Assembly: GCA_943736015.1 (NCBI GenBank)
Contig: OX031061.1
Span: 56,240,192 to 56,304,191, forward strand
Reading direction: 5' to 3'
Origin: Tridacna crocea
Lineage: Eukaryota > Mollusca > Bivalvia > Cardiida > Cardiidae
DNA length: 64,000 bases
The translations under genes and the position numbers were made by a program. Each line of letters begins with the position of its first letter. Positions within the stretch are counted from its first letter, which is position 1. Under the pieces are notes generated by a model. It was not told the DNA's origin. It searched no databases and worked only from the letters and a program-made list of their open reading frames with translations. Below are positions 1 to 64,000 of this stretch, one piece after another.

Positions 1-1060
1 CAGACTGGAGATGACAAAGTTATGCTCTGGATTAAGAACTATTATAAAGAACTTTCTAATTAAAGGGCAAATAACTCCAGTTGTTTGCGTCCGATTACAC
101 CCATAATTAGACTCATCCAAGACCTTATGGTTATATATATTTTGGCCAAGTTTACAGCTGATTGGTTAAAAATTGTAGATGCTAGAGAGTAAACAAAGTG
201 CAGTATAGCAATTTTTCTAATTCAGGGGCAAATAACTCCAGTCCTTCTGTTCAGATTAATCTTATGGTCTTATATATTTTTATCAAGTTTGGTGCTGATT
301 GGTAGATATTTGTAGATGCTAGAGTGTAAACAAAGTGAAATACAACAATTTTTCTAATTCAAGGGCAAATAACTCCAGATGTTCTGATCCGATTAGACCC
401 TTCGAACTAATCCGAGATCTTATGGTCATATATACTTTGACCAAGTTTTGTGCTGATTGGTTGATATTTGTAGATGCTAGAGTGTAAACAAAGTGAAATA
501 CAGCAATTTTTCTAATTCAAGGGCAAATACGTCCAGATGTTCTGGTCCGATCAGACCCAAAATCAAACTCATCCGAGATCTTATGGTCATATATACTTTG
601 ACCAAGTTTGGTGCTGATTGGTTGATATTTGTAGATGCTAGAGTGTAAACAAAGTGAAATACAGCAATTTTTCTAATTCAAGGGCAAATAACTCCAGATG
701 TTCTGGTCCGATTAGACCCAAAATTGAACTCATCCGAGATCTTATGGTCATATATACTTCGACCAAGTTTTGTGTTGATTGGTTAATATTTGTAGATGTT
801 AGAGTGTAAACAAAGTGAAATACAGCAATTTTTCTAAGTCAAAGCCAAATAACTCCAGATGTTCTGGTCCGATAAGACCCAAAATCGATCTCATCCGAGA
901 TCTAATGGTCATATATACTTTGACCAAGTTTGGTCCTGATTGGTTGATATTTGTAGATGCTAGAGTGTAAACAAGAAAATGTGAACGGACGGACGGACGA
1001 CGGCGGACGGTGAGTAATCACAATAGCTCACTCTGAGCACTTCGTGCTCAGGTGATCTAA
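1..1060 (+). mobile_element. HINE/pearl-like element with 161-bp tandem core
   Basis: About six direct units, period 158-161 bp in four successive intervals (TGTAGATGCTAGAG recurs at 311, 469, 630, 791, 952; an earlier unit is shortened). The core is followed by a GGACGGACGG-type microsatellite and a 3' end with the hairpin GAGCACTTCGTGCTC and terminal CTAA. This order (core repeats, tetranucleotide tract, 3' hairpin, CTRR-like end) is that of bivalve pearl elements / Helitron-associated HINEs. The 5' end is off the window. Confidence 0.75.
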
Positions 1061-1496
1061 AAATGAGACAGCAATTATCATCACTAGTGCTTGGAAATAT
1101 GCTGACAAAGCAAGAGATTCATGCTAGTGACTCTCTAGATTGAAGCCCTTGGAATTACAGACAATATCTCCATGATCAGCACCCGTGCAAAGATAAAATA
1201 TATACTGCAGGACAACTATACTCTCATTTAAAAAAAGAAAGCTTTGCTGATTGATTGAATGATGTTCTACACTGCACAATATTATTTCAAATAAAGCTGA
1301 AAACTTATTAGTACATCAAATCCCATAAAATTACTTCAGGGGACAGTCAGATTTAATTTGCAGTAAATATAATTCACTTTATTAAGAGTGAACTTTGTTA
1401 TATTTTCTGAATCAAGAATGGATACACTTACATGCAGTATAATATTTAATACCTTGGCAAATATTTCTGTAGTTAAATACATGTAGTAAAAATTGC
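1061..1496. other. AT-rich stretch, nothing recognised
   Basis: No exon of POLE, no open frame of note and no repeat signature that I can name. Confidence 0.5.
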
Positions 1497-1693
1497 AGCA
1501 GGGTCATGAAAATCGCATATGCACAACTTCATATAAAAGTATAAAGGAACCCTGTGTGTAAATTTGAGTTCAGTATGTGAAAAACTGTAGGAGTATTGCT
1601 CTGGACAAAATTTTGTCTACAGACCGACAGACTGATGCACAGTCATGGCGATTCAAGTATACCCCCCTCCACTATGTTGTGGGAGGTACAAAA
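1497..1693 (+). mobile_element. pearl-like element, second 3'-end type (fragment)
   Basis: Has CAGACCGACAGACTGATG (ACNG microsatellite) then AGTATACCCCCCTCC and a complementary GGGAGG, the same 3' architecture as the elements ending near 6495 and 8758. Short and diverged. Confidence 0.55.
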
Positions 1694-2186
1694 ATGATTT
1701 AGTTATCAATTCCAAAGATACTCTAACACAATTTACCTAATCAGACTGAAACTCCCTGAACCAATGATCCTTAGAGTATCATTGTAATGGGTACCGGTTT
1801 CGGGTACTGCAAGACATGCTATGTAAATCTGATGGTGTATTTCCACAAACGGTACCGAAAATACTCAAGTACAGTCACACTTTTTGGTTCATACTACTTT
1901 AGTTCAAATAAAGAACTCTGGTCCCTTGTGCTACGAACTAACAAAATTGTTCTGTAATGACTCCTTTTCAATTTTCAAGTGGTACGTTAATTCTATACTG
2001 TGCTGTGGTAATTATCCATCAATAACAAAATCACTTCAATAACAAAATCGCGTCTTTGGACACATGTAACAAATTACACAAGTTAGCACAAGGCCTAGAA
2101 ATTGATTCCACTTCATACAAACCGGAACTTTGCAGCATCAGAGTTTGCTACAAACATGTTTTACTGTATCTGTAAACATTTAGTTG
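1694..2186. other. no gene recognised
   Basis: Contains two near-palindromic GGTACCG motifs (about 1791 and 1852) but no coding or repeat signal I can support. Confidence 0.4.
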
Positions 2187-2260
2187 CCTGCATTTTCTCC
2201 TTTTCTCACAATATTTCCAAAAGCCTTTTTTAAACCCTACATTGTTTGGTAAAGGATTAA
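2187..2260 (-). mobile_element. hairpin MITE fragment
   Basis: Right half only: GCATTTTCTCCTTTTCTCAC through to AAAGGATTAA. Confidence 0.6.
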
Positions 2261-2380
2261 ACAAATACCTGTTTCCTGTTTGACTGAGGTATGGGTCTCG
2301 ACAGAGGTCTAAATCTCGTATATGATTGCACTGTTTACATATTACCTGTAAACAGAAGAACTACATTCATCTTCCTATGA

Positions 2381-2800
2381 CTCTTTAAAGGTGGCCCTTC
2401 AGATTTTGGGACGAAAATTTTACAAAAGTGCAAAAAAATCATCCTTATACTCCAAAGCCTTTTAATTTTCATTCATAAAAACTCAGTAATCGAAAACCGT
2501 CAGACAACACGAGAAATTAGAGATTTACTACGGCCCAGGTTGACACTAACGGGAGACTCATTCTATTTTTAGATGATCAATTCGCTCATTTACTTACAGG
2601 AATACACAGAAGAAGCTTCAAACATAGCGTCCGAAGAAGACATTGTGGAAAATAATTATTACATGTTTGTTATGATAGTGAATTTAAGCGTTATGAGTCA
2701 CGTGCCAGTCACTTGACATTCCCACAATGCTTTATTGATTTTTGGAGCGAAATCTAAAAATAGCTTAAGAGGCTACGTAGCCTTTTAAGGGAATACCATC
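2381..2800. repeat. unclassified repeat-like block
   Basis: Starts AAAGGTGGCCCTTCAG and ends AGGCTACGTAGCCTTTTAAGG, a short palindrome. The ends hint at a diverged MITE but I see no clear inverted termini or target duplication. Confidence 0.3.
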
Positions 2801-2831
2801 AAAAAAAATTTTTTTTGTAATTTTATGAATC

Positions 2832-3060
2832 TTAACTCATTACCACACGAGAAAATTTTTGACTGGTCCTAATTGAAAGCATTTGCAGACGACAAAATTA
2901 AGGTGACTGAAAAATAGAAATTTGTTCTGTGAAGGGTAGAAAACACTGTGGGAAAAGGAGAAAATGCTGGTTACCAGCATTTTCTCCTTTTCCCACAGTG
3001 TTTTCAAGAGGCTTCTTTCTCAGGGGCGTCAAAAGTAGGGATTGAGTGGTAATGGGTTAA
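2832..3060 (-). mobile_element. TTAA hairpin MITE, subfamily A (reference copy)
   Basis: Bounded by TTAA at both ends. Left end (in its own orientation) is TTAACCCATTACCACACAAT, right end is GTCGTTTGGTAAAGAGTTAA in typical copies. The centre is a perfect palindrome of ~66 bp: each arm is GAAAACACTGTGGG, then AAAAGGAGAAAATGCTGG. The outer halves are not palindromic, so orientation can be read. About 229 bp, no ORF. TTAA target plus ends beginning CC(C/A)TT suggest piggyBac-type mobilisation (inference). Confidence 0.85.
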
Positions 3061-3602
3061 TTATTGATGATTTGTATTATTTTTTCATATGAATTTCAGT
3101 GATATACATATATTTTAATTTGGTGAGATGTAAAAATTCTACATACCCACCTTTAATACCAGAGACACATTTGTTGCAGTTGGAATTGTTAACTTATTTA
3201 TTAACAATCTATATAGAACACATACTCTGTTTAAGAAATAATCTTCTATCATGGTTTATCTTTCAATAAACCACATTTGTGAGTTATGAGACACAAAAAT
3301 AGCCTGAGTGATTTATTCATTGAGCTTCACAACTCACAACATGATTTATTGAATGATAAACTATAATAGAAAGAAGATTATTCTGATTCTAACATGATCA
3401 ACTCTAATCAAAGGAAAACAAGTTTATACTTGGAGTAATAACACACATGCAGATTATATCCCATTGAATAACTTGCTTTATGAAGACTAACGTCACTGTA
3501 TACAGAATATCGTCACTCTACACAGAATAACATAGATTTTACCCAGCTTTCATTGCGCTGTGTTTATAGAGCCGCATTCATGTGTCATATTAGAATTAAC
3601 TA

Positions 3603-3832
3603 TTAACCCTTTACCCCATAAGGCATTTCTATCGTATCTCTAATTGACCCTAAATAGCAGCAAGGATAAAACAGTTTCTTATGTGTATATGACACCTTTT
3701 GATAGCATGGAAAACATTGCAACAAAAGGTGAAATTGCTCCTCATGAGCAATTTCACTTTTAGCACACAACGTTTTCCAAAGACTCCTACAAGCAATACA
3801 TAAAAATGAGTATCTATGGAGTAAAGGGTTAG
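3603..3832 (+). mobile_element. hairpin MITE, subfamily B
   Basis: Starts TTAACCCTTTACCCCATAAG; central palindrome has arms ending GGTGAAATTGCTC. Right end has decayed to TTAG. Confidence 0.8.
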
Positions 3833-3839
3833 CCATACA

Positions 3840-4033
3840 TTCCAAATTTTCAATGAGCAAGAGGAAATTGCTTTTTGAAAACCTTATCAGAAAAATTGAA
3901 AATGCTAGTAACCAGCATTTTCTCCTTTTTCGCAATGTTTTTTAGCTTTCAAGCTTTGAGACACATTTTGTTGTCTGCAACTGCTTTCAATTTAGTAAAA
4001 TCCCAAAATTTTGTCAATCTTGTAAAGAGTTAA
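3840..4033 (+). mobile_element. hairpin MITE, degenerate A copy
   Basis: AAAATGCTAGTAACCAGCAT centre and AAAGAGTTAA right end; left end lost against the adjoining B copy. Confidence 0.65.
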
Positions 4034-4086
4034 AACAAGTAGATAGGAGAAATGCATGCAACTCAAAAGGTTTCATCGCAGCTGCT

Positions 4087-4457
4087 TTAACTTTTTACCA
4101 AAGGACTAAATTTTAACCCATTACCACACAATCCCTACTTTTGACGCCCCTGAGAAAGAAGCCTTTTGAAAACACTGGGGGAAAAGGAGAAAATGCTGGT
4201 AACCAGCATTTTCTCCTTTTCCCAAAGTGTTTTCTACCATTCCTAGAACAAATTTCATTATTTCAGTCACCTTTATAATGTCGTGTGCAAATGCTTTCAA
4301 TTTGGACCGGTCTAAAATTTTCTCGTGTGGTAAGAGTTAAACAGGTCCAAATGGAGGGCACTTGCAGACGAAAAAATAAACATAAATCAAAAATTGAAAT
4401 TTCTTTCTGGCAGGGTATAAAACATTGTGGGAAAAGGAGAATATGCTGGTTACTGGT
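4087..4457 (-). mobile_element. hairpin MITE interrupted by another MITE
   Basis: Outer copy begins TTAACTTTTTACCAAAGG, is cut at an internal TTAA by the copy at 4113-4340, resumes ACAGGTCCAAATGGAGGGC and stops after the first hairpin arm near 4457. Confidence 0.7.
4113..4340 (+). mobile_element. hairpin MITE A, nested in another copy
   Basis: Complete, TTAA to TTAA, intact central palindrome; younger than the MITE it sits in. Confidence 0.85.
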
Positions 4458-4631
4458 TCAATGTTAATTGAAAAAGGACGTAACTATGTCTTGTTGATGG
4501 TTGCCTGTCCCTGTTGTATATGTTTGCCTTTTGGTAGTTAACAATTATTATTTGACCATTTTTCTGAGATACGTGATTGATTGTATAGAGTTTAAAGGTG
4601 TATTGAATATTATTTGAGGTGCCATTACACC

Positions 4632-4865
4632 TATCCATGCTTTCCTGGAGTCTTTTTTTTAACCAGTACTCCGCATAATTTTCTTCCTAAGCCACTAGCT
4701 GCTTTCACATAAATATCAATAAAACAATAGTCTGTGATGAAAGAGCAGTGAATCCTCTTGCAATGACGATCATCAATCCTCAGAAAGAAATTTGCCAAGC
4801 CAGGGATTGAACCCGGAATCCCCTGTTCTGAAATACAGTATGACACCAACTGAACTTCCAGATCT
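4632..4865 (-). mobile_element. tRNA-derived SINE
   Basis: Minus strand shows a box-A-like AGTTCAGTTGGTG and box-B-like GGGTTCAATCCCTGG about 40 nt apart, then ~190 nt of body ending GAGTACTGGTT and CCAGGAAAGCATGG. The ending resembles GTACTGGTGTAAAAAAGCC and CCAGGAAAAACATG of the SINE at 28921, so both share a 3' domain. Not a tRNA gene: no cloverleaf is kept. Confidence 0.7.
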
Positions 4866-4943
4866 CCCTCTTTTCTGTGAAAACTTTAAAGCCAAAAAGG
4901 AATGAAAACAATATGACCTTAAAGAAAAAGAACCATATCTCAC

Positions 4944-5214
4944 CTCTGGCAATACGTAGGACAGGCATGGATCTTTAAACACTGCTTCCGTGGAAAATTC
5001 TCCAACCCCAATTAACTTTAATAAGTCTCTCTGTAGTTTGGTGACCTGTATACCAATGTTTGAGTCCAGAGACAGGACCTTACACACACTTTTTACAAAC
5101 TCTAAAGCTGGGTTATTCAAAGGGAGATGTGAACCTGGGGGAGTTGGAAATTCTTCTGACAAGTTATTGTTGCTGCGGTTACCACTAAGTTTTTTGTGAA
5201 TTTTTTGAGTCAGC
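4944..5214 (-). CDS. POLE: POLE exon w33 (last visible)
   Basis: 271 bp, phase 2 to 0. Encodes [56 protein letters not shown] and [10 protein letters not shown]. In human the next residues, VICRSCNFCRDLDLC, begin the first zinc-binding motif; no matching exon is found between 1 and 4943, so the C-terminal exons lie further left. Confidence 0.95.
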
Positions 5215-8200
5215 CTGTAAGGAACAAGAAATCATGCATGGCCTCCAACACGTTACATTCAGAAAAAGAAGTGGAAAGAAAATGGAGGATAGGAAAGGAG
5301 TTAACCCATTACCACACAATCCCTACTTTTGACGCCCCTGAGAAAGAAGCCTTTTGAAAACACTAAGAAAAGGAGAAAATGCTGGTAACCAGCATTTTCT
5401 CCTTTTCCTACAGTGTTTTCTACCCTTCCCAGAACAAATTTCAATTTTTCAGTCACCTTTATTTTGTCGTCTGCAAATGCTTTCATTTTGAACCAGTCTA
5501 AAATTTTGTCGTTTGGTAAAGAGTTAAGTAACCACTGTTAATCTTTACATCTATCTTTCCAAATGGCAAAATGTTCACCTTGTCAAAACTGAAAGCATAT
5601 GTAGACAACAAATTAAATGTTATTCACATCATGAGATTTGTCTTTGAAAAGGTAAAAACATTCAGGGAAAAGGACAAAATGCTGGTTGCTACCACTTCCT
5701 GCTTTTCCAATAATGTTTCAAGAGCTATCTTCCACAGGTTTGTTCAAACACTGGATTGTATGGTAGAGGGATTAGAAAGATAGAAAGAAAGAAACAAGAG
5801 GACCATGATGGTCCTATATCGCTCACCTGAGTATTAAGCAGTAAAGGTCTACAATAAAGATAAATACCAAATATCAAAGTTCCTGGCCAAATAATTCTGA
5901 CTGGGTATGTAACTGTGCAAACAGCATTTTCTTCCTTTCCGAAAATGCTTTCAAATCCTGTCTTATTCAGGGTCATTGAAAGTCAGGATTGTATGGTAAG
6001 GGATTGAATTAACTTGGAAGGCCAGGCATTAATTTCCTGGTCATAATGGTGGTCGAACGATAAAATTAAAACATCATTCGCTCATTGATAAGACATAAAT
6101 GAGACTTGCATCAGTAATTTTGATCCTGTTGACAGTCACTGTGACCTTTACCTTTGACCGATTGATCTCATAATCAATAGGGATCATCTACACTCCAAAA
6201 CCAATGTCTGTGCCGAATTTGACGAACCTAGGTCAAATGTATGCCTAATTATCATCCAGATAAGGTTTGGTCTACATATGAACATGTTGATGGTCACTCT
6301 GACCTTGACCTTTGACTGATTGACCTAAAAAATGATAGGGATCATCTACACTCCATGACACATGTCTGTGCCAAATTTGAGGAACCTAGGTCAATTCTGT
6401 GTCTAATCATCTGGACAAGGCAATGTCTACTGACCGACCTACGGACTGACATTAGCAAAGCAATATACCCCCATTTTGTTGAAGGGGGGTGATATATACA
6501 ACAAAATATCAGATCACCACACCACACACATTTACATGCCCAGGATAATACCTTGAATTATAATAAATCTAAAACAGCAAGGTCCCATACATATGATCAA
6601 AGAATGCTACATATATAACACACCACATCAGGGACAATGTTGTATATGTAAGTAACTCTCCAATTTGAAAGCACTTGCAGAGGACAAAATTTATATGGTA
6701 CAATCGATGGCTTTTGCATTAGATAGTCTACAAAATATTGTGGGCAAAGAGGAAAATGCTGGTTTCCTGCATCTTCTTCTTTTCCCACAATGTTTTCAAT
6801 GAGCAAACTTCTCAGGGTGGTTAAAACTAGGGATTGTGTGGTAAATGATTCAAGTTAACAATGCATCTGGGCTTTACTTACGCAAACATCTGTTGAGCAA
6901 GGTCCCCTTGTACCAGATTTTGGGCAAAACTGACAGCAGAAGGAGTTGTTGTATTGTCCAGTATTGTTTGTGTCTGACTGGGGTTACGTCGGCGTATTGG
7001 AGTGTTACCTGGGGTCAGCTGACCTTGTTCCTCTTGTAAGTTACTGTATACAGACAATATGTATCCAGCCACAATCATCTGCAAGAAAAACAATCAAGTA
7101 TTAGCGTACCTTTTCACAAACATACTTCCACATAAGCTGTATCTTTTAATATTTTAAAGCAGTGAAGGACATTTCACCCTTTACAAAAATGACAAAATTT
7201 TTACACCAGTCCAATTCAATGGCATGTGTAAAAGACAAAGAAATGTAGCAAAAATGATTAACTTGTATTTGGAAGGGGAAAACATTTTGGGAAAAGTTGA
7301 AAATGCTGGTTACCAGCATTCTCTCTTTTTCTCACAATATCTTCAAAAGCCTTTCTCCTTAGGGTGGTTAAATGTTGTGATTGATGAGGGGTAAAGTGAG
7401 TTTTTTTTATAATATATATCCCTCCTTTTCATGTATTTTGTAAATTTATATCATGCCTTTAATGATATGGTAAGTTGAAACAAAAGACCATCCAACAAAG
7501 ATGGATTGGTGCTGGGATTCATTCGAAAGAATGCAAATAACTCCAGAAGGAAACAAACAGGTCTACTTACTAATTTGTGTTTGGTTACAATTTACATGAA
7601 TATAATGTAATCATCCAACAGACATTCGGCAGTGTGAAGGTCATGCAATTTCGGGTGTTTCCAATTCTTTCAGGCCAATGTATAAACCAAACTTTTGCTG
7701 TTTCAAAGTTTGTTTGCAAACTATTTACTTACTGGGCAGTGTAGATCAAAGATCCGATTGCACACTGTTTGCTGTCTGATCTTGATCTACATTGTTCGCC
7801 AAAGGTCAACAAGTCGCTCTTAGTAGCCTAAAGGTAGAAGAATTTCTAAGATGTGCTATACTTACATTAAAATTTGTTTGACAAGCACCTGCTTCAGGTA
7901 GAAAATGCATGATATTCCAATTCATCTCAATCTCCGGCTGTTGGAAAATGATAGAAACAAAATGTTTGTTAACCCTTTCCCAAATGACAAATTTTAGACT
8001 GTCCCAAACTCAAAGTGTTTGCAGATGACAATTTTGAATTTGATGAGGATGGCAGCAAGTTTTCCGATAGGCTAGAAAACACTGTGGGAAAAGGAGAAAT
8101 TGCTCGTATCAAGCAATTTCTCCTTTTCCCACAGTGTTTTCTAAAGACTTGTATTGCAGACATGTAAAAACCAGGGCTTATTTGGGAAAGAGTTAAGCAT

Positions 8201-11200
8201 CTGATGGAACAAGAGATGTTTGTAAAACATGTATGCCCCCCTAATGGCATCCAATTCTAAATATAAACTAATTCAAAGTGTAAAAACAAACAAAGGGAAA
8301 TTACTCAAAAATTATTAGTGATAAATTAACAATTCTTGGGTACTGCACTTCCCATTTATCTGAACTATCAACTTTTAAAGTTTCATGATTTTACCTCACA
8401 TACTTTTTGAGTTATGCTCTAGACAAAAATTAAGTACAAAATATCAACAAAGGGCAATAACTGCAAAAATATAATGGGCAGAATACTGGAATACTTTTAG
8501 AGTTATGCTCTGGACAAAAATTAAGTATGAAAATCAACAAAGGGCAATAACTCCATAAATATGATGGGCAGAGTTATGGTTCTTGTGCACTGCACTTCTC
8601 CTTAATGAGATCTATCCACCTATGTAGTTTCAAGATGATACCTGAAATACTTTTTGAGTTATGCTCCGGACAAAAATGTTGTCTACGGACCCACCGACGG
8701 ACTGACCGACCGACAAGTGCAAAGCAATATACCCCCTCTTCTTCGAAGGGGGGCATAATTAACCAAATGCCAGCTCCACCCACTGATGTCACATGTGTCG
8801 GGACAAACAACCTAGACAACAGGGCTTAGCTAGGAGATAGTAGAAACTTAACGGGAGATTTTGCTACCATAAAATAATTATTCTAGATAAGATAGGCATG
8901 AGACCAATTAAAGAAAAGGCACTTACATCTTTTGCATTAGGTTTATTGATGTTATAGAGTGTGAAAATTGAAATAGCAGCTGGTTTATTTAGAAGTCAGT
9001 TGAAAAAATGTGGCATCCTGAGTGTATACCAGGTTTTTCTAAGATTTGACCTGGTATGACCCATTTTCAAACTAGTCCGAAATATCATCAAGACAAACAT
9101 TCTGACCAACTTTAAAGAGTTTTGGACTGAAAATGTGGCCTCTAGAGCATACAAAAGGTTTTCCTAAGATTTGACCTGGTGACCTAGTTTTTGGCCTGAC
9201 ATTACCCATTTTCAAACTCATGGAAGATATCACCAAGACAATCATTCTGACCAACTTTTAAAGAGTTTTGGACCGAAAATGTGGCCTCTAGAGCGTACAC
9301 AAGGTTTTTCTAAGATTTGACTTTGTGACCTAGTTTTTGACCCGACATGACCCAATTTGGAACTTGTCCGAGATTTCATTGAGGCAAACATTGTGACCAA
9401 GTTTCAAGAGTGTCGGATGAAAAATGTGGAATTTTAGTGTGTACACAAGATAAAAGTTGACAATGGACGACAAACAACACACGCAGCACTATCACAATAG
9501 CTCACTCTAAGCACTTTGTGCTCAGGTGAGCTAAAAAGATGTATACAAGAAGGTTAATGACCACTGTTCATGACCAAGCCTTTATTTCTAACCCCATGCC
9601 AGTGACAATTGGTCAACCTGCTTACCTCATCCTCATCATCAGATTTGTTCAATTCCTCGTTCTCAATCTGCTGTTCATCTTCATCACTGTCTACATTTTT
9701 CTCCCCTTCAACTTCTTCCGCTGTTTTCTGTTCAACCTCAGCCTCAGAGGGCATCTTACCTCGAATTCCTCCATAATTGGCCTTGAAAAAAAAAGGTGGA
9801 GGAAAATAAATACATGATTATGAAAGTATCATAATAATTTTGGCACACACCACTTTCAAGTGAAGGCAATCTAAGCAACTTGCGACCTTCAGGCACAATA
9901 TTTGTCATAAAAATATAAGAATAACTATATTTTGATAAAATAAAGACTGAATGAGTTGTTTTGGCTTAAAATGAGTATATGGGCCTCTTAAACACCTTCA
10001 GAAAACACTTCTAAGCAAGATGAGTGTTTACAAAATATGTGAAAACTGTCTGCAACTATCAATACCAGACTTAAACTTAGCTTATGTAAAATGGTAAGTG
10101 TGGACCTATTTTTTGTCTCTTGATTTTAACACTTATGTGCAACAACAAGTATTGTACTGAAATTTTAATCAGCAGTTTTATACTATGGGGCCTGCTAATT
10201 AGATGATAAATCTTCATAACAAGACTTAATCTGACATTTACCAATTTTAAGAAGTCATATTTACTAGACATTCCTACAGATCAATGTAATTCAATGAATA
10301 ATATTGTTATATTCAACAGTATAATTCGCTTTATTTTTTGCGGCTTTGAGTTGGTCTGCAAAAAGAGCAGAAATTAACTAGAGCTGTCACTGAATATGAC
10401 TTAACCCTTTCCCAAACAAGCCCTTGTTTTTACTCGTCTGCAGTACAAATTGTTTGAAAACACTGTGAGAAAAAGAGAAATTGCTTGTAATGAGCAATTT
10501 CTCTTTTTCCCAGTGTTTTCTGCCCGTTTGGATACTTTTCTGCCACTGTTATGAAAGTTAAAATTGTCCTCTGCAAACTCTTTCAGTCTGGAAGAGTCTA
10601 AAATTTGTTGTTTGCGAAAGGGTTAATACCCCACCAGCGCTTTGATAGACACAGGCAAATTACTAGTATTTTGTACACACACAGAAGGAAACAAGGACAG
10701 ACATGCGGAGATATAAATATCGGCACAAAATTGGCTTACATAGTTATCGTGTGGAACATGCGGGCAGAATCCCTTGAACAGACCATGATTAAGGAAATCA
10801 TGATTTTTGTGGAATGACAGGTTAAGCTTTTTGAATTACTTGTTTTTACTGTACTTGTAGAATTATTTTGTCTGAGTTGTCCTCTTTTTATGAGTAATGG
10901 AATATGAGATAACAATTTTGATTGCAGTCATGTACCAATTTCTTGTATAACCCATTACCACACAATCCCTACTTTTGTCAACCCTGAGAAAGAAGCCTTT
11001 AGAAAACATTGTGGGAAAGGAGAAAATGCTGGTAACCAGCATTTTCTCCTTTTCCCACAATGTTTTCTACACTTCACAAAACAATTTTTAGTCACTTTTA
11101 TTTTGTTGTCTGCAAATGATTTCGATTTGGGCAAATTTGGAAATTTTTTTTGTTTGGTAATGAGACAATACATGATGAAGTATGACAAGTGACAGATTAC

Positions 11201-14200
11201 CTACCGGATCTAACCAAGTCAGATATTCCCAACACTGCTCGAAAGACATTTCAATAAGATGAAACAGCTCCTTGGTCTTTATACTGTTGGTGATATACTC
11301 TACATAGGCTAAAGCATCCATCAATCTTCGCTTCTTTGTGCAGAGAATGACTCGATTGAAATTAGCATACACTATACCAGAACCAAGTCTTTTGAATTCA
11401 CCCATCAGCTGCGAAAAACGGAGTTTGATGTGAAGATTTTTTTTCCTTTGGATCCAGCAGGAATCCCTACCTCTAGGTGCCCTCCTGATTATTAGGGATC
11501 CCTCCAAAGTTTCAAAGAAAGTTTTCATAGATCAGTTTGTTTTTATTACTTTATTTGATTTTCTTGGACTACATTAATTTCATCAGCATTCTGTATGCTT
11601 TGAAGCATGGCTGTATCTAAAGCATACAGGTTATCATCCTGCTCTTCTGCATTATATAATTTATTGCACTTTTGAAAAAAACTTGTGTGCAGATCACACA
11701 AATCCTGCAAATATGACAAAGACAATTGCAGACTCTTTCTGTGATACAACAAAAAAATAGAACTTGTTTTCAATAAAAACAAGAGGGCCATCATGGCCCT
11801 GTATCGCTCCACTGGCTAATTCGTAAAAACACTACAAGCCAAACATTATATTATTTGGCAAACTGGTTTCAAACTTGAGGGCATGCAATTTTTTTCCATA
11901 AAAACCTACAAAAAAGTTGTGACCCCTGGGCATATCCAATTTTGACCACAAAGCTATAATTACTTGAATCCTGGTGGAGGTCTACAAAATAAAGCCCCAT
12001 ACTAAATAATACAGATCTAGAATGTGTGGTTATAAACAAGAAGATTTTCAAAGTTTTCTCAATAAAAGGCCCTGTAAAACATAAAATCCATGAGACAAGG
12101 CTAAATTTAGTGGTCCTAGTCTTTATTATGGTTAGTAACGAGATGACTTAGAAAGTTTTCACCACAAAAGCCCATGTAAAACTTGTGACCCATGGTGTGG
12201 AGACAAACTTGACCCTATGGCTATAATTTGGGCCCTCCTGGTAGAGGCCCACTAGATAAAGCTACATGCAAAATTTGGTAGCCCTAGGCCTTATGGCTTG
12301 GTACGAAAAGATTTTTAAAATTTTCACTATATAAGCCCATATAAAACTTGTGACCCCCGGGGCCGGGCCAAATTTGACCTCTGGGCTATCATTTGGGCAC
12401 TCTGGGTAGAGGTCTACTAGATAAAGCTACATGCCAAATTTGGTAGCCCTAGGCCCTATGGCTAGGTACCAGAAGGATTTTAAAGTTTTCCCTATATAAG
12501 CCCATATAAAACTTGTGACCCCCGGGGTGGGGCCAATTTTGACCCCAGGGCTAATATTTGAAGGAACTTGGTAGAGGTCAACTAGATAAAGCTACATGCC
12601 AAATTTGGTAGCCCTAGGCCTTTCTGTTTCAGAGAAGATTTTTAAAAAATTTCAATATTTTTCAGTTTTGTTGCCATGGCAACCAGAGTTTTTGAAGGAA
12701 TAAAATTCTTTCAAGGAATTCTGAAGAGGACCATGGCAGGATCATTTCTGTGAAGTTTCATCAAAATTGGATGGGTAGCTTCAGAGAAAAAGATGTTTGA
12801 AATAAAAGTTAACGCACGCACGCACGCAGACGGACGGACGCACGACGGACAACGGGCCATGACATAAGCCCGCTGGCCTTCGGCCAGTGGAGCTAAAAAT
12901 AGACCTCTCTTCATTTAGACGTCACAACACTTCGTCTCATGGTGCTTTACGAATGTGTGAAGTTTTATCAAAATATCTTTAACGTTTTGAGTTATAGAGC
13001 ATGTATGTAATAGGAGAAAGGAATATGACAGTCGTCGTAAAACAGGTCTATGTTTAGGAAAGTGAAGGCTGCTGGTATATGGTTGGTCATGGGAGAAGGG
13101 GGTGGGGAAAAACAAGTTACTTGAGTTTGGTCCCGTCTGCCAAACTGCATTTGCTAATGTTCAAATAATTAAACAAGAGGGCCTTGATGGCCCTGGATAG
13201 CTCATCTGAGTCAATAGGCGAAATTCACTTTCCATGTGTAGTTTAATTTTGAACAGTTTTTCGAAAAGATCACCGTATCGTATTTGGTAGAGATCCACTA
13301 GAAGATGCTACATATGAAATACGAGGGACACTTTTTAAGTTCATAGAGTCTTTTTAAAACCGCTTGAAATATCAAAATCTTATTTATCCAAGACCTTCGA
13401 AATATGCCCTGTCTGCCTCCACACACATTTTATACCGATCTACCCATTTCCGGAATGCCGCTCGGTAGTCCTCTTTAGGTATGTTGCAGACACTGATAGA
13501 CCCCACTGCCTATACCACAACGGGATTCAAAACAGTGCCCTGCCTGCATTTCCTTTAGTCTTGGGAACAACCAAAAGTCACAGGGGGACAGGTCAGGGCT
13601 GTATGAGGGATGATCTAAGACATCGAGCCCAGATTCTTTCAGATATTCCTATACCGTAGCTGATTTATGGGCTGGTGCGTTATCATGGACTAGTTTGATG
13701 CCGTGGACACTGGTGCGTGGTCTGCGTTTCTGATAGAAATCAACAAGTTGAGTAAGAACACTTTCTCTGTAAAACTTTCCAGTGACAGAACTACCTTTCG
13801 GGACTGGACCTTTTGAATTAAAGAATATCCCATACAAAATGCGATTTGATGTTTTGCAACAGCGCGCAATGACAGGTCTGTCGCCCTCAGATGAAACCAA
13901 ACCTTATTTTAAGCCTTAGAATCGGGTTGAAAATGATAGATCCAGGTTTCATCACCTGTAACTATCTCTTTCAAACGACGTGGGCCACATTTATCATATT
14001 TTTCTATAACTTGCAATGCAAGGCTAACCCAACTTTGTTTCTGCGTGTCGGTGAGCAAATAGGGCACCCAGTGCGCGCAGATCTTGCGTAGCCCAAGTCG
14101 TTCACGTAAGATCTTCAAAACACTTGACGAATGAATGCCACTTAATTCTTCTATCTCTTGCATGGTATAACATGTATCTTCCTCAATTAACATTTTTACA

Positions 14201-17200
14201 GTAGCAACGTTTTTTCTGTCATAATGGAAACCGGCCTACCCACCCGAGGGTCATTTTCAATTGACTCCCGACCATCATTAAAACGACATACCCACTTGCA
14301 AACTGTAACATATTTTAAAGCACCATTCCCATTAACTTTTTGTAAATCAGCATGAATTTTTGTTGGCGGAAACCCGAGCTGTACTCGAAGCTTACAATAT
14401 ACCCTTTGTTCAGAGATTTTTCCATCCATATTGAACGCTATATTTTACTATAGTGTATAAAACCACGTGTTGAAAATACCCAGCGCAGCGCGCACGTGGA
14501 CCTCGTGCACCGAATACCGTGACACCGTTCGAGAGAGGAATGATTATGCAAGTTCTGTGTAAAAAAATCGTGCAACTTCATAATCGCGTTAAAAAGTTAT
14601 TGCCATACACTACGAACTTAAAAAGTGTCCCTCGTATCAAAGCTCTACGATTTCCAGTTTTAGAGAATAATATTTTTTAAATTTTCCTTCTTTGTTCCTG
14701 TTTCGAACTTGTGACTCCCGAGGCTGGGCCAGTTTGGACCCCAGGGACATCATGTGAACAAACTTGGTAGAGGTCAACTAGCAGATGCTAAATACAAAAT
14801 ATCAAAGCTCTACTCTTTCTTGTTTCAGAGAAAAGATTTTTTAAAGTTTTTCTTCTTTGTTCCTATGTTTCAAACTTGTGACCCCCGTGGCATGGCCAGT
14901 TTTGACCCCAGGGGCATCATACAAACAATCTTGGTAGAGGTCCACTAGGAGATGCTACATAATAAATATCAAAGCTCTGCCCCTTCTAGTTTCAGAAAAC
15001 AAGATTTAAACGTTTTCCTTCTTTGTTCCTATGTTTAAACTTGTGACCCCCGTGGCCGGGCCAGTTTTGACCCTAGGGGCATCATATGAACAATCTCAGT
15101 AGAGGTCCACTATGAGAGACTACATACCAAATATCAAAGCTCTACTCCTTTTTTTCAGAGAAGAAGATTTTTTTAAGTTTTCCTTCTTTGTTCCTATGTT
15201 TCAAACTTGTGACCCCCGGGGTGGGGCCAGTTTTGACCCCAGGGGCATCATATGAACAATCTTGGTAGAGGTCCACTAGGAGATGCTACATACCGAATAT
15301 CAAAACTCTACGCCTTCTAGTTTCAGAGAAGATTTTCAAAGATTTTGCTATTTTTTTTCCTTTTGGTTGCCATGGCAACCAGAGTTATGGCTGGAATTCA
15401 ATCTCTTGAACAACTTTGGTAGAGCTCATCATGCTCAGGTGAGCCAAAAATACTGGTAACCAGCATTTTCTCCTTTTCCCACAATGCTTTCTACCCTTCA
15501 CAACACAAGTTCAAATTTTCAGTCATTTTATTTTGTCTTCTGCAAATGCTATTGATTTGGGCAAGCCAAAACTTGTGTTGTTTGGTAATGAGTTAATCCA
15601 TTTCAGAACAAATGTGAAACAATGGCAACATCTGGATCTTACTACCATCTGAAGGTTTCAATTTACTTACTTTACTTATGCAGCAAATTAATGGTTAAGT
15701 TCCTGCTAAGTACTTCGATGGAGAGCAAAACAAAAATCAAACTTTTGTATCAAACAATTAAAGATCAATGGAAGACAATTTTGCAATGCTACAATAGAAG
15801 ATTTCACAAAACTCACCTGCATGAAAACTTTTTTCATCATATTGTGCAGAGTTCTTCTTAATGCTGGATCATACAGTAGGGCACTGGCGCTTCTTAGCCA
15901 TCTTTGTATAAGAAAATAAACAATATGAAAGAGATCAAAACATTTTCAGTGCCTGGAAAAAGTTAGTTTATGGCCTAATTCACCATTTAACCCATTACCA
16001 CACAATCCCTACTTTTGACGACCCTGAGAAAGAAGCCTTAAGAAAACATTGTGGGAAAAGGAGAAAATGCTGGTAACCAGCATTTTCTCCTCTTTCCACA
16101 ATGTTTTCTACCCTTCACAAAACAAATTTCAAATTTTCAGTCACTTTTATTTAGTTGGCTGCAAATGCTTTCAATTTGGACAAGCCTAAATATTGTTGTT
16201 TGGTAATGAGTTAAGGTATCGCAAGTCTAATGCTTCTAGAGCAAAATTAAATGAAATTTCTAAGTTGATAGATAGGGATTTATACGGATATAGTATTTTT
16301 GCACATTGACCATCTTGATGCAGTTGTTAGGTATTGTATTTAAATCGAGACAAAGCCATGCATGAAGGAGTAATCTCCCATAACAAGTAATTCCAATGAA
16401 AACTGTAGGAGTTGCACACACAAGAAATTGCTGACAGACAGACAGACAGACCATTGGGACCATAACATAATACAACCCCTTAATTTTGATGATTACCTGC
16501 TGCAATTGCATGGGTTTTCCTTTGACACTTAAGTAGGCGGAGTTTGAAGTAATATCTTTGGGAATAACAGGGATTATCATACTTTGTCACTGTTTATACA
16601 CAATGATAATGACATGGACGGAAGCAATATTGATTCCAGGGCTATAACAATACCTCAATATTTCCTTCAAGACAGCAAAGCTATAAATGCATTAAAAAGT
16701 GATAGTTCCACTTTTAAATCTCACCTGTAGAAGTGAATGATTTGATTATCAGCAAAGACATTAGAGTGAACAGTGACATCTCTCACCCAGCTTTGTACCA
16801 TACTTTTTAGTACCCTGAAAAAGTGTATAAGAGTAAATACATAGAGGATATTTGTTTTTTCTGTGAAAGATCGAAATTTATTTCTTCGAGTGAACAACAT
16901 CAGTAATATAAGTGGCTCAGTGGAGCTTAAAATCTCATCATTTCAATCCAAACTATTATCTGTTAAGTCCTGTCAATCTGAACAAAATTAAAATTTTGCT
17001 GCTTGGGGAAAAGTCTATAAAATTTAACTGCAGCTGTATGTTAAGATATGTAACAATTTGTAACGGATTACCAACTATGGTTGCTTAGCAGCAGATACAA
17101 CGGCGACTATGATATGAGCCATGATCTGTGAAAAGGGGGGTTAATGTTTCAATGAAAAGTATCTGCTCAGGTCTGCCTGCACAATTATTTGGCTAATACA

Positions 17201-20200
17201 GGGTTCAAATTTAACGGTCGCAAACTCGCAAAATGCGAGCTGAAATGAAAAAATGCGAGTGCCAAATTCTAACGGTCGAAATAATTTGCGAGTGCGCCGG
17301 AAAATGGGCAAACCTACCGCTTAAAAATCTGAATTAATCTATAAATGTGGTCGTTTTTTCGTGTACACTGTATTGCCTTATGCGGTGTAGAACTATCCTT
17401 TGAGAGTATCGCCGACCACGTGACATTCATAGAGACGCTTGTTGCGATATTATAAATACATGTATCCGATATTTAAAGCACGTAGACGATTCTGACGTTG
17501 TTTTTTCGTCTGTCTGCATTACCTCGCTGAAAGTATGCACAGGAATCGGACGTTTATTTGGTGAAAATAGCTAAATGTCAGCCGAAGTGGTCACTCTCTA
17601 TTATAAAATTTCATAATAGAGAGTGACTACTTTGGCTGACATTTAGCTATTTTCACCAAATAAACGTCCGATTCCTGTGGAGTATGGAGCGAAAAATATC
17701 TAGAGTTTTTTCGGCAAAATGCCATATTCTGTGACATTGCCAGAATACACAGACCCCCAAACGATAAAACTGTCTAAGCCCACTGTCGAATGTGTAGAGT
17801 CTGAGCTATAATATTAGCCGTATTCGACGGGTAATCACGGTTTTTCATGTTGCACTCTTTGTATTCAAATTGTAAATTTCATGATTTCGTAAACTTTTGG
17901 GAAGCACAAACCTTGCGCTCTCAAATCGACGTAATGTAATGTGAAGCACGAAAAAGGCACCTTATAGGTAGGCGGAGCTTATAACATTGTAGGAAAAGGA
18001 GAAATAGGCTCATCAATGTTTTCGTAAGTTTCCCATTTTAGAGTAGTTAAAACAGGGGACTGAGTGGCAATTGGTTAAAGTATTGCTAGTACAAAATTGA
18101 GTTTTGCGAGTAGAAAAAATGGTCACTAGCAAATTTTTGCTAGTTGATAAAAAAGTTAAATTTGACCCCTGTGATAGTCAACTTCCTGTAAAAGGACCAG
18201 AGTGATTTATGATATATGGTTGTTAGACATGTTACAGATCATGTGATGTCATGTGATCTTGGTATGATGCATCACAGAGAAGCATTAAGTCCCCATCAAC
18301 CAGAGCATAGCTCATGCATACGAGCCATGCTCTGGCAAATGGAGGCTTAATGCCTCTCGTGATTTTTGATACCAAGTAAGGTATTGCACACTAACCGGTC
18401 CATAATGCCCAAGTCTTTTTAACAACCAACTTAATAAGGCCCAAGAAAAAAATATCTGTGTTTAGGGTTTCAGTCCAAGATACACAGGCAGGGTAGGTAG
18501 AGATTTATTTCCAATCATGGCGAAAAAAGTTTAGGGTCGGCAGCATTTTCTAGGCAGGGTAGGAAAACCCGAACCACATATTTTTTTGAGGCCTTATGAG
18601 AGAGTACGGCCCTTGGACTTACAGAAAACGGACCAATAGTGAAAAGTTTTTGCCCAGGTCAGCCTGTCAGAGTGCGCAAGCATGGCTCATATCTCTCTCT
18701 CTATATATATATAAAAGAGAAATGAAACTACAAAGAGTATTTTCAATGTTGAAAATACTATTTGCAGTGTCATTTCTCTTTTATTATGTATTTCCTTGTT
18801 CCGGTATTCTTCTTATTATTGTAATACAATATATTCATCTCTATCTCTCTCAAAGACAGATGTGCTACACTCACAACATACCTGAATGCTGTAGAACACA
18901 GAGCTGTTTCATCATAGCTTGTCATGATTGTAGCAGCTCCCTGTCCTTGTACCATCTCCTCTAGTGAGGACTGGGGCATGGTGTCAAAACTGACTGCACT
19001 AGCTCCTTCTTGTTCATTAACATGAGACGACTGAAATACATTGAGTATAAAAATCATTGAGGAAATTTGATAGGGTCTTCCTAATATGCTAATATGATAA
19101 AATATGCTATTGTGGCTATGTTAACCCTTTACATCGCCATCTCAGCTTAACAAGCCGGAAAGGGAAAGCCTTTATAAATCAGTATTTTCTCCTTTTCCAA
19201 CAATGTTTTCTACTTGTTCATGGAGAAACTTAAACTTTCAAGCCACATTTATTTTGTTGTCTGCAAAGTCTTTCAATTTGGACCATTCTTGGATTCTGCC
19301 ATTTGGTAAAAACCTCAAAAAGCACTTTAGAGTACCATTATAATATTCCAAATGCTGGTGGGCAAAGTATACATACCTTATGTGAAACAACTTGTCCTAC
19401 AATAAAAAATGCTGCAGTTTTTGGCTCATACCACTGTTAAGTGCAGGTATATAAAAGGTGTATTCTACAAATATCCCATGGAAAGATAAAACCTACATAA
19501 TTATTTACCTGCATTAACCTATAGTTGTCAATAGTTGGGCTTTGTTTGTTTAATGTCTTTCTTACTTTCTTATCACACACTTTATACTATTTTATACCAC
19601 TGCTTTCAAAAGTACTAAGGAAAAAGTTATCTGCAAAGACATTTTGTCATTTTGTTTTTGCACTCTCCACCAGATGACAAAATGTTAGACATGTCCAAAT
19701 CGAAAGAATTTGCGGACAACAATTCAAACTAGAGCTGTCACTGAATCTGACTTAACTCATTACCAAACAACAAAATTTTAGGTTTGTCCAAATCGAAAGC
19801 ATTTGCAGACGACAAAATAAAAGTGACTGAAAATTTGAAATTTGTTTTTTGAAGGGTAGAAAACATCGTGGGAAAAGGAGAAAATGCTGGTTACCAGCAT
19901 TTTCTCCTTTTCCCACAAAGTTTTCTAAAGGCATCTTTCTCAGGGGCGTCAAAAGTAGGGATTGTGTGGTAATGGGTTAATACCCCCGCCAGCCCTTTGA
20001 CAAAAACAGGCAATTGCTAGTATTTTGTACACAGACGGACACTCAAACCCACAGACACGCTGATTCCTGTATACCCCCGAAAACATTTGTTTTGCTGGGG
20101 TATAATGTCCCATCCTTTGCCAACAGCTAAAAACATAGTGGGGGGAAGGAAAAATGCATTTTGTCCTTTTCCAACGATGGTTTTCTTAGCAGACTTGATG

Positions 20201-23200
20201 TGGGTCGTTGAAAACACAGGATAGTAAGGGAAAGGGTCAATCATTAAAAGAATTAAATTGAATCAGAAAATATTGAGATAGCAGAGATTCAACCTACCTC
20301 AATAATAGTGTTAACAGCCAAACAAGCAATATCCAACTCCACACACACTGTTGAATAAGCTCCTGCATTGTTGATTTCAGTGATTAAATTTTCTTCCAAT
20401 TCCATTCCGAGACGGTTATCGTCTGCCTCTTTACCTCCTAGATCAGGTCTTTCTGTTGGAGAACACCACAAAACATGGTTGTGGCGTTTTAAATGACGGG
20501 CAAAGAAAATATCACAGCCAGTTAATGTTATGTCCTTTGGAATATTTCCGACAGGTATGTGTAGGTATCTGCATTGTTCTATCATAGTCTGCAAGTTAAA
20601 GAACCCATTAACCCTTTACCCCATAAGGCATTTTTATGGTATCTCTACTTGACCCTAAATAACGGTAAGGATGAAGCCTTTTTTTTTTTATATGTATAGG
20701 ACACCTTTGATAGCATAGAAAACATTGTGACAAAAGGTGAAATTGCTCGTCACGAGCAATTTTACCTTTTGCCACAATGTTTTCCAAAGGCTCCTACAAG
20801 CAATGGAGTAAAGGGCTAAAATGTCATATTTCTGAGACACTTTCATTTTTAGTGACAATTAAAAGTGGCTAAAATGACAGTGTGTCCTTGACAGGACATA
20901 AAACATTTTGGAACAAGAGCTTAGCAGAGTAGCGCATATACGCCCCAGAGGGATTGTCAGTGGCATGGGTTAAAATCTAAAACGCCTACAGCGATCCACA
21001 TTTTAAGAGTCACATGCACAACTAAGCATCATAGAGATTCAATGTGGTAAATTTCAAGTTATTCTGATGGAAACTGTGAGAGTTTCACACACACCAGACA
21101 GACGAATGAAAGGAGACAATTGTGGCCATAACACAATAATTATGACCCTGCTGGCATCTAAACAGGACAAAATTCTGGTTATCAAGGTTAACCCTTTCCC
21201 AAACAGTCCCTGGTTTTTACGGGTCTGGAACAGTAGCCTTTTGAAAACAGTGTGGGAAAAGAAGAAAATGCTGGCAACCAGCATTTTACCCTTTTCCTAC
21301 AATGTTTTTTACCCTATTATAGACAGAAATAATCTTTTCAGGAAGAGTTACATTGTCGTCTGCAAATGCTTTCATGTTAGTCTAGTCCAAAAGTTGGTCA
21401 TTTGGGAAAGGGTTAAAGCAGCATAAAAAGTTAGATTTAGTTTTTTACCCTATTATAGACAGAAATAATCTTTTCAGGAAGAGTTACATTGTCGTCTGCA
21501 AATGCTTTCAATTTAGTCTAGTCCAAAAGTTGGTCATTTGGGAAAGAGTTAAAGCAGCATAAAAAGTTAGATTTAGGTAATAATCTAGTGCTAGACCCAT
21601 GTCAGCCCCTGTGGGCTGCACAGGCCGACATGTGTTGATACTTTTTGCAAATGCATTAAGCCCTCTTTTCACAGAGCATGGCTTGAACACAACATAACAT
21701 TTACCTGAAGTATAATGTCCACATTCATGTAATGTTGTAACATCCTACGACATCCCACTCTCTGCCAGTCCAGCACATTGTATAAAGTCTCGCTGTGAAA
21801 CAATATAACAAGATAATAAGTAAAAACACTAGCCAAACGCTGCATTACCTGGCCAACTGGTTATAAATTAGAAGACATACAATTTTTTTCCCATAAATTT
21901 CTATAAGAGTAATGACCCCAGGGCAAAGCCATGTTGACCATAAAGCTATAATTACTTGAATCCTGGTGGAGGTATGTGATCAAAAAGATTGTCAAAGTTT
22001 CCTCAAAAAAAGATACTGTAAAACAGAAGGGCCCTGAGACAGGGCTAAATTCAGTAGTCTAAGATCTCATGGTTAGTGACAAGAAGTAGTTTTCACTGTA
22101 AAAGTTTATGTAAAATTTGTGAGCCCTGGGCTGGGGCAAACTTGACCCAAAATGCTGTAATTTCCACACTCTTGCTAAACACTCTCTTGAAAAAGCTACA
22201 TATTTGACTGCAGGGCTATGATTTGGGCACCCTTTGTAGATACCTACTAGATAAAACTATAAGCCAAATTTGGTAGCCATGGGCCTTTTGGCTTGGTATA
22301 GGTAGATTTTTGAAGTTTTCCCTCTATCAGCCCATGTAAAACTTGTGACTGCTGAGGCAGGGCCAAATTTGACCCAGGGACTATAATTTGGGCACCCTTG
22401 ATATGCATCCACTAGATAAAGTTACATGCCAAATATGGTAGCCTTGGGTCATTTGGTTAGGTAAGGGTACATTGTTGAAGTTCTCCCAATATAAGCCCAT
22501 ATAAATTTTGTGATCCCAGGGCAGGCCCAATTTTGACCCCCATGGCAATAATTTGGGCACTCTTTGTAGCCGCCCACTTGATAAAGTCACATGCCAAGTT
22601 TGATAGCCCTATGCCCTATGGCTAGGTATCGAAAGAATTTTCAAGTTTTCCCCAGATAAGCCCATATAAATTTTGTGAACTCTGGGCAGGGCAAAATTTA
22701 ACAAGTTTTAAATTTAGTTGAGCTATAAATGTGGCCTCTAGAATGCCCACAGGGTATTTCCTCAATCTGACCAAGTGACCTAGTTTATGACCCCAGATGA
22801 CCCAGATTCAGGCTAAAATGAGAAATCTACCAAGACCAACATTCTGACCAACTTTCAAGTCAACTGACCATTAAATGTGGCCTCCAGAATGCTACAAGGT
22901 ATTTCTTTTATTTGACCTAGTAACATAGTTTATGATCCAAGGTAACCCAAATTCAAACATTCTGACCAAATTTAGAGTCATCTTAGCAATAAATGTCTTA
23001 ACCCTTTACCCCATAAGGCATTTCTATGTTATCTCTAATTGACCCTAGAAAACAGCAAGACGAGCAATTTCACCTTTTGCCACAATGTTTTCCAAAGGCT
23101 CCTACAAGCAATGCGTAGAAACGAGTATCTATGGAGTAAAGGGTTAAAGTGCCCAAAAGGTATTTCTTCTAGAGGGCCCACAAGGTATTCCTTTAATTTG

Positions 23201-26200
23201 ACCTAGTGACCTAATTCATGACCCAAGGTGACGTAATTTCGAACTCACTGCATATGTTGTGCTAAGCTGGGCTAACAAACTTAGTACAGGTTCACTACAT
23301 AACAAATATCAAAGCTCTCTGCCTTCCAGTTTCAGAAAAGAAGAATTTTAAAGTTTTTCCTCTCTGATCCCATGTTAAAACTTGTGACTCCCCATGGCGG
23401 GGCCTGCTTTGACTTCAGGGGCATCATATGAACAAACTTGGTAGAGGTCCACTAAGAGATGCTACATACAACATATATCAAAGCTCTGGGCTAGCACAGT
23501 TTTAAGAGAACTTCAAAGTTTTCATTATATGTTCCTGTGTTTGAATTTGTGACCCTGAGGCAGGGCCAGTTTGACCACATGGGCATCATATGAACATACT
23601 TGGTAGAGGTCCACTAGGAGATGCTACATAGCAAATATCAAAGCTATATCAAGAAAATGTGTAACTCAAAATCGCTCCCAGTCAGCCATTTTGCATCAAA
23701 TCAAAAAAACAAAAAAAGTGTCTCGACACAATGGACCATTGTACACATTTATAAAGTTTCATGCAATTCCGTCCAAAGGTATTGGACATATTTCATCCGG
23801 AAGGACACACAGACAGATAGATAGACGGACATCGCTAAAACTATATCCCTCCACCTTCGGCAGGGGTTAAAAAGTCATGCATAGTTCGACACATTACTTG
23901 AACTGACCTGTCAGATAGGTGAATAGGCACAAGTGGAAAATCTCCCAGACCAGGGATAGCCGATATAAGGTGCTGAAAATCTGAAATATAAAAGAGATAG
24001 ATGACTGCAAATTGCGCCTTTTAGTCAATGTTTATTGAAAATTAGATGGAAAAAGTTGATAAAAATTTTTAACTTATAGACTGGAAACAGCAACTTATTT
24101 GCTTGGTATAAGACAAGGTTTGGAGTATTTACAGACAGACCAACTGACATGTACTGAGCAATCAACTTCTTGATATTTACAGCATGATCGTTATATGCTT
24201 ACCATGGGGAGACTGAACAGCGATGAATGTCGGTCCTCGTTTCTCATCTTTGTAAGCTGATAACATTCTCAGAATGGTTCTATAAACATGGTTTACATCT
24301 TTCTCCAGTCTGTACTCAAGCGTGTGACCTGCCTCAGGCAGCATTGCCTCTTCAACACCCTTACTTACTCTGTAAAAAGCATACAGAACTAGTGACCCTT
24401 TACACCAAACACACACATGTTCTATCAACTCTGTGGAAACAGATGTTGGAAACATGAGCATTGTGTTTAGGTGCCAACACCTGGCTGCAGTTGCTTTTAG
24501 AGATGGTGAAATGCAATGTAAAACAAGAGCTTTGCAGAGCTGTGCATATATGCCCAAAGGGGCTTATCACTGAAATGGGTTAACTCTTTACCAAACAATC
24601 CCAACTTTTAACATCCTGAGATAGAAAGCTTTTGAAAACACTGTGGGAAAAGGAGAAAATTCCTGGTAACCAGCATTTTCTCCTTTCCCCACAATGTTTT
24701 CTACCCTTCCCAAATAAATTTTAATTTCTGATTCACATTTATTTGGTCGTCTGCAAGTGCTTTCAATTTGGACTAGTCTAAAATGTTGTTGTTTGGTAAA
24801 GAGTTAAAGTGAATGATGTACTATGACAGAACAAGACACTGGACAGTCAGGGATCACATGGTATCTTCCCATTTCGTCTACTCCCATTTTGTCTACTATC
24901 CATTGATAAATTTAATAGTTATGCTCTGGACAAGGTCAATTAAATTATTTGACCTTCAACTGTGACCTTGACCTTGGATGTATTGAAACAAACTTTTCAC
25001 ATGATACTAGTACTTGTGAAGAACAATTGTGCAAAATCATTTTGAAATCCATTGATAAATGTAGAAGTTAGGCTCAAGACAAGAATGGGACACACACACA
25101 CTAACGCACGATGGAAATGTAGTTATACAAATGCATCTGCTTCAACTAACTTTTTGCACTGAAACAGATTGCCTATCTGTAATTCTTTACTACATAATTC
25201 TGACTGTTAACAACTTAGGAGCAAGACTTCTGATAACATTGTGGGAAAAGCAGAAAATACTGGTAACAAGCATTTTCTTCCTTATCAAAACAACTTCTAC
25301 AATTTTCGCTAAATTTGCTTTGTTTCTAAAAGTGCTTCGGGTTTAGTCAAATTCAAAAGTTCTCATGTGGTAAAGAGCTAAAGTACTTTCAAAGAATAAC
25401 CCTTAACTCATTACCAAACAACAAAATTTTAGATTTGCCCAAATCAAAAGCATTTGCAGACAACAAAATAAAAGTGACTGAAAATTTGAAATTTGTTTTG
25501 TGAAGACATTGTGGGAAAAGGAGAAAATGCTGGCTACCACCATTTTCTCCTTCTCCCACAATGTTTTCATAAGGCTTCTTTCTCAGGGTTGTTAAAAGTA
25601 GGAATTGTGTGGCAACGGGTTAACCAAAATAACAGGTAAATGTTTGATACTATTTAATGGTCAGACTAAATGCATAAAGCAGCTCTGAAGTGGAATAGAA
25701 GGGTAAAACATACTTGACATTTCTTTCTGCATTAAACATGGCATTTAGGTTTGGCATCTGGTCACTTCTGACAGTGTCTACTACAAATATTGTCCCTTTC
25801 TTGGCCATCGGAATAAACAGTCCATACAACTGTTTGGTTCCACTGTTGAGAAAAGAATGACCTATGTTATCACATTCATTTTTATCAATTATGTAGAGTG
25901 ATAAAAGCCTTGCATCATATCCAACAGATCTTTTTTCTTTTTCAGCATAATATTGGATTAGATCCATCATTAGCACTAGTCTTTTTCTAGACCTATCGCT
26001 AACCAGCACTAGTCTAGGAAAGGTAAAAATATTTAAATGAGAAGAAATGACTTTTCTAATGATTTGGAAAATGTGTGAAAAAGAGCAGGCATATCCTATG
26101 TCTAAAATTACTATTCAAACTATGGTAAAATTCACCAGAATGACCAACTTTTGAAGACTTCAATATGCCTCAATTCATTTTACATATCTTTCAAAGGTCA

Positions 26201-29200
26201 AAAAAACCTTGTGGGTATAGAAAAAAATGCTGATTACCAGTATTTTCTCCTTTCCCAACTATGTTTTCAGAAGCTTTCATCCTAAGATTCACAAAAGCTA
26301 GAGATCTGACACCAAAACTGTGTGTTTTCCCCAGCATCAACATTAAATGATTCTAAATAACCTCATTCTAGGCTTTAAATAAAACCTGTCAACAGTAATG
26401 TTTTTTTTCCCAAGACTGTTTATTTACCTTGCATGCTCTCGGACAAGAAAGGTATTGAAGAGAGGGCCAAGATGGCCCTGGATCGCTCACCTGAATTTTT
26501 GAGAAGACCATAAACAACTTATTTTAAAGTAATGAAATTTTGGAAACAAAATCTGTGTTTTGCCAAACAATTATGAAAAAGTCACCTGCAAAAATCATTT
26601 CAAAATCTGTCACTACCTCTACAATCACCATCACAGTCATGTTTTTGACAAATCAGAATTCAGATAGGTCACCCAAAGACCATTTCTTGAACAAGCGCAC
26701 ATGCCTGATAATGTCTAAAAATATCAAGATGAACAAGAGCACCTCATGAGGGGGCCAATTATTCGCTGTTGGTTGCGGGATAGCAAGTTAAAATTCCAGT
26801 TCACAAATGGAGCATAATCTGGACAAAACAATTTCTGGAGTTATCTGCTGTTGTTGCTTTTTCACAAGTAAACAATTATTCTGAGTTTCAAGTACATGTG
26901 TTGAGTGGATGCTGAGATATAATAAAATGTCAAAGTTTTTGCACAATGACAATAACGCAGATGATGACAACAGGGCTATGTCAATTCCTTGATGTTTTCT
27001 TTAAAAACAGCTAAGCTAAATAAGGGGTATAATATAAGGATCATGTCTGTGAAATAACTTGTAAATCTGACAAAGGTTTCACAGAAGAAAAATGTTTAAG
27101 AATTTCTTCATCTCTGTATAGTGCAAATAGTCTCCACCCACCACAGCCATGTTTGACAGATCAAAATTTCGCAAAGAAATTTTCAAAAGGGGCACCCAAG
27201 GAACATTTCTGTAAAATTATTCCAAAATCTGACATTGCTATGAAGTTTAAGAGAAGAATTTCTTCCAAGTCCTTACAGTGCAAAGATGCCCCAACCCACC
27301 CCAGCCATATTTTTCAACTGATCAAAATTCCGTGAATAACTTTGGAAAAGGGTTACCCAAGAAACATATCTGCGAAATTATTTCAAAATCTTAAGAGGAC
27401 CTCCTGAGGAACGTTCCAGCCAAGTTTGGTTCATATTGGCTCAAGTGGTTTAGGAGATGATGTTTAAAGAATTGTCGACACCACTGGACGCAAAGACCCC
27501 CCCCCCCTCGCTGCGACTGATCAAAATTTCGCCAACTGTTTCAAACAAGAATCACCCAAGGAACATTTCTGTGATATTATTTCAAAAGTCTGACTTGATG
27601 TTTCGTAGAAGATTTCTAAAGGATTTCTTGGAAAATTCCATTTTGTTGTTATGGCAACCAGAGTTTTTGATGAAATCAAATCCTGTGAACAATCTTTTAA
27701 GAAAGCCTCCCAAGGAATATTGCAGCCAAGTTTGGTGCAAACTAGCCCAGTGGTTTAGGAGGAGATGTTTAACCCTTTACCAAACCAGAAAATTTTAGAT
27801 TGGTCTAAATTGAAAGCATTTGCAGACGACAAAATAAACTTAACTCAAAAATTGAAATCTGTTTACAGAAGGGCAGTAAACATTGTAACCATCATTTTCT
27901 CACAATGATTTCAAAAGGCTTCTGTCTCAAAGTCGCAAAAACCAGGGACTATTTGGTAAAGAGTTAAGGAACTGTTGACACTGCCGGATGCAAAGAGCCC
28001 GCCGTCCATGTTTTTCGACAGATCAAAATTTCCCAAACAATTTTTGAAATTAATCACGCAAGGAAAATATCTGTGAAATTGTTTCAAAATCTGACCGATG
28101 GTCGCTGAGGAGAAGATTTTTAAAGAATTTCTTGGAAAATTCCATTTGGTTGCCATGGCAACCAGAGTTTTTGTTGGAATCAAGTTCTATAAACAATTTT
28201 TAAAGAGGACCTCCCAAAGAACATTCCAGCCAAGTTTGGTCCAAATCAGCCAAGTGGTTTAGGAGGAGAAGATGTTAAGAATTGTTGACTCAGCAGGACA
28301 GACACAGCATGATCCTAAAAGCTCCCCCTGAGTAGGTTTTGCTCTGGTGAGTTAAAAAATTGTGCAAATTTGCTAGTGTCGCAGACTTACCAAACATGGT
28401 GGTAGAAGTATAAATGTTTGATAGCGTTGGGTTCCATGTAGGAAAACTGGGCCAAAGTTCTGAATTCTAAATGCTCTAACTCAAAAACATCTGTTTCCTG
28501 TAATGAAATGTTTCAAACAACTGTCTTTGGATTCATTTTCACACTTTATATCCTCTACAAAACAATTCTGTTTTGATGACCTGTCGAGACGGGTTTTTTA
28601 TCTCTTTCCCAAACAAGCCCTGGTTTTTACTTGTCTGCAGTACAACCCTTTAGAAAACCATGTGGGAAAAGGAGAAATTGCTCGTAACGAAAAACTTTCT
28701 GCCATTCTCATCAAATTCAAAATTGTCGTCTGCAAACACTTTGGGACAATCTAAAATTTGTCATTTGGGAAAGGGCTAAAGCACTGTGGAAATAGGAAAA
28801 CAAGAGCTTTGCAAAGCGGCACATATTTGCCCGAAGGGGCTTGTCAGTGAAATGGGCTAAAATCTAGAATGCTAGAAGATATCCAAATTCTAAGAGCCAC
28901 ATACACAACTACACAATCACCCGCCCGCGTGGCTCAGTAGTGAGCGTGATAGACTTGTGACCTGATGGTTGTGAGTTTGATACCAGGCTGAGGCGAACTT
29001 TCTTTCCAGTGTATTTTCGCCTCTCACCTCTGCTGAAGCATGTGAGAAAAGCAGTCGGTAGCTTTGGAAAGAAAGTTGTGTTAGTACTGGTGTAAAAAAG
29101 CCAGGAAAAACATGTGCGACACCGACCGCCATATGACCATCGCTGTTAAAGTGGCATTAACCCATTACCACACCACACAATCCCTACTTTTGATGCCCCT

Positions 29201-32200
29201 GAGGAAGAAGCCTTAAGAAAACCTTGTGGGAAAAGGAGAAAATGCTGGTAACCAGCATTTTCTTCTTTTCCCACAATGTTTTCTACCCTTCACAAAACAA
29301 ATTTCAAATTTTCACTTTAATTTAGTCGTCTGCAAATGCTTTCAATTTGGACAAGTCTAAAGTATTGTCGTTTGGTAATGAGTTAAACCCCAATACAACC
29401 AACCAACAACTACACAGTCATAGTAGTTTCTTTGTGGTAAGTCTTAACTTATTCCAATGAAAACTATTGGTGGAGTTCCACACACGCAAAATGCTAGTGG
29501 ACGGACAGATGACCAGGGCCATAACATAATACAGCGTTTCCTCCATTTTCAACATTGTTTTCCACTTTATTAACCCATTACCACACAATTCCTACTTTTG
29601 ACAACCCTGAGAAAGAAACCTTTGGAAAACATTGTGGGAAAGGAGAAAATGCTGGTAATCAGCATTCTCTTCTTTTCCCACAATGTTTTCCACCCTTCAC
29701 AAAACAAATTTCAAAATTTCAGTCCATTTAATTTTATCGTCTGCAAATGCTTTCAATTTGGGCAAGCCTAAAATATTGTCATTTGATAACGAGTTAAACT
29801 TTTTCAGTCAATATATAATGAATTATTACCCTTCCAGCCATATATTTTGCGAAGTCCCTGTTAACTGTTGCAACACATCCCAACTTCACCAGTGCTCTAA
29901 ATAGTAGAGGAACATGTGTTTCATACACTCCTTCTATGTCTGGAGATGACAGATCTGCACTTATCTCACTAAAAGGGAACAAAAATAAGATTCTGAGGAG
30001 TCAAAGTAGCTTACATATCTTTACAAAAAAGAAGAGATTATATTATGAAGATATTAATATCTTTTTTGACGGCTTAACTCATTACTAAACGACAAAATTT
30101 TATAGGCTTGTCCAAATTGAAAGCATTTTCACATGACAAAATAAAAGTCGCAGAAAATTTGAAATTTGTTTTGTGAAGGGTAGAAAACATTATGGTAAAA
30201 GGAGAAAATGTTGGTTACCAGCATTTTCTCCTTTTCCCACTATGTTTTCCAAAGGCTTCTTTCTCAGCTATTTTCAATTTTTGGTTACGATTTTATCTTG
30301 TTGTCTGCAAATGCTTTCAATTTGGACCAGTCAAAAAAGTTTGTCGTTTGGTAAAGGGTTAAGCTGTTCTCAAAATGTCTACGCTTCCCTCTCTCACACA
30401 CAAGCTGCAACATAGACTTTCTTGAACAAGGTACTGGTTTGTCAATAGTTGAGTATCTCTTGATAAACTATAGTTTTCATATTGTGCATGGTCCATATCA
30501 TATCAATGTAGTCGTACAATCAGGAATGTGTGGTGAAGGGTTTAGAGGATAAAAGCGGCTGGGACCTACTTGATATGCTCCTGGTACACATCTTCTGGCA
30601 CACTGTACTCGTACAAGTTTAACACAGGATGTGACCTTGGTAATGTCTTCACAACCTTTTTCCACACTGTAATGCAACACAAGAAATATATTTCTGCTAA
30701 TTACAAAAAAAAAAAAAAAGAAAATTAAAAAAATTTATTTCAAGAGTCAACATTTCAAAATGCATTTTTATATCTTTGGCTGCTAAGCGTGACTCACTGG
30801 CATTATGTAGGCAGTGCAGATCAAGATCGAACTGCACAGAATGTGCAGTATGATCTTGGGTCTACATTGTCTGGGAAGGAGATTTCTTTTCCTCAAAACA
30901 GCATTAAAACAGCGAAATTTGGTTTTCTCCCTCAAAACAGCATTTAAACAGCAAAATTTGGTGTTCTTCCTCAAAACAGCATTAAAACAGCAAAATTTGG
31001 TTTTCTCCCTCAAAACAGCATTAAAACAGCAAAATTTGGTTTTCTTCCTCAAATCAGCATTCAAATAGCAAAATTTGTTTTTTTTTAACTTGAAAGTTTC
31101 ATTCACTTATTTTGAAAAAATAAGAGTTAAAACAATTGCAATGAAGGGGTGGGGGGGAAGGTAGAAAACATGGTGGGAAAAGGAGAAAATGCTGGTAACT
31201 AGCATTTTTCCTTTCCTCACAACATTTGCAGAACGCCTCTTTGTAAGGGTTGTGAAAACCCTGGATTGTGTGGCAAAAGGGTTAACTCATTACCAAACGA
31301 CAAGTCTAAGCTTGTCCAAATCAAAAGCATTTGCAGACCACAATATAACTCTGACTAAAATTTTGAAATTTGTTTTGTGACTGATAGAAAACATTGTGGG
31401 AAAAGGAGAAAATGCTGGTTACCAGCAATTTCTCCTTTTCCCACAATGGTTTCTGAAAGCTTCTTTCTCAGGGTCGTCAAAAGTAGGGATTGTGTGGTAA
31501 TAGGTTAATTTTCTCAGTATCAGAACTTTTGTAGATTTTCTCAATCTCAAGGGCAAAATCACATACCAGATCTGATTGCACATTTTGTACAGAACAGACA
31601 AAGCTGTAATGGGTATAATCTTAGGCTAAAGATACAGTTTGAAGTTGTCCTCACTGAAAGTGTATGCAGATGATGACTGTAGGTCAAATGGTCACATTTA
31701 TCTTTTAAAAGAGTGGAAAAAATGGGATAAAGAGAAAATGTTTTCCAAAACCGTCTGTGCCAAAGTCATTACATTATTGACTGAATTTGAGTTTAATGCC
31801 ATTTTAACAACTTGGGTCATATCAAGGAGGTCAGCCCACCTATGCATATATTTCCTGCCTTTCTCACACCAGCACTGACACTTTTTTTCCCAAGTCAATC
31901 ACAACTTTCTCACATGCATTACTGATGAATCACAGGGTAGAAAATTTGTCTCAACTAGGAATAGAAGTCACAACTACCAGGTCACAAGGCCAATATATTA
32001 AGTTTTTACCACACAATGATTTCTTAGACTTGTTTAAATTCAAGGCATTTACAGATGACAAAATAAATGCCACTGAAAATAGAGAAAACATGTGGGAAAA
32101 GGAGAAAATGCTGGTAACCAGCATTTTCTCCTTTTCCCACAATGTTATGAAAAGGCTGCTTTTCCATGGTCGTTAAAACTCGAGATTGTGTAGTAGAGGG

Positions 32201-35200
32201 TTAACCACTAAGCTAGTCAGGCTGGCCAAAGATCATTGTAGCTCAAGATTGTTTGGCTAAAGAGTGAATCTACAATAAAGGCAATTATGTACTTTCTGAA
32301 ACTTACTCTGTCCCTCTCCCGTCTTGGGTGATTTTTGGTTCACATAAAATATTCTTGGGACGTTCAACTTCATCGCATGCAAGTCACTCCCTATCAATGC
32401 CCACAGTTTAAACTGTCCCGGGTGCCCTGTTTCCATCAGCTGTTAGAACAGCAAGAAAAAGATTGGCCTTTTTAAAAATGCAAAAGGAAAACAAGAGGGC
32501 CATGACGGCAATGGATCACTCACCTGAGTCAACTGGCAAAATTTCACTCCACATAAATATTTCAACTTTTGTCAAGTCAGCTGAGCTAAAAATGTAGCCT
32601 CTAGAGTATTATTGTATCTGGTGACCTAGTTTATGACTCTAGGCAAACCAATTTCAAACTCATCTGATATTTCATCAAGACAAACACTCTGACCAAATTT
32701 GAAGTCAATAGATCAAGAAATGTGGTCTCTAGAGTGTCAAGGCATTTCTTTAATTTTACCTGGTGTGCTAGATTGTGACCCAAGGACCATCATTTGAACA
32801 AACAAGCAATTTTGTTGAAATGATTTCCCCCGCCAAAAAAGACTTTTTTTGATACAAACATATTAGAGGTATTGTGTTTTGCATGTACATGTGGCCTTTT
32901 TGTTATTGAAACATGATGAACTTTTACATAAAGCTCCTTTTTTCCATGGCACAGCATTCATATATATAATTCACCAGAGACATATTTCTTGACGGATCAA
33001 AATTTTGCGAAGTGTTTTTGAAAAGGATCAGCCAAAGAACATTTCAAAATCTAACCAGTGGTTTCAGAGGAGAAAAATTCTACAGAATTGCTTGGAAAAT
33101 TCCATTTAACCAGAGTTTTTGATGGAATCAAATTCTGTGACCACGTTTTAACCCATTACCACACAATCCCTACTTTTGACACCCCTGACAAAGAAGCCTT
33201 TAGAAAAAACATTGTGGGAAAAGGAGAAAATGTTTGTAATCAGCACTTTCTCCTTTTCCCACAATGTTTTCTACCTTTCACCAAACAAATTTCAAATTTT
33301 AGGTCACTTTTATTTTGTTGTCTGCAAATGCTTTTGATTTGGACAAACCTAAAATTTTGTCGTTTGGTAATGAGTTAAAGGGGACCTCCCAAGGAACATT
33401 CTAGCCAAGCTTGGTCCAAATCGGCCAAGTGGTTTAGGAGAAGATGTTTGAAGGAATTGTTACCGCCACACCATGGACGATGCAAGACGGACACTATGTG
33501 TCCGTAAAAGCTCCCCTTGAGCATGTTGTGCTTGAGCAAAAAAGGGCCTTATGGACACCCCTGTATTTGTTACATTTTATTCCCCCACTCCTCCTCTCTC
33601 TCTTTTTTTAGGCCATAATGATGTGCATGGTCATGAATTTTTTGCGGGCCGTGTTTTACTTCAGTATACTGGGAGTTTTTGTGCAAAAACAAATTTTGGT
33701 TTTGCGGAATTTTGGCAATCTCATATTCTTGATGCAAGCCTACTAACTTTGTCAAGTATGTAAACCTGTTGAGTGCATAAGCTGTTATGCTACCTGAACA
33801 ATCTGCCATGGCATATCCATGATACTTCGTGCAGTTCTCCTTAAAAATCCACCAATACCTCGACTGGAATTTGTAATCGTAGCATTTGCTCTTGCATCTC
33901 CATAGTCAATCCGTCTTCTCTTACGATCTCTACGTTCTTGAGCTTGTAGCTCCCACTTCTTTTTGTGATATTCTAGCCATACCTTTCTTTCTTCCTATAA
34001 TGAACAGAAAACCTTTTTGATTCTATGAACTCGATTGAGCAATGCTCTGTGAAAAAAGGGGTTATGCATATGCATCAAGTATTGGCTTGTGTCAGCCTGT
34101 GCAAAAGACAATTTTATGTCATGATTCAGTTTGATCGAAATGGATTTCAAATGACAAAATGGATTTCAAGGATACCAAATAATGTGATACTTGCTTTGTA
34201 TAATGGAATGATCAAACAAAAATGTATTTAACCCCATTAAGCTGCATTAACTGCCTGACCGAAAAATGTAATTAACATCCTTTTTGCTGCATTAACCACT
34301 TGTGTTTTTTTTTTTCATAATGTTATAATTGCACTATTGCCTCTTCGTTATAGTACTAGGTTATGGTTGGGGGGGTGGGGGGGGGGGGGTTATAGCTATC
34401 TGTAGTGGTTTCCATTTGGGGCCGAGCACTTACATGTTAGTTCTACTTGTTAACCAACCTTAGTAGTTCCCATTGGAGGTGGGGCACCTAGTACATCCCT
34501 CCAGGACTGAGAAGAGTCAAGTTGAGAGTTCTCCTGACTATGAGATCCCTCATTACTCTGTCGTTTACGTTTGTTGCTCACTGCCATTTTACTCCCCACA
34601 CTATGTGTCGACTGAATGTCTTCTATGTCCCCTACATCAGCAGGTTTCTTAAAAATAGGTTCTTCCGGCTGCAAAACAATGAACTTTATTAGATTAACAC
34701 CATCAGACAGGTAACATTTCCATTATGCATATAAACCTGAAATTCTGTTGATTGGGGATTTCTACATGATTATCTCTTTACCACACAATCCCGACTTTTA
34801 AAGACCCTGAGAAAGAAGCCTTTTGAAAACATTGTAGGAAAAGGAGAAATTATTAGGTAACTGCATTTTCTCCTTTTACAACAATGTTTTCCAAAAGCCA
34901 TCCTCTAGGTTAAAACTCAGTATTGTGTTGTAAAGTGTTAAGGGCATATAAGATATAAATTGTATCTGCATGGTATATTACAATTTTTCCAATGAAGGTC
35001 CTGATGATTTTTTCCCTGACAGAATACATCTACAAAACATCTGAGATATAACAGAAAGAATGACAATTTCAATAAGTCTAAATAGGGATCATTTCATTTC
35101 AAAGACTATCCACTAAAAATTATCATACCTCCACTGGTTTTGGAGCTGCTGCAAAGATTTCTGTAATTTTCTTTTGTTTGAACACATCATTCCTCTCTAG

Positions 35201-38200
35201 CAGTTTTTTCTGCAGCCAGTCTGGATGAGCAATGCGAGGAACTGGGTTTGTCACCTGCAAAATAATGTTTCAAACATTAAAAGTGAAACCAATATCAATA
35301 TGGTAGAATTAATAAAAAATCCTTCTCACTAGTAAGTTTATTTCACTTTTACAGATCAGGGTCCGTATTTACCAACCATTCTTTGTCCTGTTCTTCAAGA
35401 TTTCCTGACTCTGAAAGTAACAGAACTTCTGATTGGCTGAACCATTTGGTCTAGCCAATCAGAAGTTCTGTTACTTTCACACCGACACAATTTTGAAAAA
35501 TAAGACTAAGAATGTGCTAAAGAATGGCTGGTAAATACAGACACTGGAACAGCTTTAATACCATCACCTGGATTTTAACCCCTTACCATATGATCCTGAG
35601 GTTTAACAAACCCAAAGGAAAAGGACTTTTTAAAACAAAGTGGGAAAGAGTAGAAAATGCTGATAACAACCATTTTCTTCTTTTCGACAAAGTTCTTTTT
35701 TACAGAGGAATTTCAGTTTCCTAGTCACATTTAATTTATTGCTTGCAGAGGCTCTCAAGTTGGAATAGTCTAAAAATTAGGTGTTTTGTAGAGTTAAAAA
35801 CAAAACACCAAATCATTGTCTAAAAGAATTAGAAGGTAAGCTGAACATAGTTTCTTTTTCTAACCCTTTACCACACAATTCCAACTTTTAACACCCCTGT
35901 GAAAGAAGCCTCTAGAAAACACTGTGGGAAAATGAGAAAATCCTGGTAACCAGCATTTTCTTCTTTTCCCACAATGTTTTCTTTCCTTCCTAAAACAAAT
36001 TTCAATTCTGTAGTCATTTATTTTGTCATCTGCAAATGATGTCCATTTGGACCAGTCTAATATTTGGTCGTTTGGTAAAGAGTTAAAGAGAGTAGTGGTC
36101 ATTGTTAAATGAAAAGCTTACACTTTGCAATGCTGCTGGGATGGTTATAATTTTCATAACACAGCCTCCGAGTCGTTCAATGTAATACTCCCAGTCAATG
36201 ATCTGTAACAAATACCACAAATATTTATAAGCCATGCTCCAGCAAAAAGGGGTTTATAATCTAGGTGATACACCAAGCATAAGGATTAACCCATTACTAC
36301 ACAATCCCGACTTTTAACGACCCTGAGAGAGAAGCCTTCTGAAAACATTGTGGGAAAAGAAGAAAATGCTGGTGACCAAAAAAAAAAAATTTCCCACATT
36401 AGACCCATAATCAAACTCATCCGAGATCTTATAGTCATACATACTTTGACCAAGTTTGGTCCTGATTGGTTGATATTTGTCGATGCCAGAGTGTAAACAA
36501 GAAAATGTGAATGGACGGATGGACGCCGACGGACGGTGAATGATCACAATAGCTCACTCTGAGCACTTCGTGCTCAGGCAAGCTAAAAACTTGCCAATGA
36601 AATATTATTTTTTCATCCAAATTTGATAAATCTCTTATTACACAAGTCTTTTTGGTAAAGCACAAACAAATACAACACATAACCAGAAATAAACTCACCT
36701 CTCTGATATCAAAATTTGAGGTCCCTGGTGCCTTAAGCCACTTTCTTAAATAGTGCTTTTTCACACTGGGCTCTGCCTCAAATATAGTCAGTGGGATAGC
36801 TCTACAAATAGAGAAAGAAAAGTTTGCTTGTTTGAATCCTGTTTTAAAGCCGAATTTAACTCATTACCAAACGACAATATTTTAGGTTTGTCCAAATCAA
36901 AAGCATTTGCAGACGACATAATAAAAGTAATTGAAAACTTGAAATTTGTTTAGTGAAGAGTAGAAAACATTGTGTTTTCAAAAGGCTTCTTTCTCAGGGT
37001 CATCAAAAGTAGGGATTGTTTGGTAATGGGTTAAACAGACATATTGTGGAGACAGCTCACATACTGGTGTACGAGGGTTGTGGTACAAGTAAAAGGACTT
37101 TCCTTGTAGCTGCTTTATTATATATATTTTTGCTTGAATATAGTTCAGCATGTCTGATCCCAAAATATGTAATCCAAATTTTATCTGGTGTACTTTGAAA
37201 TATGCAGAGTTTCCAAGGTAATGGTAAAGGTAGGTAGCCCATGCAAGTTTCAGTAACGCAAAAATAACATTTGCTTGTTCACATATTGCCTCTAATTATC
37301 CTTACGTTTTATTTTTGCGTGCAAAAGTTTGGCTGCACAATATGTGGCATTATGTCATTTCCTGCTTATTTGAGCGCCATAGCAATTCCCTTAGGCGAGA
37401 TACAGCGTTTTTCATCACGTCAAGAGCCTACAAGAAAAACATCATGTCGTCTGCAGGAGATATCAAGTTGTGGGCGGTAATCCAGTTTTGTCCAAGCCTT
37501 GATAAAACACCTTCAAAGACCTACCACCTTGTTCAGGAAGCAGGCAAGTATAAATGTTGCTGTTCATTAGTGTTCAGATGGCATAATTAGTGGATCGCAT
37601 GTCACAGGTGTGTTTGCACTGGTGGGTACTATGTGGAGAAAGTATGATAAGCGACGTCATGTTGGACCTCAGTGAATGTTAATCTGTGTGCTGGAGGGTG
37701 TTTAGCATTGTATGTATTTTAACTGTAGTTTGGTACTTAACTCTTTACCAAACGACAAAATTTTAGACTGGTCCAAATTGAAAGCATTTGCAGACGACAA
37801 AATAAAGGTGACTGAAAATTTGAAATTTGTTCTGGAAAGAGTAGAAAACATTGTGGGAAACGGAGAAAATGCTGTTTACTAGCATTTTCTCCTTTTCCTA
37901 CAGTGTTTTCAAAAGGCTTCTTTCTCAGGGGCGTCAAAAGTAGGGATTGTGTGGTGTTGGGTTAATGTGTGTTAGTTTTTTTGCTAAATATATGCTAATA
38001 ATTGTCCTTTTTCTTCTGCGACAACCCTTGTATTTCCTGGGTTTTACCAGTACTAATATAGGGCTCTGAAGTGTCTTGCCAAAAGACGCTCCTGTGAAAA
38101 GCCAAGCATCCAATTACAGAAAATTCATTTACAGAAGGGCCTATAAATTTGTATAAAAGAATCATGTCTTTCTTGACCCTTTACCACACAATCCCAACCA

Positions 38201-41200
38201 TGAGAAGCTTTCTGAAAACAATGTAGGAAAAAGACAAAATGCCGTTTAGTACTTAGCATTTTCTCCTTTTCCCACAAATGAATGAATGAATTTTGTTTTA
38301 TGGCGCATCAACAGCTTTGGTAATTTATCGCGCATATCTATGTTAAAAGATAATAGACGTGGAGTTGTTTAAACTGAATAAAGTTTGAATGACAATAAAA
38401 GAACTGAATTAAAAAGATTTAATGCATAAAGGGCATCATCGAGTTACAGGGCAATCCCTATATACTCACAAGTTTTAAATGATAAGAACTGAATTAAGAA
38501 GTATGCATAAAGGGCATTATCGAGTTACAGGGCAATCCCTATATACTCAAAAGTTTTATATGATAAGATTTAAGAATGTGATGAAAAGGTTTGAACTCAA
38601 TGCTATTTTCCCACAAAGCTTTCTACCCTTTGAATGACAAATTTCATGTTTTAAGTAACCTTTGATTTGTTTTCTGTGTATGCTTTCAGTTTGGACAAGG
38701 CTAATATTTCATAATCTGGTCTAAGGTTAAAATAACATCATTCAAAATTCAGGTAAGTTCTACAGAGTATTCATTAACCCTTTCCCAAACGACAAACTTT
38801 TGGACTAGACCAAATTGAAAGCATTTGCAGACGACAATTCAACTATTGCTGAAAAGAAGATTTCTGTCAATGATAGGGTAAAAAACATTGTGGGAAAAGG
38901 AGAAAATGCTGGTTACCAGCATTTTCTCCTTTTCCTACAATGTTTTCAAAAGGCTACTATTCCAGACCCGTAAAAACCAGGGGTTGTTTGGGAAAGGGTT
39001 AAAAAATTGTGCTTTGTTCACAAGTAGGCTAAATAACCTTACATTTTCATATAAGCATGAAAAGTTAACAAACACTGACTTGTAACCTTACCTCTCTGTG
39101 ACGGGAGCTCCCTCTGGTTTTTTAGATATCACAAATTTACAACTTAATCCTGCATCCTTTACCATCTGATCACCAAGGAACTGTTTATAAAGAAAAATAG
39201 AAATTATGACTAAGCACTCAAGAGGAACTTTGTAAGATGGTGAACCAGAATGTTTCTAAATGTTGTGATCAAGTAGAACTTTTCCTTTTTTTTTTAAATC
39301 AGATTCGGTTGCTTAACATAAGACTGGAGCATTCAAAGTCGTCAACCTTATACCATGCAAACAATGAGATAGAATGAGGATTTCTGTCTATAAGAGGGTA
39401 GAAAACATTGTTGAAAAAGGATAAAATGCTAGCTATCAGTATTTTGCACTTTTCCCACAATGTTTTCATAAACCTCCTGGTAGAGATCCTTAAAACTGGG
39501 TATTGAGTGGCAAAGGGTTAACTCTTTACCAAACGACAAATTTATAGAGTGGTCCAAATTTAAAGCATTTACATGCGACAATATATATGACTGAAAATCG
39601 AAATTTGATTTGGGAAATGTAAGAAAACATTGTAGGAAAACAGAAAATAATGGTTACCAGCATTTTCTCCTTGTCCCACAATGTTATCAAAAGGCTTCTA
39701 TCACAGGGTCGTTAAAAGTGTCATTGTGTGGTAAAGGGTTAACCCGATACCACACAATCCCTACTTTTGATGACCCTGAGAAAGAAGCCTTTAGAAAACA
39801 TTGTGGGAAAGGGAGAAAATGCTGGTAAACAGCAACCATCAAGAGGATCATCAGCTTGCCTTTACTATTATCATTATATTGGCAAGAAAACAATTTCATT
39901 CACTCTTAGATTAAATACTTGCATCCTGATCAGACATCCATCACATGTAGCAGAACCTGATCTGGATCTTGAATTTCAAACATAAAAAGCAACACCATCT
40001 CAGACAAGAAATTCAGTCTTTCAAACAAATTACAGTAAAAGAAAGAAAGAGATATGTATGACAGGACTGTACAAAGAACAGGCCATGATGAGTCAATGTA
40101 ACAACCTACCTCAGCAAGACGTTTAGCTGTGCTGATGGAGGTGGACTTTTGGGATCCGTAATCCTCCAGCTTCCGAGACATACTTCTCTTCTCAGCAATC
40201 AGCTCAAACAATTCTGAATCTGGCATGTTTGCTGCCTGAATATAACATTTCTTTTAACCCTTTACCAAACGACAAAATTTTACACTAGTCTAGACTGAAA
40301 GCACTTGCAGACGTCACAATAAAGATAACTAAAAAATTTAAATGTGTTTCTAGCAGGGTAGAAAACATTGTGGGAAAAGGAGAAAATGCTGGTTACCAGC
40401 ATTTTCTCCTTTTCCCACAATGTTTTCAAAAAGCTCCTATCACAGGGTTGTAAAACCAGGGATTGTTTGGGAAAGGGTTAAAGTTGTTTCTATATATAAA
40501 ATTATTTGAGTGCTTTTTCTTCTTGTCAATAAACTCCCAAAGAATTCAACGGAGTTATTTCATGATAATTCTATGAAGTTTTAGGCTTCTTTCTACATTA
40601 CTTAAGGTATATCATGGAGGCAGTTGACCTACTTGTATGTCCCAGGTATCACTTGTGCTAGACCAGGGCTTCCAACCCTAACTTAACTCTTTACCACATA
40701 ATCCAGACTTTTAACGACCCTGAGAAAAAGGCCTCTTGAAAACATTGTGGGAAAAGGAGAAAATGCTGGTAACCAGCATTTTCTCCTTTTCCCAAAATGT
40801 TTTCCAAACTTCCCTAAACAAATTTCAGAATTTGAGTAACAAAAATTTTATTTTGTCGCCTGCAAATGCTTTCAATTTGGTACTAACTTAACAACAAATC
40901 AATGATCCAATCTGATTATGGAAGACTTTACATAATTATAAATTGCAACCTTTTAGACTTGAACTTAAGTTACAGCATTCGGAGACAACAAATGAAATGT
41001 GGACCATTCAAGATGGAATATGCTGTTTACCACACAATCCCGACTTTTAAACGACCCTGAGAGAAAAGCCTTTTGAAAACATTGTGGGAAAAGGAGAAAA
41101 TGTTGGTAAACAGCATTTTCTCTTTTTCCCACAATGTTTTCTACCCTTCCCAAACAAATTTCCATTTTTCAGTCGCATTTATTTTCAATGCTTTCAATTT

Positions 41201-44200
41201 GGATAAGTCTAAAATTTTGTTGTTTGATAAAGAATTAGGAGTAAGGGCAGGATACATTGTTGAAAGAATTATCAGTTATCATGAAAGGAACTGTTGGTCT
41301 CTTCAGACAGGCTGGTTGCATAAAGAAGGCTGCCATTCAAGTAGATTTACTTCACTGAATATAATGCAGATAACCTCCTACCTTACTGAAAAGGACATCT
41401 AACCAGTAGTCCGCCACTTTTGCCACTGCAGCATAACATTCTTCCAGCGTCTTACCCTTCAAAAATGCTTCAAACACTGAAGACTGGAATATCTTTATCA
41501 GTTCCAACTCCCCATTTCTTTTCACTTCAAAACCCTAGAGTTGAAGAGAAAGCAAAGTCCACAGTATTGTGAAGATCTATAACAGACATTTTATCAAACA
41601 GCTTTTGCTCTGGCATCTGATGATACAGAAATGCAAATCAGTGAAAAAGATAAATAAGGAAAATTCATTCAGCTTCTTTTCAAGAAATAAGCCACCTTTT
41701 CAAATTCATGGAAAATAATGTGATCAATGTTAACTTTGTCTAACATCTCAAATATCCTGCTTACACCCTAGCAACAGAAAAACAGAAAGCATTAACCCTT
41801 TACGATATGACAAAATTCTAGATTTGCCCAAATTGAAAACTTGCAGACAACAAAATAATTGTGAATCAATAATGAAAGTACCCCTTTGGATAAGTGGAAA
41901 ACGTTACGGGAAAAGAGAAAACATTTGTTAGTAGCATTTTCTCCTTTTCCCACAATCTTTTCAAACAACTTATTCCGTCAGGTTATTGAAACTCAAGATT
42001 TTGTTGTAAAAGGTTTAATAACCATAAACTTACCTTAAGTTCTGCCAAAGAACCATCAAAGTTAAATACAGCATATCTCTTCTTCAATTTTTTACCCTCT
42101 TCTTTTGACGCTGGTAAAATCATAGCCAGATAAGGACCATCAACCTCGAAGAATATGGAGTTTTCACTTCTAACTTTGTAGGTCATTTTTGCAGGATCCA
42201 CCAACTCCTGATATTGGTCATTTGTAAAAAAGTCCTACAGGGGAAAAATGCAAAACTTTACTCAAGTATTCAAAACATCAAGCAGGTCTATTGAAATATG
42301 AAAAAAAAAAAAATTTTTTTTTTTTGACTCAAACAAATGAAAAACAATAAAATTCCTTCCAATTACAGGGATCATTCTGGTTGGACATATACATGAGAGA
42401 AAATGTTAAATTTGCTAAAAAATTATGAGAGATTTCAAATTTCAATGAGATTCTTTATGTTTCATTTTTCAGGAATCGAACTCTTCTCCAAACGATAAAT
42501 CTAAACCTCTTAAAGACACTATTTTAAAGGCGACTACTTTCTCTGAGATGAGAGAAAACAATGTTGGAAAAGGATAAACTGCTCAGATTGAGCAATTTCT
42601 CCTTTCCCCACATTGTTTTCATAAGTCTTACAACTAAAAACCAGTGTGTCAACATTTTTTCAAAATAAGCCTCGACTTCTGGCTCTGCCACACCCTCAAT
42701 GCAGATCTACATGTATAATCAGTGACGTTGAAGTGTGGTTGTACGAAAATAGTCAGTTCCAATCACAGGTGAACGGCGACAACAATATAAATCCTGTATT
42801 ACATATTAATATACTGAGTATTTGTGTGTAATATAGGATTTATATTGTCGTCGCCGTTCACCTGTGGTTCCAACGGCCATGTTATTTGTCATATTTAAAT
42901 CTCAACAATAGTCACAGTGCATTTCGTTTTTTTGAATTATCAAAGCGCAACCACCCATGTAACTTAAGCCATTTTTTGTTAAATTTGACTGTTTTTTGGG
43001 GTATCGAGGGATCTAAAGAAGTACCAGTGTCATCGTTGGACTTGGTCGGCGATTTATCATGTTTATCTGGGCTTTCAGCACTCTCATCAGTTTCGACTCG
43101 TGAGTTTGTAAGAAAACTGGTCATTGTATCACAAGATTTTATTTGGTTCGATTCTACTTTCCTCTTCTTGGGAGGCATTTTCCTTGCAAAGTGCCTGGCA
43201 CAGAACAGCAGACAACTTCAACACGAACTGCATTCGTACGCAATATCACGGTCCGCTAATGATAAGGAAAAACACCGAACAAGCCGAATGTTGCAAATGG
43301 TAATCTGCTTCACATATATCTTGTTTTACAATGCGGGAACCAGTGTATAAACTAGTTTATTGTGCGCTATGTAAGGACTGACACTCGAGTTCTATCCCTA
43401 TCATCAGCCAAAAATCGGTATGCGAGATTTTGTTTCAACTGAGATTTAGAAATGCGATTTTTGCTATTTTAATGAGAGAATCTCGCGATTTCGCGGCCCA
43501 AAATGATCCCTGCAATTAACAGTGTTTATGGATGAAACTTTGAATGATTGAAATTATCTTTAACCCTTTACCAAACAATCCCTGGTTTTTACAACCCTGA
43601 GACAGAAGCCTTTTTCTCCTTTTCCCACAATGTTTTCTACCCTTCACAAAACAAATTATAAATTTTCGGTCACTTATTTTGTCGCCTGCAAATGCTTTCG
43701 ATTTAGACAAACCTAAAATCTTGTCACTTGGTAATGAGTTAAGAGTTGGTCATGTTAGAATTGAAATAATCTTTCTATCGTGGATTATTCATCGTGCCTC
43801 ATAACTCACAACTGTGGTTTATTGAAAGATAAACCACTAGAGAAAGATGATCATTTCTTATTTATCATACAACTGAAATGACACATGCTCTAACACTCTA
43901 ACAAAAGAGGCTCAATTGCATCTCTGTTGTGCATGACACCAAGCAAGTTACCATATTTTTGAACGAATAAAATCCATTTTGTCTAATAACTGACAGAATC
44001 ATGTGATAGAATGGTCCATTAACATACAGAAAATTGACATACAACAGAAGTTTCAACCTGTGTCCACCAGCTTGTCTGTGCTGGCCAATATGAACTGAAA
44101 CTTTTTGCAGATGCATTAACTCTTTACCACACAATCCCGACTTTTCACGACCCTGTGAAAGAAAGCCTTTGAAAACATTGTGGGAAAAGGAGAAAATGCT

Positions 44201-47200
44201 GTTAACCAGCATTTTCTCCTTTTCCCACAATGTTTTTTTACCCTTTTTAAATCAATCTTCAATTTCTGATCGACATTTATTTTGTCGTCTGCAAATGCTT
44301 TCAACAAGATGTTGGATTTTCAGTCACTTTCCTTTTGTCGTCTGCAAATGCTTTCAATTTGAACCAGTGTACAATTTTGTCGTTTGGTGAAGAGTTAAAG
44401 CCACAATAGCTGCCAAAAGTAAACAGTGTGTGTGTTAACTCTTTACCAAACAACAAAATATTGGACCCCTCTTTTCAGAGCATAGCTCAAATTTATCTAG
44501 TTGTCATGCAATACACGTTAGAAACATACTGTACCTTCACCATTACATTAAGCATTGCACCTGGATAAGAAATGGTCACTTTAGGTTTTTTAGGGTTTGT
44601 TGTTTTAACTACATAATTCTCTGGAAAAGTTGCTGGAAGTACACACCAAATACCATCTGTGTCTAGTTCTAAAGGTCTCCTGGAAAAAAACAGAGCAAGT
44701 TAGCTTAACTCTTTACCACACAATCCCGACTTTTAACGACCCTGAGAAAGAAGCCTTTTCAAAACATAGTGTGAAAAGAAGAAAATGCTGGTAACCAGCA
44801 TTTTCTCCTTTTCCCACAATGTTTTCTACCCTTCTCAAAAAAAAAAAAAATCAGATTTTCAGTCACTTTCCTTTTGTCGTCTGCAAATGCTTTCAATTTG
44901 GACCAGTGTACAATTTTGCCGTTTGGTGAAGAGTTAAAGCCACAATAGCTGCCAAAAGTAAACAGTGTGTGTGTTAACTCTTTACCAAACAACAAAATAT
45001 TGGACTAGTCGAAAATGAAACTTTCTTTGCAGTTTAACAGAAATTAATTGTGTAGTTATTGAAAAAAAGAGCAGACAAAAAAATTCATGAAAGGGCCATA
45101 ACCCATTGGAGAATCATTCAACCATAACCAAATAATGACATGCACATCTTTGCTTTATCATGAAAATTCCTATGAAGTCTCACTGAAATCCATTATGTGG
45201 TTACTGAGAAATAGAGTGGACAAGAAATTCAATTGAGAAACGTAACTCATTTAAAACTCATTCAGCCATAACGAAATTATACAATGCACATCTTGGCTTC
45301 ATGTTAAAACTTCGTGACATTTGACTGAAATATGCGCATGTACGAAAGGGCCATAACCCATTGGAAAATCATTCAACCATAACCAAATTGTAAAATGAAC
45401 ATCTTTACTTCATATTGGAACTTTCTATAAGGTTTGACTGAAATCTGTCAAGTAGTTATTGTGATATTGAGCAGACAAAAATCATGAAAGGGCCACAACT
45501 CCTTTGAAAATCATTCAACTGCAACCAAATTATACTATGCAAATCTTTGTTTCATACTGAAACTTCCCATGAAGTTGGACTAAAATCTGTCCAGTAGAAA
45601 TTGAGACATAGACCAGAAGAAAATATAAATGAAAGGGCCATAACTCCTTTAAAAATCATTTAACAGTAAACAAATTATAATATGCACATCTTGACTTCAT
45701 ATCGATACTTCCTATGCAGTTTGAACTCTGTCCTGTAGTTATTGAGAAATAGAGCATACACAAATATTCATGAAAGGGCCATAACTCCTTTGAAAATCAT
45801 TCAACTGTTACCAAATTATAATAATTATGCACATCTCTGCTTTATACTAAAACTTCCAACGAAGTTTGATTGAAATCCATACATTAGATATTGAGATAAG
45901 AGCGGACAAAAATATGCATGAAAGGGCCATAATTCCTTTAAAAAATCATTCATCTGTAACCAAATTATAATATGCACATCTTGACTTCATAATGAAACTT
46001 CCCATGAACTTTGAACTGGAATCTGTCCAGTAGATATTGAGACACATTGGAAAAAAAAAAATTAATGAAAGGGCTATAACTCAATGGAAAATCAACCATA
46101 ACCATATTATAACATGCACATCTTTGCTTCATACTATGAATTCCCATGAAGTTTAACTGAAATCCATATTGAGAAATAAAGCAAAAATATTCATGAAAGG
46201 GCTATAACTCCAAAAATCATTCAACTAATAATAACTTTTTGCACTTTTTTCAACCATAACCATATCATAATATGCACATCTTTGCTTTATACTAAGAATT
46301 CCCATGAAGTTTAATTGAAATTCACAGTAAGAAATAAAGCAAAAATGAAAGGGCCATAACTCCAAAAATCATTCAACTAATAATAACTTTTTGCACTGGC
46401 AAGATATTGCTGGTAGCTGAGCTTGACCCTTTTAATCACGGGATTCAAACACCCCAAACCCAAACCTCTAGTGTGATGGCTTGGGACTGGCTTCAATAAT
46501 AGTTTCCATCTTATATCTCGTGGACTAAACTACAGCAACACATGTAGGTGTGATCACTTGGCTGCAGTTCCTTTTAAAAGTAAATTGATTTTCAGCAAAA
46601 GTCTGAAGTTCAACTCTTTGCACGTTTTCATGACCCTGAGAAAGGGGCCTCTTAAAAAGCATTTTCTCCTTTCCCACAATATTTTCTACCCTTTCCAAAA
46701 CAAATTTCTAGTTCCGAGTCCCGTTTATTTTGTCCTCTGCAAGTGCTTTCATTTTGGACAAGTCTAGAATTTTGTTGTTTGGTAAAAGAGTTAAATAGAG
46801 GTATTACTAAGTCAACATATTTTGATAATACCATTTTGTTATGGTGAGATACCATTTTCTTCTAGTAAAAACACGATTGCACACAGTAGATATTTAAAAT
46901 CAGATATGGAAGTCTGATCTAAATTAAGACTGTTTATGAAAGCTTAAGCAAGTCACAAATAGCAGTGAAGGTTTAGAAATTAGAGTTTACCCTATTTGTT
47001 CCACAATCTCCCTTGCCTTAGTGATGATGTTGGCCCCTGTGTAACACACAACACCTGCCATCTCCATACTGTACCATCTTGCACTGTTATAAAAGTCAGT
47101 TTAACCCTTTACGAGAGAATCCCGACTATTAACGACCCTGAGAAAGAAGCCTTCTGAAAACATTGTGGGAAAAAGAGAAAAAGCTGGCAACCAGCATTTT

Positions 47201-50200
47201 CTCCTTTTCCCACAATGTTTTCTTCCCTTCCTACAGGAAATTTCAAATTTTTAGTCACTAGTATTTTGTCGTCTGCATATGCTTTCAATTGGGACCAATC
47301 TAAAATATTGTCGTTTGGTAAAGAGTTAACTCTTTACCAAATGACAAAATTTTGGACAAGTCCAAATTGAAAACATTTGCAGCCGGCAAAATAAATGTGA
47401 ATCAAAGATTGAAATTTGATTTGGAAAGGGTACAAAACATTGTGGGAAAAGGGGAAAATACTGGTTACTAGCATTTCTTCCTTTTCCCAGAACGTTTTCA
47501 AAGGCTTTCTTTCTCAGGGTCGTTAAAAGTCAAGATTGTGTGATAAAGAGTTAAGTGAATGAGCGAGTATGAACTAGAGCCATCACTGAATGTGACTTTA
47601 TATCCCCGTATAGTGCAAGTAGCCCCCATTAGGGCTCCGTATCGGTCAGTTTGATCGATACGATATTTGTATCGATACAAAATGATCGATATTCGATATA
47701 TCATATGATATTTCAATTTTCAATAAAAGAAAGAAAAAAATGCGAAAATTGTGTTTGTTCTTTTTTCAGCATACCTGAAAAACAAAATACCGCAAATTTA
47801 ACACTTCTAGATTGTATTGAAATTTCATAATTATGTAGGCCTAAATTAATATGAATTCTAACTAGATCTACATTTACTACTCATTAAAAAGCTGAAAAGA
47901 CAGTCTAAGAGGACAATGTCAAGGAGACATTTTGTTGTGTCATGGGTTTCCGTGTTTTTTTTCACGGAACAATTTTTCATGCGTGTTAATTTCTGGATAG
48001 GTATGTTCGCATGATTTGACATAGATTTCTCAATAAGGATTAGAACTACATGTAGCATCAAAACCTGTTACTTTACTCACGATAAACAGATAATGGCCTT
48101 TTTTGTCCATATTTTTTCTTACGTGAGGTCTCGCGTGTGATTAACATTTGTTATGCAAATTTCAAGTCTATAAAATGATTTACACAATAATTTACGCGAG
48201 TCGGAACACTGATTTCAGATAATCTAATGGAAAAAGAGATTTGATTTTCGAGCCACATTTTTCGGCAATATTAAAAGATCGACCAAATAAAATCTTAGGA
48301 AGGTTGAAAGGTCACGGCTTCAATTATTTCCATCGCTACCTCTCGATCACATCACGAGATGTTCATTACCTTTCTTTAATCAACTATATTGAACAATTAT
48401 CAGCGTAAATTTGTCTGCAATCTGCTGATTGATGCATAATTTGCAGATTTCAAACAACATGACGGGGGAACGAGAATAGGGGTATTTGCTAATTGTCATC
48501 CATTGTGTAACGGGTACAGGGCGAGTAATAAAGAATGACGCATTCCGATTGGTTGTAAGTTTCCCAGGTAGCCACACCTACCTCTGCGACTACTCGACTT
48601 TAGAGATTACCTAAAGTAAACTCGTAATGAATTTCGCCGATAAAAACAACTAAATTGGGTATTTATATGCTTTACTTTTATTTTCTTTTGATGATCGATA
48701 TTTTGTTCGATACAGAAACGTTCGATCCGATATATCTATCGAACGTAAAATACCGGTTTTCGATATATATCGAGTACCGGTACGGAGCCCTAGCCCCCAT
48801 TCACCAGAGCCATATTTCTTGAGGATCAAATTTTCGCTAACAGTTTTTGGAAAGGATCACCTAAGGAACATTGCTGTGAAAGCATTTTAAAATCTGACAA
48901 GGGGTTTCAGAGAAGAAGAATTTTAACGAATTTCGTCATTTCCATATAATGCAAGTAGCCCCACTTCACCAGAGTCATGTTTCTTAAAGGATAAAAATTT
49001 CGCAAACAATTTTTGAAAAGGGTCATTTCTTTAAAATCATTTTAAAATCTGACCAACCGTGTCAGAAAAGAATAATTTTTAAGAAATTCTTCATTTCCAC
49101 ATAGTGCAAGTATCTTGGCCCTAGATCACTCACCTGAATTTTTGAGAGGACCATTTTTTCAAAATCTAATCAGCCATTTCAGAGAAAAAGAATTCTTAAG
49201 AATTTCTTCATGTCTGTATAGTGTAAATAGCCGACAGCCATCAGAGCCATGTTTCTTGATGGATCAAAATTTCTCAAGCACATTTTGAAAAGGGTCAGCA
49301 AAGAAACATTTCTGTGAAACTATTTCAAAATCTCACCAACGGTTTCAGAAAGGAAGACTTTTTAAGAATTTCTTCATTTCCGTATAGTGCAAGTAGCTCC
49401 AATTCACCAGAGCCATGGTTCTTGATGGATCAAAATTTTGCAAACAATTTTTGAAAAGGCTCATCTAAGGAACATCTCTTGAATACAGGAAAAAGCTAAA
49501 CTGAACTCTTGAATACAGGAAAAAGCTAAACTGAAAACACTTTTCAAGGAAAATTTTTGTTTGTAAGGACTTTTCAAGACTGTCTTTCATTTTGAAGTAC
49601 TTTTCGAGCCTATGCGAACCCAGCTGAATCCAGATTGACAATACAGCTGAAACTTACCCTTTTCTCATTACATATCCATAGAAAGAGTTGAGAATACATT
49701 TGTGAGCCAGTTGGAGAGAGTCGTACAACACAACCATTCCATTACATTTCTTGATTTCAGATGCATCTCCCGATTCTTGAGCTTCAGACAGTTTTTTCTT
49801 CCAAACCTAGACAGGAGGTAGGGAACATAATTATATAGTTGTCATCGACTGGGACCATTTCTTAACTCTTTACCAAATGACAAAATTTTGGACTTGTCCA
49901 AATTGAAAGCATTTGCAGACGACAAAATAAATGTGAATCAAAACTGAATTTTGACTTTGTAAAGGTAGAAAACATTGTGGGAAAAGGAGAAAATGCTCGT
50001 TACCCTCCCTCCAACATGGCCATGTTTTTTTGACAATCAAAATTTCCCAAACAATTTTTGAACAAGAGGGTTAAGATGACCCTGGATCACTCACCTGAAT
50101 TTTAGAGAGAACCACGCCCGTTTCTTTTGAGGGGAGGTACAGAAACTTTAGAAACAAAATCAAGCCAAGCAATTTTGAAAAGGTCACCTGTAACAGTCAT

Positions 50201-53200
50201 TTGAAAATCTGTCACCACCCCTACAATCATCACCAGAGCATTGACTTTGATGAATCATCATTCTACCAATTATTTTTGGATAGATCACCCGAGGACAATT
50301 TCTTGAAGAAGACAGCACATGCTCGATATTACTAAAACATTAAGTCAAATAACAACACCATATGCAGGTGCCAACAAGTGGCTAGAAGCTTGCTATGAGC
50401 AAGTTGTACTGCAGTGAGCTAAAAAAAAAAGAAGGACTTAAAGCTGAAATGTTTCTGGAAGGTAAAAATCAAAGTCAAGGCTCTCTTCTGAGGCTGACAT
50501 ACCTTTGTTAAGCCTTTAAACTCATATCTCCTATCCCTGAAAGCCCTGACGGTGTCGACATAGAAAGAATTTTCCCTCTGACAAATCATCGCTGTCCTTT
50601 CCTCCATCTTCGTGATTTTGGTTTTCTTGTATGCTTTACGGCAGTATTCTACAATGAAAACAGCTAAATCTTAAGCAGTGTTGTGCCTAGGCCGCGGGAT
50701 TGCGGGATTCCCGCAATTTTTTTAAACAATGTCCCTTAAAATTTAAACCATTGCGGGATGTCGGGCGGGCTCACGAAAATCCGACGAATTTTCCTTATCT
50801 GGAGTCCATTTCAGTATTTACATACATTGCGTTAATTACAATGGGCACCTGCACAACGTAGACTGTGACGGCGGAATTTACTGAGATAAAGTCGCTTAGG
50901 GAAATCCGATATTTAAACCAGTCTTACTGTTGTCAATAAAACAGTATGGCGAAACGCCGGATGCGATTGACCGACTTTATGTCGGGAAAGGTTAAGAATA
51001 ATAAAGTTGCAGACGAAATTGAATTACAGAGGACTGTGAAAACCCCGAATCAATCGCGGCTTCTTCGACCTCCGGAACAAGTAAGAAAAAGGACAGAACA
51101 TTTCAGAAAAAATCTGCTCATAAAATTTCCGTCGTTACAAGAGTCGGATGGAAGTATGAAATGTGTCCCCTAGATTTTTCTAATGTCCCCTTGAAATTAA
51201 GGTAGGGGGACACCTGTGTCCCCCAAAAATTTTGGCCTAGGCACAACACTGCTTAAGCCTTATGGTAGACCTTCCTAACAACTGTTGTCTCAGGTTTGGT
51301 CGTACTCACCATTTATCCTATCTCTATTTCTGACTTAACAAGCATTCTGATAGTATTGCACAGCAATACCAAATTCCCTACGGCCGTACATATCGCTTGA
51401 AGGTACATTTTGTGAAACTTTGTGGAGGAGAATGAATGTATTTGACCCCGTTTCATAATCATAAGCAAATTGTCTTTGAATGCAATGCTTTAATGAAAGC
51501 CAGATATATAAGCCACTCATCACAACTTAGCCGATTCCGTACCAACATCTAACCTCGTCCGTGTCAAGGAGACTGCCATTTTGAAATGAAGATCACGTAA
51601 TTCTATTTATAGCACAACAATGACAGTTGTTTAGCAGCGACATAAACAACTCCCGAGTTATTCACATCTATTTATTTTTCGGTGAAAACTTCAATCAGAA
51701 TTGATAAAACACACTCAAAAATGAATGTACAAATTGTTTGTCAGCTGAAATATAACTAAGATTTTGACAGATATTGAAACTCAAGTGTTCTTTTGTAAGA
51801 GGAATCTTATATTTTTCAGAACAGTAAACCAGTGTACTTCCGGGCGATGAATGCACCGATCCGACCCATATTAATCCACTAGTTACAGCCAAGATATGTG
51901 ATGGCTCCCATCACCCAGGGTATGCCGAATGATATAGAATTTTCCTCATTAAAGCTAGTTCATTGAAGAAGTTACTCAGACAAGATGTGTTTGTGAAACA
52001 CAAATTTCTTTATTTCCATATAGTGTAAGTACCCCCCATTCACCAGAGCCTTGTTTCTTGGCAGGTTAAAATTTCGGAAACAATTTTTGAAAAGGGTCAC
52101 CCAAGGAACATCTCTGTGAAACTATTTCAAAATCTGACCAGTTGTTTCAGAGAAGAATTTTCAAGAATTTCTTTGTGTCCGTACAGTGCAAGTAGCCCCC
52201 ATTCACCAGAGCCATGTTTCTTGACGGATCAAAATTTTGCAAACAATTTTTGAAAAGGTTCACCCAAGGAACATCCCTGAGAAATTATTTTAAAATCTGG
52301 TGAGTGGTTTCGGATAAGAAGATTTTTACAAAATTCCATTTGGTTGCCATGGTAACCAGTTTTTGACAGTATCAAATTCTGTGAACAGTTTAAAGAGGAC
52401 CTCCCAAGGAACATTCTAGCCAAGTTTGGTCTAAATTGGCATGGCGGTTTAGGAGGAGTTGATGTTTAAAGAATTGTAGACGACACATGACGGACACCGG
52501 GTGATCCTATAAGCTCCCCTTGAGCACGTTTGGCTCATGTGAGCTCAAATATGCTTGTAAATATTCTTTTTCCCATAAATATATTTTCACTATCTCAAAC
52601 ATGTTACCTGCTAGTCTTTTCTTTTCAATTTCTGCCTGTTCTAGTTTTGTAAGTTCATGAAAGGCCCTAGGGGGTCCACCAGGCATAAATGGAGGAAACT
52701 TTTCATTTTCAAGCTGCTGCTGAATCCGGTGATATTCACTTCTTGATGCAGGCACTGAAATATTCAACAACAAATCAATCATGCTTTTCAGCATAGATCA
52801 CAATCATAAATCACAATTGTTCTTGTGAACATTCAAGGATACATGAATTGGCTGTATGAGCAACAAAATCTGATCTTCCATCTGCACTGTTCAAAATGTA
52901 TTTGCGACACATTCTGAATTCATGTGAGCCACACATTGTGAACCTGAGTTCAATGCATATATCTGCAAGGGCACATGGTGAAACTTTTAACTCATTACCA
53001 AACAGCAATATTTTAGACTGGTCCAAATTGAAAGCCTTTGCAGACGACAAAATAAAAGTGACTGAAAATTTGAAATTTGTTTTCTGAGGGGTAGAAAACA
53101 TTGTGGGAAAAGGAGAAAATGTTGGTTACCAGCATTTTCTTCTTTTCCCACAATGTTTTATAAAGGATTCTTTCTCAGGGGCGTCAAAAGCAGGGATTGT

Positions 53201-56200
53201 GTGGTAATGGGTTAATAAACAATACAAATGTGAATCATGAAATTTTGACAAAAACTGAAGAAGGTATTAGTAGAATTCTACAAGAAACCCCCTTTTTCCA
53301 TGATACAGTGTCAAATTGGAAAACCAAGAAAATACATTGGCCCAATATCCCAGAGATTTCATATCATATTACAAAGTTTCATTCAATTTGGTCCAGGAGT
53401 TGTGGAGAAATTGCTTTGGATGGATGGATGGAAGGACAGGTGGGGAAGCGAAACGGCGATTATTTGCTCCCCCTTTGGGAAGCATAATAACTTGGTAATT
53501 TCTAATGATTTAGATCCACTATAGTCTTGTTTAAGCATTATATTTACCCTTTCATCTATTATACTCTGTAGATATACTTACTGAGTAGAACTATTCTGGA
53601 AGTCAGTGTGATAATCAACATTAATAGGTCTAGATTTTACTCCATTTATACATATTTGACATTTAAAATCGCTGAAATACAATGACAAAAAGTTTATTCA
53701 CAAAGTTCACAATTCTATTAAGATCAAGGCATATCTTGCCAATGTTATCCGACAGGCACAAGTTAGCAAGTATTTTTGTAAATAACGTTTTTGGTTGAAG
53801 TCTCCTAACCGATACGCAAAGTTATGCACAGCTCATTTGTGGAGAGGTAATGTAACATACATATCCAATGTTCTGAAGTTACCAGATCTACATCCAATAG
53901 TGAGAGTTGCACTTTTTACTTCCTAACACACCAAACACAAATTTTTTTATTTTGGACTTCGAGCCATCGCCGAATTGTCTTCAAGGACTCCATAAAAGCA
54001 GAATCTCTCATTTTTTGTGACTGGGGTCTCCACACTGCCGTTACCACCAGAATTGCTAGAGGCATCCTGATAATTTCTGTTTTCCTGACTGGCGTTTTCC
54101 TCTTGGCAATCTTGGTGAAATAATGCAACAAAGTCGCTATTTCCCATGGTACATGTGGCTCAACAAATAAACTTCTATCGGAATTCCCACTTTAAAAATG
54201 GTATTACCCACATGGAGATATTTATTCAAGAAATAAATTATCCGAAAATTGCAATTAAGATGGCTTTGGTTCCAAGAGGGTTGGGTGACCAGTGTCAAAT
54301 CTTTTTTTTGTACTGCTAGCTCATTTAGAAGAGGTATCAATATAACCCTTTTTCCTATAAACATTGTTTTGATAATCCTGATGAAGGAAGCTATGACAAC
54401 ATTATGTGAAGAAGGAGAAAATGCTTAATATAAGCACTTTTTCCTATTCCTTCAAAATATTCTACCATTTCAAAGACATGTGCTATGATTTCAGCTGCAT
54501 TTATTTGTTACCTGCAAATATTTCAACTCCAACAAATCTACAATTTATAGTCTGGAAAGGACTGAAGACAGTGACAAAGGCAATGTGGTGGTAGGCATTG
54601 TATCAAGCCCATCAAAGCAGGCTGTGATCTGAACAATAGTAAATACAGTTCGCAGTCACTTTGATACAGTTGATAAAACTAAAATTTCCCGTAAAAATCC
54701 AGCACTCAGATCTCACCTTTCTATATACAATATAAGGCTAATGAAATACTATGATCCATGTATATTACAATAATTGGAGACATAAAATGCTCATTCATTG
54801 AAAAATTATCTCCTGCACACAATTTTTCCAAGTTTTACAGCTGATCAACAAAGAACACCGTGTTCTAACAACAATGAAATAGATTTTGAAACAAGAGGGC
54901 CATGGCTGCCCTCTATCGCCCCACTGGCTTTTTAACCCTTTACCACACAAAATTGAAGTGTTAATGACACTGAAAGAGATGGCTATCAAAAACATCCTGA
55001 GAAAAAGACATGTCAGCCAGATTTTTTTTCTTCATCCCTTTGTTTCCTAACCTAACGAAGACAGAAATAATTATTCAACTCATTACCAAACGACAAAAAT
55101 TTAGGATTGTCTAAATTGACAGCATTTGCAGACGACAAAATAAAAGTGCCTGAAAAATTGGAATTTGTCTTGTGACCCTTGTTATTGACTCAATATGATC
55201 AATTTTCTACCTTGTACAAGATATCATAAAGACAAACATTCAGAACAACTTTCAAGAGCATTGGACTGAAAATAAGGCCTCTATAGCATACACAGTTGAC
55301 CAAGTGACCTAGTTTTTGACCCGACATGACTCATTTTCTATACTCTTCCAAGATATTATCAAGATAAACATTCTGACCACATTTCAAGAGTATTGGACTG
55401 AAAAAATGGCCTCTAGAGCATACACAAGGTTTTTTTGGTTTTGTTTTGCTTTTTCCGGGATTTGATCTTGTGATCTACATACTGAACCGACCTGACCCAT
55501 TTTCGAACTTGTCTCAGATATCATCAAGACAAACATTCAGAACAGCTTTCAAGAGCATTGAAATGAAAATGTGGCCTCTAGAATGTACACAGCATTTTTC
55601 TAAGATTTGACCTGGTGACCTAGTTATTGACCTGACCTGACCATTTTCAAACTCGTGCGAGATATTATCAAGACAAATATTTCGACCAAGTTTCACGAGT
55701 AATGGACTGAAAATGTGGCCATTTGAGTATACACAAGGTAACACTTGATGAGGAATGACGGAAGGCACACAACATTCGACGCATGACGCAAGCCAGACAC
55801 AGCACGATCACAAAAGCTCACCATGAGCACTTCAAGCTCAGGTGAGCTAAAAATGAATTTAACTGAAATAGCAAATTTAGGATGTGTGCTGGATTTCATG
55901 TTGCATGTGAATGCTAATGAAAGGATACAGTTTCTAAGGTAGATCAAGGCATTTAATTGTTCCTTTGCACATTGCAGCATTCCTTCTTCCTTCTACCACT
56001 TAGTAGAAGAGACTTTTGGAATTATTTCACCTGCCTCGAGTTTTTACATATTTTTTTTGTGTCTATCTATCAAAATTTGTTGATCAGGCAGTGGTATAAT
56101 AATTATTGAAATAGCTTTAAGAAATAAATTTTAAAAGTTTTGTTATCCTTTTCCGAATAAATTTTAAAAGTTTTGTTATCCTTTTCCTAAGTACCATCTC

Positions 56201-59200
56201 CACTAGGCTAATTCATTCAAAATTACATGAAGTAAGCATAATAGAATGCTAATTTTTTTTTTTTTTTGTTAACACACTATAGTTTTATCCAATTTTAGAA
56301 TAAAAATTTTGGTCTAGATTTACCCTTTAAAACCACACTGAGTTATGTTTTACTTGCATGCTGTTGCTTGTCAGTAGAAATGCTCATCAAAGCAGGCTGT
56401 GATCCAAACGTGTAACAAGACTTGGTTCACAGTCACTTTGACAAACATCGCAATCTTATTCTGTACTGCAGCTGTTACCGTCCATTCTCCAATTTACATG
56501 TTCATCATTTATTAACGCCTCTGATCTTCGTAGTCCAGTCTGTCTATGAATGCAGTCTTTTTTCCCTTGATCAAGTCATAGCTGTTTTTGTTGTTGGTTT
56601 TTTTTTTCTCTCTAATATCCACAGCCTGTCTATCCTTCTATACAGTTACAAAAGTGGCAGAACAATGGTGCTGATAATGAGTGTCAATACAATTGTTTCT
56701 CTCTCGCTCTCTCACAATATTCATCTTAGTTACTTGACTCCTCAACTTTCAAACAATTCCACAATTTAATGATCCTGAAATAGAAGGCTTTTGAAAACAC
56801 TGTTGCAGGAGAAGAAAATACTATCAAACAAGAGGGCCATGATGGCACTGGATCGCTCACAACAGTAAAAAGGTGAAATTTCACTCCACATACATAATTC
56901 AATTTCTGACTAGTTGTCAAGTCAATTGAACTAAAAATGTGGCTTCTAGAGTGTCCACAGTTGACCTAGTAACCTATTTTATCACAAAGGGTGACCCAAT
57001 TTATGACCAATTTTTCGAGACCAACATTCTGAACAGTTTTCAAGTACATTGTGCAAAAAATGTGGCCTCTATGGTATCTACTAGGTATTTCTTTAATTTG
57101 AACTACTGACCTAGTATAGGTCTCCAGGTGACCCAAATTCAAACTCATTCGGTATTTCACCAAGACAAGCATTCTGACCAATGTTGAAGTCAGTTGTACA
57201 AGAAATGTGGCCACCAGAGTGTCCATAAAGTATTTCTTTAGTGGCGTAGATATTGACCCAAGGTGACCTAATCTTGAACTCATCTTAGATTTTATCAAGA
57301 GAAGTATTCTGACCAATTTTCAAGTCAATTGAGCATAAAATGTGGCCTCTAGAGTGCCCACAAGCTTTTAGTTTAATAGGACCTAGTGACGTAGTTTATG
57401 GCTCCAGGTGACCCAAATTCAAACTCATCCAATATTTTATCAAGACAAACATTCTGACCATTTTTCAAGTCTATTTAGGAAAAAGATGTGGACCCTAGGG
57501 TGTCCCATAGGTATTTTTTAATTTGACCTAGTGACCTAGATTATGAACCCCATGACCCAATTTTAAACTATGATTTCATCGAGAGAAACATTGTGACAAT
57601 TTTCAAGTCAACTGAGCTTGATATGTGGCTCTAGAGTGCTCGAAATGTATTTCTTGAAATTTTACCAAGTGACCTAGATTATAATCCCAGGTGACCTTAT
57701 TTTGAACTCATCTTCGATTTTATCAAGAGAAACATTCTGACCAATTTTCAAGTCATTTGAGTAAAAAATGTGGCTTTTGGGGTGCCCACAAGGTTTTTCT
57801 TAAATTTGAGGACCTAGCTTATGACCCCAGTTGACCTAAATTCACTCATGTGAGATTTCATAAAGACAAATATTCTGACAATTTTTAAGTCAACTGAGCA
57901 AGAAATGTGGCCTCTAAAGTGTCCACAAGGTATTTAACTTCACCTAGTGACCTAATTTATGACTCCGAGACACCCAATTTAAACTCATTCCATATTTAAA
58001 CAAGACAAACATTCTGACCAAATTTCAGGTCATTTGAGCCATAAATGTGGCCTCTAGAGTGCCTACAAGGTATTTCTTTAATTTGATCTAGTGACCTAGT
58101 TTATGACCCCAGATAACCCAATTTTGAACTCACTGAACATATTGTGGTCAGGTGGGCTAACAAACTTTGAACACGATTACTACATACTAAATATCACAGC
58201 TCTACACTTTCCAGTTTCAGAGAAGAAGAATTTTAAAGTTTCAACAACAATCGCCACAGCTGTTCTTTGCTTATTTATCGCGTTTAGGGTGAATTAATTA
58301 TAAAAATGTGACCCTATAACTTTTCGGGTATATTCAAGACTGGTTAGCTTGTCCAGTGGAGAGTAAACCGCAACAGAAGTAACTCTTGGTGATGTGTCGA
58401 TATCTGTAATTAGCAAATGGTCCATTGACTACTGAACATACAACCAATGTCAACTAGTTCACCATCACTGTCCTTCACTTTATAGAAAACTTTTAAGTTA
58501 AGCTCATCAAAGCAGGCTGTGATCTGATCTTTACCTACAGTTCACAGCATCTTTGACTGGCTCACCTTCAAGTACGCTGCTTGTTGTTTACCTATTTAGG
58601 ACTACTATCCTGTTCTCTTTTTATTCAAACCAGTTCCGTCTTTATGCTGTTCAGAGGAACGAAAAGATAAAGATGAGATGCAGAATCGCCATTCAGGCAT
58701 CCAGGAAAAGTTTTACTATCTCTTCAGATGGAGGTTCTCCGTGAAAAGCCCATCAAAGCAGGCTGTGATCCGACTCTATCCCAACAGTTCACAGCCTCTT
58801 TAACTGACCTCACACTGGTAAACATAGCATAGGTAAACTCATCTTAGCAAGCCAAGGTTACGATCACTACATGGATCTTACCTTGGCTGATCGAGCCCGA
58901 TTTCGAGATTCTTACTATGCGCCCTCTATTGGATGCTGGTTATATTACCCCCCTTTACATCATATTTCTGAAAGCCAATGAAGTATCGTTTTACAAACCG
59001 CTTACGAATACAATTATTCAACATGAAGCGATAAGCAGACATCCACATGGGTTTCCATGTTTACCTTCTATTGGAACGGTCGTGACCTTATTGTATTTTT
59101 ATCAAAGATGAAATGCAATGAGCAATTTCATTCCTTCCAGTTGGAGCTGGCTGCATCGAATGAAAAAGCGTATCGTGGGAATGTATAAATCAAGCTCGAT

Positions 59201-61786: not shown

Positions 61787-61848
61787 CTGGATAATAAAAA
61801 CAAAGCAGGTGATTTTGAATGGTAAACAATATGGATGTCAAAATGTAC

Positions 61849-62076
61849 TTAACTCTTTACCACACAAGAAAATTTTAGACAGGTCCGAATTGAAAGCATT
61901 TGCAGACAACAAAATAAAGATGACTGAAAATTTAAAATTTGTATTGGGAAGGGTAAAAACACTGTGGGAAAAGGAGAAAATGCTGGTTACCAGCATTTTC
62001 TTCTTTTCCCACAATGTTTTTAAAAGCTGTCTTCCTCAGGGTCATTAAAAGTTGGGGTTGTGTGGTAAAGAGTTAA
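61849..62076 (-). mobile_element. hairpin MITE A
   Basis: Complete, TTAA both ends; 62 nt upstream of the POLE exon w1 acceptor. Confidence 0.85.
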
Positions 62077-62109
62077 GCTGCCATCCTTCTGTGTACATTC
62101 ATGGAGAGA

Positions 62110-62200
62110 CAAAACAGGAGGGCCAATATGGCCCTGGATTGCTCACCTGAATTTTTGAGAGGACCATAGCCAATTTTGTTTGAGGTACAGGGCTCAACAT
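62110..62200 (+). mobile_element. HINE 5'-end fragment
   Basis: ACAGGAGGGCCAATATGGCC, GGATTGCTCACCTGAAT; continues a short way into core. Confidence 0.55.
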
Positions 62201-62599
62201 TAAATTTTTGATTTACTAATCAGTTGGACAAGTACCTTGCAAAACCAATTTTCCTTACAAGGTTTTCACTTGTCCTATTGTATGATAGGAATTTGAGGGT
62301 AAAAAGGAAACTACTCAAAATATGTTTTCAGATTGCTGCATTTATATGTCTTAAAACCTCCCAATTGTTTTTTTTTTATTCTTCTTTAGTCACTGAACTG
62401 TAACCTTCTAGCTCTCTCACTCTGAAACCACACATTCAAAGCTCTTTCACTATTATATGAATCAACTTGTGGTCCATGTATGGATATAGCCATTAAATAA
62501 TCCATCATTTAGGGCTAGGACTAGCTCGCCAATCTGATTTTTTTCTTGCTAAGGCTGAAAGCCCATATTCACACACTGCACTAGAAACTAATATAGTAT

Positions 62600-62828
62600 T
62601 TAACCCTTTACCCCACAAGGCATTTGTAAGGTATCTCTAAATGACCCTAAATAATAGCAAGGATGAAGCTGTTTCTTATATGTATATGACACCTTTTGAT
62701 AGCATAGAAAACATTGTGACAAAAGGTGAAATTGCTCATGACGAGCAATTTCACCTTTTGCCACAATGTTTTCCAAAGGCTCCTACAAGCAATGCGTAGA
62801 AATGAGTATCTATGGAGTAAAGGGTTAA
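62600..62828 (+). mobile_element. hairpin MITE, subfamily B
   Basis: Complete, TTAA both ends; palindrome with GCTCATGACGAGC centre. Confidence 0.85.
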
Positions 62829-63060
62829 CCTCATTTGCTGACCATTCAAATGGCCCCATATTTTGAAAAAAAATATGTCTTATTTAATAAACCTGGCTCC
62901 CTGAACAATTAATTAATAAGAGTCCACCACTTAATCGTTACGTGAGTTAAGGCGAAGAGCGCATGTGCCAGTGAATTGTGGAAACTCCACCCTACCGTCC
63001 TGTCAGGCCAACATGTGCTGCACTACATGTACAAGTGTCTATTCAACCCTTTCAGAGCTG
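62829..63060. other. nothing recognised
   Basis: AT-rich, then a GC-richer stretch with CACCCTACCGTCCTGTCAGG; no gene or repeat that I can name. Confidence 0.35.
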
Positions 63061-63229
63061 CATTTGACAGTTTCATTTTGATCACTGGACCATTAGATTT
63101 TTGTATCGTAGGTTTTAAGTATCAGTTGTATATCTAAGCAACAAACAATGCAGAATTCAAGTGAACCAACTCATCGTGCTGCCTCGTCTGAATCGGATTC
63201 CTTTACAAGTGTCAATATTGGTTATGGGG

Positions 63230-64000
63230 ACGCAGGGTTGATTGACATGGCTTGACAACAATGAATTAAAAGGAAAGTAATAACAACTCCCTGTATTGGA
63301 TCCTAGATATTAATTCCAATTAATTGAGTCAGTACTTAACTAATTCTCTAGCTTCAATTGATTGACCTTTGCACGAGATATTGAGCTTAGATTGGGTTTT
63401 GAGTTTGTGTTTGGAACAAAATAAAAGATTCAGTTTTGCCTAAATGCAGAGAGAGTTTGTTACTTATTAACCATTCACTGACAGTTTTCGATTCAGAACT
63501 GAGTAATGATTCAATTTCATGAATATGTTTACGATGAGCCAGGATGGCAGAGTCATCTGCATATGAAAATAACTTATGTTTAACGACAGCTGACATATCA
63601 TCAACGTAAATTAAGAAGAGATCTTCTAATATCGAAACCTGAGAAACACCACATTCAATTTTAGTCTTGGAAGAAAATGTACCAGAGATATCTACTAATT
63701 GTTGCCGGTCAGACAGGTAGGAAAAAACCAACGGACAGTCAACCAAGAAAGATTAAGGGCTTTTAGTTTCATTAAAAAAATGGACTGATTGACTGTATCA
63801 AACGCTTTCCAAAGGTCATGTAAAATCATCCCAACATAATTTCCTTCATCCATATGAAAACGAATAAAATCAGTATGGTGAATAAGACAGGTTTTGGTGG
63901 AGAATTTACTCCTGAAACCAGACTGATACTTAAATGAAAGATCTTTTGATGTAAGATAACTATTCAGTTGGCCATTAACCACTCTTTCTAAAATTTTTTA
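63230..64000 (-). mobile_element. LINE (non-LTR) reverse transcriptase, 5' cut by window
   Basis: Minus strand. YQSGFRSKFSTKTCLIHHTD and HDLWKAFDTVNQSIFLMKLK (fingers/palm with the DxxKAFDTV motif), then in another frame LSDRQQLVDISGTFSSKTK, GVSQVSILEDLFLIYVDD, and SYADDSAILAHRK with the catalytic YADD, followed by LHLGKTESFILF. Jockey/CR1-like RT common in molluscs. At least one frameshift near 63720 and loss of the usual GxPQGSxLGP residues show it is dead. The 3' part decays leftwards to about 63230. Confidence 0.85.

What the first reader, a model, noticed from the sequence alone, without database searches (positions are those of the whole stretch)
54604..58812. Four-copy miR-2 family cluster inside a POLE intron
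Seen: four minus-strand hairpins with an identical 20-nt 3' arm (GATCACAGCCTGCTTTGATG) while loops and 5' arms vary. Known: miR-2/miR-13 is a protostome family with seed AUCACAG, usually clustered and often near miR-71. Inferred: an intronic miR-2 cluster co-transcribed with POLE, tying a developmental miRNA to a replication gene. The base before the seed is G in all copies, not the usual U, which may mean a shifted 5' end or a distinct member. HINE insertions account for most of the spacing between copies b, c and d.
Basis: partly seen in the sequence, partly recalled or inferred. Interest (0 to 1): 0.88.

Follow-up and report, generated by a model that had tools for sequence, protein, structure and literature searches.

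The report
Four-copy miR-2 cluster in POLE intron
Four near-identical copies of a known invertebrate microRNA gene, miR-2, sit in one intron of a DNA-replication gene; clusters of this microRNA inside gene introns are already known, so it is probably a genuine but fairly ordinary new example in an unusual host gene.

Summary
Four minus-strand hairpins carry an identical 20-nt 3' arm (0 in 100 shuffles). All four match the Rfam mir-2 model (46.1, 45.0, 42.7, 41.2 bits; cut-off 45.5, so 1 of 4 passes). They share a stem with paired changes (7 of 24 pairs), while their flanks no longer align in 11 of 12 comparisons. They lie in sense inside one 7,150-bp POLE intron (52755-59904); the joined exons read [14 protein letters not shown] in frame. 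Best reading: a functional intronic MIR-2 cluster whose 3p arm acts through seed AUCACAG. The first-base G is probably not a shifted end: it is predicted to pair with C in all four, and oyster cgi-miR-2b-2 also starts with G and differs at one of 20 bases. Intronic mir-2 copies are already in print (six in oyster PPP4R1, one in SMC4). I recognised no POLE host in the paper listings searched. No miR-71 was found in the window. The genome-wide copy count could not be made: the genome search was unreachable in 12 of 12 attempts. Expression and co-transcription are inferred. New member of a known kind.

The parts
54603..54671 (-). mir-2 hairpin, copy a; predicted 22-nt 3p product 54629 to 54608
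   Evidence: RF00047 46.1 bits, gathering 45.5; fold z -2.8
56378..56448 (-). mir-2 hairpin, copy b; predicted 3p product 56404 to 56383
   Evidence: RF00047 41.2 bits, below gathering 45.5, E 1.8e-5 in 7 kb; fold z -3.6
58498..58564 (-). mir-2 hairpin, copy c; predicted 3p product 58524 to 58503
   Evidence: RF00047 42.7 bits, below gathering, E 7.1e-6 in 7 kb; fold z -4.4
58744..58810 (-). mir-2 hairpin, copy d; predicted 3p product 58770 to 58749
   Evidence: RF00047 45.0 bits, just below gathering, E 1.9e-6 in 7 kb; fold z -5.0
52755..59904 (-). host POLE intron, 7,150 bp, donor GTAAGT, acceptor TTTCAG; splits the codon that corresponds to residue 676 of PDB chain 7pfo_B (human POLE, organism by recall)
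   Evidence: joined exons read [14 protein letters not shown] in frame; PDB POLE matches on the two sides are contiguous
59905..60007 (-). POLE exon upstream of the intron (7pfo_B residues 642-675 and the first base of codon 676); 5' edge read from the sequence as the base after ...TTTTAG
   Evidence: phmmer to PDB POLE chains, best E 1.1e-14; sequence
52608..52754 (-). POLE exon downstream of the intron (from residue 676); 3' edge read by eye before GTAACA, approximate
   Evidence: phmmer to PDB POLE chains, best E 8.8e-18; sequence
54886..55852 (.). inserted element with diverged tandem repeats (mostly about 130-165 bp apart), between copies a and b; edges approximate, by eye
   Evidence: direct repeats D1, D2, D4; head motif CAAGAGGGCCATG; edges read
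56822..58160 (.). second inserted element of the same kind, between copies b and c; edges approximate, by eye
   Evidence: direct repeats D1-D3; head motif; edges read

Best explanation
It is a functional, intronic, four-copy MIR-2 cluster. The hairpins are transcribed in the sense direction inside the POLE pre-mRNA, cut out of the intron by Drosha and trimmed by Dicer. The 3p arm (G-AUCACAGCCUGCUUUGAUG followed by AGC or GGC) is loaded into Argonaute and represses mRNAs that carry CUGUGAU sites. The four copies add dose of one and the same product. Shown: sequence, family match, a stem with compensatory changes, constraint on the 3p arm, sense position in one POLE intron. Inferred from general microRNA knowledge: transcription, processing, 5' end at the G, loading of the 3p arm, targets. 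The confidence below is for a functional MIR-2 cluster; for transcription from the POLE promoter in particular I would say about 0.65.
For: Four exact 20-mers, none in 100 shuffles. RF00047 matches 4 of 4 copies, one above the gathering score and three at 41.2-45.0 against 45.5; of the 47 other Rfam rows at E up to 0.05 in the window none comes above 75% of its cut-off. 7 of 24 stem pairs have a change on both sides that keeps the pair, reached by 1 of 500 shuffles; 93.8% of cells pair, against 33-39% when the partner is slid by 1-3 columns. Flanks show no residual similarity in 11 of 12 copy-pair comparisons while the 20-mer is identical in all four. Base 1 G is predicted to pair with C at p 0.93-1.00 and base 2 A to be unpaired in 4 of 4. 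A model of the four finds no fifth place in 64 kb at E up to 1. Precedent: oyster intronic mir-2 cluster co-expressed with its host PPP4R1 (largest r 0.93; PMC4138081, passages).
Against: No small-RNA data. Genome-wide copy number not tested (genome search did not complete). Three of four copies fall under Rfam's gathering score. Rfam E-values do not discriminate here: palindromic repeats get equal or smaller ones (mir-549 1.4e-9 at 17565, MIR2646 5.9e-7 at 35360, mir-9457 3.8e-7 at 59548), so the case rests on the arm and seed themselves. Copy a has a C-A mismatch in the stem, the weakest fold, and an opposite strand that folds slightly better. 6 of 96 cells of the stem do not pair, five of them in the basal stem. 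The shuffles rest on 4 related sequences and on a structure derived from the same alignment. A G:C pair at base 1 may disfavour loading of the 3p strand compared with the usual 5' U (general knowledge). In oyster, strong host correlation was seen in only 21 of 76 pairs.
Confidence: 0.85

Rival explanations
1. A real miR-2 cluster, but driven by its own intronic promoter and not tied to POLE expression. (A variant of the best reading: it shares the product, not the way of transcription.)
For: In oyster, strong host-miRNA co-expression was found in only 21 of 76 pairs (PMC4138081). The intron is 7,150 bp, long enough for a promoter.
Against: Sense orientation; and the intronic mir-2 cluster with data that I saw (oyster PPP4R1) follows its host with r up to 0.93. 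No promoter was sought here.
Confidence: 0.2
2. Decayed duplicates of a miR-2 cluster elsewhere in the genome, no longer processed.
For: Three copies are below the Rfam gathering score; the host gene differs from the oyster sites; no miR-71 was found in the window.
Against: 20/20 identity of the 3p arm in four copies whose flanks have lost similarity in 11 of 12 comparisons, and pair-keeping changes in the stem. Decay would hit the arm as well.
Confidence: 0.07
3. A transposon-borne hairpin family that resembles mir-2.
For: The window is rich in palindromic repeat hairpins and tandem-repeat elements, and the genome-wide count is missing.
Against: The arm and the four-copy model match only these four places in 64 kb. 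The copies share the hairpin and no surrounding repeat.
Confidence: 0.03

Closest known systems
Oyster (Crassostrea gigas) mir-2 cluster in a PPP4R1 intron, and the single mir-2 in an SMC4 intron (PMC4138081, passages seen)
   Same: Several mir-2 copies in one intron of a protein-coding gene of the cell's basic machinery.
   Different: Host gene is POLE here, four copies instead of six. The oyster paper ties PPP4R1 to the C. elegans site (ppfr-1) as possibly ancestral; POLE is another place.
cgi-miR-2b-2 (formerly cgi-miR-2c), GAUCACAGCCAGCUUUGAUGAG (PMC4941716 Table 1, passage seen)
   Same: Same first base G, same seed, 19 of 20 bases.
   Different: A instead of U at base 11. Its genomic site is not given in the passages seen.
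Protostome mir-71/mir-2 cluster (PMC3763532, passages seen)
   Same: mir-2 family, tandem copies.
   Different: No miR-71 within 3 mismatches of the recalled 20-mer in this 64-kb window.
Rfam RF00047 mir-2
   Same: All four hairpins align over model positions 1-72.
   Different: Three copies at 91-99% of the gathering score; first base G where the model has U, and U where it has A at base 11.

Membership tests
MIR-2 microRNA family | seed AUCACAG at bases 2-8 of the 3p arm | tested here: met
   4 of 4 copies, if the product starts at the G
MIR-2 microRNA family | precursor fits the family covariance model | tested here: met
   4 of 4 match RF00047 over positions 1-72, E 9.9e-7 to 1.8e-5 in 7 kb; only 1 of 4 reaches the gathering score
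MIR-2 microRNA family | mature product on the 3' arm | tested here: inconclusive
   the 3' arm is the constrained one (20/20 against a varying 5' arm), but no reads were available
MIR-2 microRNA family | U at base 1 (usual form, not held to be defining) | tested here: not met
   G in 4 of 4; cgi-miR-2b-2 also has G
Animal microRNA in general | small-RNA reads with uniform 5' end and 2-nt overhangs | not testable with these tools
   no small-RNA data on hand
mir-71/mir-2 cluster | miR-71 beside the mir-2 copies | tested here: not met
   0 matches of the recalled miR-71 20-mer at up to 3 mismatches in the window; no mir-71 row in the Rfam scans
Intronic microRNA of POLE | sense orientation within one intron of the host gene | tested here: met
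   contiguous POLE exons on both sides, splice join in frame
Intronic microRNA of POLE | expression follows the host gene | not testable with these tools
   no expression data

The most novel reading that the evidence does not exclude
A G-starting branch of MIR-2 has left the ancestral PPP4R1 site and come to sit, and multiply, in introns of cell-proliferation genes (POLE here; SMC4 holds the lone mir-2 outside PPP4R1 in oyster), so that the dose of this miRNA follows S-phase activity.
Probability: 0.12. Interest if true: 0.6.

Novelty: new member of a known kind. Interest (0 to 1): 0.35.

Why it matters
It adds a replicative polymerase to the host genes of mir-2 and gives four paralogous hairpins in which constraint on the 3p arm and paired changes in the stem can be seen without reads. 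If co-expression with POLE were shown, an old protostome miRNA would be coupled to cell division, and host switching of an old miRNA family could be studied. Otherwise it is ordinary annotation work.

Tried and rejected
Transposon origin: not supported within 64 kb; genome-wide untested. Shifted 5' end because of the G: not favoured (oyster form). An aphid table also prints a miR-2a that starts with G (PMC3500242, passages), but miR-10a and miR-100 in that table also begin with a G where I recall another base, so I do not count it; the same doubt could touch the oyster form, since its genomic letters were not seen. miR-71 nearby: none. Exact 19-mer in the viral contig collection: none, which says little about animals. 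The exact 19-mer of this arm, in RNA or DNA letters, is in 0 held papers. Of three G-starting 15-mers one was found, in one paper, as the A form; one search found GAUCACAGCCUG in no paper. Papers naming POLE as a mir-2 host: none recognised, but I saw only listed rows (20 of 44; 15 of 308; 20 of 49; 15 of 20; 10 of 10; 10 of 11), the abbreviation POLE was not a term of those searches, and supplementary tables could not be read. Papers opened for passages that added nothing on this locus: PMC12691275, PMC7566022, PMC7773633, PMC8915122, PMC10458147, PMC9679248, PMC7488030. Seed-match sites on the minus strand in window 1-5000, where ORFs look by eye like the POLE C-terminal end (not tested): none. 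Pfam found no domain in the two exon ORFs next to the intron; the PDB comparison did. Lineage of the window ('bivalve'): not tested.

Limits of my own controls: the 200-nt 5' flank of copy c reaches into copy d's hairpin, and the 3' flank of d into copy c's, because the two are 246 bp apart; those shuffles keep base content only. My notebook entry speaks of 15 or more further places of mir-9457-like hairpins; the table shows 16 rows at 10 places, and the report uses that.

Full report
What is there. The 20-mer GATCACAGCCTGCTTTGATG occurs four times, all on the minus strand, with no fifth place at up to 3 mismatches and none in 100 shuffles. Each copy lies in the 3' arm of a hairpin. Rfam's mir-2 model RF00047 matches 4 of 4: copy a 46.1 bits (gathering 45.5), d 45.0, c 42.7, b 41.2. 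In a permissive scan of the whole window 51 rows reach E 0.05. Copy a is the one row above its gathering score; the three other mir-2 rows stand at 91-99% of it, and the 47 rows of other families at 75% or less. E-values alone would mislead: palindromic repeats elsewhere score equal or smaller ones (mir-549 1.4e-9, MIR2646 5.9e-7; mir-9457 3.8e-7).

Evidence for function without reads. Outside the hairpins the copies no longer align: 11 of 12 flank comparisons are within shuffles; one (5' flank of b and d) is reached by 4 of 200 shuffles. Yet the 20-mer is identical in all four. In the alignment of the four hairpins 24 pairs are predicted; 7 show a change on both sides that keeps the pair, five in the basal stem and two beside the loop. 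Of the pairs made by the 20-mer itself three vary: two keep pairing through a G-U form, one is lost in copy a. Shuffling the partners gives 7 such pairs in 1 of 500 trials, and sliding the partner by 1 to 3 columns drops paired cells from 93.8% to 33-39%. With four related sequences and a structure derived from them these are indications, not probabilities; 6 of 96 cells do not pair. Copies c and d are most alike (87% over 61 nt); a and b share their own 5' arm form.

The G. Base 1 is G in all four where the family model and most printed forms seen have U. In the folds it pairs with a C at p 0.99, 1.00, 1.00 and 0.93, next to an unpaired A at base 2. The oyster list of miR-2 includes GAUCACAGCCAGCUUUGAUGAG (cgi-miR-2b-2; PMC4941716 Table 1, passage seen), one base of 20 from the form here; the other six printed forms compared differ at 2 or 3.

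Host gene. The exon upstream matches POLE chains of the PDB (best E 1.1e-14; residues 642-676 of 7pfo_B, human by recall), the exon downstream matches the same chains from residue 676 (best E 8.8e-18), and the splice join GTAAGT...TTTCAG gives [14 protein letters not shown] in frame. So the four hairpins lie in one intron, 52755-59904, in sense with POLE. A POLE thumb domain further along the same strand (41352-41534, PF22634, E 1.6e-18) agrees. The other POLE exons were seen by eye only.

Spacing. Elements with diverged tandem repeats fill about 54886-55852 (a to b) and 56822-58160 (b to c); their head motif occurs 10 times in the window at up to 3 mismatches. Between c and d no such element was seen.

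How it would work. By analogy with known intronic miRNAs (general knowledge), the POLE pre-mRNA is the likely primary transcript, and Drosha and Dicer would release the 3p product. None of these steps was shown. An own promoter was not sought and remains open.

What is known. In oyster one cluster of six mir-2 lies in an intron of PPP4R1 and one mir-2 in an intron of SMC4; the authors note that C. elegans mir-2 lies in the PPP4R1 orthologue, and report host co-expression up to r 0.93 for the six, though strong correlation held in only 21 of 76 pairs overall (PMC4138081, passages). mir-2 clusters are held to have grown by duplication from a hairpin born near mir-71 (PMC3763532, passages). A four-copy intronic mir-2 cluster is therefore of a known kind. 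The POLE host, and the U at base 11 with a G start, are what I did not find in the searches named, of which the listings were seen in part.

Limits. No reads, no expression data, no genome-wide count (genome search did not complete), no synteny with other molluscs, no test of the lineage.

Noticed in passing
window 59549-59615: 33-bp perfect inverted repeat with a 1-nt loop in the same POLE intron. Rfam calls it mir-9457 far below its cut-off (46 against 90 bits), with 16 rows of that family at 10 other places of the window: probably a palindromic repeat family, not miRNAs.
   Followed up: partly
window 63387-63997, minus strand: Reverse-transcriptase fragments (PF00078, E 2.8e-4 and 1.7e-5, both below the curated cut-off), upstream of the POLE exons seen.
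   Followed up: no
window 56380-56450, plus strand: The opposite strand of copy b also gives a weak mir-2 match (22.9 bits, E 0.75); all four copies match the R1 model more weakly in antisense, as expected of a hairpin.
   Followed up: partly
window 11739, 18169, 20510, 27569, 39699, 40438, 58192: TATCACAG, the usual start of miR-2, occurs 7 times (mean 2.0 in shuffles, 0 of 100 reach 7), none at an Rfam mir-2 match. Unexplained; repeats are likely.
   Followed up: no
window 17565-17652 and 35360-35543: Two places with better Rfam E-values than mir-2 (mir-549 and MIR2646, far below their cut-offs), probably palindromic repeats.
   Followed up: no
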